In this document: piece after piece, positions 1 to 64,000 of the stretch
Layout of the letters: each line of letters opens with the position of its first letter
Position numbering within the stretch: the stretch's first letter is position 1
Assembly: GCF_019670005.1 (NCBI RefSeq)
Contig: NZ_AP019783.1
Location: forward strand, 4,490,150 to 4,554,149
DNA from: Methylomagnum ishizawai
GTDB taxonomy: Bacteria > Pseudomonadota > Gammaproteobacteria > Methylococcales > Methylococcaceae
Reading direction: 5' to 3'
Length of the DNA stretch: 64,000 nucleotides
Position numbers and translations under genes: made by a program
Notes under the pieces: generated by a model
What the model was told of the DNA's origin: nothing
The model's input: only the letters and a program-made list of their open reading frames with translations
Database searches by the model: none

Positions 1-159
1 TCCGACCACACCATCCGCTTCTGGGCCGGCGGCGGCATCGTGGCCGATTCCGACCCGGAGTTGGAATACCAGGAGTGCTACCACAAAGCCGCCGCCCTGC
101 TGAACCTGCTGGACCAATTCCGCCTCCAGAAAACCGGTGCCTACCCCTTGGGTTATTAA
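1..159 (+). CDS. pabB: Aminodeoxychorismate synthase component I, C-terminal fragment
   Basis: Only the last 52 codons are inside the window; the frame is open from base 1 and ends in TAA. The residues GGGIVADSDPELEYQE are the closing signature of the chorismate-binding fold shared by PabB, TrpE and isochorismate synthases. The exact form of the motif and the C1-cofactor neighbourhood favour PabB, which aminates chorismate on the way to p-aminobenzoate, a precursor of folate and of tetrahydromethanopterin. TrpE cannot be fully excluded from such a short piece. The next gene starts 23 bases before this stop, so the two are translationally coupled. Confidence 0.8.
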   Translation, partial: SDHTIRFWAGGGIVADSDPELEYQECYHKAAALLNLLDQFRLQKTGAYPLGY

Positions 160-817
160 GCTGGGCGGCAGCCTCCACGCCTCGGAACACCTGCCGCGCT
201 GGCTCCATGCCCTGGCCGATAGCGGCGCGGTCCTGGTGCCGGGCGGCGGGCCGTTCGCCGACGCGGTGCGGGTGGCCCAGGCCCGCTGGGATTTCGGCGA
301 CCGCGCCGCCCATGCCATGGCGATCCTCGCCATGCGCCAATATGGCCTGATGCTCGGCGATCTTTATCCCGGATTCGCGGTCTCCTGTGATATTGCCGGT
401 TTGGCCGCGGCCCTGGCCGTGGGCCGCGCCGCGATCTGGCTCCCCGATCCCGACACCCTGCCCGAACCGGAAGTCCCGGCCTCGTGGGCCATCACCTCGG
501 ACAGCCTCGCGGCCTGGCTGGCGCGGAAGCTCGGCGCGGCGCACCTGCTCCTGGTGAAGTCGGCGGGGATTCCGGCGGGCGAATTCGGTGTCCAAGAAGC
601 GGCGGCGCGTGGCTGGATCGACGCCGCCTTCCCGGGATTCCTGGCCGGGGGCGGATTCGGGGCTTGGCTGTCGCGGCCGGACCAACACGCCCGCCTCGGC
701 GCAGGGCTGCGCGAGCCGCAAGCCGTCTTCACCCATATCGTGCCGGATATCGGCCCCGTCACCCGCGAGAACACGTCTTATGTCGATCACAGTCCGCTAT
801 TTCGCCAGCCTGCGTGA
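137..817 (+). CDS. Amino acid kinase family protein, MfnE-like (methanofuran pathway candidate)
   Basis: A 226-residue protein with the N-terminal VIKLGGSL loop (residues 6-13) and a PGGGPFAD loop (35-42), both typical of the aspartate/glutamate/uridylate kinase fold. It is shorter than true amino acid kinases. Methylotrophs that use methanofuran and tetrahydromethanopterin carry such a short kinase, related to MfnE, which phosphorylates 5-(aminomethyl)-3-furanmethanol phosphate. That role is inferred from size, fold and neighbours (pabB upstream, moaD and moaE downstream). Translation probably starts at GTG 137, inside the end of pabB, and the 3' end overlaps moaD by 38 bases, so the four genes read as one compact operon. 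Confidence 0.75.
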   Translation: MPTPWVIKLGGSLHASEHLPRWLHALADSGAVLVPGGGPFADAVRVAQARWDFGDRAAHAMAILAMRQYGLMLGDLYPGFAVSCDIAGLAAALAVGRAAIWLPDPDTLPEPEVPASWAITSDSLAAWLARKLGAAHLLLVKSAGIPAGEFGVQEAAARGWIDAAFPGFLAGGGFGAWLSRPDQHARLGAGLREPQAVFTHIVPDIGPVTRENTSYVDHSPLFRQPA

Positions 818-1013
818 AACCCTGGGCCGGGCCGAGGAAACCCTGGCCCCGGACGGCATCCACAGCGTCATCGAAGTTTGGCAAGCCGTGGCCGCGGGCC
901 GGCCACTGCCGCAAGGACTGCTCTGCGCCATCAACCTGGAATACGCCGAACCCGGCGCCCCGGTGCGCGACGGCGACGAAGTGGCGTTCTTCCCGCCGGT
1001 CACGGGAGGCTGA
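780..1013 (+). CDS. moaD: Molybdopterin synthase small subunit MoaD
   Basis: A 77-residue ubiquitin-like protein beginning MSITVRYFASLRE and ending PPVTGG. The C-terminal Gly-Gly is the residue pair that is adenylated and converted to thiocarboxylate to donate sulfur to precursor Z (cPMP). Start ATG 780 lies within the end of the preceding kinase gene, and the stop is one base from the moaE start, so moaD and moaE are co-translated. In a methanotroph the molybdopterin product would serve formate dehydrogenase and formylmethanofuran dehydrogenase-type enzymes; this use is inferred. Confidence 0.93.
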   Translation: MSITVRYFASLRETLGRAEETLAPDGIHSVIEVWQAVAAGRPLPQGLLCAINLEYAEPGAPVRDGDEVAFFPPVTGG

Positions 1014-1014
1014 A

Positions 1015-1452
1015 ATGCCCATCGCCCTGCGTCCCGATCCCTTCGAGCCCTATGCCGAACTGCTGGAATACCAAGCCGGACAGCCCCGGCTCTCCGGCCA
1101 ATACGGCGCGACCTGCGCCTTCGTCGGCACGATGCGCGATTTCAACGAGGGCGACACGGTACGCGCCATGACCCTCGAACATTATCCCGGCATGACCGAG
1201 AACCAGCTCGGGCACATCCTGGACGAGGCCCGGCGGCGCTGGACCTTCCTCGACGCCCTGGTCATCCACCGGGTCGGCGATATCCTGCCCGGCCAGCCCA
1301 TCGTGCTGGTGGCGGTCTGGTCCGCCCACCGCAACGCCGCCTTCGAGGCCTGCCGGTACCTCATGGAAGAACTCAAGCATCGCGCCCCGTTCTGGAAAAA
1401 GGAAACCCTGGCCGAGGGCGCGCGCTGGGTGGAGCGCAACACGGAAGGCTAA
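1015..1452 (+). CDS. moaE: Molybdopterin synthase catalytic subunit MoaE
   Basis: A 145-residue protein of normal MoaE length. It has the conserved core CAFVGTMRDFNEGD, the HRVGDILPGQ segment and the lysine-rich active-site region KHRAPFWKKE near the C-terminus. MoaE binds cPMP and forms the heterotetramer with MoaD that makes molybdopterin. It begins one base after the moaD stop and closes this cofactor operon; a TATAAT hexamer for the next gene overlaps the region just after its stop. Confidence 0.95.
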   Translation: MPIALRPDPFEPYAELLEYQAGQPRLSGQYGATCAFVGTMRDFNEGDTVRAMTLEHYPGMTENQLGHILDEARRRWTFLDALVIHRVGDILPGQPIVLVAVWSAHRNAAFEACRYLMEELKHRAPFWKKETLAEGARWVERNTEG

Positions 1453-1455
1453 GGC

Positions 1456-1461
1456 TATAAT
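1456..1461 (+). promoter_or_regulatory. Candidate -10 element for dodecin-dsbB
   Basis: A perfect TATAAT lies 35 bases before the dodecin start, straight after the moaE stop. No good -35 hexamer is visible at the usual distance, so this is only a candidate for an internal promoter that separates dodecin and dsbB from the upstream cofactor genes. Confidence 0.35.
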
Positions 1462-1495
1462 CCCCCGCAGCCTTCCACCACCAGGAATCCCAACC

Positions 1496-1705
1496 ATGTC
1501 CAACCGCGTCTACAAACTCGTCGAAATCGTCGGCACCTCGCCCGTCAGCACCGACGACGCCATCCGCAACGCCATCGCCAAAGCCGCCAAAACCCTGGCC
1601 CACCTCGATTGGTTCCAGGTCGTGGAAACCCGCGGCCAGATCGTGGACGGCCAGGTCGCCCATTTCCAGGTCGTGTTGAAGGTCGGCTTCCGCCTGGACG
1701 ATTGA
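1496..1705 (+). CDS. Dodecin family flavin-binding protein
   Basis: A 69-residue protein starting MSNRVYKLVEIVGTSP, with AIRNAIAKAAKTLAHLDWFQV in the middle and GQVAHFQVVLKVGFRLDD at the end, matching the whole length of dodecin. Dodecins assemble as hollow dodecamers that bind flavins (or coenzyme A) and act as flavin stores or scavengers. The tryptophan in HLDWFQV is the residue that stacks on the isoalloxazine ring in the family. An AGGA Shine-Dalgarno lies 9 bases before ATG 1496. It is followed 3 bases later by dsbB. Confidence 0.92.
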   Translation: MSNRVYKLVEIVGTSPVSTDDAIRNAIAKAAKTLAHLDWFQVVETRGQIVDGQVAHFQVVLKVGFRLDD

Positions 1706-1708
1706 ACC

Positions 1709-2248
1709 ATGAGCGCATCCCTAGAAACCGCCCTCAAATTCGCCCGCGGCCTGAACGCCCGCGCCTATTTCGCGCTGGGCGCCCTGTATTGCCTGGGGCT
1801 GATCCTGATGGCGCTGTACTTCCAATTCCAAGGCGGCCTGGAACCCTGCCCCCTGTGCATCTCGCAGCGGATCATGGTGGTGGCGGTGGGCTTGGTCATG
1901 CTGGCGGCGGCGCTGCACAATCCGGGCCCGGCCGGGGTGGGGCGCTATGCCTGGCTGGGTTTCGCCACCGCGCTGGGCGGGGCCGCCATTTCCGCCCGCC
2001 ACATCTGGATACAGCACCTGCCCGCCGACAAGGTGCCCGCCTGCACCCCCGGCCTGGAATACATGTTCCATTACTTCCCGCTGACCGACACCCTCAAGGC
2101 CATGGTGACCGGCACCGGCGATTGCGCCAAGGTGGATTGGACCCTGTTGGGCCTGAGCATGCCGGCCTGGGTCTTGATCTGCTTCCTGTTCCTCGCGGCG
2201 CTCAGCCTCGCCCAGTTCTGGAACCGCGCCGACCGGACAGCCGCGTAG
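1709..2248 (+). CDS. dsbB: Disulfide bond formation protein DsbB
   Basis: A 179-residue, four-helix inner-membrane protein that reoxidises DsbA and passes electrons to quinone. The first redox pair is the EPCPLC motif (Cys47, Cys50) in the first periplasmic loop; the second pair is Cys112 and Cys139 in the long second loop. Hydrophobic stretches lie around residues 18-38, 52-70, 78-95 and 148-170. It sits 3 bases after dodecin and probably shares its transcript. Disulfide formation supports c-type cytochrome and envelope protein folding in this organism. Confidence 0.93.
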   Translation: MSASLETALKFARGLNARAYFALGALYCLGLILMALYFQFQGGLEPCPLCISQRIMVVAVGLVMLAAALHNPGPAGVGRYAWLGFATALGGAAISARHIWIQHLPADKVPACTPGLEYMFHYFPLTDTLKAMVTGTGDCAKVDWTLLGLSMPAWVLICFLFLAALSLAQFWNRADRTAA

Positions 2249-2341
2249 CGGCATCCGGGGGCTTGGGCGGAGCGCCGCCGTTCCCGCATTCCATCGCCCT
2301 CCCTCCGGCACGGGCCGCAGGCGTATCCCACCGGCGCGGGC

Positions 2342-2363
2342 CTTAACAAAAGCTTCACAATCG
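2342..2363 (+). promoter_or_regulatory. Candidate Pho box upstream of phoB
   Basis: Two adjacent 11-base direct repeats, CTTAACAAAAG and CTTCACAATCG, stand 44 bases before phoB. They share CTT.ACAA at the same register, as in PhoB-binding Pho boxes (CTGTCAT-type half sites). It would allow autoregulation of phoBR. The match to the enterobacterial consensus is partial. Confidence 0.45.
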
Positions 2364-2406
2364 GCACGTACAGTAAGCGGTTGATTGTACTAATAGGATT
2401 TCGAGG

Positions 2407-3099
2407 ATGACCGCGTTGAACGTACTCGTAGTCGAAGATGAGGATGCTATCCGGGAAATGCTGGGCATGATCCTGGAGCAGGCCGAATTCACCTACCAAG
2501 CCGTGGCCGACACCCAACACGCCCAGGCCGTGTTGGGGGAAATCACGCCCGACCTGATCCTGCTGGACTGGATGCTGCCCGGCGTCAGCGGGGTCGAATG
2601 GGCGCGGCGCCTGAAGAAGGACAAGAGCCTGGGCGAAATCCCCATCATCATGCTCACCGCCCGCGGCGAGGAGGAGGACAAGATCCGCGGCCTGGAATTC
2701 GGGGCCGACGACTACATCACCAAGCCGTTCTCGCCGCGCGAACTGGTGGCCCGGATCAAGGCCGTCCTGCGCCGCAGCAGCAAGTTCGGCAAGTCCGGCC
2801 ATATCGAACTGGGCGGCATCGCCCTCTACAACGACGAACACCGCGTCACCATCGCCGAACAGTCGGTGGTGCTGAGCCCCACCGAATACCGCCTGCTGGA
2901 ATTCTTCCTGACCCATCCCGACAAGGTCTACAGCCGGGGCCAGTTGTTGGACCAGGTGTGGGGCCGCGGCTCGTTCATCGAGGAGCGCACCGTCGATGTG
3001 CATATCCGCCGCCTGCGCAAAATCCTGTCCGAGCATGGCCGGGAGGAAATGATCCAGACCGTGCGCGGCTTCGGCTACCGTTTCTCCGAGCAACCCTGA
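2407..3099 (+). CDS. phoB: Phosphate regulon response regulator PhoB
   Basis: A 230-residue OmpR/PhoB-type regulator. The receiver domain (about 1-120) has the acidic pair around residues 11-12, the phospho-acceptor Asp54 in LILLDWMLPG and the lysine of ITKPFSPREL. The C-terminal winged helix (about 130-230) contains LSPTEYRLLEFFLTHP and the recognition region ERTVDVHIRRLRKIL. It pairs with phoR, which starts 10 bases downstream. When phosphate is scarce, PhoR phosphorylates PhoB, which activates pst and other genes. A candidate Pho box upstream suggests autoregulation. Confidence 0.95.
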   Translation: MTALNVLVVEDEDAIREMLGMILEQAEFTYQAVADTQHAQAVLGEITPDLILLDWMLPGVSGVEWARRLKKDKSLGEIPIIMLTARGEEEDKIRGLEFGADDYITKPFSPRELVARIKAVLRRSSKFGKSGHIELGGIALYNDEHRVTIAEQSVVLSPTEYRLLEFFLTHPDKVYSRGQLLDQVWGRGSFIEERTVDVHIRRLRKILSEHGREEMIQTVRGFGYRFSEQP

Positions 3100-3109
3100 T
3101 CCCGCCCCG

Positions 3110-4420
3110 ATGAGCCCTTGGCGCTCCGAACTCTCGTTCGTTTTATTGTCGCTGCTGTTCGGCGCTTTCTTCGCCAAGCTGTTCAACCAAGCCTCCCTGG
3201 TCCTGTGGCTGTGCCTCGTGTCCTATCTGGCGCGGCATTTGTTCTTCGTCAACCGCCTGCTGGCCTGGTTGCAGGGCGGACGGGCCAGCCAAATGCCGCA
3301 GGGCGACGGGGTGTGGGAAGAGATTTATTACCTCATCTTCCGTTTGCGCCGCCGCAACAAGCGCCGCAAGAAGCAACTGATCCAGATGCTGGAACGCTTC
3401 CGCACCGCGACCGCCGCCCTGCCGGATGCCACCGTGGTCTTGGGTCCTCGGGACGAGATCGATTGGTTCAACGAAGCGGCCGGCCAGTTGCTGGGCCTGC
3501 GCCGGGGCGATATCGGCCAGCAGATCGGCAACCTGCTGCGCTATCCGAAATTCACCGACTACCTCAAGCGCAAGGACTACCACCAAGCCACCGTCGGCAT
3601 TCCCTCCCCGGCGGCGGAAAACGTGCAACTGGAAATCCGGGTCGTGCCCTATGGCGACGACCTGCGGCTATTGGTGGCCCAGGATGTCACCCAACTCCGG
3701 TTCATGGAACGGGTCCGCACCGACTTCATCGCCAACGTCTCCCACGAACTCCGCACCCCGCTCACGGTGCTGAAGGGCTATCTGGAAACCCTGAGCGATG
3801 CCGACGCCACCCCGCCCGCCTATCTCAAGGTGTTCCGCCGCATGGAGGAACAAACCACGCGGATGCAAAGCCTGATCGACGGCCTCCTGTCCCTGACCCG
3901 GCTGGAATCCGGGGCGCACGCGCTGGTGCCCAAACCGGTGGACGTGCCCGCCCTGCTCAGGCTGATCCGCGAGGAAGCCGGGCTCCTGTCCGAGCGCGGT
4001 CCCGAGATCGAACTGCGGCTGGAAACCCAGGCCGGCCTGATGGGCGCGGAATCGGAACTCCGCAGCGCCTTTTCCAACCTCGTGGTCAACGCCGTGAAAT
4101 ACACCCCGCCCGCAGGCCGCGTCACCATGCGTTGGCGCGACGAGGGCCAGGGGGCGCGGCTGGATGTCGAGGACACCGGCCCCGGCATCGCCCAGGAACA
4201 CCTGCCGCGCCTGACCGAGCGCTTCTACCGGGTGGATGTCGAGGGCGGCAAGAGCGGCTCCGGCCTGGGACTCGCCATCGCCAAGCACGTCATGGCCCGC
4301 CACGGGGCCGAACTCAAGATCGCCAGCACGCCGGGCAAGGGGAGTTGCTTTAGCTGTTGCTTCGGCGAACAACGGGTGATCCGCGCCCTCCCCCCAGCGG
4401 TCCGGGCCACGGCGGCCTGA
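3110..4420 (+). CDS. phoR: Phosphate regulon sensor histidine kinase PhoR
   Basis: A 436-residue membrane kinase. Two hydrophobic segments (about 8-25 and 28-48) anchor it, followed by a basic linker (78-90), a PAS domain (about 95-195), a HisKA domain with FIANVSHELRTPL (His212 is the phosphorylated residue) and a HATPase domain with N-box NLVVNAVKYTP, DTGPGIA and GSGLGLAIA. This is the usual PhoR layout without a large periplasmic sensor, which normally reads phosphate through Pst/PhoU. The 10-base gap to phoB indicates one operon. Confidence 0.95.
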   Translation: MSPWRSELSFVLLSLLFGAFFAKLFNQASLVLWLCLVSYLARHLFFVNRLLAWLQGGRASQMPQGDGVWEEIYYLIFRLRRRNKRRKKQLIQMLERFRTATAALPDATVVLGPRDEIDWFNEAAGQLLGLRRGDIGQQIGNLLRYPKFTDYLKRKDYHQATVGIPSPAAENVQLEIRVVPYGDDLRLLVAQDVTQLRFMERVRTDFIANVSHELRTPLTVLKGYLETLSDADATPPAYLKVFRRMEEQTTRMQSLIDGLLSLTRLESGAHALVPKPVDVPALLRLIREEAGLLSERGPEIELRLETQAGLMGAESELRSAFSNLVVNAVKYTPPAGRVTMRWRDEGQGARLDVEDTGPGIAQEHLPRLTERFYRVDVEGGKSGSGLGLAIAKHVMARHGAELKIASTPGKGSCFSCCFGEQRVIRALPPAVRATAA

Positions 4421-4592
4421 GCTGCCCGGCCGCCCACCGTTCCGGTCCGCCCCCGGACTTAGCATTTATCCCTATACGCCCGGCCCGAAAAAACCATGCG
4501 CCGCGGTTGCGCGGTCACAGTCCAGCCGCTAACATTCCCCTTGTTGCGGATTCCTCGAAAATTGTTGTTGTTTGGGCTACAAGGAGATGAAC

Positions 4593-5747
4593 ATGACGAA
4601 AAAGATTTTATTGGCCATGGGTCTCGCCAGCGCGATGACCGGCCTGTCCGCCCAGGCGGACGACGACTACGGCAATACCAGCACCTTCACAGACGACCGT
4701 TTCTATATCGCGCCGTTCGGCAGCTACCTGCACACCGGCGGCGATACCAAAGGCACCGATGGCTGGGGCGCGGGCGGCGCGGTCGGCAAAATCATCAACG
4801 AATACTTCAACGTCGAACTGCGCGGTTTCTGGCAGAGCTACGGAAATAGCCTTGGATGGAACCATGGTTCCAACCAGAACTATCCCGGCGGGCAAACCGA
4901 CCTGGCTGGCGGCACCATCGACCTCCAATACTATTTCATGCGCGACGCCTTCTCCCCCTATGCCGTATTGGCCCTGGGCGGCATGAACACTAGCGCCCGC
5001 ACCGGCGACAATTCCCCCTACCATGGGAAGGGCAAGCAGCAAAGCTCCTTCATCTTCGAACTGGGCGTGGGCGCGACCTACGAACTGTCCGACAACTTCC
5101 TGCTGCGCGGCGATGTGCGCTACCGGGGCAATACCGCCAACGCCCTGAGCGGCATCAACCCGGTGAACGGCGATGCCATGTCCCAGAACACCGACCTGCT
5201 GAGCGACATGGTCATCAACCTGGGCTTCGTCATTCCCTTGGGCGAAAAGCCGGGCACCGTGGCCGAAGCCCCCGCCGCCGCCGCGCCGGTCGATGAATGC
5301 GCCAACCGCGACACCGACCACGATGGCGTCAACGATTGCGACGACAAATGCCCCGGCACCATGAAGGGCAGCAAGATCGACGACCAGGGCTGCCCCATCG
5401 TGATGGAACTGCGCGGCGTCAACTTCCAGTTCGACTCCGACGAGTTGACCCCCGGTGCCAAGCGCATCCTGGACGGTGCCGCCGACCAATTGGTCGCCTT
5501 CCCGGAAAAACGCGACATCGAAGTGGCCGGCTACGCCAGCGACGAAGGCCGTCCCGACAAGCGCCAGTACAACCTGAACCTGTCGCAGCGCCGTTCCGAG
5601 TCCGTGGTGCGCTACCTGAAGGCCAAGGGCGTCGCCAACAAGCTGTACGCCAAGGGCTACGGCGTGGAATACCCCATCGCCGACAACCGCACCGAAGCGG
5701 GCCGCGAGAAGAACCGCCGCGTCGAACTGCGCTGGATGGGCGACTAA
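4593..5747 (+). CDS. OmpA family outer membrane protein (beta-barrel, TSP3 repeat, OmpA C-terminal domain)
   Basis: A 384-residue envelope protein. The start ATG 4593 is chosen because AAGGAG (4581-4586) lies 6 bases before it; an in-frame ATG at 4587 is too close. A signal peptide (cleavage near AQA-DD, about residue 21) precedes an eight-strand barrel-like domain (about 30-220). Next comes a short calcium-binding thrombospondin-3-like linker DTDHDGVNDCDDKCPGT, then a C-terminal OmpA domain (about 270-384) with FQFDSDEL and the peptidoglycan-binding block NLSQRRSESVVRYL. It ties the outer membrane to murein. It lies between phoBR and a PstS-like gene, but nothing shows Pho control. Confidence 0.9.
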   Translation: MTKKILLAMGLASAMTGLSAQADDDYGNTSTFTDDRFYIAPFGSYLHTGGDTKGTDGWGAGGAVGKIINEYFNVELRGFWQSYGNSLGWNHGSNQNYPGGQTDLAGGTIDLQYYFMRDAFSPYAVLALGGMNTSARTGDNSPYHGKGKQQSSFIFELGVGATYELSDNFLLRGDVRYRGNTANALSGINPVNGDAMSQNTDLLSDMVINLGFVIPLGEKPGTVAEAPAAAAPVDECANRDTDHDGVNDCDDKCPGTMKGSKIDDQGCPIVMELRGVNFQFDSDELTPGAKRILDGAADQLVAFPEKRDIEVAGYASDEGRPDKRQYNLNLSQRRSESVVRYLKAKGVANKLYAKGYGVEYPIADNRTEAGREKNRRVELRWMGD

Positions 5748-5790
5748 GCCTCCGCGCCAAGGACGGACTCCGCGCCGTCCCCGCCCGTGT

Positions 5791-5820
5791 GAACCCGCCC
5801 CCGTGGCGGGTTCGCCGTTT
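5791..5820 (+). terminator. Candidate terminator after the OmpA-like gene
   Basis: A perfect 9-base-pair stem GAACCCGCC / GGCGGGTTC with a 5-base loop (5800-5804) lies 43 bases after the stop. The T tract after it is short and interrupted (GCCGTTT), so termination may be partial. Confidence 0.5.
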
Positions 5821-5942
5821 CCGGGGAGACGCTTTGTTTTACGCGGCGGCCCGGAACATCGCGTACAATTCCGCCCTTCGCGCCGGACCCGGCGCAGCCC
5901 GCTTCCACCCCGATATCCTGATTCCACCCCAGAGATAGTCAC

Positions 5943-7115
5943 ATGCGAAAACATATCCTCGCCCGCGCGGCGCTTGTTTCCACCGCTTTGCTCGGCGCTT
6001 CGGCCTCGGCGGAATTCCAAAGGGGCTATATCTACACGGTGGGTTCGACCACCCTGTTCCCATTCGCCAAAACGGTCGGCGAACACTTCTCCAAGGCCCA
6101 TAAGAAACAATTGCCGCTGCTGCAATCCACCGGCACCGGCGGCGGCATCAAGCTGTTCTGCGAAGGTGCCCAGGGCGAAACCCCCGACATCGTCAACGCC
6201 TCCCGCGCCATGAAGCCCAAGGAGCGCGAGGAATGCCAGACCAACGGCGTCGGCGATATCCTCGAGGTCAAGATCGGCTACGACGGGTTGGTCATGGCCC
6301 AGGCCAAGAAAGCCCCGCCCATCGCCCTGACCCGCAAGGAAGCCCGCATGGCCCTGGCCAAGTGGGTGGCCAGTCCCGATGGCAAATTGGTCGCCAACCC
6401 CAACCATACCTGGAAGCAGATCAATCCCGCCCTGCCCGACAGCCCCATCGAGGTCTTGGGTCCGCCCGCCGCCTCCGGCACCTACGACGCCTTCGTGGAC
6501 CTGGTTTCCGATATGGAATGCAAAGGCGCGCCCTGGGTCGCGGCGGGCAAGACCGAACCCAGCCCGGACCTGCTGCGCAAATGCCGCACCCTGCGCGACG
6601 ACGGCGTCTATGTCGAAGGCCGCGAGCATGACGAGGACCAGCTTTCCCGCTTGAACCACGCGCCGGGCGCGGTCGCCATCATCGACTACAAAACCTATAT
6701 CGATAACATGGCCCATATCCGCGCCGTCCCCATCGACGGCCTGGAACCCACCCACGACAGCATCGCCTCGCACAGCTATGCCGGTTCGCGCCCCCTGTAC
6801 CTCTATGTCAAGGCGGCCCATCTCGGCCAGACCCCCGGCCTGAAGGAGTATGTCGGCGAATTCACCAGCGAGCATACCTGGGGCGAAAAAGGCTATCTCA
6901 AATCCCTGGGGCTGATCCCGCTGCCCACCGAAGAGCGCACCACCTATGTGGATGCGGTGAAAGCCCAGGGCATCGCGCCGTCCCTGGCCTCCATCGCGGA
7001 CGCGCCCCCGGCCAAGTCCTGGGAGCGCGCGGGCAAATCCACCAAAACGGCATCCAAGGACACGGCCAAGACCGCGCCCCACGCCGCGGAACCCGTCGCC
7101 AAAAGCCACAAGTAA
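5943..7115 (+). CDS. PstS-like phosphate-binding periplasmic protein
   Basis: A 390-residue secreted protein with signal peptide (MRKHILARAALVSTALLGAS, cleavage near SASA-EF). The mature part begins YTVGSTTLFPFAKTVGEHF and has GTGGGIKLFCEG and NASRAMKPKE, the phosphate-binding layout of the PstS family. Residues about 355-390 form a Lys/Ala/Thr-rich tail unusual for PstS. It lies near phoBR, which fits a phosphate role, but the permease and ATPase genes pstC, pstA and pstB do not follow; nadC does. It could feed a distant Pst transporter or act as a phosphate sensor or store. Confidence 0.85.
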   Translation: MRKHILARAALVSTALLGASASAEFQRGYIYTVGSTTLFPFAKTVGEHFSKAHKKQLPLLQSTGTGGGIKLFCEGAQGETPDIVNASRAMKPKEREECQTNGVGDILEVKIGYDGLVMAQAKKAPPIALTRKEARMALAKWVASPDGKLVANPNHTWKQINPALPDSPIEVLGPPAASGTYDAFVDLVSDMECKGAPWVAAGKTEPSPDLLRKCRTLRDDGVYVEGREHDEDQLSRLNHAPGAVAIIDYKTYIDNMAHIRAVPIDGLEPTHDSIASHSYAGSRPLYLYVKAAHLGQTPGLKEYVGEFTSEHTWGEKGYLKSLGLIPLPTEERTTYVDAVKAQGIAPSLASIADAPPAKSWERAGKSTKTASKDTAKTAPHAAEPVAKSHK

Positions 7116-7176
7116 GCCCGGCCCAGCGCGGCGGCGCGATCCCCGCCGCGCCTCTTCGCGAGGAGACCACCCGCCC

Positions 7177-8016
7177 ATGCCGCACACCACCCTACCCGCC
7201 CCGGCGGACATCGCCCGTTTCCTGGCCGAGGATATCGGCAGCGGCGACCTGACCGCCGCCATCGTCCCGGCCCGGACCCAGGCCGCCGCCAGCGTGGTGA
7301 CGCGGGAACCCCTGGTGCTATGTGGCCGGGACTGGTTCGCCGCCGTGTTCGCGCAACTGGATGCCGGGGTGGTGATCGACTGGCGGGTCGCGGAAGGCGA
7401 AGCGGCGACGGCGGGCACCGAACTCTGCGCCCTGCGCGGCCCGGCCCGCGCCTTGCTCACCGGCGAACGCACCGCGCTCAACCTGCTGCAAACCCTATCG
7501 GCCACCGCCACCCTGGCCCGCAGCTACGCCCAGGCCGTCGCGGGCACCAAAACCAAAGTCCTGGACACCCGCAAAACCCTGCCCGGCCTGCGGGAAGCCC
7601 AGAAATACGCGGTGCGGGTGGGCGGCTGCCACAACCACCGCATCGGCCTGTACGACGGCATCCTCATCAAGGAAAACCATATCCTGGCGGCGGGCTCCAT
7701 CGCGCAGGCCGTCGCCGCCGCGAAAGCCCTGGACGCCGGAGTCATGATCGAGGTCGAGGTGGAAGACCTGGACGAACTGCGCCAAGCCCTGGACGCGGGC
7801 GCTCCGCGCATCCTGCTGGACAATTTCACCCTGGAAGCGATGCGGGAGGCGGTGGCGATGGCCCAGGGCCGGGCCGAGTTGGAAGTCTCCGGCAATGTCA
7901 CCCTCGCAGGACTCCGCGCCATCGCGGAAACCGGCGTCGATTATGTTTCGGTCGGCGCCCTGACCAAGAACGTCCGCGCCGTCGATCTGTCCATGCGGAT
8001 CGCGCTGGGCGCTTGA
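7177..8016 (+). CDS. nadC: Nicotinate-nucleotide pyrophosphorylase (quinolinate phosphoribosyltransferase)
   Basis: A 279-residue enzyme that converts quinolinate and PRPP to nicotinate mononucleotide in de novo NAD synthesis. Recognisable blocks are EDIGSGDLTAAIVPA near the N-terminus, LLTGERTALNLLQTLS, the active-site strip KVLDTRKTLPGLREAQKYAV, GGCHNHRIGLYDGILIKENH, IEVEVEDLDELRQAL and the closing SGNVTLAGLRAIAETGVD with VSVGALTKN. The length is normal. AGGAG lies 11 bases before ATG 7177, and ampD follows after 5 bases, as in many gammaproteobacteria. Confidence 0.96.
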   Translation: MPHTTLPAPADIARFLAEDIGSGDLTAAIVPARTQAAASVVTREPLVLCGRDWFAAVFAQLDAGVVIDWRVAEGEAATAGTELCALRGPARALLTGERTALNLLQTLSATATLARSYAQAVAGTKTKVLDTRKTLPGLREAQKYAVRVGGCHNHRIGLYDGILIKENHILAAGSIAQAVAAAKALDAGVMIEVEVEDLDELRQALDAGAPRILLDNFTLEAMREAVAMAQGRAELEVSGNVTLAGLRAIAETGVDYVSVGALTKNVRAVDLSMRIALGA

Positions 8017-8021
8017 AGCCC

Positions 8022-8561
8022 ATGGAAATCATCGACCACTGGCTGAGCGAGGCCCGGCGGCTGCCCAGCCCCAACCACGACGCCCGGCCCGATCCCGCCG
8101 ATATCGCCTTGATCGTCATCCATTGCATCAGCCTCCCGCCGGACGAGTTCGGCGGTCCCTGGATCGACCGGTTGTTCACCAACCAACTGGACCCCGCGGC
8201 CCATCCCTATTTCGCCGGGATCGCCCATCTCAGGGTCTCGGCCCATCTGTTGATCCGGCGCGATGGCGAAACCGTGCAATACGTGCCGTTCAACCTCAGG
8301 GCGTGGCACGCGGGGGTATCGAGCTATCAAGGCCGGACGGTGTGCAACGATTTCTCCATCGGCATCGAACTGGAAGGCACCGACCACGGCCCCTATACCG
8401 AGGCCCAATACGCACGGCTGAACGCGGTGTTGGCCCTGCTGTACGATACTTATCCGACGCTCTCGCCGGAACGGGTGGCGGGGCACAGCGATATCGCCCC
8501 GGCCCGCAAGACCGATCCGGGCCGCCGCTTCGAGTGGTCGCGGCTGCGGCCCACCGTCTGA
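8022..8561 (+). CDS. ampD: 1,6-anhydro-N-acetylmuramyl-L-alanine amidase AmpD
   Basis: A 179-residue cytoplasmic amidase_2 protein that trims anhydro-muropeptides during cell-wall recycling. Zinc ligands His34 (VIHCIS), His155 and Asp165 (AGHSDIAPARKTDPG) and the catalytic Lys163 are present at AmpD spacing. There is no signal peptide, which fits AmpD rather than the periplasmic AmiD. It starts 5 bases after nadC. Together with murU and amgK at 37-38.8 kb it indicates active recycling of peptidoglycan. Confidence 0.93.
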   Translation: MEIIDHWLSEARRLPSPNHDARPDPADIALIVIHCISLPPDEFGGPWIDRLFTNQLDPAAHPYFAGIAHLRVSAHLLIRRDGETVQYVPFNLRAWHAGVSSYQGRTVCNDFSIGIELEGTDHGPYTEAQYARLNAVLALLYDTYPTLSPERVAGHSDIAPARKTDPGRRFEWSRLRPTV

Positions 8562-8591
8562 ACCCCGGCCCATATTCCCAGGACTCCCGCC

Positions 8592-9959
8592 ATGAAGACC
8601 GCCGCCCTGCTCGAAAAATATTGCCAACCGGGACCGCGCTATACCTCCTATCCCACCGCGCCCTATTTCCATACCGGCTTCACCGACGCCGATTGGCGGG
8701 CGGAACTGGACGCGACCCGCCACAGCCCGCGCGGCCTGTCGCTCTATACCCATATCCCGTTCTGCGACACCCTGTGCTGGTATTGCGGCTGCAACATGGT
8801 GGCGACCCGCGACTATGGCCGGGCCGAGCGTTATCTGGATTGGCTGTTCCGGGAAATCGACCTCGTCACCGAGTGGGTGGCCCCGGAACGGGTGGTCAAG
8901 CAACTGCATTGGGGCGGCGGCACGCCGACCTTTTTACGCCCGGAGGATATCGAGCGGCTGTTCGGGCACTTGCTGGCGGGCTTCACCCTCGACCCCCAAG
9001 CCGAAATCGGCTGCGAGGCCGACCCGCGCGAACTGACCCGCGCCCATGTCGAGACCCTCAAGCGCCTGGGGTTCAACCGCATCAGCCTGGGCGTGCAGGA
9101 TTTGGACGAGCGCGTGCAAAAGGCCGTGAACCGGGTGCAGCCGGAAAGCTTGATCCGGGAAGTCTATGGCTGGATGCGCGAGGCAGGGTTCGAGTCGATC
9201 AACCTGGACCTGATGACCGGATTGCCGCACCAGACGGTGGCAAGTTTCTCCCGCACCTTGGACACGGTGATCGAGCTACGGCCCGACCGGCTGGCGGTGT
9301 TCACCTATGCCCATGTACCGTGGATGAAACGCCATCAAAAGCTGATCCCCGAGGCCGATTTGCCGGATTTCCCGACCCGGATCGCCTTGCAGGAACTCAT
9401 CCTCGACCGGCTGGCCGGGGCGGGCTATGTCTACATCGGCATGGACCATTACGCCCTGCCCGACGACGAACTGGTGATGGCCCAGAAGAGCAAGACCCTG
9501 TACCGCAATTTCCAGGGCTATACCACCCACCGCGATTGCGACATCCTGGCGTTCGGGGCGTCGGCCATCAGCCAAACCGGCGAGGTCTACGCCCAGAACC
9601 TCAAGAAGCTGCCGGACTACCGCGACCGGGTATTGGCCGGACGCCTGCCCACCGAGCGCGGCATCCGCACCACCCGCGACGACCGGCTGCGGCGGGAAGC
9701 CATCACCCGCATCATGTGCGATTTGGAATTGGATACGGCGGCGTTCGGGCGGGAATGGCAAATCGATTTCGAGGGCTATTTCGACTGCCGGGCGGGCTTG
9801 GAAAGCTTGGCGGCGGATGGCTTATTGACGCTGGAAGGCGGCTTGATCCGGGTTGCCGACACCGGGCGGCTGTTCCTGCGCAATATCGCCATGCTGTTCG
9901 ATGGCCATTTGCAAGCCCCGGCGGCGGACGCGGGGCCGAGGTATTCCAAGACGGTTTAG
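8592..9959 (+). CDS. hemN: Oxygen-independent coproporphyrinogen III oxidase HemN
   Basis: A 455-residue radical SAM enzyme that decarboxylates coproporphyrinogen III to protoporphyrinogen IX without oxygen. The cluster motif is HIPFCDTLCWYCGCNM with Cys58, Cys62, Cys65 and the extra Cys67 of true HemN. Full length, the HWGGGTPTFL block and the C-terminal HemN domain separate it from the shorter HemW at 21.4 kb. An anaerobic heme enzyme in a methane oxidiser suggests growth at low oxygen. Its stop overlaps by 4 bases the stop of the convergent cbbR gene. Confidence 0.95.
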   Translation: MKTAALLEKYCQPGPRYTSYPTAPYFHTGFTDADWRAELDATRHSPRGLSLYTHIPFCDTLCWYCGCNMVATRDYGRAERYLDWLFREIDLVTEWVAPERVVKQLHWGGGTPTFLRPEDIERLFGHLLAGFTLDPQAEIGCEADPRELTRAHVETLKRLGFNRISLGVQDLDERVQKAVNRVQPESLIREVYGWMREAGFESINLDLMTGLPHQTVASFSRTLDTVIELRPDRLAVFTYAHVPWMKRHQKLIPEADLPDFPTRIALQELILDRLAGAGYVYIGMDHYALPDDELVMAQKSKTLYRNFQGYTTHRDCDILAFGASAISQTGEVYAQNLKKLPDYRDRVLAGRLPTERGIRTTRDDRLRREAITRIMCDLELDTAAFGREWQIDFEGYFDCRAGLESLAADGLLTLEGGLIRVADTGRLFLRNIAMLFDGHLQAPAADAGPRYSKTV

Positions 9960-10912
9960 GCTTCCGGTCCCGGCGCGGCGGACGCCTTGCCCAGCGCCGC
10001 CTCGATAATCTCGGTACGCACGAACGAGCGGGCCTCGCTCCGCACGAAATCGGCGAATTCCCGCGCCACCGCCGACAAGCGCTTGCCCGAACGATGGACG
10101 ATGAACCATTGCCGCCGGATCGGGAAATGCTCCACGTCCAGCACCACCACCCGGCCGCTTTCCAACTCGCGCTCCAAGGTATGGATGGACACGATGGCCA
10201 GCCCCAAGCCTTCCTCCACGCCCTGCTTGATGGCCCCGTTGGTGTTCATTTCCATGCTGGCGGTGAGATGCACCCCGCGTTCGCCGAAATAGCGCTCCGC
10301 CGCGCTGCGGGTGCCCGAACCCTGCTCCCGCATGATGAAGTTCTCGTCCTGAAGCTCGCTCAACGGAATCCCCCGCTTGCCCGCCAGGGGATGGCCGGCC
10401 GGGGCGATCAACACCAAGGGGTTTTCCAGGAAGGCCTCGTATTGCAAATCCTGGTCCTCCGGCGGCTGGCCCATCAGCACCACATCGGCCTCGTTGTCCT
10501 CCAACTGCTGCAACAAGCCCTTGCGGTTGGTGACCTTGAAACTGACCTTGACCTTGGGATAGCGGCGGCAGAATTCGGCCAGCAAGCGGATGCCGAAATA
10601 ATGCACCGTGCTGGCGACCGCGACCACCAAACGCCCGCCGTCGGTGCCCTTCAATTCCTCGATTAGCAACTCGGCGGCGTCCAATTGTTCGGAGATGGTG
10701 CGGCTGAGCTGGTACAACTCCTCGCCGGCACGGGTCAGGTAGATTTTCTTGCCCAGGCGCTCGAACAAAGGCAGGCCGATATTCTCCTCGAACTGCTTGA
10801 TCTGCATGGAAACGGCGGGCTGGGTCAGGTAAAGCTCCTCCGCCGCGCGGGTGAAACTCAGGCGGCGGGCGACCCGCTCGAAAACCTTCAACTGCCGGAG
10901 GGTGATGTTCAT
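9956..10912 (-). CDS. cbbR: LysR-type regulator, CbbR-like
   Basis: A 318-residue LysR regulator. The winged-helix N-terminus (RQLKVFERVARRLSFTRAAEEL, YLTQPAVSMQIKQFE) is followed by a substrate-binding domain with the CbbR-type segment MGQPPED and EQGSGTR. It is transcribed away from the Calvin-cycle genes tkt, fba and prk, the standard arrangement for CbbR. The 282-base gap between them holds inverted repeats that fit LysR operators. CbbR senses metabolites such as RuBP, NADPH or PEP and activates CO2 fixation genes; which effector is used here cannot be read from sequence. Confidence 0.88.
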   Translation of the reverse strand: MNITLRQLKVFERVARRLSFTRAAEELYLTQPAVSMQIKQFEENIGLPLFERLGKKIYLTRAGEELYQLSRTISEQLDAAELLIEELKGTDGGRLVVAVASTVHYFGIRLLAEFCRRYPKVKVSFKVTNRKGLLQQLEDNEADVVLMGQPPEDQDLQYEAFLENPLVLIAPAGHPLAGKRGIPLSELQDENFIMREQGSGTRSAAERYFGERGVHLTASMEMNTNGAIKQGVEEGLGLAIVSIHTLERELESGRVVVLDVEHFPIRRQWFIVHRSGKRLSAVAREFADFVRSEARSFVRTEIIEAALGKASAAPGPEA

Positions 10913-10933
10913 GGCTGGCTTCCAGGCTTTTTT

Positions 10934-10949
10934 ATAAGGGAAATTTTAT
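10934..10949. promoter_or_regulatory. AT-rich inverted repeat near the cbbR start
   Basis: ATAA-N8-TTAT lies 22 bases upstream of the cbbR start codon, in an AT-rich stretch that contrasts with the GC-rich genome. It could be a cbbR autoregulatory half of the divergent control region. The symmetry is short, so the call is tentative. Confidence 0.3.
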
Positions 10950-11007
10950 CCGATGAGTAAAAATCTCTTAGTTTTTCTTATACAATATTCCGCGTAAATT
11001 AACCAGC

Positions 11008-11026
11008 TTATGCCAGGCCGGCATAA
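11008..11026. promoter_or_regulatory. Candidate CbbR operator (LysR box)
   Basis: TTATGCC-AGGCC-GGCATAA is a perfect 7-base inverted repeat with a 5-base centre. It contains the T-N11-A signature of LysR-type binding sites placed symmetrically (T at 11011, A at 11023). It lies in the cbbR-tkt divergent region, about 96 bases from cbbR and 168 bases from tkt. A possible -10 element, TACAAT, lies at 10981-10986. Confidence 0.5.
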
Positions 11027-11194
11027 AAGCTGTCTCCCCGCCATCCCTCCCGCACCCCCCTATCTTTTCGGAGTTCTGCAAGCCCGTGGAATGATGGGAA
11101 GGTTAGATGACAAAGCCAGCTTTGTTGATAGATAATTCGCAATCCTTAGCCCGATAACAACCAGTTAACCCCGACAACCTTTTAGGAGAAGAAC

Positions 11195-13210
11195 ATGCCT
11201 TCGCGCCGAGAACTAGCCAACGCCATACGCGCCCTGAGCATGGATGCCGTACAGAAAGCCAACTCCGGCCATCCCGGAGCGCCGATGGGAATGGCGGACA
11301 TTGCCGAAGTCCTGTGGAACGATTACCTGCGCCATAATCCGAACAATCCCAAATGGCCGGATCGCGACCGCTTCGTGCTGTCCAACGGCCATGGCTCCAT
11401 GCTGATCTACTCCCTGCTGCACTTGACGGGGTACGATCTGCCCATCGAAGAACTGAAACAGTTCCGCCAACTGCATTCCAAAACCCCCGGCCATCCCGAA
11501 TACGGCTATGCACCGGGCATCGAAACCACCACCGGCCCCCTGGGCCAGGGCATCACCAACGCCGTCGGTTTCGCCATCGCCGAGCGCACCCTGGCCGGCC
11601 AGTTCAACCGCCCCGGCCACACCATCGTCGACCATAACACCTACGTGTTCCTGGGCGATGGCTGCATGATGGAAGGCATCTCCCACGAAGCCTGCTCCCT
11701 GGCCGGCACCATGGGCCTCGGCAAGCTGATCGCGTTCTACGACGACAACAACATCTCCATCGACGGCGAAGTCCGCGGCCACGAAGGCCACACCCCCGGC
11801 TGGTTCCAGGACAACACCCCGGCCCGCTTCGAAGCCTACGGCTGGCACGTCATCCCGAAGGTCGATGGCCACGACGCCGACGCCATCAAGGCCGCCGTCG
11901 AAGCCGCCCGCGCCGTCACCGACAAGCCTTCCTTGATCTGCTGCCAGACCATCATCGGCTTCGGCTCCCCCAACAAGCAGGGCAAGGAAGAATGCCACGG
12001 CGCCGCCCTGGGCAACGACGAAATCGCCCTGACCCGCGAAAACCTGGGCTGGCCGCACGCCCCGTTCGAAATCCCGGCGGACATCTACGAAGGCTGGAGC
12101 GCCGTCGAAACCGGTGCCAAAGCCGAGAACGACTGGAACGACCGCTTCGAGAACTATCGCCGCGAATTCCCGGAACTGGCCGCCGAATTCGAGCGCCGCG
12201 TCGCGGGCGAACTGCCCGCCGACTGGGCCGAGAAATCCGCCGCCTTCATCAACGCCGTGGCCGAGAAGGGCGAAACCATCGCCAGCCGCAAAGCGTCCCA
12301 AAACGCCCTCAACGGCTTCGGTCCCTTGCTGCCGGAACTGCTGGGCGGTTCCGCCGACCTCGCGGGTTCCAACCTGACCCTGTGGAAGGGCTGCAAGGAC
12401 GTGAACGCCGCCGGTTTCGACGGCAACTACGTCTATTACGGCGTGCGTGAATTCGGCATGTCCGCCATCATGAACGGTATCGCCCTGCACGGCGGCTTCA
12501 AGCCCTATGGCGCGACCTTCCTGATGTTCTCCGAATACGCCCGCAACGCGCTGCGCATGGCCGCGCTGATGAAGGCGCCGACCTTGTTCGTGTACACCCA
12601 CGACTCCATCGGCCTGGGCGAAGACGGCCCGACCCACCAGCCGGTCGAGCAGACCGCCACCCTGCGCATGATTCCCAACATGCAGGTTTGGCGCCCCTCC
12701 GACGCGGTGGAATCCGCCGTGTCCTGGGCCGCCGCCATCGAGCGCAAGGACGGTCCCAGCACCTTGATCTTCTCGCGCCAGAACCTGATGCACGTCGCCC
12801 GCACCCCGGAACAGATCGCCGCGATCCGCAAGGGTGGCTATGTGCTGCGCGACTGCGAAGGCACGCCCGAAGCCATCCTCATCGCCACCGGCTCCGAAGT
12901 CGAACTGGCGGTGAAGGCCCAGGAAGCCCTGGCCGCGAGCGGCAAGAAGGTCCGCGTGGTGTCCGTGCCCTCGACCAATGTGTTCGAGGCCCAGGACAAG
13001 GCCTACCGCGACGCCGTGCTGCCGCCTTCCATCACCAAGCGTGTGGTGGTCGAAGCCGGTTCCACCGACGGCTGGTACAAGTATGTCGGCTTTGAAGGCA
13101 AGATCATCGGCCTCGACCGCTTCGGCGAATCCGCCCCGGCGGGTCAGCTGTTCAAGGAGTTCGGCTTCACCGTCGACAACGTCGTGAAAGCGGTCGAAGA
13201 ACTGCTCTAA
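11195..13210 (+). CDS. tkt: Transketolase (Calvin cycle / pentose phosphate)
   Basis: A 671-residue thiamine-diphosphate enzyme that moves two-carbon units between sugar phosphates. The N-terminal domain has [28 protein letters not shown] and the TPP-binding block [18 protein letters not shown]...NN; the middle domain has [18 protein letters not shown] and the C-terminal domain [15 protein letters not shown] lies 7 bases before ATG 11195. It heads the cbb-type cluster divergent from cbbR and is followed after 81 bases by fba, so it is likely the cbbT isoform. Confidence 0.96.
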
Positions 13211-13234
13211 ATCCATAACGACAACAAGGCCCTT

Positions 13235-13263
13235 CCCCGGCCCCGTCGCCCACGGGACCGGGG
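13235..13263 (+). other. Hairpin between tkt and fba
   Basis: CCCCGG-C-CCCGT and ACGGG-A-CCGGGG form an 11-position stem with one C-A mismatch and a 5-base loop. No T run follows, so it is not a normal terminator. It may mark an RNA processing or stability site that sets the ratio of tkt to fba message. Confidence 0.4.
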
Positions 13264-13291
13264 AGACGACACACACAAGCGAGGACTACAT

Positions 13292-14329
13292 ATGGCACTC
13301 ATTACCCTCAGGCAGTTGCTCGACCACGCCGCCGAGAACGACTACGGTTTGCCGGCTTTCAACGTCAATAACATGGAACAGGTGCAGGCGATCATGGAAG
13401 CGGCTTCCGCCGTGGATTCCCCGGTGATCCTGCAAGGCTCCGCCGGTGCGCGCTCCTACGCCGGCGAACCCTTCCTGCGCCACCTGATCCTGGCCGCGCT
13501 GGAGCAGTACCCGCACATCCCCATCTGTATGCACCAGGACCACGGCGCGGCTCCCGGCGTGTGCATGCGCTCCATCCAATCCGGCTTCAGCTCGGTCATG
13601 ATGGACGGCTCCCTGCAAGAAGACGCCAAGACCCCTTCCAGCTATGAATACAATGTCCAGGTGACCCGCCTGGTGGCCGACATGGCCCATGCCTGCGGCG
13701 TGTCCGTGGAAGGCGAACTGGGCTGCCTGGGTTCCCTGGAGGAAGGCAAGGCCAGCCTGGATCATTCCCTGCTGCTGACCGACCCGAACGAAGCCGCCGA
13801 TTTCGTCCAGAAGACCCACGTGGACGCGCTGGCCATCGCCATCGGCACCAGCCACGGCGCGTACAAGTTCAGCCAGAAGCCCTCCGGCAAGGTGCTGCGC
13901 ATCGACCGCGTCCGTGAAATCCACGCCCGCATCCCCAGCGTCCACCTCGTGATGCACGGTTCCTCCTCCGTGCCGGAAGATTGGCTGGCGATCATCAACA
14001 GCTATGGCGGCGACATGGGCCAGACCTACGGCGTGCCGGTCGAGGAAATCGTCGAAGGCATCAAGAACGGCGTCCGCAAGGTCAACATCGACACCGACCT
14101 GCGCATGGCCTCCACCGGCGCCATCCGCAAGCACCTGGCGGAAGACAAAAAGAACTTCGACCCGCGCAAGTTCCTGAAGGAAGCCACCAAGGGCATGACC
14201 GGCATCTGCAAGGCCCGTTACCAAGCCTTCAACTCCGCCGGCCAAGCCTCGAAGCTCAAGAAGGTCTACAACCTGGAAGAAATGAGCAAGCGCTACGCCA
14301 AGGGCGAACTCGACCCGGTCGTGAACTAA
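13292..14329 (+). CDS. fba: Fructose-bisphosphate aldolase class II, Calvin cycle subtype
   Basis: A 345-residue zinc aldolase that splits or forms fructose 1,6-bisphosphate and, in the Calvin cycle, sedoheptulose 1,7-bisphosphate. Metal and substrate motifs are HQDHGAA (zinc-binding histidine), [33 protein letters not shown] and [10 protein letters not shown]. The length and sequence match the CbbA subtype of proteobacteria. GAGGA precedes ATG 13292. It is the last gene before a strong terminator. Confidence 0.96.
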
Positions 14330-14355
14330 GCGATCCGCGTTTTCCCCGGATCAGG

Positions 14356-14387
14356 ATAGGGTGGGCCGGGTCCCACCCTATTTTTTT
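14356..14387 (+). terminator. Rho-independent terminator after fba
   Basis: A perfect 10-base-pair stem (14356-14365 with 14372-14381, ATAGGGTGGG / CCCACCCTAT), a 6-base loop and a run of T to 14387. It ends the tkt-fba transcript, so prk needs its own promoter. Confidence 0.9.
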
Positions 14388-14578
14388 GCCCGCCGCCGCG
14401 GCTTATTCCGGCGGAGATGCTCAATATTCCCATCCCTCGCTTCCGGTGCCCAATCCGGTTTGATACCATCCGCCCTCGGATGAACCCGGTCCCGACCCCA
14501 CCCCAACCGCACCGCCGCCCCCGATTCCCACGCCACGGCGGGAATCCCCCCACCGAGAGACCAGCGAGACCGCTCAGC

Positions 14579-15466
14579 ATGTCCAAGCAGCACCCCATCA
14601 TCTCGATCACCGGATCGTCGGGAGCGGGCACGACCAATGCCAAGCGGGCTTTCGAGCGCCTGTTCCGCCGCCTGAATATCCAACGCCCGGCCATCGTAGA
14701 GGGCGACAGCTTCCACCGCTACGACCGGGTGGAGATGCGCCGCCGCGTCGCCGCCGCGCAAAGCCGGGGCGAATATTTCAGCCATTTCGCCCTCGAGGCC
14801 AACCTGCTGGAGGAACTCGAAGCCCTGTTCCGCGAATACGGCGAGAACGGCACGGGCCGCCGCCGCCACTATATCCACGACGAGGAGGAAAGCCGCAAAC
14901 ACGGCGGCACCAAGCCGGGCACCTTCACACCCTGGGAAGAACTGCCGGCCAACACCGACCTGTTGTTCTACGAAGGCCTGCACGGGGCCGTGCGGCACGG
15001 AAATATCGATATCCGCCGCTACGCCGACCTTTCGGTGGGGATCGTGCCCATCGTCAACCTGGAATGGATCCAGAAAATCCACCGCGACACCGCCGAGCGC
15101 GGCTACAAACCCGAGGACGTGACCGCGACCATCCTGCGCCGCATGCACGATTACGTCCACGTCATCACCCCGCAATTCTCCGAGACCGATATCAATTTCC
15201 AGCGGGTGCCGACGGTCGATACCTCGAACCCCTTCGCCGCGCGGGACATTCCCACCGCCGAGGAAAGCTTCGTCATCATCCGTATCAACGAACCCAGGAA
15301 ATTCGCGGTGGATTTCGGCTATCTGCTGTCGAAGCTGCGCAATTCCTTCATGTCGCGGCACAACTCCATCGTGATACCGGGCAGGAAACTGGAACTGGCG
15401 ATGGAAATCATCTTCCTGCCCATCCTGGAACGGATGATGGAGGAAAAAGCCCGCAGCCGGGATTAG
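14579..15466 (+). CDS. prk: Phosphoribulokinase
   Basis: A 295-residue enzyme that phosphorylates ribulose 5-phosphate to RuBP. The P-loop variant GSSGAGTT (residues 12-19), EGDSFHRYDR, FYEGLHGAV and the length are those of class I proteobacterial PRK (octameric). Start ATG 14579 is supported by alignment of MSKQHPIISITGSSG to the family. It stands 191 bases after the fba terminator and so has separate control. PRK has no role outside CO2 fixation, so a RuBisCO gene is expected elsewhere in the genome. Its stop overlaps the convergent ABC gene by 4 bases. Confidence 0.96.
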   Translation: MSKQHPIISITGSSGAGTTNAKRAFERLFRRLNIQRPAIVEGDSFHRYDRVEMRRRVAAAQSRGEYFSHFALEANLLEELEALFREYGENGTGRRRHYIHDEEESRKHGGTKPGTFTPWEELPANTDLLFYEGLHGAVRHGNIDIRRYADLSVGIVPIVNLEWIQKIHRDTAERGYKPEDVTATILRRMHDYVHVITPQFSETDINFQRVPTVDTSNPFAARDIPTAEESFVIIRINEPRKFAVDFGYLLSKLRNSFMSRHNSIVIPGRKLELAMEIIFLPILERMMEEKARSRD

Positions 15467-16683
15467 TCCAGCGCCTCGATCCCGGCGCGGAGGGCGAACA
15501 GCCCGGAAGTTTCCACATCGCCGCCCTGTTCCACCGTCAAGCGCAGCAGGTCCGGGGCATAGCCCAGCCACGCGCCATCCCGCCGGAAACCGCCCGCGAC
15601 CCGGTAAATTCCCGCCGCGAGCCCCAGGAACGGCACATCCACCCGTAAACGCCCCCGTCCGGCCAAAGCCACCGCCGCGCCGTTCAGTTCGGAGTCGAGG
15701 GTCGCCATCAGCAAATCCGCCGCGCCCCGGAATTCCAGCACCAGCGCGGCCCGGTCCACTGGGAGCTTCGCCGCGTAATCCACCATCAGGATCAAAGCCC
15801 CGCCGGTCCGCGCCTTGGACGATCCGGCCATCCCGCCCTCCATCGCCAAGCGGGTGATGGACACCGCATCGGTCGGGACGGTGGGCGGTTCCGGTGCCAA
15901 TCCCAAGGGCTTGAGCGCCCGCTGGACGAAGCCCAGGGATTCGTAATATTTGAGGAACAGGGCATCGGTGGCCCCGAACGCCAGGGCTTCGCCATCGAAC
16001 AGGAGCAGGCAGCGGTCGGCGACCTGCCGCACGTTCATCTCGGAGTGGGAGACGAACAGGATGGTGGTGCCCAGGCGCTTGAGCTGGTCCAACCGTTCCA
16101 GGCAACGCATCTGGAAAGCGATATCGCCCACCGCCAGCACCTCGTCGATGAGCAGGATATCCATGGGCACGCAGGTGGCGATGGAGAATTCCAAGCGGGC
16201 GTACATGCCGTCGGAATAATGCTTGACCTGGGCGTCGAGGGATTTTTCAAGGCCCGAGAAAGCCACGATCCGGTCCAACAGGGCATCGGTTTCGCGCTTG
16301 TCGAGGCCCAGTTCGGCGCATTTCAGATAGGTGTTTTCACGCCCGGTCAGCAAGGGTTGCAGCCCCGCGCCCAGCCGGACCAGGGATTTGACCGCGCCTT
16401 GGGTGGCGATGCGGCCCGTATCCGGGCGGTATTCGCGGTCCACCAGCTTGAGCAAGGTGCTTTTGCCCGCGCCGTTCGGGCCGATGATACCGACGCATTC
16501 CCCGCGCCCGGCGGCGAACGAGACATCGCGCAAGGCCCAGAACTCCTGTTCGCGCAGCCGTTCCGGCGGTTTCCGGCCCGCCAAGGCACGGGCACAATCC
16601 TCCAGGCCGTACCAGGCGGCGGCGGCAAGGGAACGGCGGAATTTCTTGCCGACCCCCTCGAACAAGATGACGGGCTGGGACAC
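15463..16683 (-). CDS. Orphan ABC transporter ATPase, polysaccharide export (Wzt/KpsT-like) with C-terminal extension
   Basis: About 406 residues from GTG 16683; the frame stays open further upstream into hemY, so the exact start is uncertain. The ATPase half (about 1-245) has Walker A GPNGAGKST, the degenerate signature YSDGMYARLEFS and Walker B ILLIDEVLAVGD, typical of ATPases that export O-antigen or teichoic acid. A beta-rich region (about 270-406) resembles the Wzt C-terminal sugar-cap-reading domain in position and length. No permease or glycosyltransferase gene is adjacent, so the partner must be elsewhere. Confidence 0.82.
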   Translation of the reverse strand: MSQPVILFEGVGKKFRRSLAAAAWYGLEDCARALAGRKPPERLREQEFWALRDVSFAAGRGECVGIIGPNGAGKSTLLKLVDREYRPDTGRIATQGAVKSLVRLGAGLQPLLTGRENTYLKCAELGLDKRETDALLDRIVAFSGLEKSLDAQVKHYSDGMYARLEFSIATCVPMDILLIDEVLAVGDIAFQMRCLERLDQLKRLGTTILFVSHSEMNVRQVADRCLLLFDGEALAFGATDALFLKYYESLGFVQRALKPLGLAPEPPTVPTDAVSITRLAMEGGMAGSSKARTGGALILMVDYAAKLPVDRAALVLEFRGAADLLMATLDSELNGAAVALAGRGRLRVDVPFLGLAAGIYRVAGGFRRDGAWLGYAPDLLRLTVEQGGDVETSGLFALRAGIEALD

Positions 16684-16754
16684 GGGGAACTCGGTGATTG
16701 GCGGGGGAAATCCCCCTCCCAAGCCACGGAAGGGGAAAACGGCGCGGGCCGGAC

Positions 16755-18041
16755 TCAGGTTCCGGCGGGTGTCGCGGACGCTTCGGCGGACTCGGCCACC
16801 GCGGCCTCCTGTTGCTCTTCCTCGATGGCGGCCACGGCCTCGTTGGACGCGAACATCAGTCCGTTGCGGTAATAATGGCTGGCGGCGACATAGTCCTTCT
16901 GGGCGAACAGCAAATCGCCCATGAGTTGGTAGGCTTCGAGGCTGGGTTCGATATCCAGGCTGCCGCGGATATAGTCGCGGGCCTTGTCCCTTTGCTTGAT
17001 CCGCAGGGCCAGCTTGCCCAGCACCCGCAGCAACACGGGGTCGCGGGGATGCAGTTCCAGCCAGGTTTCGGCGTGGTGCAACTGGCCTTCGGTATCGGCC
17101 ATCTGGATGCAGCCATACAACACCAACAAGGTCTCGTTCCAATCCCGGCCCAAGGCCAGCCGCAACAACTCCTCGACCTCCGCCCCGGCCCCGGCCTCGA
17201 TCATGGCGGCGCAATACAGGGATTCGAGGCTGGTCAGTTCGCGGATGTGCTGGGGGATATGCGCCCACAGTTCGCGCAACTGCATGGCATCGCGGGTTTC
17301 GGCGCGGCGGCGCAGCAGGGCGGCATAGGTATCGGCTTCCAAGCGGCGGATTTCCGCCTCCATCAAGACCTTGTTCTTGTGCAGGGCCGGAATCAACCGG
17401 TGCAGCGCCTCCCAATCCTCCATCTGCGCGTACAACTGATGAGTGAGCCGCAACACCGCCGCATGGCTGGGCGCGATCTGGTTGAGATGGGTCAGGGATT
17501 CCAGGGCTTGGTCGAACTGCTTGGTGGACAATTGCAGTTCGGCGCGGGTGATGGCGACGGCCAATTCGGCCTTGGGCACGGCTTGGCGGGCGAGGTTCAG
17601 GTATTCGTCGCGCTGCTCGTGGGCGCCGCGGGAATGGGCCGCCCGTGCCGCCGTCAGATAATTGATGAGCGGGAGGCCGCTATCGGCGGCATGGCGGATC
17701 AGGTTGCGCTCGGCTTTTTCCCACTGGCCCTCGGTGGTTTCCAGCAAGCCGGTAATCAAGGCTTCCTGCGAACGGCGGCCCCGCTGCTCATGGCTACGCT
17801 GCTTGAGGGCTTGCGGGAGGCTCAGGGCTTTGGAAATCAAGCGCAGCGCGATATAGAAGGTGACGAAGCCGAGCGCCGTGGTGACCACCATCACGTACAA
17901 CGAGGTTTCCAACACCCATTGGTTGATCCCGATGATCACATAGCCCGCGTTGCCATGCGCCACCAACCAACGATAGGCGACCACGATCAGGACGATGGCG
18001 AGCAGGAGCGCGACCGAGGAAAAGATCAGTTTTCTTTTCAC
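16755..18041 (-). CDS. hemY: Heme biosynthesis-associated TPR protein HemY
   Basis: A 428-residue inner-membrane protein with two N-terminal transmembrane helices (about 5-25 and 40-62) and a cytoplasmic TPR-rich remainder, the standard proteobacterial HemY layout. This is not the Gram-positive protoporphyrinogen oxidase of the same name. Its role in heme synthesis is indirect and poorly known. GTG 18041 overlaps the hemX stop by 4 bases, giving translational coupling in the order hemC-hemD-hemX-hemY. The C-terminal tail is Ala/Glu-rich. Confidence 0.9.
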   Translation of the reverse strand: MKRKLIFSSVALLLAIVLIVVAYRWLVAHGNAGYVIIGINQWVLETSLYVMVVTTALGFVTFYIALRLISKALSLPQALKQRSHEQRGRRSQEALITGLLETTEGQWEKAERNLIRHAADSGLPLINYLTAARAAHSRGAHEQRDEYLNLARQAVPKAELAVAITRAELQLSTKQFDQALESLTHLNQIAPSHAAVLRLTHQLYAQMEDWEALHRLIPALHKNKVLMEAEIRRLEADTYAALLRRRAETRDAMQLRELWAHIPQHIRELTSLESLYCAAMIEAGAGAEVEELLRLALGRDWNETLLVLYGCIQMADTEGQLHHAETWLELHPRDPVLLRVLGKLALRIKQRDKARDYIRGSLDIEPSLEAYQLMGDLLFAQKDYVAASHYYRNGLMFASNEAVAAIEEEQQEAAVAESAEASATPAGT

Positions 18042-19273
18042 GGCTGCGCTCCCGGTTCGTCGGTGTCCTCGTCCTCGTCTTCGGCGGGCTTAGACGGTTC
18101 GGCGGGCTTCGGCTCGGGAGCCGCTTGCGGTTTGGGCTTGCCCAGGTTTTCCTCGGCTTCCAGCCGTAGCCGTTCGATATTCCGCAGCAGGGTCAGGGAC
18201 TGGCTGATGTCCGGCAGCGGTACGCTGAGATCGTGCGCGGCCAAGCCGTTCAACTCGTCCGCGACTTCCTGGGTCGCCGGGACGCCGGTATCGAAATGCT
18301 CCTTGAGCCAATCGCTGGCCGAGGCGAGGCTGGTCTTGTAGAGGGTTTCGTCACCCCGCAGCAAGGCGGCGCGGGTGGTTTCCAGCTTGAGCAGGAGGAT
18401 TTGGCGCAGGGCTTCGGCCTGGGCCGGTTCGAGGATTTCCTCTATCGGGCGGTTGGCATGGCGTACCGTGACCAAGCCCTTGATATCCTCCAAGGCCGAT
18501 CCGTGTTCGCCCGCGGTTCCGGGCGCGTTCCCGCCATGTTCCTTGATCGTGCCCGCGTGGGGCAGGAACAAGGGCAACTTCTTGGCCTTGTTCTCCAAGG
18601 CCAGCAGTTGCGCGGACAGGCCGACCACATCGGGCGCGTCCATCTTCTTCAGGAGGCCGATTTCCTCGGCCAGCGCCTCGCGCACCTTGAACACCGCCGG
18701 ATCGCCGCTATCGTGCAAGCGTTGGTCCGCCGCCTCCAACGCGGCCAGCACCGCCTTCACATCGCCGACCAGATGCAGCTTTTGATTGGCGATGCTCAGG
18801 AGATATTCGGCATCGGCCACCATCAAATCGCCCCGGCTGCGGTTCAACTGGCGCTGGATGGCCTGCACGGCCCCGCCGATTTCGTTGCGGGTCATATCGA
18901 TGCGGTCGTTCAGGCGGGCGGCCTGTTCGCCGAGTTCGCGTTCGACCTTGGAATCCTCGGTGGTGACCTGGGTCTGGGCGGTGGTAATTTGGGCATGGAG
19001 CGCGGCCATTTCCGCTTGCAGGGCGCCCAATTGCTGGACCACGTTCTGGAGTTGCTGGTCCTTGTTGCTCAATTGCCCGCCCAAGCCCTCCTGCCTGGAA
19101 CGCAACTCCTTGAGCAGATACCAACCGCCCGCCGCGATCACCAGCACGGCCAACAAGATGATATAGCCCACCCACGCCATGCTGCGGGTTTTGGGGGGCC
19201 GGGCTTCGGGCGCGGCGGGTTTAGCCACGGCCTCCGGCCCCGTGGTGCCGGCGGAGGGTTCGGTGGCCGACAT
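18038..19273 (-). CDS. hemX: HemX family protein (putative uroporphyrinogen methyltransferase-associated)
   Basis: About 411 residues from ATG 19273, chosen because GAGGA lies 10 bases upstream; an in-frame TTG at 19297 is less likely. A Pro/Ala-rich cytoplasmic N-terminus leads to one transmembrane helix (about 33-53, WVGYIILLAVLVIAAGGWYLL). A long coiled coil (about 60-125, rich in Q and L heptads) and a helical HemX domain follow. The C-terminal end is acidic and Pro/Lys-rich. The genuine biochemical role is not established; conserved position in hemCDXY is the main clue. Confidence 0.88.
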   Translation of the reverse strand: MSATEPSAGTTGPEAVAKPAAPEARPPKTRSMAWVGYIILLAVLVIAAGGWYLLKELRSRQEGLGGQLSNKDQQLQNVVQQLGALQAEMAALHAQITTAQTQVTTEDSKVERELGEQAARLNDRIDMTRNEIGGAVQAIQRQLNRSRGDLMVADAEYLLSIANQKLHLVGDVKAVLAALEAADQRLHDSGDPAVFKVREALAEEIGLLKKMDAPDVVGLSAQLLALENKAKKLPLFLPHAGTIKEHGGNAPGTAGEHGSALEDIKGLVTVRHANRPIEEILEPAQAEALRQILLLKLETTRAALLRGDETLYKTSLASASDWLKEHFDTGVPATQEVADELNGLAAHDLSVPLPDISQSLTLLRNIERLRLEAEENLGKPKPQAAPEPKPAEPSKPAEDEDEDTDEPGAQP

Positions 19274-19342
19274 GTCTAGTTTTTCCTCGTCAACCAATGC
19301 TGTATCCCCGTCTAGTTGGTTCTATGGGTCCGTGCTGTATTG

Positions 19343-20149
19343 TTATGGAAGACCGGGCGGATCGCGCCGGATTCCCCCTTCCCGATAAAAGCCGATGATC
19401 GCCGCCATGATGCCATCGTCGCTGGCCGGTTCCGCCACGACCACCCGCCGCCATCCCCGCTCGCGGGCTTGTTGCGCGATGCGCCCGCCGATCACGGCCA
19501 AGGGTGTTTGATCGGCGAGCGCGGGTCCGGCCTCGCCCAGCAAGTCCATGAGATGGGCCAGGGCTTCGCCGCTGGTCGCCAGCGCCATATCGACACCGCC
19601 CTCGTTCCAAGCTTCGACCAAGCAGGCAGGGTCGGCTTGGGAGCGGCACCGCTGGTAGACTTCGGCATAGGCCGTTTCGGCACCGCGTTCCGCCAAGGTC
19701 CGGGCCAGCCATTCGCGTCCCCCGGCACCGCGCACGATAAGGATGCGCTTGCCCAAAACCTGGGCGAATTCGGGGGCGGCCAACAGCGACTCGCTATTAA
19801 ACTGCGGTTTGGGAATCAGGTCTACCCGCATCCCGGTTTCGGCCAGCGCCTGGGCGGTGGCTGCGCCGACCGCCGCGATCCGCGTGGAACCCGAGCCGCG
19901 CCGGGTCCAGGCCCGCAAGCCAGCCGCGCAACGCACGGCGTTGGCGCTGACGAAAACCAGCCAATCCCAGTCGTCGCGGTTCAAGAGGGCGAGCGCCGGG
20001 GCGGCGTCCCCGACCGGCACGATTTCCAGCAACGGCCAGCGCCACGCCCTGCCCCCGGCGGCTTCGATCGACGCGCACAAACCCTCGGCTTGGTCCGCCG
20101 GGCGGGTCACCAGGAGGGTGCGGCCCGCGAGTGGCCCGGTCGCCGCCAT
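19343..20149 (-). CDS. hemD: Uroporphyrinogen-III synthase HemD
   Basis: A 268-residue protein that cyclises and inverts ring D of hydroxymethylbilane. The bilobal HemD fold is seen in GRTLLVTRPADQAEGL, DWLVFVSANAVR, IAAVGAATAQAL, ILIVRGAGGREWLA and the second-lobe DMALATSGEALAHL. HemD is weakly conserved as a family, but position 3 bases after hemC makes the call firm. Confidence 0.93.
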   Translation of the reverse strand: MAATGPLAGRTLLVTRPADQAEGLCASIEAAGGRAWRWPLLEIVPVGDAAPALALLNRDDWDWLVFVSANAVRCAAGLRAWTRRGSGSTRIAAVGAATAQALAETGMRVDLIPKPQFNSESLLAAPEFAQVLGKRILIVRGAGGREWLARTLAERGAETAYAEVYQRCRSQADPACLVEAWNEGGVDMALATSGEALAHLMDLLGEAGPALADQTPLAVIGGRIAQQARERGWRRVVVAEPASDDGIMAAIIGFYREGGIRRDPPGLP

Positions 20150-20152
20150 GGC

Positions 20153-21076
20153 TCAGCCGTACAAATCCCGGAGGATGCGGTCGGCACCCCGCGCCAATAA
20201 ATCATCCGCCAGCGCGATGCCCAGTTGTTCCGCCGCGGCGCTGTTCCCGGCGATTTCGCCCCGGACCACGGCACCGCCCTCGGGATCGCCCACCAAGCCG
20301 CGCAGGCGCAGATCGTCGCCGGACAATTCGGCATAGCCCGCGATAGGCACCTGGCAGCCGCCGTTCAGCCGGGTGTTGAAAGCCCGCTCGGCGGCGACGC
20401 GGATCGCCGTGGCCGGATGGTGGAGGACGCTCAACAGCGCGTTGATCCGCGCATCGTCGCGCCGGCATTCGATGCCGATAGCGCCCTGGCCGACGGCGGG
20501 CAGGCTGGTTTCGGGTTCGAGGAATTCGGTGATGCGCCCCGCGAGGCCCAGCCGCTTCAAACCGGCGGCGGCGAGGATGATGGCGTCGTAGCCCTCGCTT
20601 TCCAGTTTGGCGAGCCGGGTTTCGACATTGCCGCGCAGGACTTCGGTCCGGCAGTGGGGCAACAGCAGCTTGAGCTGGCATTGGCGGCGCAGGCTGGAAG
20701 TGCCGATCCGTGCCTCGGACGGTAATGCGGCAAGGGAGGCGTGGCATAGCGAGACGAAGGCGTCGCGGGGGTCTTCGCGCTCCAAGATGGCGGCGAGGTG
20801 GAGCCCTTCCGGCAATTCGGCGGGCACGTCCTTCATGGAATGCACCGCCAGGTCGGCGGTCCCCTCGAAAATGCCCTGCTCCAATTCCTTGACGAACAAG
20901 CCCTTGCCGCCGACCTTGGCGAGCGGGGCGTCGAGAATCTTATCGCCACGGGTGACCAGCTTCACCAGCTCGATTTCGAGGCCGGGATGGGCCGCTTTCA
21001 AGCGCGTGGCGACATGCTCGGCCTGCCAGAGGGCGAGCGGACTTTTACGGGTGGCGATGCGGATCGGGTTTGGCAC
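20153..21076 (-). CDS. hemC: Hydroxymethylbilane synthase (porphobilinogen deaminase) HemC
   Basis: A 307-residue enzyme that polymerises four porphobilinogens. It begins [20 protein letters not shown] at a GTG codon, with [35 protein letters not shown], and the cofactor loop [11 protein letters not shown] whose cysteine holds the dipyrromethane. It heads hemCDXY. A TGGTACAAT extended -10 element lies 29 bases upstream. A possible short gene with a good ribosome site overlaps its start. Confidence 0.96.
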
Positions 21077-21309
21077 GCGCGGGATACCCTATGGAAAGTG
21101 GCGCATTGTACCAGAGGCGCGGAACCGCGGGATGGGGGCCGCAAGGCACCAGACCGGACCGAGCGCAGCAGTTGGTCGAGCAGGGCTTGCAAAAAACGGC
21201 CTTGGCGGCGCAGTTCGGCGGTACGGGATTCCAACAGCGCCTCCAACTGCCGGATACGTTCCCCGGACATCGGGTCCGCGGCGGGCGCAATAGGATCGGG
21301 TTCGGACAT
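20998..21309 (-). CDS. Small hypothetical protein overlapping the hemC start
   Basis: A 103-residue frame from ATG 21309 with an excellent Shine-Dalgarno (AGGAG, 7-base spacing). Residues about 15-50 ([29 protein letters not shown]) form an amphipathic coiled-coil-like helix and look like real protein. The second half is Arg/Ser-rich, runs across the putative hemC promoter and start, and looks less convincing. I do not recognise a family. In pseudomonads algR or fimS/algZ sits here; this is much shorter. It may be a true small gene, a decayed one, or a leader frame for hemC. Confidence 0.35.
21105..21113 (-). promoter_or_regulatory. Extended -10 element for hemCDXY
   Basis: On the minus strand TGGTACAAT fits an extended -10 promoter (TG-N-TATAAT) 29 bases before the hemC GTG. 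No clear -35 is seen, as is usual for this promoter class. Confidence 0.4.
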
Positions 21310-21419
21310 GGATGGACTCCTGGTATCGCGGACGGCGGCAACCCGGCGGGGTTAGCCCGAAGTTTAGCCCAGGGGATCGAATGCAACGCCCGGCCCAATG
21401 CCGGGTTACAATCCCCGCC

Positions 21420-22571
21420 ATGCCGAATCCACCGCCTTTGAGCCTCTACATCCATATCCCCTGGTGCGTCCGCAAATGCCCGTATTGCGACTTCAATTCG
21501 CACGCGGCGGCGGACGACCGGCCTGAACGCGCCTACATCGACGCGCTGTTGCTGGACCTGGAGGCTGAACTGCCCGCCGTGACGGGCCGCGCCGTAGCCA
21601 CCATTTTCATCGGCGGCGGCACCCCGAGCCTGTTCAGCGCCGAGGGCATCGCCCGCTTGCTCGACGGCGTCCGCGTGCGCGTCGTCCTCGCCCCAGACGC
21701 CGAAATCACCCTGGAAGCCAATCCCGGCACGGCGGAAAGCGGCAAATTCCGGGGCTTCCGGCAGGCGGGCGTGAACCGCCTCTCCCTCGGCATCCAAAGT
21801 TTCGACCCAAACCACCTGCGGGCGCTGGGCCGCATCCATGGCCGCGAGGAAGCCCTGGCGGCGGCGGAACTGGCGCGGGCCGCCGGTTTCAGCAACTTCA
21901 ACCTGGACCTGATGTTCGGCCTGCCGGAGCAAACCGAAGCCGAGGCCCTGGCCGATATCCACACCGCCCTGGCCCTCGCGCCCACCCACCTGTCGTTCTA
22001 CCAACTCACCCTGGAACCCAATACCGTGTTCCACAAATATCCGCCGCGCCTGCCGGAGGACGATGATATCTGGACTATCCAACGCGCCTGCCAGTCCGCG
22101 CTGGCCGGGCGCGGTTATCGGCAATACGAGGTCTCGGCCTATGCGCGGGAAGGTTGGCGCTGCCGGCACAACCTGAACTACTGGCGCTTCGGCGATTACC
22201 TGGGGATAGGGGCCGGTGCCCACGGCAAAATCACCGACCCGGCGACCGGCACCGTGACCCGCACCTGGAAAATCAAGCACCCCCAGCATTACCTGGACGC
22301 CGGCGGCCAGCCCGGCCTGCAAGGTGGACGCGCAACGGTCGCGACAGAAGCCCTGCCCTTCGAGTTTTTGATGAACGCCCTGCGGCTGAAAGAAGGCTTC
22401 CCCGAACCCCTGTTCGCCGAACGCACCGGACTCCCGCTCGACGCCCTGGCCCCGGAACTCTGCCACTGCCTGGACGAGGGCCTGCTGGAACGGCAGGGCG
22501 GCTATATCCGTTGCACCGACCTCGGCTTCAACTTCCTCGACAATATCTTGCAACGGTTTTTACATGCCTAG
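21420..22571 (+). CDS. hemW: HemW-like radical SAM heme chaperone
   Basis: A 383-residue protein from ATG 21420 starting MPNPPPLSLYIHIPWCVRKC. The cluster motif CVRKCPYCDF holds three cysteines and lacks the fourth cysteine found in HemN, which marks HemW. IFIGGGTPSLF, TLEANPG, RLSLGIQSFD and NLDLMFGLPEQ follow. HemW is thought to deliver heme to respiratory enzymes rather than to oxidise coproporphyrinogen. It is divergent from hemC, and its stop overlaps the next gene by 8 bases, so the DUF58 set may share its promoter. Confidence 0.92.
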   Translation: MPNPPPLSLYIHIPWCVRKCPYCDFNSHAAADDRPERAYIDALLLDLEAELPAVTGRAVATIFIGGGTPSLFSAEGIARLLDGVRVRVVLAPDAEITLEANPGTAESGKFRGFRQAGVNRLSLGIQSFDPNHLRALGRIHGREEALAAAELARAAGFSNFNLDLMFGLPEQTEAEALADIHTALALAPTHLSFYQLTLEPNTVFHKYPPRLPEDDDIWTIQRACQSALAGRGYRQYEVSAYAREGWRCRHNLNYWRFGDYLGIGAGAHGKITDPATGTVTRTWKIKHPQHYLDAGGQPGLQGGRATVATEALPFEFLMNALRLKEGFPEPLFAERTGLPLDALAPELCHCLDEGLLERQGGYIRCTDLGFNFLDNILQRFLHA

Positions 22572-23478
22572 CGCCCCGCTCCCCGCCGCCGTCCGCCCCG
22601 GCCTCGACGAATTGATCCGCCTGAGCCAACCCGCCGCCGGGCTGAGCCTGGCCCGCGCCACCGTCCGCGCCTTGCAAAGCGGCCAATACCTGACCGCGTT
22701 CAAAGGCCGCGGCATGGAATTCGACGAAACCCGCCCCTATGCCCAGGGCGACGATGTGCGCCAATTGGACTGGAAAGTCACCGCCCGCACCGGCAAGCCG
22801 CATACCAAGCTGTTCCGCGAGGAGCGGGAACGCCCGGTGTTCCTGTCGGTGGATTACCGCGCCGCGATGTTCTTCGCCACGCGCGGCATGTTCAAATCGG
22901 CCATGGCGGCGCGCTTGGCGGCGCTGATCGCCTGGAGCGCCCGCGCCCATGGCGACCGCGTGGGCGGGCAAATCTTTTCCGAAGCGGGTCGGGTCGAATT
23001 CAAACCGGACCATGGCCACCGCGCCGTGCTGCGCCTGCTCAAAGCCTTGGTGGACCAGGCCGATCCCGCCGCCGGAGGTAGCGCGGAAGCGGCCTTGGAA
23101 GACGCTTTGTCGCGCCTGCCGCGCCATGCCCGGCCCGGCAGCTTGGTGTTCGTGTTCAGCGATTTCCGCCATCTCAACGCCCAGGGCGAGGCCGCGCTCA
23201 GCCGTTTGGCCCGGCATTGCGATGGCGTGCTGGTGATGGTGTCCGATCCGATGGAACAGGCCCTGCCCTTGGGGCGGCATCGCTATGCCATGGCGGGACG
23301 CGAGTTGCTGGTCGATGCCAACCGCGACACCGCCGCCGAACACGAACGGCGCTTCCTGGAGCGCCAGCAACGGGTGCGTTCACTGGCCCTGGGCCACGGA
23401 TTGCGCTTCGTGGCCTGCCGTACCCTCGACGATCCCCTGCTGGTCCTGCAACAAGGCATCCGCCGCCACCCTGCCTGA
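22564..23478 (+). CDS. DUF58 domain protein of a MoxR/VWA-type system
   Basis: A 304-residue protein with the DUF58 hallmark RGMEFDETRPYAQGDDVRQL followed by DWKVTARTGKPHTKLFREER, inside a VWA-like fold (LFVFSDF-type strand later). No transmembrane segment is evident. DUF58 proteins occur with MoxR AAA ATPases and VWA proteins in chaperone-like systems that mature or insert metalloproteins; in methylotrophs the relative MxaS belongs to the methanol dehydrogenase cluster. No moxR gene precedes it here. It starts 8 bases before the hemW stop and is followed after 5 bases by the DUF4381 gene. Confidence 0.88.
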   Translation: MPSAPLPAAVRPGLDELIRLSQPAAGLSLARATVRALQSGQYLTAFKGRGMEFDETRPYAQGDDVRQLDWKVTARTGKPHTKLFREERERPVFLSVDYRAAMFFATRGMFKSAMAARLAALIAWSARAHGDRVGGQIFSEAGRVEFKPDHGHRAVLRLLKALVDQADPAAGGSAEAALEDALSRLPRHARPGSLVFVFSDFRHLNAQGEAALSRLARHCDGVLVMVSDPMEQALPLGRHRYAMAGRELLVDANRDTAAEHERRFLERQQRVRSLALGHGLRFVACRTLDDPLLVLQQGIRRHPA

Positions 23479-23483
23479 ATCCC

Positions 23484-23990
23484 ATGGAACCCTTGCCTTT
23501 ACGCGATATACACCTCCCCGCCGCCATTGGTTGGTGGCCCCCGGCGCCGGGCTGGTGGCTGGTGTTGCTAGCCGCCACCGGCCTCGTCGCGCTCTCGGCC
23601 TGGCTGGTGCTACGTTGGCGGCGGGTCACGCCGATCAAGCTGGCACGGCGGGAACTCGACGCCCTGGCGAACGCCCAGGAACTCGCCCCGGATGAAAAAC
23701 TGCGCCGCCTCTCCATCCTCCTGCGCCGGACCGCCCTGAGCCTATATCCCCGCCAGCAGGTCGCGGGTTTGACCGGGGCGGCATGGCTGGACTGGCTGGA
23801 TGCGACCCTGGGCGAACCCCGCTTCAGCCAGGGTCCGGGGCGCTCATTGACGGAAGCGCCCTACCGCCCACGGACCGGCACCGATATCGAGCCTTTGCTC
23901 GCCTTATCCCGCGATTGGCTACGGGCGCTCGCCAAAACCAAAGCCGCCCATCGTGCCCTCGCCCCCGTCCGCAAGACTCCCCGCCCATGA
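23484..23990 (+). CDS. DUF4381 domain protein
   Basis: A 168-residue protein with one transmembrane helix (about 23-43, PGWWLVLLAATGLVALSAWL) and a cytoplasmic part with KLARRELDAL and LSILLRRTALSLYPRQQVAGL-type helices, which fits DUF4381. The family is found only in DUF58/VWA operons. ATG 23484 begins 5 bases after the DUF58 stop, and its stop overlaps the VWA start (ATGA). The function is unknown; it probably anchors the complex at the membrane. Confidence 0.88.
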   Translation: MEPLPLRDIHLPAAIGWWPPAPGWWLVLLAATGLVALSAWLVLRWRRVTPIKLARRELDALANAQELAPDEKLRRLSILLRRTALSLYPRQQVAGLTGAAWLDWLDATLGEPRFSQGPGRSLTEAPYRPRTGTDIEPLLALSRDWLRALAKTKAAHRALAPVRKTPRP

Positions 23991-24976
23991 TCGATTTCGC
24001 TTGGTTCTGGATGCTGCTCGCCCTGCCCTTGCCCTGGCTGGTCCATAGGTTGCTGCCCCCGGTGGAGGACGCGGCGGGCGCGGCTTTGCGGACACCATTC
24101 CTCGATGAATTGGATGGCTTGCCCAACGCGCGGCGCAACACGGGTACGCCCACCGCCCGGCTCTGGACGGCGGCGCTGGCATGGACCCTTCTGGTGGTCG
24201 CCGCGGCGCGGCCCGTGTGGTTGGGCGAACCTATCGAGCAGGCGGTGAGCGGACGGGATTTGCTACTGGCGGTGGACCTGTCCGGCAGCATGGAAATGCA
24301 GGATTTCATCCTCGAAGGCAAGCCGGTGGACCGGCTGACCGCGACCCAGGCGGTGGCCGGCCAATTCATCGAACGGCGGGTGGGCGACCGGTTGGGACTC
24401 ATCCTGTTCGGCGAGCGGGCCTACTTGCAAGCGCCGCTGACCTTCGACCGCAAGACGGTGGAAACCCTGCTGGACGAAGCCGCCATCGGCCTCGCGGGCG
24501 ATAAGACCGCCATCGGCGACGCCATCGGCCTCGCGGTCAAGCGCCTGCGGGACAATCCAGCCGGGCAAAGGGTGTTGATCCTGCTCAGCGACGGAGCCAA
24601 CACCGCCGGGACGGTCGCGCCCTTGCAAGCCGCCGATCTGGCCGCGAGGGCCGGGCTGAAAATATACACCATCGGCATCGGGGCCGATGAAATGGTGTTG
24701 CGGGACCCCTTCTTCGGCAACCGACGGGTGAATCCCTCCAAGGATTTGGATGAACCCACCATGCGCGGCATCGCCGAGAAAACTGGCGGACGCTATTTCC
24801 GGGCGCGGGACATGGCGGAGTTCGAAGAGATTTACCGGCTGCTGGATCAATTGGAACCCGTGGAGCGGGATAAGCGTTATTACCGGCCCCATACCGAATT
24901 ATATCCTTGGCCTTTGGGGGCGGCCTTGCTGGTGACCACCGGATTGGGGATGTGGATGAGCCGGGGACGGCCTTAG
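23987..24976 (+). CDS. VWA domain membrane protein (BatA-like)
   Basis: A 329-residue protein with N-terminal transmembrane segments (about 3-20 and 55-75), a periplasmic-side VWA domain with a complete metal-ion site (LAVDLSGSMEMQ, DxSxS) and a C-terminal helix (about 305-322). This is the BatA/VWA type that partners DUF58 and MoxR. The usual second VWA/TPR protein and BatD are missing; the gene is followed after 161 bases by an IS630 element, then by the pmo terminator. The operon is therefore short or truncated. Confidence 0.88.
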   Translation: MIDFAWFWMLLALPLPWLVHRLLPPVEDAAGAALRTPFLDELDGLPNARRNTGTPTARLWTAALAWTLLVVAAARPVWLGEPIEQAVSGRDLLLAVDLSGSMEMQDFILEGKPVDRLTATQAVAGQFIERRVGDRLGLILFGERAYLQAPLTFDRKTVETLLDEAAIGLAGDKTAIGDAIGLAVKRLRDNPAGQRVLILLSDGANTAGTVAPLQAADLAARAGLKIYTIGIGADEMVLRDPFFGNRRVNPSKDLDEPTMRGIAEKTGGRYFRARDMAEFEEIYRLLDQLEPVERDKRYYRPHTELYPWPLGAALLVTTGLGMWMSRGRP

Positions 24977-25135
24977 GCGCGGGAACACCTCATCGTTTGG
25001 AACGCTCGAATTACGTGCCGGTTCAGCAGAACCCACTTGCTTTTTTGACCCACTCACTTCCGCCTTCAAACAAGCATTTATCGGTAAGGATAATACGAAT
25101 TCGCCATTCGCCATCCAGCTAACGCTTGCCCCCAA
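24977..25135. other. Non-coding gap between the VWA gene and the IS element
   Basis: Relatively AT-rich sequence with no convincing gene. It may be the scar of lost downstream operon genes or a fragment of another mobile element, but I see nothing diagnostic. Confidence 0.4.
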
Positions 25136-25137
25136 TA

Positions 25138-26110
25138 CTCCCTTCCCGTCTAAAGAACGACTAAGCTTATAGGCAATCGAACTGGACTGGGAAAGGCACG
25201 ATGAACCGCTGTATCCGCATCCAACGGCTGGCCCCGCAGGACCGTGAACGGTGGCAGGCGCTGTTCTACCGCCACCAGCAGCAAAGCCGACGGCGTAGGC
25301 TGCTGGCCTTGAAGGCCCTGTGGGACGGCGAGAGCATGGCCGGGGTCTGCCGCAGCCAGGGAGTCCAGCGCAAGACGCTGGAGAAGTGGCTGGACAGCTA
25401 CCTGCATGGTGGCTTCGACGCCCTGCTCCCCCCAGCGCGCCCACCGCGACTACGGCCCCGCCGAGCGGGCCGGCTTCGTGGAGGCGCTCGAAAAAAAACC
25501 GCCGAGGCCGACCCCGGCACCGCCCTCGTAGCCCTCGACGAGTTCGCGCTGCTGTCCACGACCTGCACCCACTACGCCTGGGCGGAGAAGAACACCGCCC
25601 CGGCGCCGCCGAGCAACGAGAAGCGGCGGGAGAAACTGAACGGCTTCCTGGCCCTGGACCTGAACAGCGGCAAGACCACCGTGGACTTCCAGCCCCAGGC
25701 CAAAACCCGGAACGCCGTCCACGTCATCGCCCTGATCGTCCTGCGCTACGCCAGCCTGGGCTTCCGCCAGATCCTGTGCATCCTCGACAACTGCTCCATC
25801 CACAACGACTCCATGAAGGCCGCTCTGGCCGAGTTGCTGGCGGAAATCCCCCTGGCCCAGGGCATCGCCGTGCACTTCCTCCACACCCCGGCCTACTCCC
25901 CCAAGTTCAACCCGGCCGAATACCTCATCCGCCTCGTCAGGAAGAACTCCCTCTACCACCTGCCCCATGCCATGACGGTCCAGCAGCGGGCCGAGCGCGT
26001 CCATCGGCACTTGGCCCAGGCCCCTCCCCAAACACCCCAGCAGGTCAAGAACATTCTCAGCCATATCTACCGCCTGCCAAAAAGTGGGGGGTCTTAGGGC
26101 GGGAAGGGAG
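25138..26110 (+). mobile_element. IS630-family insertion sequence, about 973 bp
   Basis: Terminal inverted repeats begin CTCCCTTCCCG at the left end (25138-25148) and the same, inverted, at the right end (26100-26110); the similarity continues imperfectly inward. A TA dinucleotide stands at both edges (25136-25137 and 26111-26112), the target duplication expected for IS630/Tc1-type elements. One transposase frame fills the element. The copy sits between a VWA gene and the pmo operon, in non-coding DNA. Confidence 0.88.
25201..26097 (+). pseudogene. IS630-family transposase, probably degraded
   Basis: The frame encodes 298 residues. The N-terminal helix-turn-helix (RRLLALKALWDGESMAGVCR to about residue 75) and the catalytic domain with DDE residues (VALDEFALL, ILDNCSIHND, SPKFNPAEYL) are clear. 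Between them, 25432-25500 makes sense only in another frame, where it reads AERAGFVEALEKK as in relatives. A C run (6 C) and an A run (8 A) mark the two frame changes. The second helix-turn-helix region normally present before the catalytic domain is largely missing. It is either inactive or uses frameshifting; loss of about 50 residues favours inactivity. Confidence 0.75.
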
Positions 26111-26208
26111 TAATTGCGGTTTCATGATCGCCAAAGACATGTGATAGCCAGTCTTTGATGGCAAATTCTATTGCCACCCGATAACCTCAATAAAACCATT
26201 CTGGCAAT

Positions 26209-26238
26209 AAAAAAGCCCCCCCGCCTGAGGCGGGGGGG
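26209..26238 (-). terminator. Terminator of the pmoCAB operon
   Basis: A perfect 10-base-pair stem (CCCCCCCGCC / GGCGGGGGGG) with a 3-base loop, followed on the minus strand by six T. It lies 46 bases after the pmoB stop. Confidence 0.92.
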
Positions 26239-26284
26239 CCGAGCCGATCACGGCGGATGGGGGCGCGTCAAGCGCCCCGGCCGC

Positions 26285-27529
26285 TTACATGAAGGACGGG
26301 ATCAACGGCGCGTCGATCTGGGTCACCTGACGGTTGCCAGCGGCGTCGAAGAAGAACAGGAGGCCGGCGAAGCGGCTGTCCGGATCGTAGATGATGTCGG
26401 ACAGGCGGTAGACTTCCCACGCCGCGTCGGAAGCGGTCACTTCCACGGTGCGGGTCTCGCCGGGAGCCAGCGGGCTGTTGTCGCTGACTTCCAGGCCGTC
26501 CTCGGCCAGCAGGTCCTCGGGATAGCCGGTGGTGTCCTTGTACACGTCGGAGTCCAGGAACCGCACGGACGCGGTGTAGAACTCGCCCAAACGCACGGCG
26601 CTGTTGCCGCTGTTGGTGATGGTCAGCTTCATGCGCATGGCGCGGCCCGGCACGCGGTAGCTGGCGTCCTCCACCTTGACGGAGACGGTCGGCTTGGTCA
26701 TCTCGATCGGCTTGATGCCGCGCAGGGTACCGGCCTGCAGCGGGATGGTGATCGGGTACTTGCCGTTGGCACCGGACATCGCGAAGATCACCAGCAACAG
26801 GGTGCCGGCCGCGAAGCCCATGGCGACCTTGCGGTCGGTCCCGGAAACCAGCTCGTCGGCGCGGCCGGCGTCGGCCAGCAGCATGCGCGGCAGGAACACC
26901 GGACGGCGGACCCAGTAGACGATCCAGGCCAGGCCGATCGCGTACCACAGGGCGTGCCAGAAGTAGGTGTTCTCCAGGTTGTAGCTCTCGAGGTCCACGG
27001 TCTGGCCGGTCAGGGTGGTGACCGGGTTCTTGAAGTCGCCCATCGAGCCTTCGATGGTGATCCACTTGCCGGGCCCGATGATCGGACCGCCGCCCTGGAC
27101 GTTCATCATGGTGTGGACGTGCCAGTCGCCGGGGCGGCGGGCCTTCAGCACCACTTTGAACTCATAGGTCTTGCCGATCTCGAGGCGCACGGAACGCGGC
27201 ACCAGCTGGCCGCCGATGTAGGATTCCTTGCGGATGAAGACCGGGCCGGGAATACCGATGTTCAGGAACGATACATCCGGCTCGTCCACGGTTTCCGGCC
27301 AGCCCTCGAACACGTGGAACTTGCCGGTGATCTCGACCTGTTCGTTGACCTTGACCTTTTCCTTGCTCCACTTCAGGTCGTACCAGTGGATGGTACGCAT
27401 ACGCATGAACGCGGCCTGGGACTTTTCGCCGTGCGCGGAGGCGTTCGGCGCGTAGAAGCTGGTCGCCGCGAACGCGGTCAGCAAGCCGACCATGGACCAC
27501 TTGGCGATCCTGTCTTTGAGTAGTTTCAT
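26285..27529 (-). CDS. pmoB: Particulate methane monooxygenase subunit B
   Basis: A 414-residue protein with a signal peptide (residues 1-32, cleaved before His33), two periplasmic cupredoxin-like domains and two transmembrane helices (about 185-205 and 234-254). The copper-B ligands are present at the published positions: His33 as the new N-terminus, and His137 and His139 in DWHVHTM. pMMO oxidises methane to methanol with quinol-derived electrons. ATG 27529 has GAGGA 6 bases upstream. pmoB is last in the operon, 119 bases after pmoA. Confidence 0.98.
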   Translation of the reverse strand: MKLLKDRIAKWSMVGLLTAFAATSFYAPNASAHGEKSQAAFMRMRTIHWYDLKWSKEKVKVNEQVEITGKFHVFEGWPETVDEPDVSFLNIGIPGPVFIRKESYIGGQLVPRSVRLEIGKTYEFKVVLKARRPGDWHVHTMMNVQGGGPIIGPGKWITIEGSMGDFKNPVTTLTGQTVDLESYNLENTYFWHALWYAIGLAWIVYWVRRPVFLPRMLLADAGRADELVSGTDRKVAMGFAAGTLLLVIFAMSGANGKYPITIPLQAGTLRGIKPIEMTKPTVSVKVEDASYRVPGRAMRMKLTITNSGNSAVRLGEFYTASVRFLDSDVYKDTTGYPEDLLAEDGLEVSDNSPLAPGETRTVEVTASDAAWEVYRLSDIIYDPDSRFAGLLFFFDAAGNRQVTQIDAPLIPSFM

Positions 27530-27622
27530 AGTTCTTCCTCTCTCTCGAGTCTGTTCTGTTGTGGCCGCCCCCGCGCGCCCTCGGGCACGCTCCGGGGCTC
27601 CGGTGCGGATGGGTGCGTTCCC

Positions 27623-27640
27623 GGCCGGGCGGACCCGGCC
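27623..27640 (-). other. Hairpin between pmoA and pmoB
   Basis: GGCCGGG-N4-CCCGGCC is a perfect 7-base stem starting 9 bases after the pmoA stop. No T run follows, so it is more likely an RNA stability or processing element than a terminator. Confidence 0.45.
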
Positions 27641-27648
27641 GATCCCTA

Positions 27649-28392
27649 TCAGGTGTTCTTCAGGAAGCGGACGTTGGAGAACCAGCGGCCGACGAAGTGC
27701 CACATGAAGTAGATCAGGATGGACATGAAGCCGGAGAAGAACGCGGACACCGGGGCCACGTCCTTACCGAAGGTACGCAGGGTGCCCTTCTCGACCATGC
27801 GGATGTACTCGGGGGTGCCGGTACGCACATAGTTGTAGCCCTGGATGTCGGCGATGGACATCAGCATGCCGTTGTATTCAACCGGCACGTGGATCGGGGC
27901 GATGATCGGCCAGTTGCCGGGGTAGAAGATCAAACCCCAGGCCAGGCCACCGATGATGGCGGTGAACAGGTAGCTGCCGGACAGCATCAGGCAGACGTCG
28001 AGGATGATCGCGCCCGGGACCAGGATGGCCGGGAACACGAAGTTCACGGGGAAGTAGGTCCAGCCCCAGAAGTTGAAGTAGCGGTTGACCCATTCACCGA
28101 ACAGCAGCGCCAACACGCACACGGTCGCGGCCCACGGCTGGCGGAAACGTTCCCACAGGAACACCTGCGCGGCGGCCGGGAAGGTCACCAGCACGATCGG
28201 GGTCACGGTGACCCACAGGCGGCGGTCCTTCCAGTCGGACCAGAAGTCCCAGTCGCCCATGGTCAGCATCGCGTGGATGTGGTACGAACCGCAGATGACG
28301 AAGAAGAAGATGAACAGGCCCAGATAGTCGATGGTCCGGGAAACCTGCACGGCCTCGGCGTGGGACCGGACCGCAGATTGAAGTGCGCTCAT
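27649..28392 (-). CDS. pmoA: Particulate methane monooxygenase subunit A
   Basis: A 247-residue integral membrane subunit with about seven transmembrane helices, including LGLFIFFFVICGSYHIHAML and FIFPVNFVFP-type segments. Blocks such as GDWDFWSDWKDRRLWVTV and the EYIRMVEKGTLRTFG end are those used as the methanotroph marker. Similarity to methane rather than ammonia oxidisers is seen in these blocks. GGAGG lies 6 bases before ATG 28392, the strongest ribosome site of the three subunit genes. Confidence 0.98.
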   Translation of the reverse strand: MSALQSAVRSHAEAVQVSRTIDYLGLFIFFFVICGSYHIHAMLTMGDWDFWSDWKDRRLWVTVTPIVLVTFPAAAQVFLWERFRQPWAATVCVLALLFGEWVNRYFNFWGWTYFPVNFVFPAILVPGAIILDVCLMLSGSYLFTAIIGGLAWGLIFYPGNWPIIAPIHVPVEYNGMLMSIADIQGYNYVRTGTPEYIRMVEKGTLRTFGKDVAPVSAFFSGFMSILIYFMWHFVGRWFSNVRFLKNT

Positions 28393-28427
28393 GAGTTACC
28401 TCCAAAGTTTCGTTTTATAGTCTTCTC

Positions 28428-28453
28428 GGGCGCGGCCACAACCGGCCGCGCCC
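28428..28453 (-). other. Hairpin between pmoC and pmoA
   Basis: GGGCGCGGCC-N6-GGCCGCGCCC is a perfect 10-base-pair stem, 35 bases upstream of the pmoA start. No T run follows on the minus strand. It may protect the pmoAB message after cleavage or set subunit ratios. Confidence 0.55.
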
Positions 28454-28527
28454 ATCACTCCCTGTGTCCGGCACCGGAACCCCCCACGCCCACAGGGCAT
28501 CGGGGACCGGCACCGCTTCCGTCCGCC

Positions 28528-29307
28528 TTACTTGGCGATCAGGCCCTGGTCGACCGCTTCGCAGACGTCCTTGCCGATCACGGTCGCGAAGCTCGCGAAG
28601 ATCTGCAGCAGCACGCCGGCGATGGCCAGCGCCAGCCAGCCGAAGATCACGAAGCCGTAGTGCAGGGGAGCCACGAACAGCTCTTCCATGAACCAGAAGG
28701 TGTGGCCCCATTCGTTCAGGCCCACGTTCGGCAGGATCATGAACGGACCCACAACGGTCACCAGGTACGGCAGGGACAGGCCCTGCGCGAAGTACGGCAG
28801 GCGGGTCTTGGCGTACAGGAACGCGCCGAAGCCGGTGATGATGTAGATCGGGTAGCTCAGGTAGAACTCGATGATGTGCGACGGGGTGAAGTCGGTGTCG
28901 CGCACGATGGTCTGGTGCCAGGTGCCGTCCTGCTCGGTGAAGTAGGAAGCGCCCCAGTAGATCGCCCACGCATAGGCGAACACCCAGATCAGGTGGGTCA
29001 TGTTGCGGCGCAGCTCTTCGCGCGGGGTGATCGCGGCCAGGTTGCGGTCGCGGCTCTTCCAGATGTAGCCCCACAGGATCGACGCGGTGGTCACTTCCAG
29101 CACGATCTCGGTGTACAGGAAGTTCATCCAGTAGGTCTCGAACTCAGGCGCGAAGGAGTCCAGGCCCGCGGCCCAGCCGTACACGCCTTCGTACCAGCGC
29201 ACCCACATGTAGAACACGGTGTAGATCGTGAACGCGAACGCCAGCCACTTCGTATCGAGCAGCGGCTTGTCCTGCGCGGCGACGCCGCCAGCGGTTGTTG
29301 CAGCCAT
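28528..29307 (-). CDS. pmoC: Particulate methane monooxygenase subunit C
   Basis: A 259-residue membrane subunit and first gene of the operon. The metal site at the copper-C position is intact as Asp127, His131 and His144 (spacing 4 and 13, equal to Asp156/His160/His173 of Methylococcus capsulatus numbering). The copper-D residues Asn198, His202 and His216 are also present in LNEWGHTFWFMEELFV and APLHYGF. Both sites being complete indicates an active enzyme. AGAGG lies about 9 bases before ATG 29307. Confidence 0.98.
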   Translation of the reverse strand: MAATTAGGVAAQDKPLLDTKWLAFAFTIYTVFYMWVRWYEGVYGWAAGLDSFAPEFETYWMNFLYTEIVLEVTTASILWGYIWKSRDRNLAAITPREELRRNMTHLIWVFAYAWAIYWGASYFTEQDGTWHQTIVRDTDFTPSHIIEFYLSYPIYIITGFGAFLYAKTRLPYFAQGLSLPYLVTVVGPFMILPNVGLNEWGHTFWFMEELFVAPLHYGFVIFGWLALAIAGVLLQIFASFATVIGKDVCEAVDQGLIAK

Positions 29308-29429
29308 TTCTTTTACCTCTTGAAAATTGCTTCTATAACGGCGGTTCGACCAGATTCCGGCCTCCCCTCCGCCTCGCCCCGGCAGGCCCTTGAACGCCCC
29401 CGGAACCCCCGGTCCCCCGGGTGCGGTGC

Positions 29430-29457
29430 AGTCTATCACCCGCCAAACCCTTGTCAA
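29430..29457 (-). promoter_or_regulatory. Sigma70 promoter of pmoCAB
   Basis: On the minus strand a perfect -35 TTGACA (29452-29457) is followed after 16 bases by TAGACT (29430-29435). Transcription would start near 29423, giving a leader of about 116 bases. Sigma70-type promoters before pmoC are known for other methanotrophs. Confidence 0.7.
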
Positions 29458-29466
29458 GAAATTATC

Positions 29467-29481
29467 GCGACATTTTGTCGC
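29467..29481. promoter_or_regulatory. Palindrome just upstream of the pmoC -35 box
   Basis: GCGACA-TTT-TGTCGC is a perfect 6-base inverted repeat whose near edge is 9 bases from the -35 hexamer. Its centre is about 51 bases upstream of the predicted start, a usual place for an activator. No known regulator can be named from the sequence. Confidence 0.5.
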
Positions 29482-29677
29482 AGCGCTTCCGAGCGCCGTC
29501 CACACCCCTAATTGTCATACGCCACCCTCTAGGAGGCTTGTGGAAAATATCCGTCAAGCCCTAAACTTTTCGGCGTTTTACCCAAGCGTGGCCCTGACGT
29601 TCCTGACATCGCTCAAGATATCGGAACCCTACTTCGCCACGCCCTCACACACCAGCCGAGCCAACAACCCATCCACC

Positions 29678-29965
29678 ATGAAAGACCCAGCCATCGAGAA
29701 CACCATCGACACAAACCCATTTAAACGCTTGATTTTCATGGCCTTATTCTTCGGACTCTTCGGGATTGCACGCCTATTGCTATGGGTGTTGGTGGTCTTC
29801 CAACTGCTGGCCCATATGCTCACCGGCAGGGTCACGGCGGTGGGGGTGCGGTGGGGCAAAGCGCTCTCGAACTGGATTCACAAAATGTTGCTCTTCATGT
29901 CCTACAACACCGAGCAAATGCCCTTCCCGTTCGCGGCCTTCGGTGTCGCCGCGGACGAGGATTGA
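29678..29965 (+). CDS. DUF4389 domain membrane protein
   Basis: A 95-residue protein with two hydrophobic helices (about 17-45, RLIFMALFFGLFGIARLLLW onward). The C-terminal part SNWIHKMLLFMSYNTEQMPF-PF matches the DUF4389 end. Members are small membrane proteins of unknown function. No strong Shine-Dalgarno is seen before ATG 29678, but the conserved match supports it. It is divergent from pmoC. Confidence 0.8.
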   Translation: MKDPAIENTIDTNPFKRLIFMALFFGLFGIARLLLWVLVVFQLLAHMLTGRVTAVGVRWGKALSNWIHKMLLFMSYNTEQMPFPFAAFGVAADED

Positions 29966-30039
29966 CGCTTAACGGAAGCACACGACCACGCCACGCCCCG
30001 GCGCGGCATTGCCGAAACCCCAAAGGAGAGCGAACCACC

Positions 30040-30600
30040 ATGGGCGGGCTAAAAGATCAATTGCTCAAGGCGGGCTTGGTCAACGAGAAGCAAGTCAAGA
30101 AGGCGCAGCAGGAAAAGCGCAAGGAAACCCAGCAGAAAACGGCCCCCCAGAAAACCGCCGAGGCCCAGGCCGAGCAGGCGCGCAGGCAGCAAGCCCAGGC
30201 GGAAAAAGCCGAGCGGGACCGCCAACTCAACCTGCAACGCAAAGAGGAGGCCGACCGCAAAGCACTGGCCGCCCAGGTCCGGCAGTTGATCGAAACCCAT
30301 CGCCTACCCAAGGCCGAATGGGAAAACCCACATAGCGAAACGCCTTACAACTTCCAAGACGGCGGCGTGGTGAAGCGGTTATTCGTCACCGAGGCCATGC
30401 GCGGGAAGCTCATCAAGGGGATATGCGCCATCGCGAAGCTGGATCGGCAATACGAACTCGTCCCCGCCGAAACCGCCGATAAAATCCGCCAGCGGGACGC
30501 CACGGCGCTCATCGTATATAACACCCCGGCCCCGGCCACCGCCAGCCCACAGGACGATCCCTACGCGGCCTATCAAATCCCGGACGACCTGATGTGGTGA
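30040..30600 (+). CDS. DUF2058 family protein (YaiL-like)
   Basis: A 186-residue soluble protein. It begins MGGLKDQLLKAGLVNEKQVK, followed by a long Lys/Gln/Ala-rich helix (about 20-85, likely coiled coil) and a C-terminal domain with YNFQDGGVVKRLFVTEAMRG and LDRQYELVPAETADKI, the DUF2058 signature. The family has been linked to nucleic acids but has no firm function. AAAGGAG lies 10 bases before ATG 30040. Confidence 0.9.
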   Translation: MGGLKDQLLKAGLVNEKQVKKAQQEKRKETQQKTAPQKTAEAQAEQARRQQAQAEKAERDRQLNLQRKEEADRKALAAQVRQLIETHRLPKAEWENPHSETPYNFQDGGVVKRLFVTEAMRGKLIKGICAIAKLDRQYELVPAETADKIRQRDATALIVYNTPAPATASPQDDPYAAYQIPDDLMW

Positions 30601-30623
30601 ACCGCGGGGGCGGATACCCACCC

Positions 30624-31409
30624 CTAGCGTTCATCCAACACCCGGCAGAGGATTTCCCGCAAATGGTGCAAGTCGAATGGCTTATCGCAGATTGCCGACA
30701 CCCCGGCCTGTTCCACGCTGGCGAGCCGGGCTTGGCTCTGCTCGCTGGTCACCATCAGAATCGGCATCGAGGCGTTGCCCATCCGCCTGCGGATATGCTC
30801 CACCAAACCCTGCCCGTCCAGTTCCGGCATGTGCAAATCGGTCACCACCAGGTCGAACAAATGCCGCTCGACCAAATCCACCGCTTCCATACCATCCTCA
30901 GCGGTCAGGACGTGATCGATGCCCAGCGCGTTCAACGTCCGCGCCATGTGCTTACGCGAGGTGGTGCTATCGTCCACCACCAGCACCCTGAGGTCTTGGA
31001 AAGCCACCGGCACCGCCGCCGCGGGATCGAGATAATCCGCCGTCGAGCGCAAGGCGCGGCGCAGGTGTTCATGGTCGAACGGCTTGGGCAAAATCGCCAG
31101 GATGCCCGCTTGGCGCAAGGGTTCCAGGGTATGGATATCGGTCTCGCTGGACACCAGCATGAACCCGACCCCGGCCCAGCCGGGATTGCGCCGCAACGCC
31201 GCCACCAATTCGGGCGCGGTCATATCCGGCAAATACATCGCGCTGACGACCAAATCGGGCACGTAGTCCGTCATCGACGCCAAGGCTTCCTCCCCGGAAT
31301 GCACGCCTTCCACATGGCCCACACCCGCCTCGGTCAAATGCCGCTGTATCAGCTTGATCTGCGTGGGCGAAGGCTCCACCAGCAGGATCGATAATTCTTC
31401 CACCTTCAT
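30624..31409 (-). CDS. Two-receiver response regulator with an inactive first receiver
   Basis: About 261 residues from ATG 31409 (ATG 31415 and GTG 31421 are alternatives; GGTGGGG upstream fits 31409). Two CheY-like domains in tandem: in the first (about 6-125) the phospho-acceptor position reads VVSAMYLPDM, so Ala57 replaces Asp, while the lysine of LPKPFD stays. The second (about 140-261) is complete: VVDD (146-147), Asp191 in VVTDLHMPELDG and CDKPFD. There is no output domain. It lies 18 bases downstream of the bacteriohemerythrin gene on the same strand, so the two are probably one operon. Confidence 0.88.
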   Translation of the reverse strand: MKVEELSILLVEPSPTQIKLIQRHLTEAGVGHVEGVHSGEEALASMTDYVPDLVVSAMYLPDMTAPELVAALRRNPGWAGVGFMLVSSETDIHTLEPLRQAGILAILPKPFDHEHLRRALRSTADYLDPAAAVPVAFQDLRVLVVDDSTTSRKHMARTLNALGIDHVLTAEDGMEAVDLVERHLFDLVVTDLHMPELDGQGLVEHIRRRMGNASMPILMVTSEQSQARLASVEQAGVSAICDKPFDLHHLREILCRVLDER

Positions 31410-31427
31410 AAACATCCCCACCGTCGC

Positions 31428-31835
31428 TCAATGTTGCCCCTTGCCGCGGAGATAATGCCCGAGCTTCATATCCGACCCCAGGATATGGTGGTTCAACCAA
31501 TCCTTGAGGAAATGCATGGTGGTGAGGGTCAGGCTGGCGGTGCCCGCATGGACGGCCTTTTGCAATTCGGCCGCGGTATTCACCAAATCCTTGTGTTCCT
31601 TCTCGTGGTTGACGTGGTCCACATAACCATGGAGCCGCATCAAGCGCTCCTCGGTGGCAAAGTGATAGACGGTATACCGGACCAATTCATCCAGCACCTT
31701 GGCCAGCACATCCTTGCCATGGCCCACGGTCATGGCGTCATGCAATTCGTTGATGATCGCCACCAGTTTCATATGTTGGTCGTCGATTTCCTTCACTCCG
31801 ACCGCAAGCTTCTCGTTCCAAACAATCAATGACAT
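31428..31835 (-). CDS. Bacteriohemerythrin (McHr-like oxygen carrier)
   Basis: A 135-residue four-helix protein with all seven di-iron ligands: His21, His58, Glu62 (YHFATEE), His77 and His81 (HEKEH), His117 and Asp122 (HILGSD). Numbering and length agree closely with the Methylococcus capsulatus hemerythrin, which is thought to bring oxygen to pMMO. It has no extra sensory or kinase domain. It is followed by a two-receiver regulator gene, so oxygen carriage or sensing may be linked to signalling. Confidence 0.95.
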   Translation of the reverse strand: MSLIVWNEKLAVGVKEIDDQHMKLVAIINELHDAMTVGHGKDVLAKVLDELVRYTVYHFATEERLMRLHGYVDHVNHEKEHKDLVNTAAELQKAVHAGTASLTLTTMHFLKDWLNHHILGSDMKLGHYLRGKGQH

Positions 31836-31860
31836 GGCGGGCCTCCCCGTATTTGGACTC

Positions 31861-31914
31861 GCCCCGGAAACACCGGGGCTTTGTTCCTAAATGTAGCGTA
31901 TACCGGGCCGCTAC
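31861..31914. other. Inverted repeats in the hemerythrin-methyltransferase divergent gap
   Basis: GCCCCGG-N5-CCGGGGC (31861-31879) lies in the hemerythrin leader, and GTAGCG-N10-CGCTAC (31893-31914) follows. One may form an RNA hairpin and the other an operator. Neither has a T run long enough for a terminator. Confidence 0.35.
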
Positions 31915-31996
31915 GACGCGGGGCCGGTAGCCAGCATCTTTCAGCAGTAAAATTAAGCCGTAGCACACGGCCACTCCACAACACCGAGTCCCAGCC

Positions 31997-32785
31997 ATGA
32001 AACAAACCCGCCTCCCCGAACTCAGCATCGCCGACCCCAACGGCATCCACAACTTCAAATCCCATCGCTACTGGGGGGTGAAAGACCCCAAGCGTTTCGC
32101 CGAACTGATGGAAGAAGCCACCACCCTGGTCCTTCCCGGCTACCACCTCGGCGACAACCAGTTCGTATGGACGCGCAACCTTTCCATGCTCGACGACGCC
32201 GCGTTCCGAACCGCTTGGGAAGCGAACGCCATCACCGCTTCTGACCAAGCCATCGTCTGGCGGCGCTATGTGCTGTGCTGCGCCGCCTACCATTGTGTAC
32301 ATCTGGAGGGCGACTTCGTGGAATGCGGCACGCTTAGCGGCACCGGTGTGAAAACCGTCATCGATTATTTCGGCAAGGACCACTTCGCCAAAAACTTCTG
32401 GGCCTATGACACCTTCGATACCAATCCGGTCGAGGACCACCATTTCGAAGGACAAGGGGAAGGACTGTTCCTACGGGTCCAACAACGCTTCGCCGGCTAT
32501 GACCAGGTCAACCTGATACCCGGCCTGCTGCCGAATTCCCTGTTCGGCAATTCGCCCTGCCGGATCGCCTATCTGCATATCGACCTGAACAAGGCCGAGT
32601 ACGAAATCGCGGTGCTGGAAACCCTGTTCGACCGGGTGGTACCGGGCGGCATCGTGATCCTGGACGACTACGAATGGTCCGGTGTCTACCGCAGCCAGAA
32701 GATCAAGGAAGACGTATGGTTTGCAGCCCGGAATTACCGGATCATCCCCCTGCCGACCGGGCAGGGCCTGATACTTAAACGCTGA
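31997..32785 (+). CDS. TylF/MycF-like class I methyltransferase
   Basis: A 262-residue protein with a SAM-binding glycine motif HLEGDFVECGTLSGTG, the acidic strand RIAYLHIDLNKAEYEIAVLE and the metal-site motif VILDDYEW, typical of TylF-type O-methyltransferases that need magnesium. Relatives methylate sugars or natural products; the substrate here is unknown. It stands alone, followed after 35 bases by apbE with which it has no clear functional link. Confidence 0.75.
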   Translation: MKQTRLPELSIADPNGIHNFKSHRYWGVKDPKRFAELMEEATTLVLPGYHLGDNQFVWTRNLSMLDDAAFRTAWEANAITASDQAIVWRRYVLCCAAYHCVHLEGDFVECGTLSGTGVKTVIDYFGKDHFAKNFWAYDTFDTNPVEDHHFEGQGEGLFLRVQQRFAGYDQVNLIPGLLPNSLFGNSPCRIAYLHIDLNKAEYEIAVLETLFDRVVPGGIVILDDYEWSGVYRSQKIKEDVWFAARNYRIIPLPTGQGLILKR

Positions 32786-32820
32786 ACCTGGCCATCTCCC
32801 ACCACCCCCACGAGTCCCCG

Positions 32821-33831
32821 ATGAACATCCACCGCGCCCCCCTCCTCCTCGCCGCCCTCGCGCTCGCCGCCTGCCAACCCCCCACCGAAACCGAACTGGC
32901 CGGCACGATCCAAGGCACGACCTACCACATCAAAGTGGTGCTGGACGGCCTCCCCGCCACCCCCGAACAGGTGAAAGCCGATGTCGAAGCCGCGTTCCGG
33001 CGGGTGGACGAGAAGCTGTCCAACTGGCGGGAAGACTCCGAAATCTCCCGGATCAACCAGCAGAAAACCACCGAATGGTTGGAGGTCTCGCCGGAAATCG
33101 CCACCGTGGTCGGCGTGGCGATGGATGTATACCGCCACACCCAAGGCTGCTACGACCTGACCGTCAAGCCGATCTTCGACCTGTGGGGCTTTTCCAAGCA
33201 TGAACAGAAGGTTCCCGAGCAAGCCGATATCGACCGCGTCCTGCGGCACGTCGGCATGGACAAGCTGGAACTCGACCGCGAACACCACCGCCTGCGCAAA
33301 CAAGACCCCGAACTCCAAATCAGCCTGGATTCCATCGCCCAGGGCTATACCGTGGCCGTGGTGGCGGCGGGCTTGGAACAGCGCGGCATCCAGAACTATT
33401 TGGCCGAAGTCGGCGGCGAAATGAAGGTGAAAGGCCGCAAGGCCAATGGCAACCACTGGCGGGTGGCGGTGGAAAAGCCCACGCCGTTGGCCCGTGCAGT
33501 CCAGCGGATTTTGGATATCCACGAAGAGAACGGCACGGCGGTCATGACGGCGGGCACCTACCGCAATTTCTTCGAGGACCAAGGGAAAACCTATTCGCAT
33601 ATCCTCGACCCGCGCACGGGCCGCCCGGTGACGCACAACCTGCTGTCGGTCACCATCCTCCACGACGACCCCACCATCGCCGACGCCTGGGATACCGCGT
33701 TGCTATGCATGGGCGAAATCGAAGGCCGGAAACTGGCGGAAGCGGCCCAACTCAAGGCGCTGTTCATCTACAAGGAAGGCGACCAACTCAAGGAATGGAT
33801 GAGTCCCGCCTTCACCAGCGCCCCGCAGTGA
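32821..33831 (+). CDS. apbE: FAD:protein FMN transferase ApbE
   Basis: A 336-residue periplasmic lipoprotein. Lipobox LALAAC puts the lipidated Cys at residue 18. Blocks GTIQGTTYHIKV, LSNWREDSEISRIN, DLTVKPIFDLWGF, SLDSIAQGYTV, EVGGEMKVKG, GTYRNFFEDQGKTYSHILDP and DAWDTALLCMG are those of ApbE, which attaches FMN covalently to proteins such as NqrB/NqrC and RnfG. No such target gene lies beside it. Confidence 0.95.
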   Translation: MNIHRAPLLLAALALAACQPPTETELAGTIQGTTYHIKVVLDGLPATPEQVKADVEAAFRRVDEKLSNWREDSEISRINQQKTTEWLEVSPEIATVVGVAMDVYRHTQGCYDLTVKPIFDLWGFSKHEQKVPEQADIDRVLRHVGMDKLELDREHHRLRKQDPELQISLDSIAQGYTVAVVAAGLEQRGIQNYLAEVGGEMKVKGRKANGNHWRVAVEKPTPLARAVQRILDIHEENGTAVMTAGTYRNFFEDQGKTYSHILDPRTGRPVTHNLLSVTILHDDPTIADAWDTALLCMGEIEGRKLAEAAQLKALFIYKEGDQLKEWMSPAFTSAPQ

Positions 33832-33848
33832 CCCCCCTCCCGGATGGG

Positions 33849-34463
33849 CTAAAGCGCGAGGCCCGCCCGCCGCAAGGCCCGCTCCCACATCGAACCGGGA
33901 TCGGCATCGAACAAAAGCTCCACGGCGGCGGGCGCGACCAACCAATCGCCGCGCGCGATTTCATGCTCCAACTGCCCCGCGCCCCAACCGGCATAGCCTG
34001 CCAGGAATAGGCTATGCTTGGGACCGCGCCCTTCCGCCACCGCCCGCACCACATCGAGCCCGGTGGATAGCGCGATGCCATGGCGGAATAACTGGGTGCT
34101 GGTCCCGGCATAATCCGCCGAATGCAGCACGAAACCCAGATTCGCCTCCACCGGCCCGCCATAGCGCAGTTCGACCTGGGTTCCGCCGCCCTTCCCCACG
34201 GGCTCGCTGAACAAATCCTGGAGCGCGATCGACCCGAACACCCGGTTCACCACCAAACCCATGGCCCCCTCGCCGGTATGGGCGACGACGAAGATCACGG
34301 TCGCGGCGAAATGGGGATCGTCGAGCTTGCGGGTGGCGACCAAGAACTGGCCATCCAGGCTGGACATTTGGAGTTGGGCCGGGCGCGGACGCCCCTGCGC
34401 CGGGATCGTGCCGACCACGACCAGCCAGCACAGCAACGGCCATACGGATCGCTGGAATTTCAT
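33849..34463 (-). CDS. YqgE/AlgH family protein with N-terminal hydrophobic leader
   Basis: A 204-residue UPF0301/DUF179 protein. The family core is seen in LDGQFLVATRKLDDPHFAAT, HTGEGAMGLVVNR, LRYGGPVE, FLAGYAGWGAGQLEHEI and WLVAPA. Unlike usual members (about 187 residues and cytoplasmic), it begins MKFQRSVWPLLCWLVVVGTI, which looks like a signal peptide or membrane anchor ending near AQG. If real, the protein acts outside the cytoplasm. ATG 34463 is the only good start upstream of the core; an internal start near residue 33 (MSSLDGQF) would remove the leader. Confidence 0.88.
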   Translation of the reverse strand: MKFQRSVWPLLCWLVVVGTIPAQGRPRPAQLQMSSLDGQFLVATRKLDDPHFAATVIFVVAHTGEGAMGLVVNRVFGSIALQDLFSEPVGKGGGTQVELRYGGPVEANLGFVLHSADYAGTSTQLFRHGIALSTGLDVVRAVAEGRGPKHSLFLAGYAGWGAGQLEHEIARGDWLVAPAAVELLFDADPGSMWERALRRAGLAL

Positions 34464-34851
34464 GGCGCGGCCCCCGGTTCCGGCTGGAAAGGATAGACTT
34501 TCATGGCGTGGCCGGCCCGGCCTGTCGTTTCGCCATACTTTGGCCCGGCATTTGCCGTATCATTGCCCGCTTCCAAACGCCCCCAGCATCGCGCCGCCCC
34601 CGGGCGGCGCGCCGTTTCCTCGTTCGGGTCCGCTAAAAATGCTTGAGGAACTAGCAAACGTCAAAGAGTTTCAATAGGCTATGCGGCTCTTTCCGTATTT
34701 GCGGCGCATCCTGGGCGCGTGCCACCCGCCGGGAGGGGTACGCGGCGTGTGGGCAGGATCGCCACGGGCAACGGAGCGGATACGCGGAGCCATGGACCCT
34801 CCGCCCGGCGCAGGGCCATAGCCAGTTTTTTTCAACCTTCAGAAGACAGTC
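34464..34851. other. Gap between algH-like gene and EF-G2
   Basis: A 388-base region without a supported gene. Its main feature is a GC palindrome, GCGCCGCCC-CC-GGGCGGCGC (34591-34610). The promoter of the EF-G2 gene should lie here but no consensus hexamer pair stands out. Confidence 0.4.
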
Positions 34852-36945
34852 ATGACAGATTTATCGCACTACAGAAACATCGGCATCTTCGCCCACGTCG
34901 ACGCGGGCAAGACCACCACCACCGAGCGCATCCTGAAACTCACCGGCAAAATCCACAAGATCGGCGAAGTTCACGACGGCGCGGCCACCACCGACTTCAT
35001 GGTGCAGGAACAAGAACGCGGCATCACCATCCAGTCGGCGGCCACCACCTGTTTCTGGAAGGACCACCGCTTCAACATCATCGACACCCCCGGCCACGTC
35101 GATTTCACCATCGAGGTGTACCGCTCGCTGAAAGTCCTCGACGGCGGCATCGGCGTGTTCTGCGGCTCCGGCGGCGTCGAACCCCAGTCCGAGACCAACT
35201 GGCGCTACGCCAACGATTCCAAGGTCGCCCGCGTCATCTATGTCAACAAGCTCGACCGCATCGGCGCGGATTTCTACCGCGTGGTCAAGCAGATCAAGGA
35301 CGTGCTGGGCGCCTACCCCCTGGTCATGACCCTGCCCATCGGCAGCGAAGACGGCTTCGTCGGCATGGTCGAACTGCTGACCCGCAAAGCCTGGATTTGG
35401 GACGACTCCGGCGATCCCATGAAATACAAGATCGAGGACGTGCCCGCCGACATGGTCGACGAGGTCGAAACCTGGCGCTCCGACCTGGTCGAAAAAGCCG
35501 TCGAGCAAGACGACGACGTGATGGAGAAATACCTGGAAGGCGAGGAACCGGATGTCGACACCCTCAAGCGCCTGATCCGCAAGGGCACCATCGCCATGGA
35601 ATTCTTCCCCACCTATTGCGGCTCGTCCTTCAAGAACAAGGGCGTGCAATTGGTGCTGGACGCCGTGGTCGATTACCTGCCGAACCCGACCGAAGTCAAG
35701 CCGCAGCCGGAAGTGGACCTCGAAGGCAACGAAACCGGCGAATACGCCCTGGTCGATCCCGGCCGCCCCTTGCGCGCCCTGGCCTTCAAGATCATGGACG
35801 ACCGCTACGGCGCCCTGACCTTCCTGCGCATCTATTCCGGCAAGCTGGAAAAGGGCACCACCGTCCTCAACACCTACACCGGCAAAACCGAGCGCATAGG
35901 CCGTATCGTCGAGATGCACGCCGATAACCGCGAGGAAGTCGATTCCGCCCAGGCCGGCGATATCGTGGCCGTGCTGGGCATGAAGAACGTGCAGACCGGC
36001 CACACCCTGTGCGATCCCGACAAGCCCGCCACCCTGGAACCGATGGTGTTCCCCGATCCCGTCATCTCCCTCGCCATCGCCCCGAAGGACAAGGCCGGCA
36101 ATGAAAAGATGGGCATCGCCCTCGGCAAGATGGTCGCGGAAGACCCGTCCTTCCACGTCGGCACCGACGAAGAGAGCGGCGAAACCATCCTCAAGGGCAT
36201 GGGCGAACTGCACCTCGACATCAAGATCGACATCCTGAAGCGTACCCACGGCGTCGAAGTGGTCGTCGGCAAGCCCCAGGTGGCCTACCGCGAAACCATC
36301 ACCAAGCGGGTCGAGGACGGCTACACCCACAAGAAGCAGACCGGCGGTTCCGGCCAATACGCCAAGATCGATTACATCATCGAACCGGGCGAACCGGGCA
36401 CCGGCTTCGTGTTCGAGTCCAGCGTGACCGGCGGCAACGTGCCCCGCGAATACTGGCCGGCGGTGGAAAAGGGCTTCAAGAGCATGATCGACAAGGGCAC
36501 CCTGGCCGGCTTCCCGGTGGTGGACATGAAGGTCAACCTGACCGACGGCGGCTTCCACGCCGTGGACTCCTCGTCCATCGCCTTCGAAATCGCGGCCAAG
36601 GCGGCGTTCCGCCAGACCGTGCCCAAGTGCGCCCCGCAGTTGATGGAACCGATCATGAAGGTGGACACCTTCACCCCGGACGCCCATGTCGGCGACGTGA
36701 TCGGCGACCTCAACCGCCGCCGCGGCATGATCAAGTCGCAGGAAGCCGGCGTCTCCGGCGTCCGCATCAAGTCGGAAGTGCCGCTCAGCGAAATGTTCGG
36801 CTACATCGGCGACCTCCGCACCATGACCTCGGGCCGCGGCCAGTTCTCCATGGAGTTCTCGCACTACATGCCCTGCCCCAAGAACGTGGCGGACGAAGTC
36901 ATCAAGGAAGTCAACGAACGCAACGCCGCCAAAGCCAAGGGCTGA
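34852..36945 (+). CDS. fusA: Translation elongation factor G, second type (EF-G2)
   Basis: A 697-residue GTPase. Motifs are G1 [14 protein letters not shown]2 [12 protein letters not shown]3 DTPGHVDFT and G4 NKLDRIG, then domains II-V with [13 protein letters not shown] in domain IV. It stands alone rather than between rpsG and tuf, so it is the second EF-G found in many gammaproteobacteria (FusA2/FusB) and not the str-operon copy. Whether it acts in translocation or mostly in ribosome recycling cannot be told from sequence. A bidirectional terminator follows. Confidence 0.93.
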
Positions 36946-37000
36946 GGCGCGCTGTCCCAGGCGGCGGGGCGCACGGTCCCGCCACCCACGGGAAAGCATG

Positions 37001-37038
37001 AAAAAAGGCGGTCCGCCCTGGGGTGGACCGCCTTTTTT
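37001..37038. terminator. Bidirectional terminator between EF-G2 and murU
   Basis: AAAAAAGGCGGTCC and GGACCGCCTTTTTT flank a 10-base centre that extends the stem by three more pairs including one wobble. A and T runs on both sides serve both convergent genes. Confidence 0.92.
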
Positions 37039-37074
37039 ATGGCCCGGTCCCGGCGGGCCGGGAGGCTCGGACCA

Positions 37075-38762
<1,688 letters not shown>

Positions 38763-38961
38763 GGGCGATGGTGTGCGAATGAAAAAAGCTTAACGGGGAC
38801 CGACGATACGGTAGAATTGTCGGGAACAAGCGGGATATTTCACCATAAAGACTGTCCCGGCGATAATTCCGCACCAGGAACCCCACGCGCTCCGACCCGG
38901 ATCGGCCAGGGTGGCCCACTACTCACGGCGAACCCGTCGGCGATCATCATTCCCGCAGAGC

Positions 38962-41900
38962 ATGGTTTTTCCGATTCACCTCACGCGCAGCCGCTTGGCG
39001 ATGGCCCTTTGTTTAGGCGTGGTACCGCCGTCCGCCGGGGCTGCGGCGACGGACTGGAATTGCGCCCCCGGCCCGGATAACCAGTGGGTGTGCGGGGCCA
39101 AGCAGAAAACGCCCAGCCCGCAAGGCGCAACCGGCGCTGCATCCACAGCCCCGCCCAGCGTATCGCCCCCCGCCCCGGTCCAGCCCGAACCCCCGGCCCA
39201 GGCCCGACAACAACCGCTCCGCTACGAACCCGTGGCCCCGGCCGCGCCCGTCCAACCCGAGCCGCCCGCCACGGCCCCGGACCGGCCCGAACCCGCCCCG
39301 CTCCAAGCGGAAACGCCGCCCCGCCCCGCGCCCACCGCCCCGACGGCACCACCCGCCCGGTCCGAACCAGCCGCCGTGGCCGCGACAACCCCGAATTCGC
39401 CCGAAGCCCCGGTCCCAGCGCCATCCCGTGCGGCCATCCCGGTTCCCGCCACCGCGCCCGCGCCGGTCCCAACCCAAGCGGTCCCTTCCGCCCTGAAACG
39501 GATTCCCCTGGCCCTGCGGGCCGCGGCCCCGGCCAACGCCACGCCCGCCGAGCAAGCCGCCAGCAAACCCCGCCAGCCCGGCTGGACCTGTTTGCCGTCC
39601 CAGGCTGAGGAAGCCGCCGACAAAGGCTGGGATTGCTCGCTGGAAGGCCCGGACCCCCGCGGCGCGGCCCGCGTGGTCGACGCCGCCAGCGGACAGGTCG
39701 AGAACTGGGCCGAAGCCACCACCCTCACCCGCGAGGACGAACGGCGGCTCGAACGCATCGTCAGCCAGTTCCCGGTCAACCCGTGGCAGAACATGTGCGC
39801 CAACCGGGCGCGGCTGATGCCCATGAGCGAATTCCTGCTCACCCCCGAGGAAAAACTGGCGCGGGACAAGGCTCCGCTGGAAATCCAGTCCAATTATTTC
39901 GAGATGCTGGACGGCGAGATCGCCAATTTCGCCGGCGGCGTCGAGATGGTCCAGGCCGATCAGAAGCTCTGGGCCGATTTCGCCACCCGCGACGTGAAGA
40001 CCAACGCCTTCAACGCCCATGGCAATGTGCTGATCATGCAAAAGGGGCTGGCGCTGTCCAGCGACACCGGCTTCATGGACAGCGACAGCGACCGCGGCGT
40101 GTTCCGCAACTCGCAATTCGTGCTGCCCCAGGTACCGGCCCGCGGCGCGGCCCGCCTGACCCACCTCGACAGCGATACCTTGTCGCGCTACGAAACCGTC
40201 ACCTACACCACCTGCCCGAACGGCAACCAAGATTGGTTGATGCACGCCTCGGACCTCAAGATCAACAAGGAAACCGGCGTGGGCCGGGCCCAGAACGCCT
40301 GGTTCGAATTCAAGGACGTGCCGGTGTTCTACACGCCCTACATGACCTTCCCCACCGACAGCCGCCGCCAATCCGGCCTGCTGATCCCTTCGCTGGGATA
40401 TAGCCGTTATTCCGGCTTCAACTTCTCGGTCCCCTACTATTTCAACCTGGCGCCCAATTACGATTACACCTTCATCCCCCGCTATTTCTCCAACCGCGGC
40501 ATCCAGTTGAAGAACCAGTTCCGCTATCTCACCGAAGCCACGCGGGGCATGGTGGAACTCGATATCGTGCCCCACGACGACCTGACCGGCACCACCCGCG
40601 GCCAGGCCACGGTATTGAACGACACCCGGTTCAGCCAGAACCTCAGCAGCCACGTCAGCGCCAACTACGTCTCGGATTATTCCTATCTCGGGCAACTGGG
40701 TTCCACCTTCAATATCAACAACCGCAGTAATATCCCCAGCATCGGCTATATGCTCTACCAGGGGGACTCCTATTCGCTGCGGACCCAGATCGATTATTTC
40801 GAGACCATCGACCCCACCGTCGCCAAGAACGCCCGGCCCTATTTCCACCTGCCGCAATTGGCGTTCAACTACGGCACTGGGATCGCCAACACCGGACTGC
40901 AATTCCAAAGCCTGGTCCAGTTCGATAGCTTCCAAAACTCCGGGATCGACCGCACCACCGGCCAAAGGCTCCGGCTGCAACCCAAGCTATCCTATCCTTT
41001 CCAGAGCGCCGCGGGTTATATCACCCCCAGCTTCACCTTGCAGAACAACCAATATTGGTTGCAAAGCCCGGAGTATTGGGCGGAATCGAACAATACCCAG
41101 GCCAAGGATTCCGTGAACTTCACGGTGCCGATCACCTCCATCGATAGCGGGATGTATTTCGAGCGGGAATTCGACCTGGGAGGGAAAGCCTTGACCCAGT
41201 CCTTCGAGCCACGGCTGTTCTACAACTATATCCCCTATGTCGATCAGGCCGACGCCCCGGCCTTCGATTCCTCGGCCTACGACTTCACCTTCTACCAGCT
41301 GTTCCGCGAAAACCGCTTCACCGGCGGCGACCGGGTCGGCGACACCAACCAGTTCAGCCTGGCCCTGACCACCCGGTTCATCGACCAGGCCACGGGCCGG
41401 GACCGGCTGGCGGCCAGCGTGGGCAGCGCCTATTACCTCTCGAACCGGCGGGTGACTTTGCAGGGGGAGCCCTCGGCCTACCAATCGCAGAAAAGCTCCA
41501 ACCTGATCGCCGATGTCTCCGCCATGCTGACGGAAAACTGGAGCGTGCATACCGGCGGGCAGTGGAATCCCTACGAAAACCAGATCGACCGGGGCATCGC
41601 GGCCCTGCAATATAACGACCGGCAGAATACCCTGCTCAATATCGCCTACCGCTATCGCAGGAACCAGAGTACGCTGACCTGCGAACCCAGTCTTTTAGGC
41701 ACCGGCGATAACCAATATGTCAACCCCAATCCCTGTATCGACCTGACCGATATTTCCCTGCGGCTGCCCGTCGCCCAAGGTTGGCATGTGCTGGGACGCT
41801 GGCAATATTCGCTGGTGGACAATTTGACCCTGCAAACCTTCGCGGGCTTCCAGCGTGAAACCTGCTGCTGGCGCTTCAGCGTCATCGCCTACCGCAATAT

Positions 41901-42063
41901 CAACAATTTCCAATCCTCCTCCGGGCAAACCCAGGCCAATAATGGCGTCTATGTCCAGCTGGAATTGAAAGGGCTGGCCTCGTTGGGCGATTCCATCGAC
42001 GAATTCATGCGCTACCAGATCAGCGGCTACCGCATGCCCGATGAAATCCTCCAGAATTATTAA
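38962..42063 (+). CDS. lptD: LPS-assembly protein LptD
   Basis: About 1033 residues from ATG 38962, which starts a signal peptide (MVFPIHLTRSRLAMALCLGV, cleavage near AGA-AA). A GTG at 38911 would add a basic leader. Residues about 45-190 are an unusual Pro/Ala-rich stretch. Then come the OstA-like jellyroll (about 290-400, IQSNYFEMLDGEIANFAGGV) and the 26-strand barrel. Several cysteines are present, including the adjacent Cys-Cys pair (RETCCWRF) that forms the inter-domain disulfides in LptD. It places LPS in the outer membrane with LptE. It heads lptD-surA-pdxA-rsmA. Confidence 0.94.
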   Translation: MVFPIHLTRSRLAMALCLGVVPPSAGAAATDWNCAPGPDNQWVCGAKQKTPSPQGATGAASTAPPSVSPPAPVQPEPPAQARQQPLRYEPVAPAAPVQPEPPATAPDRPEPAPLQAETPPRPAPTAPTAPPARSEPAAVAATTPNSPEAPVPAPSRAAIPVPATAPAPVPTQAVPSALKRIPLALRAAAPANATPAEQAASKPRQPGWTCLPSQAEEAADKGWDCSLEGPDPRGAARVVDAASGQVENWAEATTLTREDERRLERIVSQFPVNPWQNMCANRARLMPMSEFLLTPEEKLARDKAPLEIQSNYFEMLDGEIANFAGGVEMVQADQKLWADFATRDVKTNAFNAHGNVLIMQKGLALSSDTGFMDSDSDRGVFRNSQFVLPQVPARGAARLTHLDSDTLSRYETVTYTTCPNGNQDWLMHASDLKINKETGVGRAQNAWFEFKDVPVFYTPYMTFPTDSRRQSGLLIPSLGYSRYSGFNFSVPYYFNLAPNYDYTFIPRYFSNRGIQLKNQFRYLTEATRGMVELDIVPHDDLTGTTRGQATVLNDTRFSQNLSSHVSANYVSDYSYLGQLGSTFNINNRSNIPSIGYMLYQGDSYSLRTQIDYFETIDPTVAKNARPYFHLPQLAFNYGTGIANTGLQFQSLVQFDSFQNSGIDRTTGQRLRLQPKLSYPFQSAAGYITPSFTLQNNQYWLQSPEYWAESNNTQAKDSVNFTVPITSIDSGMYFEREFDLGGKALTQSFEPRLFYNYIPYVDQADAPAFDSSAYDFTFYQLFRENRFTGGDRVGDTNQFSLALTTRFIDQATGRDRLAASVGSAYYLSNRRVTLQGEPSAYQSQKSSNLIADVSAMLTENWSVHTGGQWNPYENQIDRGIAALQYNDRQNTLLNIAYRYRRNQSTLTCEPSLLGTGDNQYVNPNPCIDLTDISLRLPVAQGWHVLGRWQYSLVDNLTLQTFAGFQRETCCWRFSVIAYRNINNFQSSSGQTQANNGVYVQLELKGLASLGDSIDEFMRYQISGYRMPDEILQNY

Positions 42064-42091
42064 TCCCCCAAGCTTTCCGGTATCTCCCTTT

Positions 42092-43447
42092 ATGCAATGC
42101 AAGCGCGGATCGATAATCCTATATCTCTGCGGTTTAGGATTCGCCCTGTGGTCGGGGTGGCTGTCCGGCCCGGCCTGGGCCGATACCTCCCTGGACCGCA
42201 TCGTGGCGGTGGTGGAGGACGATGTGGTGCTGGAAAGCGAGTTGGATAGGAAACTCGCCGAGATCAAGCACAGCCTGGCCAGCCGTAGCGATACCCGGCT
42301 GCCGCCGGATTCGGTCCTGGCCCGGCAGGTGCTGGAACGCCTCATCATCGAGAAAATCCAGCTCCATCTGGCCGAGAAGATAGGCATCCGGGTGGACGAC
42401 GAAACCCTGCGCCAAGCCGTGCAGCAAATCGCCCAGCGCAACAAGATGACCCCGGACGAACTGCGTAGCTCGCTGCGCCAGGAAGGCGTGGAATACGCCG
42501 ATTTCATCGAGCAAATCCGGGGCGAGATCACGGTCCAGCGCCTCAGGGCCAGCCAGGTCAACAGCCAGATCAAGATCAGCGACCGCGAGGTGGAGCAATG
42601 GCTGGCGGCGCGGGGCGAATCCAGCGCCGGGCAGGACAGCGAATACCTCCTGGGGCATATCCTCGTCGCCACCCCGCAGGCCGCCTCCCCCGCCGAGGTG
42701 CAGAAGGCGCGGGAACGGGCGGAGAAACTGGTCCAGGACCTGCGCGGCGGCCTGGATTTCAAGCAAGCCTCGATGACCGCCTCCGATTCCAGCGAAGCCC
42801 TGAACGGCGGCGAACTGGGCTGGCGCAAGCTGGGGCAGATTCCCAGCCTGTTCACCGAGCAGGTGCCCAAGATGCACGAGGGCGAAATCGCCGACCCGAT
42901 CCGCAGCCCCAGTGGTTTCCATATCATCAAGCTGTTGGGTGTCAAGGGCGCGGGCGGCGAACACATCACCAAGACCCATGTACGCCATATCCTCATCCGG
43001 ACCAACGAGGTGCTGACCGACGAGGACGCCAGCAACAAGCTGCTGGCGCTCCGGGCCCGCATCGAGGCCGGGGACGATTTCGCCGTGCTGGCCCGCGGCC
43101 ATTCCGACGACAAGGGTTCGGCGGTCAAGGGCGGCGACCTGGGCTGGGTGCAACCGGGGGCTTTGGTGGCGGAATTCGAAGAATCCATGAACCATCTTGC
43201 GGTGAACCAGATCAGCGAGCCGGTGCAAAGCCAATTCGGCTGGCATTTGATCCAGGTCCTGGGACGCGAGGAATCCCAGGACACCGGCGAATTGCTCAAG
43301 AAACAGGCCCGCGACGAAATCTTCAAGCGCAAGGTGGAGGAGGAAACCGAATTGTGGATGCGCCGCATCCGCGACGAGGCCTATGTCGAAATCCGGCTCG
43401 ACGATCAGACTTCGCCCAGTTCCTACGTCCCCGAGACGCTGCGATGA
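42092..43447 (+). CDS. surA: Periplasmic chaperone and peptidyl-prolyl isomerase SurA
   Basis: About 451 residues from ATG 42092, starting a signal peptide ([20 protein letters not shown], cleavage near AWA-DT); an upstream ATG 42041 overlaps lptD and is less likely. SurA N-domain ([19 protein letters not shown]) is followed by two parvulin domains (about 185-285 and 300-400) with [20 protein letters not shown] and [20 protein letters not shown]. SurA escorts outer membrane proteins, including LptD. Its stop overlaps pdxA (ATGA). Confidence 0.95.
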
Positions 43448-44424
43448 CGCCGCGGCTGTTGCTCGGCACCGGGGAGCCCGCCGGGATCGGTCCCGACCTC
43501 TGCGTGGCCGTGGCGCAGAAAACATGGCCCTGCGCCCTCGCGGCCCTCGGCGACCCCGCCGTGCTGGCGGCGCGGGCGGCGCGACTCGGGATGCCCTTGC
43601 GCCTGGAAACCATCGGCCCCGACACGGGATTGGACGCGCACCGGCCCGGCACGCTGAAGGTCTGGCCGCTCCCCACCGCCGTCCCGGTCGTGCCCGGCCG
43701 GCTCGATCCCGCCAACGCCCGCTACGTGCTGGACACCATCGCCCAGGGCACCCGCGCCTGTCTGGCCGGGCGCTTCGACGCCCTGGTGACTTGCCCGGTC
43801 CACAAGGGCGTCATCAACCAGGCCGGGATACCCTTCACCGGCCATACCGAATTCATCGCCGCCATCACCGGCGGCGAGCCGGTCATGATGCTGGCCGCGC
43901 CGGGGCTGCGCGTGGCCTTGGCGACCACCCATCTACCCCTGGGCGAGGTCAGCCGCGCCATCACCCGCGACCGCCTGGAAACCGTGCTGCGGGTGCTGCA
44001 CGGGGATTTGCGCACCCGCTTCGGCATCGCCGCGCCGCGCATCCTGGTCTGCGGCCTCAATCCCCACGCGGGCGAGGGCGGACACCTGGGCCGCGAGGAA
44101 ATCGACATCATCGAGCCGGTGTTGGCGCAGCTACGGGAAACGGGCATGGACCTGTCCGGCCCCCTGCCCGCCGATACCTTGTTCCTGCCGAAATATTTGG
44201 CGGAGGCCGACGCCGTGCTGGCGATGTACCACGACCAAGGCTTGCCGGTGCTGAAACACCTGGGCTTTGGCCGCGCCGTGAACATCACCTTGGGCCTGCC
44301 CATCGTCCGCACCTCGGTCGATCATGGCACGGCGCTCGATCTGGCCGGGAGCGGGCAGGCCGATGCCGGGAGCCTGGAAGCCGCCCTCGACACCGCCATC
44401 GCCATGCAAGCCACCCGCCGCTGA
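43444..44424 (+). CDS. pdxA: 4-hydroxythreonine-4-phosphate dehydrogenase PdxA
   Basis: A 326-residue enzyme of pyridoxal phosphate synthesis. [12 protein letters not shown] at the N-terminus, [20 protein letters not shown] (substrate and metal residues), [36 protein letters not shown] and [14 protein letters not shown] are complete. Start ATG 43444 overlaps the surA stop by 4 bases. Confidence 0.96.
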
Positions 44425-44455
44425 ATCGTCCTTCCATCCACGCTATCCGACTTCG

Positions 44456-45241
44456 ATGAGCCATATCCCCCGCAAGCGCTTCGGCCAGAACTTCCTCCGC
44501 GACACCGCCGTGGTCCACCGCATCCTCATGGCGATTGCGCCGGGCCTGGACGAGCATCTGGTCGAAATCGGGCCGGGCGAAGGCGCGATGACCCAAACCC
44601 TGCTGCCGAATTGCCGCCGCCTGGACGCCGTGGAAATCGACCGCGACCTGGCCGAGGGGCTGCGCCGCAAATTCGCCGCCGACCCCAGGTTCCAACTCCA
44701 CAGCGCCGACGCCCTGCGCTTCGATTTCCGCGGCCTGCGGGAAGGGAACGAAAAACTGCGCGTGGTCGGCAACCTGCCCTACAACATCTCGACGCCCTTG
44801 ATGTTCCACCTGTTCGGGCAGGTGGACGGCATCCACGATATGCACTTCATGCTGCAAAACGAGGTGGTGGACCGGCTGGCCGCCGGGCCCGGCTCTTCCG
44901 ACTATGGCCGCTTGAGTATCATGGCCGGTTATCACTGCCGGGCCGAGAAGCTGTTCGAAGTCCCCCCGGAAAGCTTCCATCCCCGGCCCAAGGTGGTGTC
45001 GGCCATCGTGCGGCTGGTGCCCCACGCGACGCCGCCGGTCGAGGTGGACCCCGTGGTGCTGGGCAAGGTGGTCGCCACGGCGTTTTCCCAGCGCCGCAAG
45101 ACCTTGCGGAATTCGGTCAAGACCTTGTTCGAGGAACGCGAGATCGAAGCCATGGGGATCGATCCCAATGCGCGGGCGGAGACTTTGGGCTTGGAGGAGT
45201 ATGCGCGGATGGCGCGGCGGTGGGTGGAGAAATCGCGATAG
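44456..45241 (+). CDS. rsmA: 16S rRNA dimethyladenosine transferase RsmA (KsgA)
   Basis: A 261-residue methyltransferase that dimethylates two adjacent adenosines near the 3' end of 16S rRNA. KRFGQNFLRD at the start, SAM motif VEIGPGEGAMT, catalytic NLPYNIS, and the C-terminal KVVSAIVRLVPH and RRKTLRNSVK are present. It ends the lptD-surA-pdxA-rsmA operon; apaG, often next, is absent and pgm is convergent. Confidence 0.96.
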   Translation: MSHIPRKRFGQNFLRDTAVVHRILMAIAPGLDEHLVEIGPGEGAMTQTLLPNCRRLDAVEIDRDLAEGLRRKFAADPRFQLHSADALRFDFRGLREGNEKLRVVGNLPYNISTPLMFHLFGQVDGIHDMHFMLQNEVVDRLAAGPGSSDYGRLSIMAGYHCRAEKLFEVPPESFHPRPKVVSAIVRLVPHATPPVEVDPVVLGKVVATAFSQRRKTLRNSVKTLFEEREIEAMGIDPNARAETLGLEEYARMARRWVEKSR

Positions 45242-45262
45242 GGCGGACCGGCGGCAGATGCG

Positions 45263-45299
45263 AAAAAGCCCGGCAGGCCACCCCCCGCCGGGCTTTTTT
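45263..45299. terminator. Bidirectional terminator between rsmA and pgm
   Basis: GCCCGGC (45268-45274) and GCCGGGC (45287-45293) form a 7-base stem flanked by AAAAA and TTTTTT, serving both convergent genes. Confidence 0.88.
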
Positions 45300-45318
45300 A
45301 ATTCCAACCCAACGCGCC

Positions 45319-47427
<2,109 letters not shown>

Positions 47428-47697
47428 ATGATGAAAGCAATCAAGTTGACCGCAGTTTTGTTGTCTGCCGGCCTGACCGTGGGCTGCGCGAGCAAGTCCG
47501 ACATCACCAACCTGCAAACCCAGGTTGATGGCTTGAAGGCTGAAATTTCCTCCGTGAAGAGCACCGCCGACGAAGCGCTGTCCTCCGCCCAGGCTGCTGA
47601 AGCCGCCGCCAACAAGGCCGCTGCCGCCGCTCAACGCGCTGAACAGGCGATCAACGACAAGCTGGATCGCGGCTTCCGTAAAGGCGCCATGAAGTAA
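47428..47697 (+). CDS. Small Lpp/OprI-like outer membrane lipoprotein
   Basis: An 89-residue protein with lipobox LTVGC (Cys20 lipidated). Residues 25-80 form an Ala-rich heptad helix (ITNLQTQVDGLKAEISS, AEAAANKAAAAAQRAEQA), which trimerises in Lpp and OprI. The C-terminus RGFRKGAMK ends in lysine, the residue that Lpp-type proteins can attach to peptidoglycan. AAGGAAAG lies 7 bases before ATG 47428. Strong terminator and leader hairpin suggest an abundant, stable message. Confidence 0.88.
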   Translation: MMKAIKLTAVLLSAGLTVGCASKSDITNLQTQVDGLKAEISSVKSTADEALSSAQAAEAAANKAAAAAQRAEQAINDKLDRGFRKGAMK

Positions 47698-47720
47698 TCG
47701 TTCGCCCTGCGCGAAAGATT

Positions 47721-47759
47721 AAAAAAACCCGGCGGGGTCGCCCCCACCGGGTTTTTTTT
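47721..47759. terminator. Bidirectional terminator between the lipoprotein gene and ccmC
   Basis: CCCGGCGGGG / CCCCACCGGG (one mismatch, 4-base loop) with A and T runs of 7-8 on the two sides. It ends the lipoprotein message and, on the minus strand, that of ccmABC. Confidence 0.9.
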
Positions 47760-48507
47760 ATGCGCCTTCCACCACGTCCTGCGCCCAGGCGCTGCGCCGC
47801 TCCCGGTCCAGCACCTCGGCCCTGGCCCGCATCAGCGCCACGGTGAAATAGTAGAACTGGAACGCCAGCGCCATCAGCAGCAGGGGTAGCAACATACTGA
47901 AATGGATGGAGGGCTTGTCGAACTTGGTCACGGTCGGGCCTTGGTGCAAGGTGTTCCACCATTCCACCGAGTAATGGATGATCGGAATGTTCACCACGCC
48001 GACCAGGATCAACACGCCCCCGGCCCGCGCCGCCGAACGCGGCTCTTCGATGGCCGAGACCAGGGCGATATAGCCCAGGTACAGGAACAACAGGATCAAT
48101 TCCGAGGTCAGCCGCGCATCCCACACCCACCACGCCCCCCACATCGGCTTGCCCCATAGGGAACCCGTCACCAAGGCCAGGAAGGTGAACGACGCCCCCA
48201 GGGCCGCCGAGCCGCGCACCATCACATCGGCCAGCTTGATGTTCCAAATCAGGTGGATGGCGCTCAGGACCGCCATGAAGGTATAGATGAACATCGACAT
48301 CCAGGCGCTCGGCACATGCACGAACATGATGCGATAGCTCTGCCCCTGCTGGTAATCGGGCGGGGCCACGAACAGGCCGAGGTAAAGCCCCGCGACCATG
48401 AAGATCAAGGTGACGCCGCCCAGCCAGGGGATGAGCTTCCCGGCGATCCGGTAGAAATGCTTGGGCGAGGCCAGTTTATGGAAAAACAACCAGATAGCGT
48501 TCCACAT
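47758..48507 (-). CDS. ccmC: Heme exporter/chaperone subunit CcmC
   Basis: A 249-residue membrane protein with six transmembrane helices. The heme-handling tryptophan motif WGAWWVWDARLTSE and the flanking histidines (FVHVPSAW and IIHYSVEWWNTLHQG) are intact. CcmC loads heme on CcmE during cytochrome c maturation. It follows ccmB after 4 bases; ccmD, which normally comes next, is absent and a terminator lies at the stop. Confidence 0.95.
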   Translation of the reverse strand: MWNAIWLFFHKLASPKHFYRIAGKLIPWLGGVTLIFMVAGLYLGLFVAPPDYQQGQSYRIMFVHVPSAWMSMFIYTFMAVLSAIHLIWNIKLADVMVRGSAALGASFTFLALVTGSLWGKPMWGAWWVWDARLTSELILLFLYLGYIALVSAIEEPRSAARAGGVLILVGVVNIPIIHYSVEWWNTLHQGPTVTKFDKPSIHFSMLLPLLLMALAFQFYYFTVALMRARAEVLDRERRSAWAQDVVEGA

Positions 48508-48511
48508 GGTG

Positions 48512-49189
48512 TCAACTCAGGCTGATGCGCAGCGCGGCGGCGGTCGCCAGCGGCGCGAGGGTGAGCGCCAAGACCAGCAAAGCGCCCAGGAAATAAAGCT
48601 GCCCCTCCACCGGCATCCCGGCGGCGGCGGCGGCGACGGCATTGGTGGCGAAGATCAGGACCGGGATATACAAGGGCAAAACCAACAGGGTCAGCAACAC
48701 CCCGCCGCGCCTCAGGCCCACCGTCAAAGCCACGCCGATGGCCCCGATCAGGCTCAACAAGGGTGTGCCGACCAGGAGGGTGATTTCCAGGGCATAGACC
48801 GCTGGACCGGGCAGGGCCAGGAACAGCGCCAAGACCGGGGCCATCAGCAGCATGGGCAGGCCGCTCACCAGCCAATGCGCCAACACCTTGGCCAGCACCA
48901 GCACCGCCAAGGGATGCGGACTGAGGGCGATTTGCTCCAAAGCGCCATCGTCGAAATCGGAGCGGAACATGTTCTCCAGCGAGAACAGCGCCGCCAACAA
49001 GGCCGCGATCCAGATCACGCCCGGCGCGATCTTGCGCAGCAAGGCTTCCTCCGGGCTGACGCCCAGGGGGAACAGCGTCACCACGATCATGAAGAACAGC
49101 AAGGGATTGACCAATTCGCCCCGGTGCCGGAACGCCAAGAGCAAATCCCGCTGTAGCAAGGCCAGGAAGGCGCGGAGAAGTTCGTTCAT
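48512..49189 (-). CDS. ccmB: Heme exporter subunit CcmB
   Basis: A 225-residue permease with six transmembrane helices, including FRHRGELVNPLLFFMIVVTL, SLENMFRSDFDDGALEQIAL and PLYIPVLIFATNAV, the CcmB signature blocks. With CcmA it powers release of holo-CcmE. Its start overlaps the ccmA stop by 4 bases. Confidence 0.95.
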   Translation of the reverse strand: MNELLRAFLALLQRDLLLAFRHRGELVNPLLFFMIVVTLFPLGVSPEEALLRKIAPGVIWIAALLAALFSLENMFRSDFDDGALEQIALSPHPLAVLVLAKVLAHWLVSGLPMLLMAPVLALFLALPGPAVYALEITLLVGTPLLSLIGAIGVALTVGLRRGGVLLTLLVLPLYIPVLIFATNAVAAAAAGMPVEGQLYFLGALLVLALTLAPLATAAALRISLS

Positions 49190-49845
49190 GCCAGGGTCAG
49201 TTTGACCAAGCCGCCGCGTAGCTCGACCGCTTGGTGCGAAGTCAGCACCGCGAGGCCGCCGCGGGTGGCGTGGTCTTCGAGCAGGCGTTGGACCAGGGCG
49301 ATGCCGCCCACATCCAGCGCGGTGAAGGGTTCGTCGAGTATCCACAACGCCACCGGGGACGACACCAGCCGGGCCAACGCCACCCGCTGCCGCTGCCCGG
49401 CGGAGAGGGCGCGGACCGGCAAATCCATCCGGTCCAGGAGGCCCACTTGGTCCAGAGCTTGCTCCAGTTTGTCCTGGCCCAGGGCCGCGCCGTTCAGGGC
49501 GAAGGCGAAACGCAGGTTTTCGCCCACCGAGAGTTCGGCCTTGAGTCCCAGGTGGTGGCCGAGATAGCCGATTTCCGCGAAGAAGGCCGCGCGCCGGTGG
49601 GCGATGTTGGTGCCGCGCCAGCGCACTTCGCCTTCGTTCGGGGGACTCAGCCCGGCCAGGATGCGGAGCAGGCTGGTTTTACCGCTGCCATTGGCTCCTT
49701 CGATCTGCATGATCTGGCCGGGCGCGACGCCGAAACCCAGCCCCGAAAACAGCGGGATATCGCCGCGCAGGCATTCGAGTCGGTGGGCTTCGAGGGCGGG
49801 GGGAGTCCCGGTCATGGGGGGATGCGATGGACGGGTGACGGACAT
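49186..49845 (-). CDS. ccmA: Heme exporter ATPase CcmA
   Basis: A 219-residue ABC ATPase: Walker A GANGSGKTSLLR, signature LSAGQRQRVALARL and Walker B LWILDEPFTALD. Start ATG 49845 is used; an internal ATG 49815 would give 209 residues, the more common length. No clear Shine-Dalgarno is seen at either. First gene of ccmABC, divergent from a flavoprotein gene. Confidence 0.94.
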   Translation of the reverse strand: MSVTRPSHPPMTGTPPALEAHRLECLRGDIPLFSGLGFGVAPGQIMQIEGANGSGKTSLLRILAGLSPPNEGEVRWRGTNIAHRRAAFFAEIGYLGHHLGLKAELSVGENLRFAFALNGAALGQDKLEQALDQVGLLDRMDLPVRALSAGQRQRVALARLVSSPVALWILDEPFTALDVGGIALVQRLLEDHATRGGLAVLTSHQAVELRGGLVKLTLA

Positions 49846-49960
49846 GGGGGCGCATTATCGCAGAAACCCGACCGGGCTTACGCTGAATTTTCCCCCATCA
49901 TGGGCGGTCTATCCCGGCAATGGAATTCTACAATCCACGCCGAAACAGGAAGGGGTCATC

Positions 49961-51115
49961 ATGTTCATGCCATTTTATATGCCCGGCAGACGGCGCTTGC
50001 GGGTCGTGGTCGCGGGTGGCGGCTATGCGGGCTTGGCGGCTTTATCGGCCCTCAGGACACAGCGCCCGGATGCCGATCTGGTCCTGATCGACCCCCGTCC
50101 CCACCATCTCAAAATCACCCGTCTCCACGAAAGTTTCCGCCGCCCGCTGGCCGAGTTCCAGGTGCCGTTCAGCGCCTTGGGCCGGCGCTTCGGTTTCCGC
50201 CATGTCCAAGCCGCGCTGCCCATCGACGAACCGGCCTTGTCGCAATGGAATACCGGACGCGCCCTGACGGTCGATGGCGCGGCGCTGGAGTTCGATTACC
50301 TCTTGATCGCCACCGGCGGCAGCTACCGCAAGCCGGAAAAAAGCCCGGAAACCCTGGACCTGGACGATTTCAGCACCGAAACCGGCTCCGGCTTGATCGA
50401 CCTCTACCGCGACGCCATCGAGTCCCGTGGGCGCTATCTGACCGTGGTGGGCGGCGGCGCGACCGGCATCCAATTCCTGTTCGAGATCGCCCATTACCTC
50501 CAGCGGCAGCGCAGCGCCTGCCGTTTGCGGCTGGTGGACGCCGACCCCGCCCCGCTCGGCCAATTCCGGCCCGGCCTGGGCCGTTATGCGCAGGTCCGTC
50601 TGGCCGATCTCGGCATCGATTACCACCCCGACCAAAGGTTCCAGGCCCAGGCCGATGGCGTCCTCCAGCTCCAAGCCCGCGCTTCCGGCCAGCCGCTGGC
50701 CTTGGCCTCGGACCTGACGCTATTGTTCCTGGGCAACAACCCGGCCCAGCGCTGGGAGGCCAACTGGTTCGGCCAGGTCGTGAGCGGCGGCGCGGCGCTG
50801 GAACGCATCTATACCGCCGGGGATTGCTCGCGCTACCGCCCGCCGGGCTCCAACGCCCTGAGCGCCCAGACCGCCCTGCGCAAGGGCCGGCTCGCGGCCC
50901 GCAACATCCTGCGCCACGCCAGTCCGGTGCGGCTGTTGGAACCTTATCTCTACCGCGACCTGGGCTATGTCGTCAGCCTGGGACCGGAGGATGCGGTGGG
51001 CTGGATCGGCCTCGAACGCAACGTGGTGGGCGGCGCGCCCGCCAAGGTGGCGAAGGATATCGTCGAGGCCCAATACGATCTACTGCTGGCGGGGGTCGAT
51101 ACCTATATGCCGTGA
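49961..51115 (+). CDS. NDH-2-like FAD-dependent pyridine nucleotide oxidoreductase
   Basis: A 384-residue flavoprotein with the FAD dinucleotide fold VVVAGGGYAGLAAL near the N-terminus, a second NAD(P) fold TVVGGGATGIQFLFEIA (about 163-179) and the FAD-binding IYTAGDCSRY (about 284-293). The layout is that of type II NADH:quinone dehydrogenases and sulfide:quinone reductase relatives. No conserved redox cysteine pair is visible, so NADH dehydrogenase-like is preferred. AGGAAGGGG precedes ATG 49961. Confidence 0.82.
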   Translation: MFMPFYMPGRRRLRVVVAGGGYAGLAALSALRTQRPDADLVLIDPRPHHLKITRLHESFRRPLAEFQVPFSALGRRFGFRHVQAALPIDEPALSQWNTGRALTVDGAALEFDYLLIATGGSYRKPEKSPETLDLDDFSTETGSGLIDLYRDAIESRGRYLTVVGGGATGIQFLFEIAHYLQRQRSACRLRLVDADPAPLGQFRPGLGRYAQVRLADLGIDYHPDQRFQAQADGVLQLQARASGQPLALASDLTLLFLGNNPAQRWEANWFGQVVSGGAALERIYTAGDCSRYRPPGSNALSAQTALRKGRLAARNILRHASPVRLLEPYLYRDLGYVVSLGPEDAVGWIGLERNVVGGAPAKVAKDIVEAQYDLLLAGVDTYMP

Positions 51116-51253
51116 ACGGCCCGGTCGGCGGCATTCGATATTTTCCGCTATCGCCGATTCCCAAGCCGCGCTCGGGAACCCGCAGACCCGCGGCCAGCGG
51201 GATAAAAAGGAAGAGACGGTTTCGTTAGGCATCAACCCAAAGGAGGCACAGCG

Positions 51254-51721
51254 ATGTTGTTTGGCGCTAAACAGCCGGTCGTGGCGAAGGCCAGCACGGT
51301 CATCAAGAAGCCCGTGGAGGACGTGTTCCATTTCATCGGCGAGGAATTTTTCAGCAACTACCCCAAGTGGTCGCCCGAGGTGGTCGAATTGAAACCGCTG
51401 TCCAACGGTCCGGTGCAGGTCGGTTCCATGGCTTGGCAGGTCCGGGTTGACCGCGGCCACCGCAGCGAATCCACCTTCGCCGTCACCGATCTCCAACCCA
51501 ACCGGCGCATCGCCTTCAGCGGCGTCTCCAACGCCTATCATTGCGCCTACGAATTGCGGCGGGCCGACCCGGATGCGGCCACCCAGGTCGCGTTCACCTT
51601 CGAACTGCCGGAATTGGAACTCTATATGCGGCCCTTCGAGAAATTGATCCGGCTCGCCGTGCAGGAAGGGGCCGAGCGCACCGTCCAGAATCTCAAGGGC
51701 TTGATCGAAGGCCGGCCCTGA
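51254..51721 (+). CDS. SRPBCC (START-like) family protein
   Basis: A 155-residue protein of the polyketide cyclase/START fold: KASTVIKKPVEDVFHFIGEE, YPKWSPEVVELKPL and a C-terminal amphipathic helix KLIRLAVQEGAERTVQNLKG. These proteins form a hydrophobic pocket for small ligands. Function unknown. AAAGGAGG precedes the ATG. It lies 138 bases after the flavoprotein gene and 58 bases before a LOV photoreceptor gene on the same strand. Confidence 0.82.
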   Translation: MLFGAKQPVVAKASTVIKKPVEDVFHFIGEEFFSNYPKWSPEVVELKPLSNGPVQVGSMAWQVRVDRGHRSESTFAVTDLQPNRRIAFSGVSNAYHCAYELRRADPDAATQVAFTFELPELELYMRPFEKLIRLAVQEGAERTVQNLKGLIEGRP

Positions 51722-51779
51722 ACGCCCCCCGCCGGGCAAGCCCGGCCCATAACAACACCATCCACGCGGGAGGAGACCC

Positions 51780-52238
51780 ATGTTCTTCGTGGCAGAAAAA
51801 GACCCCGGCCTGATTCCCCAGGTGTTATCGACGATCCTGGATGCATGCGTGAACGGCGTCACCCTGGCCGACCCGGATTTGGACGACATGCCCATCGTCT
51901 ACGCCAACAAGGCGTTCGAGACCATCACCGGCTACACCCAGCCAGAAATCCTGGGCCGCAATTGCCGGTTCCTGCAAGGCCCGGACCCCGACCCGGCCAT
52001 CCGCCACCGGATCAAGGAAGCCATCGGCCAATGCCAGCCCATCGAAATCACCCTGAGGAACTACCGCAAGAACGGCGAACTGTTCTATAACCATCTGGCC
52101 CTGACGCCCTTGTTCGACCGCGAGGGCGGCTTGATCTACTACCTCGGGGTGCAATACGACGTGACCCGGCAGGTGGAGGCGGAGGAGGAAATCCAGCGCC
52201 TCAGCGAAACCCTGGAACAGGTCGGCAGGCTGGCCTAG
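51780..52238 (+). CDS. Short LOV-domain blue-light photoreceptor
   Basis: A 152-residue PAS protein whose LOV signature is complete: GRNCRFLQG with the photoactive Cys62, Asn94 in LRNYRKNGE, Asn104 in LFYNHL and Gln125 in YLGVQYDVT. These residues bind FMN and make the light-driven cysteinyl adduct. The rest is a short N-cap and a C-terminal amphipathic helix (about 130-150, QVEAEEEIQRLSETLEQVGR) with no output domain, as in short LOV proteins of Pseudomonas. Such proteins usually dimerise through the terminal helices. GGAGGAG precedes the ATG. Confidence 0.88.
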   Translation: MFFVAEKDPGLIPQVLSTILDACVNGVTLADPDLDDMPIVYANKAFETITGYTQPEILGRNCRFLQGPDPDPAIRHRIKEAIGQCQPIEITLRNYRKNGELFYNHLALTPLFDREGGLIYYLGVQYDVTRQVEAEEEIQRLSETLEQVGRLA

Positions 52239-52356
52239 GCAAGGGGGCCGCTGGGCGGCGGGGAGGTTGAGTCGCCGTGGGATTCGGGCTAGAGTCCGCG
52301 CCGTGGCGGCCCGCCATGGCGGATTTTCTTCCAAAGCAACAGCAGGTTATTCGGGT

Positions 52357-52818
52357 ATGGCGAACATATCTACGAGCGTGTGCGTGAATTACACGGCCAC
52401 GGAAATGTACGAACTGGTCAACGATATCGAGGCTTATCCCAGCTACGTCCCCATGTGTTCGGCGGTGAAGCTGATTTCCAAGACGCCCACCCGCCTCAAG
52501 GCCGCGCTGACCCTGGCCAAGGGCAAGATCAAGCTGTCCTTCACCACCGAGAACACCATGGAGGCGGGCCGGGGCATCCAGATGACACTGGTCGAGGGGC
52601 CGTTCAAGCAATTGCGCGGGGTGTGGCGGTTCGAGCCTTTGGCCTCGGGCGGTTGCGAGACCACGTTCCGGCTCGATTACGAGTTCGCCAATGCCTTGCT
52701 GGGCGTGGCTTTCGGCGGCTTCCTGAAGGAGGTCGCCGGGTCCATGGTCCAGGCTTTCTGCGACCAAGCCGCCCGCAAATATGGCGAGCGGCCCAAAATC
52801 CCGGCCCAACGCCGTTAA
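52357..52818 (+). CDS. ratA: RatA-like COQ10/START protein
   Basis: A 153-residue member of the COQ10 family: YTATEMYELVNDIEAYPSYV, SFTTENTMEAGRGIQMTL and FGGFLKEVAGSMVQAF. The E. coli protein RatA (YfjG) was reported to block 70S assembly, while COQ10 proteins bind ubiquinone; the quinone role seems more general. The usual partner ratB and the smpB gene are not adjacent here. Confidence 0.88.
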   Translation: MANISTSVCVNYTATEMYELVNDIEAYPSYVPMCSAVKLISKTPTRLKAALTLAKGKIKLSFTTENTMEAGRGIQMTLVEGPFKQLRGVWRFEPLASGGCETTFRLDYEFANALLGVAFGGFLKEVAGSMVQAFCDQAARKYGERPKIPAQRR

Positions 52819-52835
52819 TCCCTTAGGAGCTTATT

Positions 52836-53141
52836 ATGTTGTTCATCGCCATGAATCGTTTCAGGATCGCGCCCGGCAAGGAGGAGGAGTTCATCGAGAT
52901 TTGGCGGAAGCGCGAGTCTTATCTCGACGAAGTGCCGGGGTTCAAGGAATTCCATCTGTTGCAAGGCCCGGCCACCGAGGAATACAGCGTGTTCGCCTCG
53001 CATTCGGTGTGGGAGTCGCGGGAAGCGTTCGAGGCTTGGACCCATTCCGAGGCGTTCCGCAAGGCGCATTCGGGGGCGGGCGCGGCCAAGGGTATTTATT
53101 TGGGATCACCGCAGTTGGAGTTGTTCGACGCGGTGATTTGA
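52836..53141 (+). CDS. ABM-fold monooxygenase, IsdG-like heme-degrading candidate
   Basis: A 101-residue ferredoxin-like protein of the antibiotic biosynthesis monooxygenase family. Asn7, Trp68 and His78 match in order and spacing the catalytic triad Asn7/Trp67/His77 of IsdG heme oxygenases (AMNRFRI, FEAWTHSEAFRKAHS). This supports heme degradation rather than a quinone-forming role, but no heme uptake gene is nearby. TTAGGAG precedes the ATG. It follows ratA after 17 bases. Confidence 0.78.
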   Translation: MLFIAMNRFRIAPGKEEEFIEIWRKRESYLDEVPGFKEFHLLQGPATEEYSVFASHSVWESREAFEAWTHSEAFRKAHSGAGAAKGIYLGSPQLELFDAVI

Positions 53142-53378
53142 GGTTTTCGCCGGGTTCCCAGGTTCGGGCTTGGGAATCCAGTTCCCGTCTTTATATTTCC
53201 CCCGCTCGACAGCCCTTCACGACCCGGGCCGGAATCCAAAGCTGGCTTTGGACGCTTGTGGATCAAGACCAAAGCCAGCTTTAAAATTTCCAGCGTCCGC
53301 CCCCAAGCCCCGCCCGGCTTGCCCACACACGAAACTCCGCGCAACCTCCCATCCACCCTTTGTGCAGGAGCCTTCTCC
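53142..53378. other. Non-coding region with a large inverted repeat
   Basis: Between the IsdG-like gene and fliW. It holds a perfect 14-base inverted repeat (listed separately) and a smaller GGGAA-N5-TTCCC repeat (53172-53186). Composition is less GC-rich than the genes. No gene is supported. Confidence 0.5.
53238..53282. repeat. 14-base perfect inverted repeat, with a related 13-mer near tkt
   Basis: AAAGCTGGCTTTGG (53238-53251), a 17-base spacer, then CCAAAGCCAGCTTT (53269-53282). The core CAAAGCCAGCTTT also occurs at 11111-11123 between cbbR and tkt. A 13-mer repeat is unlikely by chance in 64 kb. It could form a hairpin in RNA (no T run) or be a dispersed element. Confidence 0.6.
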
Positions 53379-53516
53379 ATGAGCCAAAACCTCCTATCCC
53401 TGGATTACGCCGACCAGAGGAACTTGCCGCCTCCCACAATGGATTCGACACCCCATATACGGGACAACTTGTTCCCCAACCCGCTTGGGAACAAGCCTTT
53501 CCCCATCCCGGTATAA
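53379..53516 (+). CDS. Possible 45-residue leader peptide upstream of fliW
   Basis: A short frame beginning MSQNLLSLDYADQRNLPPP at ATG 53379, preceded by CAGGAG with 8-base spacing. It ends 61 bases before fliW and runs over a hairpin (53468-53495). No family recognised. The strong ribosome site is the only support; the Pro-rich end may be fortuitous. Confidence 0.25.
   Translation: MSQNLLSLDYADQRNLPPPTMDSTPHIRDNLFPNPLGNKPFPIPV
53468..53495. repeat. Inverted repeat upstream of fliW
   Basis: CTTGTTCCC-N10-GGGAACAAG is a perfect 9-base inverted repeat, 83 bases before the fliW start. It may be an operator or an RNA hairpin; there is no T run. Confidence 0.5.
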
Positions 53517-53577
53517 ACTTTCCCCAGGGCCATTCGGCCCATCGCGCCTTTCCCCCCCCCAAACCCAGGAGCCCCCC

Positions 53578-54021
53578 ATGCAAGCCCTACCCACCCTGGC
53601 TTTCGGCGAGCAACCCATCGACCCCGACACCCTCCTCCATTTCCCCGAAGGCATCGTCGGCTTCGAGGATTGCACGCACTTCAAGCTCTTCCACCAAGAA
53701 GGCGGCGACGAACTGGTGCATTGGTTGCAATCGGCGGACCGCCCCGACCTCAGCCTCTCCGTGGCCGACCCCGTCCGCTTCGGCATCCATTACGACTTCG
53801 CCCTGGACGACCGCGAAGCCGCCTTGATCGGCCTGGAACGCCCCGAGGACGCCCAGGTTTTGCTCATCCTCTACAAAAAAGCCGACCAGCCCGGCATCCA
53901 CGGCGCTATCGGCGCGCCCTTGGTGGTGAATGTCAAAAACCGCAAGGCCTTACAGAAAGTGCTGGACAATATCGAATCCGGCGCCCTGTTGAATGCCCTG
54001 GTCCACGCTCAAACCCATTGA
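53578..54021 (+). CDS. fliW: Flagellar assembly factor FliW
   Basis: A 147-residue protein with FPEGIVGFEDCTHFKLF, the FliW signature, and LIGLERPEDAQVLLILYKK. FliW binds flagellin and antagonises the translational regulator CsrA. No flagellin or csrA gene is in the window, so it stands apart from its usual context. AGGAG lies 6 bases before ATG 53578. A strong terminator follows. Confidence 0.88.
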   Translation: MQALPTLAFGEQPIDPDTLLHFPEGIVGFEDCTHFKLFHQEGGDELVHWLQSADRPDLSLSVADPVRFGIHYDFALDDREAALIGLERPEDAQVLLILYKKADQPGIHGAIGAPLVVNVKNRKALQKVLDNIESGALLNALVHAQTH

Positions 54022-54040
54022 GCCCATGCGATAATGGCAG

Positions 54041-54073
54041 GCATCGGCGGGGCGGTCCCGCCGATGCTTTTTT
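54041..54073 (+). terminator. Terminator after fliW
   Basis: A perfect 11-base-pair stem (GCATCGGCGGG / CCCGCCGATGC, 5-base loop) followed by six T. It separates fliW from ccmG. Confidence 0.93.
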
Positions 54074-54092
54074 CGCCCTGGAATTCCCCACC

Positions 54093-54623
54093 ATGCGCTT
54101 CCTCATCCCCCTCGCCGTCTTCCTCGTGATGGTGATCTTCCTCGCCATCGGCCTGACCCTCGACCCCAGGGAAGTGCCCTCGCCCTTCATCGGCAAACCC
54201 GCCCCGGCCTTCGCCCTGCCCCAGGTCGCCGACGCCCAGAAAACCCTGGCCCCCGCCGACTTCAAGGGACAAGTGGCCTTGGTCAATGTCTGGGCCTCCT
54301 GGTGCGTGTCCTGCCGCCAGGAACATCCGGTGTTGGTGGAACTCGCCAAGCGCAAGCTGGTGCCGATCTACGGGCTCAACTACAAGGACCAGCGCGAGGA
54401 TGCCCTGGCCTGGCTCGACCGCTATGGCAACCCCTACACCGCCAGCGCCTTCGACGCCGACGGCAAGACCGGCATCGACTGGGGCGTGTACGGCGTGCCG
54501 GAAACCTTCGTCATCGACCGGGCCGGGATCATCCGCCACAAATTCACCGGGCCCATCACCCCGGAAATCCTGGAAAATACCCTGCTCCCCCTGATCCGCC
54601 AGTTGCAAGGCTCCCCCTCATGA
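54093..54623 (+). CDS. ccmG: Cytochrome c maturation thioredoxin CcmG (DsbE)
   Basis: A 176-residue membrane-anchored thioredoxin: one N-terminal helix (about 3-22) and a periplasmic thioredoxin fold with active site WASWCVSCRQEHP and the cis-proline segment YGVPETFVIDRAG. It reduces apocytochrome c or CcmH so heme can be attached. Its stop overlaps ccmH (ATGA). The last codons are part of a 22-base direct repeat with the ccmH start. Confidence 0.93.
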   Translation: MRFLIPLAVFLVMVIFLAIGLTLDPREVPSPFIGKPAPAFALPQVADAQKTLAPADFKGQVALVNVWASWCVSCRQEHPVLVELAKRKLVPIYGLNYKDQREDALAWLDRYGNPYTASAFDADGKTGIDWGVYGVPETFVIDRAGIIRHKFTGPITPEILENTLLPLIRQLQGSPS

Positions 54624-54671
54624 TGTGTTCAACCCGGCTATCCTCTGTTCGCCAGTTGCAAGGCTCCCCCT
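54597..54671 (+). repeat. 22-base direct repeat at the ccmG-ccmH junction
   Basis: The same 22 bases (beginning CGCCAGTTGCAAGG) occur at 54597-54618 and 54650-54671, 53 bases apart. The first copy encodes the ccmG C-terminus (RQLQGSP), and the second encodes the same residues inside the ccmH N-terminus. It looks like a tandem duplication that extended ccmH at its 5' end. Confidence 0.85.
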
Positions 54672-55129
54672 TCACGATCCGCTTCATCCTATTGTTCCTC
54701 GCGGGCCTTTTCGCCGGTTCCGCCCTGGCGGTCGAAGTCCGCCAATTCGACGACCCCGCCAAGCAGCGCCGTTACGAGAACCTGATCGAGGAACTGCGCT
54801 GCCTCGTGTGCCAAAACCAATCGCTGGCCGATTCCGACGCCGATCTCGCCAAGGATTTGCGCGACGAGGTCTACGGCATCATCCAAAGCGGCCAGAGCGA
54901 ACAGGAGGCGGTGCGCTTCCTCACCGACCGCTATGGCGATTTCGTCCTGTACCGCCCGCCGGTCAAGCCCATCACCGTATTGCTCTGGACCGGGCCGGTC
55001 CTGATCCTATTGGCGGTGGCGCTGTTCCTGTGGAAGCATCAACGCCAACGCCCCACCCTGGCCCGGCTGGAACTGACCGACGAAGAACGCCAGCGCCTGG
55101 AACGGCTCAAGAAGAACCTCGAAGGCTAG
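54620..55129 (+). CDS. ccmH: Cytochrome c maturation protein CcmH
   Basis: A 169-residue protein with the heme-lyase redox motif LRCLVCQNQSLADSDADLAK, a signal or anchor helix (about 21-37, FILLFLAGLFAGSALA) and a C-terminal helix (about 115-135). The first 20 residues before the hydrophobic helix carry RQLQGSP copied from the end of CcmG and seem a recent addition. Start ATG 54620 overlaps the ccmG stop. It makes the mixed disulfide with apocytochrome that CcmG resolves. Confidence 0.93.
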   Translation: MMCSTRLSSVRQLQGSPFTIRFILLFLAGLFAGSALAVEVRQFDDPAKQRRYENLIEELRCLVCQNQSLADSDADLAKDLRDEVYGIIQSGQSEQEAVRFLTDRYGDFVLYRPPVKPITVLLWTGPVLILLAVALFLWKHQRQRPTLARLELTDEERQRLERLKKNLEG

Positions 55130-55169
55130 CGCCCCGACCGGGCTATGCCGAACCCCCGTGGAATCGAAG

Positions 55170-56384
55170 ATGATCGAATTTTGGATCGCGGCGGCCTTGC
55201 TGCTGCTGTTGGGCTATACCTGCTTCCTGCCCGCCCTGACCGGCAAGACCGGCGGCGGGGCCGACCGGGCCAAACTCAACCTGCTATTGCACCGGCACCG
55301 GCAGGAAGAACTGGCGCGGGAAACCGCCGATGCCGGGGATTTGGGCAAGCTGGACGCCGAATCGGAACGCGGCCTGCTGGACGATTTGGAAATGGCGGGC
55401 TCCCCCCAAGCCCCGGAAGCGGACCCAGGCGGACGCATCGCGCTGGCGGTGACGCTCGTCGCCCTGCCCTTGGTCGGCTTGCTGGCGTATTTCTCGCTGG
55501 GACGGCCCGATTTGCTGGGACTGGCCCCGGCCCAAATCCAAGCCCAGGCCCAGCCCAATACCCCGTCCGGCCTGGAAGAAAGCATCCAGCGCCTAGCCGA
55601 GCGCCTCAAGCAGAATCCCAACGACCTGGAAGGCTGGACCATGTTGGGCCGCTCGCTGTTGATCGTGAACCAGCCCGACAAGGCGGTCACGGCCTTCGAG
55701 TACGCCATGAAGCTGGCCCCGGACAACCTCGACCTCAAAGCCTATTACGCCGAAGCCCTGGCCGGGGCCAACCAAGGCGTATTGGAAGGCAAGCCCACCG
55801 AATTGGTCGAGGCGGTGCTGAAGCAAGACCCCCAGCACAAGGGCGCGTTATGGATGGCGGGCATCGCCGCCGCCCAGCGCAAGGATACCGCCCAGGCCGT
55901 GGACTACTGGACCCGGCTCAAGGCCCAATTCCCGCCGCAAAGCGAGGAAGCCCGCCAAATCGACCGCTATCTGGCCGAGGTCCAGGGCTTGCCCGTCCCC
56001 GCCGCAACCGCCCCGCCCGCCCAGGCCCCAGCGCCCGGCAAGCGCATCCATGTCCAGGTCAAGCTAGCCGAAGGTTTCAAGGACCGGGCCGCGCCGGACG
56101 ATGCCTTGTTCATCTTCGCCCGCGCCGCCCAAGGCCCGCCCATGCCGCTGGCCGTGGTCAAGAAGCGGGCCGGGGATTTGCCGCTGGAGGTGGTGCTGGA
56201 CGATTCCATGGCCATGATGCAAGGCATGAACCTGTCGTCGTTCGAACAGGTGGTGATCGGGGCGCGGATATCCAAAAGCGGCAAGCCCACGCCCAGCCCC
56301 GGCGATCTCCAGGGCCAGACCGCGCCACTCGCGCCGGAGGACGACGGCCATTACGCGGTGACGGTGGACCAGGTGGCGCCATAG
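55170..56384 (+). CDS. ccmI: Cytochrome c maturation TPR protein CcmI
   Basis: About 404 residues from ATG 55170; a GTG at 55158 would add four residues. Two transmembrane helices (about 2-22 and 88-107) enclose a cytoplasmic leucine-rich loop, and a periplasmic TPR region follows (about 130-270). A beta-rich C-terminal domain (about 290-404) completes it. CcmI presents apocytochrome c to the lyase. ccmF, which belongs with ccmG and ccmH, is not in the window. Confidence 0.92.
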   Translation: MIEFWIAAALLLLLGYTCFLPALTGKTGGGADRAKLNLLLHRHRQEELARETADAGDLGKLDAESERGLLDDLEMAGSPQAPEADPGGRIALAVTLVALPLVGLLAYFSLGRPDLLGLAPAQIQAQAQPNTPSGLEESIQRLAERLKQNPNDLEGWTMLGRSLLIVNQPDKAVTAFEYAMKLAPDNLDLKAYYAEALAGANQGVLEGKPTELVEAVLKQDPQHKGALWMAGIAAAQRKDTAQAVDYWTRLKAQFPPQSEEARQIDRYLAEVQGLPVPAATAPPAQAPAPGKRIHVQVKLAEGFKDRAAPDDALFIFARAAQGPPMPLAVVKKRAGDLPLEVVLDDSMAMMQGMNLSSFEQVVIGARISKSGKPTPSPGDLQGQTAPLAPEDDGHYAVTVDQVAP

Positions 56385-56430
56385 CGTCTAACCGCGCTGG
56401 CAAGAAAGCCACAGGCCCGGTACGCTTGCC

Positions 56431-56469
56431 TATCGCCGGCTTCCAAGTTCCGCTTGGAAACCGGCGATA
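56431..56469. repeat. Long imperfect palindrome between ccmI and the SWIM operon
   Basis: TATCGCCGG-C-TTCCAAG, a 5-base loop, then CTTGGAA-A-CCGGCGATA: 16 paired positions and one mismatch. It ends 25 bases before the SWIM gene. No T run follows, so it is not a terminator. It may be an operator, a leader hairpin or a REP-like element. Confidence 0.75.
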
Positions 56470-56494
56470 ACCCTCAACCCCATGAGCGCGGAAC

Positions 56495-57823
56495 ATGTCG
56501 TTGACCCCCGAACAAGTCCTGCAACTCGCCCCCGACGCCGCCTCGGCCAAAGCCGGACAAGGGTTGGCCGTACCCGCCAAATGGCCTACGCTGGGCCAAT
56601 CCGACAGCGCCCTGTGGGGCGAATGCCAGGGCAGCGGTTCCAAACCTTATCAAGTGCAAATCGACCTGGGCGGCGGACCCGCCTTCCGTTGCACCTGCCC
56701 CAGCCGCAAATTCCCCTGTAAGCACGGCTTGGCCTTGCTGCTACTGCAAGTCCGCAAACCCGACGCCATCGCCACCACCGAGCCACCGGCCTGGGTGGCG
56801 GAATGGCTGGCCTCGCGCCAACAACGGGCGGCGCGGCAGGAAGAAAAGAAAACCCAAGCGGAACCCCCCGCCACCACCGCCGATCCCGGCACCGCCGCCA
56901 AGCGCGAAGCCAAGCGCCTGGAACGCATGGCGGCGGGGGCCGCGGAATTGCGGCGCTGGCTGGAGGATCAAGTCCGGCAGGGTATCGGCAACCTGGCCGA
57001 TCCCAAGACCGATTGGCGGGCCTTGGCGGCGCGGATGGTCGATGCCCAAGCCCCCGGCCTGGCGTTCCGGGTCCGCAAGCTCGGCGAAATCGCCGGGTCC
57101 GGCGGCGATTGGCCCGCACGGCTCCTGGCCGCGATGGGTCGGCTCGCCCTGTTGCTGGACGCCTTCGACCGCTTCGCCGACTTGCCCTCCCCGGTCCAGG
57201 CCGATGTCCGCGCCGCGCTGGGCTGGCCCTTGGACAAGGATGAAGTGCTGGCCCAGGGCGAGCGCTGGACCGACCTGTGGGAAGTCTTGGGCTGCCAGAT
57301 CGAGGAGAACGAGCGGCTATGGGAGCGGCGGGTCTGGCTGCGCGGACGGGAATCGGGACGCCACGCCTTGCTGCTGGATTTCGCCCATGGCAATCCGGTG
57401 TTCGCCCAGCCCTTCCTGGTGGGCTCCGCCTTGCGCCTGACCCTGGCCTATTATCCCGGTACCCGTCCCAGCCGCGCCCTGCTGGTGGCGGGGCCGGAAG
57501 CCGGGGGTTCCGCCCATTTCCCGGCGCAAACCCTCGACGACGAATGGACCGCGCTGGCGCAAGGCATCGCCGCCAACCCTTGGCAAAACCCCTGGCCCTT
57601 GGCGGTGCCCGCCGCCGTGCCGGGATACGATGACGGCGGTTGGGCTTTATATACGGCGGAGGGCGGACGCCTGCCCCTGGTACTGGCGGAGGGCGAGGGC
57701 TGGCGCTTAATGGCCTTGTCCGGGGGGATGCCCATGGGGGTGTTCGGCGAATGGGATGGCGAAAAACTGCTACCCCTGAGCGCCTGGGCACCGGAATTGG
57801 TTTGGACCGGAGGACAACGCTGA
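56495..57823 (+). CDS. SWIM zinc finger protein
   Basis: A 442-residue protein. The SWIM finger lies at residues 66-77, FRCTCPSRKFPCKHGLAL, with Cys66, Cys68, Cys75 and His77 as zinc ligands (CxC-x6-CxH). A Lys/Glu/Ala-rich linker (about 105-150) leads to a large helical C-terminal part of unknown role. SWIM fingers bind nucleic acid or protein. In many bacteria this gene heads a cluster with DUF5691, a MoxR-type ATPase, DUF5682 and a VWA protein; the first three are here. Its stop overlaps the next start (TGATG). Confidence 0.88.
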   Translation: MSLTPEQVLQLAPDAASAKAGQGLAVPAKWPTLGQSDSALWGECQGSGSKPYQVQIDLGGGPAFRCTCPSRKFPCKHGLALLLLQVRKPDAIATTEPPAWVAEWLASRQQRAARQEEKKTQAEPPATTADPGTAAKREAKRLERMAAGAAELRRWLEDQVRQGIGNLADPKTDWRALAARMVDAQAPGLAFRVRKLGEIAGSGGDWPARLLAAMGRLALLLDAFDRFADLPSPVQADVRAALGWPLDKDEVLAQGERWTDLWEVLGCQIEENERLWERRVWLRGRESGRHALLLDFAHGNPVFAQPFLVGSALRLTLAYYPGTRPSRALLVAGPEAGGSAHFPAQTLDDEWTALAQGIAANPWQNPWPLAVPAAVPGYDDGGWALYTAEGGRLPLVLAEGEGWRLMALSGGMPMGVFGEWDGEKLLPLSAWAPELVWTGGQR

Positions 57824-59373
57824 TGTCTGGCTTGGAAACCTTGGCGGCGCAAGCCGTGGTCGGCGTGGCGCGGCAAGCGCCGGTATGGCCGGACACCGGG
57901 GGCGCGGTCGGCGACACCCTCAAGCAATTGATCCAACAACGGACGGAACCGGCTTCCGCCTTGCTGGGCGTGGCGGGGGTGTTCGCGGTTTGCGGGGCCG
58001 CCGGTTATCGCCCACCCGCGGGTGGAAACCCGCCCGCGGTTTGTCCTCCCGAAAGCCTAGGCTCCGCCGCGGACCCGGCATTGGCGGCCACGCTCGCCAT
58101 CCTCCTCGCCCAAGGCCCAGAGCGCTTGCAGGCCGAGGCCTTGCGCCGCTTGGCCAAGGCCGGTGTCCGTTGGCCCGAGCGGCTGTTGCCGGAGGCGCTG
58201 GACCTGGGCCGTCGCAGCCGCGCCCTGCGTCCTGGGTTGCGCCCCGTGCTGGGCCAGCGTGGCCTGTGGCTGGCGGGCCGGAATCCCGAATGGGCCTATG
58301 CCGTGGGTTCGGGCGGCCTGGAGTTGGACATCTCCGCCTGGGAAACCGGCACCACCGAACAACGCGCCGCCTATCTTGGACGATGCCGGGCAACCGATCC
58401 GGCCCAGGGCCGCGACCTTTATCTCCAAGCCCTGCCGGAACTGGGGGCCAAGGAACGCGCCGCCCTGCTCATGGAACTGGCGATAGGACTCGGCCCGGAC
58501 GACGAAGCCGCCTTGGAAGCCGCCTTGAAGGACCGCGCGAAAGAAGTCCGCATCGCCGCCGCCGCCTTGCTGGTGCGATTACCCGACAGCGCCTACGCCC
58601 GGCGCATGGCGGAGCGGCTGGAATCCTGCCTGGGCCAAGAGCGGAAATCGCTGCGGCAACTCTGGACGCTGGAACCCCCGGAAGCCTTCGGCCCCGACTG
58701 GAAAGCCGACGCCCTGGAGGAAACCCCGCCCAAAGGCGAAGCCCTGGGCCAGCGGGCTTGGTGGCTGTACCAATTGACCCGGAACACCCCGTTGGCGTGG
58801 TGGGAAACCCGCCTGGAACTCGCGGCGGCGGACGTGCTGGAATGGGGACTGAAAAGCGAATGGCGCAACGCCCTGTGGCGCGGCTGGTTGGATGCGGCGG
58901 AAACCAGCGCCGCCGCGCCCTGGCTGGAAGCCTTCCTCGCCCGCAAGCCGCCCAAGGGGGTCCACTACGACTACCGCCGCTTCCTGCGCCACCTGCCGCC
59001 GCACGCCTGCGAAACCCTCTGGCTGGATATCATGGCCCGCGAGAACGCGGGGGCCGGCCTGGCCTTGGCCTGCGAATCCCTGCCGCTGGACGGCGGGACG
59101 GTGTCCGCCAGTTTCGCCCAGGCCGCGCTGGGGCGGGTGGCGGATTATCTGGGACGGCGCGAAGCCACCTGGGATTACCGGCTGCGCGAGACCCTGCCGC
59201 AATTCGCCTGCCTGATCCCGCCCGGACTCTTCGAGGACATCGAAGCCACCCGGCCCCTGGAACGCAAGGACGCCCATCCATCCCTGAACGAAGCCGTGGC
59301 GCGGTTCCATGCCGTCCTGGAACACCGCGCCTTCCTGCACCAACATCCCCCACTAGCGAGTGCCGATCCATGA
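57823..59373 (+). CDS. DUF5691 family protein
   Basis: A 516-residue, mainly helical soluble protein rich in Leu, Ala and Trp. WWLYQLTRNTPLAWWETRL and the HYDYRRFLRHLPPHA segment resemble the conserved part of DUF5691. The middle (about 200-260) looks like HEAT-type repeats, which would suit a scaffold. Function unknown. GGAGG lies 9 bases before ATG 57823, and the stop overlaps the ATPase start (ATGA), so the three proteins are made together. Confidence 0.82.
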   Translation: MSGLETLAAQAVVGVARQAPVWPDTGGAVGDTLKQLIQQRTEPASALLGVAGVFAVCGAAGYRPPAGGNPPAVCPPESLGSAADPALAATLAILLAQGPERLQAEALRRLAKAGVRWPERLLPEALDLGRRSRALRPGLRPVLGQRGLWLAGRNPEWAYAVGSGGLELDISAWETGTTEQRAAYLGRCRATDPAQGRDLYLQALPELGAKERAALLMELAIGLGPDDEAALEAALKDRAKEVRIAAAALLVRLPDSAYARRMAERLESCLGQERKSLRQLWTLEPPEAFGPDWKADALEETPPKGEALGQRAWWLYQLTRNTPLAWWETRLELAAADVLEWGLKSEWRNALWRGWLDAAETSAAAPWLEAFLARKPPKGVHYDYRRFLRHLPPHACETLWLDIMARENAGAGLALACESLPLDGGTVSASFAQAALGRVADYLGRREATWDYRLRETLPQFACLIPPGLFEDIEATRPLERKDAHPSLNEAVARFHAVLEHRAFLHQHPPLASADP

Positions 59374-60452
59374 GCGAAATCCTGCGCCAGCACGCCGAAC
59401 ACCAATACGCCGAGGAACTGGACCAACTGCGCCGCGTCGATACGCGCCAGCGTCCGCCCAACTGGGAACTCTCGCCCTGGGCGGTTTCGACCTACCTGCT
59501 GGGCGGCAAGCTCGACAACGGCTTCGAAATCACGCCCAAATACATCGGCCAGCGCCGCATCATCGAAATCGCGGTCTCGACCCTCGCCACCGACCGCGCC
59601 CTGTTGTTGTTCGGGGTGCCGGGCACGGCCAAGTCCTGGGTATCGGAGCATCTCGCCGCCGCCATCGCCGGCAATTCCACCCTGTTGATCCAGGGCACGG
59701 CGGGCACCAGCGAGGAACAAATGCGCTACGGCTGGAACTACGCCCGCCTGCTGGCCGAAGGCCCGTCGCCGCAAGCCCTGGTGCAAAGCCCCTTGATGCG
59801 GGCCATGGAAACCGGACGCATCGCCCGTATCGAGGAACTGACCCGCATCCCCGCCGATGTGCAGGACACGCTGATCACCATCCTGTCCGAGAAGACCCTG
59901 CCCATCCCCGAACTCGGCGGCGAAGTGCAGGCGGTGCGCGGCTTCAATGTCATCGCCACCGCCAACAACCGCGACAAGGGCGTGAACGAACTCTCCAGCG
60001 CCCTGAAGCGCCGCTTCAACACCGTGATCCTGCCACCCCCGGCCAGCGAGGACGAGGAAGTCGCCATCGTCACCAAGCGGGTGGCGGAACTGGGCCGCGC
60101 CCTGGAACTACCGACCGAACCGCCCGCGCTCAAGGAAGTGCGCCGCGTGGTGCAAATCTTCCGCGAACTCAGGAACGGCCAGACCGAAGACGGCAAAACC
60201 AAGCTGAAATCCCCCAGCGCCACCCTCAGCACGGCGGAGGCGATTTCGGTCATCAACAGCGGCATGGCCCTGGCCGGGCATTTCGGCGACGGCGTGCTGC
60301 GGTCGGGGGATGTGGCGGCGGGCCTGATCGGAGCCATCATCAAAGACCCGGTGCAGGACGCCGTGGTGTGGAAGGAATATCTGGAAACCGTGGTCAAGGA
60401 GCGGTCGGAATGGAAGGATTTGTACCGGGCTTGCCGGGAGGTCGAGGGTTAG
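59370..60452 (+). CDS. MoxR-type AAA+ ATPase
   Basis: A 360-residue AAA+ protein. Walker A is GVPGTAKS (residues 82-89), the Walker B region is RIARIEELTR with Glu-Glu (about 152-161), and sensor 1 is NVIATANNRDKGVNELS; the lid follows (SSALKRRFNTVILPPP). MoxR-type ATPases act with VWA proteins to remodel or activate protein complexes. No VWA gene follows here; the next gene is an unrelated hydrolase 82 bases away. It is distinct from the DUF58/VWA set at 22.5 kb, which lacks a MoxR. Confidence 0.9.
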   Translation: MSEILRQHAEHQYAEELDQLRRVDTRQRPPNWELSPWAVSTYLLGGKLDNGFEITPKYIGQRRIIEIAVSTLATDRALLLFGVPGTAKSWVSEHLAAAIAGNSTLLIQGTAGTSEEQMRYGWNYARLLAEGPSPQALVQSPLMRAMETGRIARIEELTRIPADVQDTLITILSEKTLPIPELGGEVQAVRGFNVIATANNRDKGVNELSSALKRRFNTVILPPPASEDEEVAIVTKRVAELGRALELPTEPPALKEVRRVVQIFRELRNGQTEDGKTKLKSPSATLSTAEAISVINSGMALAGHFGDGVLRSGDVAAGLIGAIIKDPVQDAVVWKEYLETVVKERSEWKDLYRACREVEG

Positions 60453-60534
60453 CCTCACGGCATCGAAAACATCCTGGCCGAACGCGGCGGCACCACCGAT
60501 AATCCCGGCCTTTGCCCCCAGCGAGGCTGTCCCG

Positions 60535-60993
60535 ATGAAAATCCTCTATTTGCACGGCTGGCAATCGGTGCCCGGCGGCGTCAAGCCCAGCCATCTCAAG
60601 GCGCTGGGCCACGAACTCATCGAACCGGCCCTGCCCCACGACGATTTTGAGGCCGCCCTGGGTATTGCCCAAGCCGAACTGGAACGGCACCGGCCCGCCC
60701 TCGTCGTGGGTTCCAGCCGGGGCGGGGCGCTGGCGCTGAACCTCCGGGCCGGGGCAATCCCGTTGGTCCTGCTATGCCCGGCCTGGAAACGCTGGGGCGC
60801 GGCCCGCACGGCGAAGCCCGGCACGGTGATCCTGCACGCCGTGGCCGACGAAGTCATCCCCTATGCCGACAGCCTGGAATTGCTCGCGAACAGCGGCCTT
60901 TCCCCGGAAACCGCCTTGATTACGGTCGGCCATGAACACCGCTTGGCCGACGCGGAATCGCTCGCGGCCTTGGCGGCGGCGGTGGATCGTTAG
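60535..60993 (+). CDS. Small alpha/beta hydrolase (YqiA/RBBP9-like)
   Basis: A 152-residue compact hydrolase. The nucleophile elbow is VVGSSRGGALAL (GxSxG with Ser61), with an acid near VADEVIP and the base in VGHEHRL. The oxyanion region LYLHGWQS is at the start. It is likely an esterase of unknown substrate. A GTG-started transporter gene begins one base after its stop. Confidence 0.88.
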   Translation: MKILYLHGWQSVPGGVKPSHLKALGHELIEPALPHDDFEAALGIAQAELERHRPALVVGSSRGGALALNLRAGAIPLVLLCPAWKRWGAARTAKPGTVILHAVADEVIPYADSLELLANSGLSPETALITVGHEHRLADAESLAALAAAVDR

Positions 60994-60994
60994 G

Positions 60995-61975
60995 GTGGAA
61001 ACAGCCTCTCCCCCAGCCCGCCTGCGCCTCGCCACCGCCTACATCGGCGTCATCCTGCTCTGGTCCACCACGCCGCTCGCCATCAAATGGAGCGGGCAAG
61101 GGCCGGGCTATCTGTTCGGCGTCACGGCCCGGATGGGCATCGGTTTCCTGTGCGTGCTGCTGGCGCTGCTGGTCCTGCGCCACCGCCTGCCCGCGCACCG
61201 CAAGGCGCTGTGGGCCTATGCCGCCGGAGCCACGCAAATCTACGGCGCGATGCTGGCGACCTATTGGGCCTCGCGGTTCATCCCCTCGGGCTGGATTTCG
61301 GTGGTGTTCGGGCTGACGCCCTTGATGACCGCGTTGCTGGCGGCGCTGTGGCTGAAAGACCATGGGCTGACGCCGGGGCAATTGCTGGCCTACGGCCTGG
61401 GACTCGGGGGCTTGGCGGTGATGTTCGATTCGGCGCTGGCTTTCGGGCCGGAGGCGGAACTGGGGATCGCCGGGGTGTTGCTGGCGTCCTTCCTGCAAGC
61501 GCTGTGTTCGGTGTGGCTCAAGCGCATCGATGCGCGGATTCCCACCTTGTCCTTGCTGGGCGGCAGCCTCGCGCTGGCCGTGCCCGCCTATCTCCTGACC
61601 TGGGCCTTGGCCGATGGCCGCTGGCCGGACAGCCTGCCCTGGCCCAGCCTGCTCGCCATCCTATATCTGGGCACGGTGGCGACGACTATCGGCTTCGCCC
61701 TGTATTTCTACATCCTCAAGCATCTGCCCGCCACCCGCGTGGCCTTGATCACCCTGATGACGCCGGTCCTGTCGCTGTGGGTGGGCCATGCCATCGATGG
61801 CGAGCCGGTGGGCTGGCGGGTGGCGCAGGGCACGGGGTTGATCCTCTGCGCCCTGCTCTTGCACGAAGCCACGGGCCGGAGCCGCAAAGCCCCGCCGCCC
61901 ATGCCCGCCCGCGCCCGGCGGCGGCGCAACCGGCCTAGAAAGCGTGGCCGAAATTCTCGTGGTAACGCTCCTTGA
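60995..61975 (+). CDS. EamA/DMT family transporter
   Basis: About 326 residues from GTG 60995, chosen because it begins one base after the preceding stop; the frame continues upstream. Ten transmembrane helices in two EamA repeats, starting AYIGVILLWSTTPLAIKW and LLASFLQALCSVWLKR. The C-terminus (about 300-326) is a basic tail rich in Arg and runs 41 bases into the end of the convergent kinase gene. The substrate is unknown; amino acids or other metabolites are exported by relatives. Confidence 0.85.
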   Translation: METASPPARLRLATAYIGVILLWSTTPLAIKWSGQGPGYLFGVTARMGIGFLCVLLALLVLRHRLPAHRKALWAYAAGATQIYGAMLATYWASRFIPSGWISVVFGLTPLMTALLAALWLKDHGLTPGQLLAYGLGLGGLAVMFDSALAFGPEAELGIAGVLLASFLQALCSVWLKRIDARIPTLSLLGGSLALAVPAYLLTWALADGRWPDSLPWPSLLAILYLGTVATTIGFALYFYILKHLPATRVALITLMTPVLSLWVGHAIDGEPVGWRVAQGTGLILCALLLHEATGRSRKAPPPMPARARRRRNRPRKRGRNSRGNAP

Positions 61976-62867
61976 AGCCCGCCAGGGTGAAGGAGTGGTT
62001 CTGGGTGCCATAGGTTTCCACCTTGACGGCCCCCATCAGCGAGGCGATGCGGCCCGTGGTCGGCCAATCCAAGCCTTCCAACAGCCCGTAGATCAAGCCG
62101 GCCCGGTAGGCGTCGCCGCAGCCGGTGGGATCGAAAGCGGCGTTGGGCTTGGCCGAGGGGATTTCCAGGCATTCCCCGCCGGTGTAGATCAAGGAGCCAC
62201 TCGCCCCCTTGGTGATGATGAGCGCTTCGACCTTTTGCGCCAGTTCCTCGGGAGACAGGCCGGTGCGCTCGCGCATGAGCTGGGCCTCGTAATCGTTGAG
62301 CGCGACCCAGGTCGCCAATTCCACGAAATCCAATAGCTCCTGGCCATCGAACATCGGCATGCCCTGGCCCGGATCGAAGATGAAGGGAATCCCGGCCTCG
62401 GCGAATTGCCGGGCGTGCTGGATCATGCCGTTGCGGCCATCCGGCGACACGATCCCCAGGCGGATGCCCCGGTCGGTGGGCACCGCGTTGAGGTGGGCAT
62501 GGTTCATCGCGCCGGGATGGAAGGCGGTGATCTGGTTGTCGTCCAGGTCGGTGGTGATATAGGCCTGGGCGGTGTAGTTGTCGCCCAGCACCTTGATGAA
62601 ATCCTGGCCGATGCCGCAGTAGGCCAGCCATTGCGCATACGGGGTGAAATCCTTGCCCACGGTCGCCATGATGAGCGGGTCGGCCCCCAGCAGCTTGAGG
62701 TTATAGGCGATATTGCCCGCGCAACCGCCATACTCGCGCCGCAATTCCGGCACCAGGAAGGACACGTTGAGGATATGCACCTGCTCCGGCAGGATGTGGT
62801 GCTTGAATTTGTCTTGGAACACCATGATGGTGTCGTAGGCCATGGAACCGCAGATTAATGCCGTCAT
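61935..62867 (-). CDS. PfkB family carbohydrate kinase, adenosine kinase-like
   Basis: A 310-residue sugar kinase. MTALICGSMAYDTIM and EYGGCAGNIAYNLKLLGADP form the substrate lid region; FDPTGCGDAYRAGLI is the PfkB signature 2 with the catalytic Asp. Sequence type and length are those annotated as adenosine kinase in proteobacteria. Ribokinase-like activity is an alternative. Its stop overlaps the end of the DMT transporter. Confidence 0.88.
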   Translation of the reverse strand: MTALICGSMAYDTIMVFQDKFKHHILPEQVHILNVSFLVPELRREYGGCAGNIAYNLKLLGADPLIMATVGKDFTPYAQWLAYCGIGQDFIKVLGDNYTAQAYITTDLDDNQITAFHPGAMNHAHLNAVPTDRGIRLGIVSPDGRNGMIQHARQFAEAGIPFIFDPGQGMPMFDGQELLDFVELATWVALNDYEAQLMRERTGLSPEELAQKVEALIITKGASGSLIYTGGECLEIPSAKPNAAFDPTGCGDAYRAGLIYGLLEGLDWPTTGRIASLMGAVKVETYGTQNHSFTLAGFKERYHENFGHAF

Positions 62868-62933
62868 TGTGGTTTTTTCCTTGGGTTGAAATGGGAACGG
62901 TCGCGCCCTGGGGGCGGATGCGGGGACTATGCC

Positions 62934-63296
62934 CTAGCGGATCAAAACCAGCAACCAGACCATCGCCGCCAGCGCCAGCGCCAGGAACACCGCCGCGGAA
63001 CCGATGTCCTTGGCCCGGCCCGACAGGGTATGGCGCTCGTAGCCGATGCGGTCCACGGTGGCTTCCAGGGCGGAATTCAGCAATTCCACCACCAGCACGT
63101 TCAGCAGCACGCCGGCCAGGAGGGCGCGTTCTATTCCGGTCTGGCCCAGCCACAGCCCCAAGGGCACGCCCACCAGGCACAAGAGGCATTCCTGGCGGAA
63201 CGCCTCCTCGTGATCCCAAGCGGCGCGGAAGCCCGCCAGCGAATTGAAGAAAGCCGCGTAAATCCGGCGGATGCCGGAGAAGGATTGTCCTGCCAT
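62934..63296 (-). CDS. dgkA: Diacylglycerol kinase DgkA
   Basis: A 120-residue membrane kinase with three transmembrane helices. The signature VVELLNSALEATVDRIGYER (catalytic glutamates) is complete, and EEAFRQECLLC lies in the N-terminal helix. It recycles diacylglycerol formed when phospholipid head groups are used for periplasmic glucans or LPS. It lies 66 bases upstream of the kinase gene, on the same strand. Confidence 0.95.
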   Translation of the reverse strand: MAGQSFSGIRRIYAAFFNSLAGFRAAWDHEEAFRQECLLCLVGVPLGLWLGQTGIERALLAGVLLNVLVVELLNSALEATVDRIGYERHTLSGRAKDIGSAAVFLALALAAMVWLLVLIR

Positions 63297-63424
63297 GGTG
63301 GTTGAAACTTGGATGCAAAAAAGGCTGATTATTAGTTATTAGCGACCGGGCCAGGACAAGGCGGCAATGGTCCACGCCAGGGTGTCGCGCCATTCCCGCC
63401 CCGCCCTTTCCCTAAGGGGGCAAA

Positions 63425-64000
63425 TCATTTTTTGGGCGCATGGTCCATGAAGGTATTCCAATGCAGCGGGCGCTTTTCAAACCAAGACAGATCGAAGTCC
63501 GGTTTCGCCAATAAATACCATTTCTGCCAGGGATGGCGCCAATCCAGATATTTGGCCTTGAACCCATGTTTCTCCGCCATGGAGGCTATGGTTTCCGGGG
63601 TATAGGAAACGCAATGCGGATAGATCCATCCGGTTTTATCGTTATCCTCCCCATGCACGAAAGTGGCGACCAAGGCGCCGCCCGGTTTGAGCGCCACGGA
63701 AACCTCGGCGAGCCAGCGCTCCAACAAGTCGCGCCCGGTATGGCTGAAAATGGATTGGGCGACGGCGAAATCGAACTCGCCCTTCCGCCAATCCGCGATC
63801 CCATCCGAGAAATGGAAGGACGGCCGCTTAATGGCGATCAGGGATTCCCCCACTTCTTTGGCGATGCCTTCCTCGACCAGCCAACGGTTGGGTTCCACGC
63901 CGAAATATCTATCGGCGTTCAGATATGGAATCAATAAACGGCCTATCCGCAGGGAACCGCACCCAATATCGAGCAGCGAATGCTGTTGCCTCAGGCCCAG
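63425..64000 (-). CDS. Class I SAM-dependent methyltransferase, N-terminus cut by the window end
   Basis: 191 codons are in the window and the frame stays open to base 64000. The SAM motif LLDIGCGSLRIGRLL lies in the first codons seen, followed by RYFGVEPNRWLVEEG, DFAVAQSIFSHTG and LKPGGALVATFVHGE. This is a Methyltransf_11/25-like small-molecule or sugar methyltransferase. The substrate is unknown. A TTG at 63934 could be mistaken for a start but would delete the SAM motif. Confidence 0.85.
   Translation of the reverse strand: MGLRQQHSLLDIGCGSLRIGRLLIPYLNADRYFGVEPNRWLVEEGIAKEVGESLIAIKRPSFHFSDGIADWRKGEFDFAVAQSIFSHTGRDLLERWLAEVSVALKPGGALVATFVHGEDNDKTGWIYPHCVSYTPETIASMAEKHGFKAKYLDWRHPWQKWYLLAKPDFDLSWFEKRPLHWNTFMDHAPKK

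Follow-up and report, generated by a model that had tools for sequence, protein, structure and literature searches.

A candidate short LOV photoreceptor of Methylomagnum ishizawai is inherited with a START-fold SRPBCC protein, mostly close to a gene for a membrane redox or lipid enzyme

The window, the whole stretch of 64,000 nucleotides from Methylomagnum ishizawai that was analysed, contained a gene for a short LOV protein of 152 aa on the forward strand (51780..52238), with an ATG start preceded by the ribosome-binding-like sequence gggaggagaccc. The photoactive Cys62 lay within the motif NCRFLQG and, together with Asn94, Asn104 and Gln125, was invariant in 63/63 aligned relatives; the initial annotation had named and numbered these four residues correctly. 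Pfam returned PAS-type domains alone (best PAS_9, E 4.4e-21) and the protein consisted of a single LOV domain without an effector domain, in agreement with the earlier claim that no output domain is attached. A sequence search of the PDB showed that short LOV ("sensory box") proteins were the closest to it (E 2.7e-32). Mean column conservation of the N-cap (residues 1-30, in 15-residue blocks) was 0.78 and 0.84, about that of the LOV core and unlike the C-terminal stretch from residue 136 (0.50), which hints that the N-cap may serve as a signalling or binding surface. At residue 70 (51987-51989), a proline was present only in the window protein among the 63 relatives and an arginine was present in 52. 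The arginine matching this position slows recovery in PpSB1-LOV.

Two genes preceded the LOV gene on the same strand, an NDH-2/FSP1-like FAD-dependent oxidoreductase (49961..51115, with the ATG at 49961 or 49967; Pfam Pyr_redox_2, 3.9e-16) and an SRPBCC (START/helix-grip) protein (51254..51721; Pfam Polyketide_cyc2, 2.2e-13) separated from the LOV gene by 58 nt. Both had been proposed from the sequence beforehand and were confirmed, each by Pfam and the flavoprotein also by PDB sequence match. Further 5', on the opposite strand, Pfam identified an ABC-transporter ATPase, and the opposite-strand genes there are taken to be the cytochrome c maturation genes ccmA-C. Between the LOV gene and the next gene, a terminator-like hairpin at 52299..52321 of the forward strand gave weak evidence of a possible transcript end: the region contained 2 such sites, against an expectation of 3.8 after shuffling, and a similar stretch was visible in the sister genome G018. 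The next gene on the forward strand (52357..52818; Pfam Polyketide_cyc, 5.9e-33) encoded a second SRPBCC-superfamily protein resembling the RatA family, with 144 bits in the NCBIfam RatA model, below the cut-off of 258. This RatA-like gene was located 3' of LOV in many Methylococcaceae loci and its membership in the LOV cassette is doubtful. It was followed on the same strand by a HmuQ-type heme-degrading protein (52836-53141), which scored above the NCBIfam cut-off, and beyond it by FliW.

Sequence matches in the PDB for the NDH2-like protein included Staphylococcus aureus NDH-2 (1.3e-13) and FSP1/AIFM2 (about 2e-10), and two glycine-rich motifs as well as AGDC and AQxAxRKG were conserved in 16 aligned rows. 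NCBIfam gave one weak match of 30.7 bits vs a cut-off of 310. The protein of 382 aa is apparently related to the NDH-2/FSP1 quinone reductases over most of its length, including the FAD/NAD motifs, and differs in having AQxAxRKG at the site where NDH-2 usually carries its second Gln. It can be described as a putative quinone reductase at the membrane.

The AlphaFold model of the SRPBCC protein, produced with 60 sequences, had a pLDDT of 93.1 and a pTM of 0.86. The model, the fold matches and Pfam all showed the helix-grip fold with a long C-terminal helix of the SRPBCC superfamily. The best match with VIA-align was the plant ABA receptor PYL2 (Z 18.7, rmsd 2.1, 146 residues, 16% identity), and Foldseek aligned the protein with the TcmN aromatase/cyclase at a TM of 0.80, while the sequence search of the PDB gave no match at E≤0.1. 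Residues Y36, W39, Q62, R64, P127, F128 and G139 were invariant in the 60 sequences. The likeness to START-fold proteins such as the PYL receptors and TcmN is one of common fold at about 16% identity. START-fold proteins commonly hold hydrophobic ligands, and a common fold alone shows no function; the modelled SRPBCC partner appears to have the ligand-pocket type of fold.

Relatives of the window LOV (the LOV subfamily) were found in 20/38 genomes of its family and in 143/301 Methylococcales genomes drawn evenly across the order, and the window LOV is thus no chance reading frame. The order count was derived from 146 genomes at E≤1e-35, from which G127, G143 and G265 (1e-36 to 1e-38) were dropped because all the others were at 5e-54 or better. 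In the family, 36/38 genomes had some LOV/PAS match at E≤1e-15. The initial annotation had named absence from related strains, together with a lack of expression, as evidence against a photoreceptor, and for the first of these the outcome was divided, with the gene present in 20 family genomes and cleanly missing from G018 and G009. In the class sample, the LOV subfamily (matches at 58% identity and above) was present in 6/369 genomes. The 177 plasmid records with LOV-like matches were all below 60% identity.

The SRPBCC gene adjoined the LOV gene in 32/32, 19/19 and 39/39 loci of three overlapping sets, and at LOV loci outside the subfamily this SRPBCC gene was found within 1.5 kb in 0/23. 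It was absent at the two f177 LOV loci, L082 and L091, which may belong to Pseudomonas. For 58/62 LOV rows, some of which come from the same genome, the SRPBCC gene was directly upstream on the same strand with a gap of 2-315 nt. The other four comprised one row cut by a contig end and three first copies of tandem pairs, for which the SRPBCC gene either fell outside the extracted sequence or was separated from LOV by about 430 nt. Tandem SRPBCC-LOV pairs were observed at L056 (3697-7386), with a RatA-like gene between the pairs, and at L113 (5877-9591). Across the 301 Methylococcales genomes, 142 had both genes, one had LOV only (G292), six had SRPBCC only (G009, G018, G175, G203, G274 and, with a weak match, G261) and 152 had neither. 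This count is not independent of the linkage since the two genes are adjacent, and what gives it weight is that the pairing recurs in other orders and in another class: four Nitrosomonadaceae/Nitrosomonadales contigs carried the pair and G835, which belongs to another class, had an SRPBCC gene beside 2/3 of its LOV copies. Overall, a LOV protein that retains the photoactive cysteine and one specific START-fold SRPBCC are inherited together, and it is well supported that this SRPBCC gene is a near-constant companion of the LOV subfamily and no casual neighbour. These data fit the earlier guess of signal transfer to a separate partner.

Comparison of 39 loci, covering at most 8 kb to each side of LOV, showed a gene of the fatty-acid-hydroxylase family (FAH, PF04116) in 28, an NDH2-like gene in nine (eight on the LOV strand and one divergent), both in two and neither in four. 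The NDH2-like gene went with f1, the window's family (Methylococcaceae), with the four Nitrosomonadaceae/Nitrosomonadales contigs (L051, L052, L054 and L055) and with G621. FAH went mostly with the family f8 and was also beside the SRPBCC-LOV pair in G835. The FAH homologues of the window genome itself (68% and 51% identity) were located away from the cassette. Most SRPBCC-LOV pairs thus have a gene for a membrane redox or lipid enzyme nearby, and this enzyme is exchangeable, usually of the NDH-2/FSP1-like type or of the FAH family.

In a tree of 66 LOVs, the Nitrosomonadaceae LOVs were placed inside f1 with a support of 97/82; an AU test did not reject the tree that keeps the f1 rows together (p 0.108). 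A Methylococcaceae donor of the Nitrosomonadaceae cassette, which was considered on the 97/82 placement, was not established given this AU result. The family f1 was judged to hold Methylocaldum, Ca. Methylumidiphilus and Methylotetracoccus. The f1 genome G016 and copies in the f1 genomes G033 and G034 fell among the f8 LOVs, FAH adjoined LOV in G016 and G034, and the LOV of Methylobacter marinus grouped with f8. The simplest reading is that the cassette was transferred as a unit, with no direction implied.

The sister genome G018, the sole other genome of the genus searched, retained the NDH2-like protein (90% identity) and the SRPBCC protein (93% identity) and had no LOV gene. Apart from one clean gap, about 550 bp long, its DNA aligned with the window; the gap removed LOV and altered the last residues of SRPBCC, and RatA came after it. 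In G009, where LOV was missing as well and NDH2 was likewise kept, SRPBCC was followed directly by RatA, and the HmuQ-type gene was retained in both genomes. Retention of SRPBCC and NDH2 in genomes that lack LOV indicates that both are useful without light control, so the LOV protein would be a regulator on top of the SRPBCC/NDH2 function. The clean loss of LOV in G018, with all else kept, can also be read as showing no light-gated contact; the LOV protein would then sense redox state or oxygen, or would simply share its inheritance with other genes of one pathway. AlphaFold on a read-through SRPBCC-LOV chain defined no interface, in an uninformative run (pTM 0.48, 26 rows), and Cys23, which corresponds to the turn cysteine of McLOVr, was present in 55/63 relatives, a residue of the type that PMC4416707 ties to oxidative stress in fungal LOVs. 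However, Cys62 was invariant, which would not be required of a LOV that senses redox state alone, and one specific SRPBCC type was retained across classes while other neighbours varied; this reading was considered improbable.

The reading favoured here, held with somewhat less than even confidence, is that a small cassette responds to light with the LOV protein as its sensor, and that this sensor targets the SRPBCC protein, which in turn works for the membrane enzyme. Blue light would produce a Cys62-flavin adduct in the window LOV, the resulting change would be read out via the N-cap, which is conserved, and the dimeric LOV protein would bind or release the SRPBCC protein. The latter may carry a quinone- or lipid-like hydrophobic ligand and could thereby set how the neighbouring enzyme handles the membrane quinone or lipid pool, with the likely purpose of protecting or adjusting the internal membranes under blue light. 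Against this reading, an AlphaFold run on a read-through SRPBCC-LOV chain defined no interface, 6/148 SRPBCC genomes had no LOV, which shows that SRPBCC works without it, and genes that lie side by side tend to come and go together even where their products do not touch. The neighbouring enzyme also varied, and 4/39 loci had neither NDH2 nor FAH.

The output could alternatively run through transcription, with the LOV protein binding a class II LitR or another repressor encoded elsewhere and the SRPBCC, NDH2 and FAH genes being light-induced neighbours, as in the Pseudomonas mendocina type. PmSB-LOV in the light binds the LitR-type repressor PmlR2 and acts as an anti-repressor (PMC9758184), a LitR-like gene adjoined the cassette in three loci (L048, L049 and L050), and the window genome has a LitR-like gene. 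This gene, the only one found there (L158, 8096-9112, reverse strand), was on a separate contig of 70 kb (C4). G018, which carries no LOV, nevertheless keeps its LitR-like gene, and the contig that holds it is of a size similar to C4. No PmlR-like site with up to 3 mismatches was found in the cassette, and elsewhere in the window there were 8 vs 8 expected. LitR-like genes were detected in 14/301 genomes (LOV carriers 9/143, others 5/158; Fisher p 0.27), in a survey that would miss a LitR diverged too far for the query or other regulator types. With so few LOV carriers having one, LitR cannot be the general output and was rejected as such at the sensitivity used; where present, it may be one output. 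The transcriptional alternative as a whole was judged possible and somewhat unlikely.

PF02461 (PmoA/AmoA family) matched three copies in the window genome, which fits a methanotroph. One was within the window (about 27658-28371, reverse strand), and it had the same score as the copy at G000:C1:2316783 of the window genome (G000). Three copies were also present in G621, which has NDH2 at its LOV locus. Among the 369 class genomes, the LOV subfamily was present in six, PF02461 in 11 and both in three (G000, G044 and G621, two of which share one order; Fisher p 0.0004), in a survey of PF02461 confined to this sample. A strict link between LOV and copper monooxygenases was also considered and was rejected as partial only, since 3/6 LOV carriers of the class sample had no PF02461 match (G641, which is 85% complete, G564 and G454).

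How methane and ammonia oxidisers cope with light matters ecologically, and the cassette may help them to do so. Ammonia monooxygenase is inactivated by light and then needs new synthesis, and the comammox Nitrospira inopinata is stopped by light below about 550 nm (PMC9797979). In its broadest form, the proposal is that the LOV switch bypasses transcription and works straight on the quinone or lipid chemistry of the membrane, gating a START-fold carrier for an NDH-2/FSP1- or FAH-like enzyme, and that the cassette moved among bacteria dependent on light-sensitive copper monooxygenases, where it guards internal membranes; in this full extent it was regarded as rather unlikely. By its distribution, the subfamily suggests blue-light sensing in many methane oxidisers and also in some relatives of ammonia oxidisers, and the gene content points to a putative light-controlled membrane function in these bacteria. 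The missing output makes short LOVs a well-known puzzle, and the two separate bacterial LOV partners in the literature compared were both repressors (PMC9758184; PMC10890935). The LOV subfamily described here has a built-in candidate partner of a kind other than a transcription factor, which makes the output question testable with two small proteins.

A short LOV in a methanotroph is not new in kind, and the statement of the initial annotation that blue-light sensing in these bacteria is little described needs correction on this point: the McLOV proteins of Methylocystis bind flavin, bleach under blue light, form the adduct and are dimers (PMC4416707). The interpretation given in that annotation was partly supported overall. 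Pro12 and Asp20 of the McLOVr N-cap correspond to Pro13 and Asp21 of the window LOV, both present in 63/63 relatives, and with the turn cysteine also shared, the window LOV belongs by sequence with the McLOV subfamily and is a new member of this known group of short LOVs. Recovery took 38 s in McLOVn and 80 and 180 s in McLOVr, and replacement of Thr27 by Ile slowed McLOVr to 12300 s (PMC4416707). Since the corresponding Thr28 of the window LOV was invariant in 63/63 relatives, fast recovery would be expected by analogy.

Methylocystis also has a regulator that combines an amidotransferase, a helix-turn-helix and a LOV domain; the construct made of its LOV spans residues 337-490 (PMC4416707). 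The same architecture of 490 aa was present in G835, where the third LOV forms the C-terminus of a DJ-1/PfpI-AraC protein (L172, 5992-7464, reverse strand) and the two short LOVs, at 62% identity to the window protein, lie beside SRPBCC and FAH; we infer that G835 represents Methylocystis or a near relative. A competitive dimerisation, as proposed for Methylocystis, in which the short LOV pairs with the LOV of a transcription factor and tunes the regulator, would suit the dimeric McLOV proteins (PMC4416707) and the combination found in G835. However, the window genome, unlike Methylocystis, showed no AraC-LOV regulator among the 14 other PAS/LOV loci scanned, the stronger ones of the genome's 24 PAS/LOV matches at E≤1e-3, and the N-C-R-F-L-Q type motif was absent from all 14. 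The motif with the photoactive cysteine has been lost from the next closest LOV-like domain of the genome (L002, 1501-1872, reverse strand; 42% identity, within a frame of 681 aa). With a second Cys-LOV absent from the loci scanned, competitive dimerisation was rejected for the window genome, and we consider this explanation very improbable.

Direct action on the SRPBCC protein, the reading preferred here, was compared with the published systems. The words SRPBCC, operon and upstream are absent from the main text of PMC4416707, and no paper joining LOV and SRPBCC was found in the literature searched, beyond which one may exist. Domain-name searches gave no paper on LOV in methanotrophs or Nitrosospira fitting this system, and on methane oxidation under blue light the titles and abstract starts searched reported no receptor. 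Novelty lies in a START-fold partner that is near-invariant, together with an exchangeable membrane enzyme, a combination of which no description was found in that literature. PpSB1-LOV and PmSB-LOV of Pseudomonas, the best solved-structure matches, are of about the same length as the window LOV, have no output domain and use a separate partner (PMC9758184). That partner is a class II LitR, whereas the window cassette has no adjacent LitR and LitR is mostly absent from LOV carriers. Finally, LdaP of Dinoroseobacter shibae is a LOV protein without its own output that works via a separate protein, as proposed here, and differs in that its partner PpsR represses photosynthesis genes and in acting mainly in the dark (PMC10890935).
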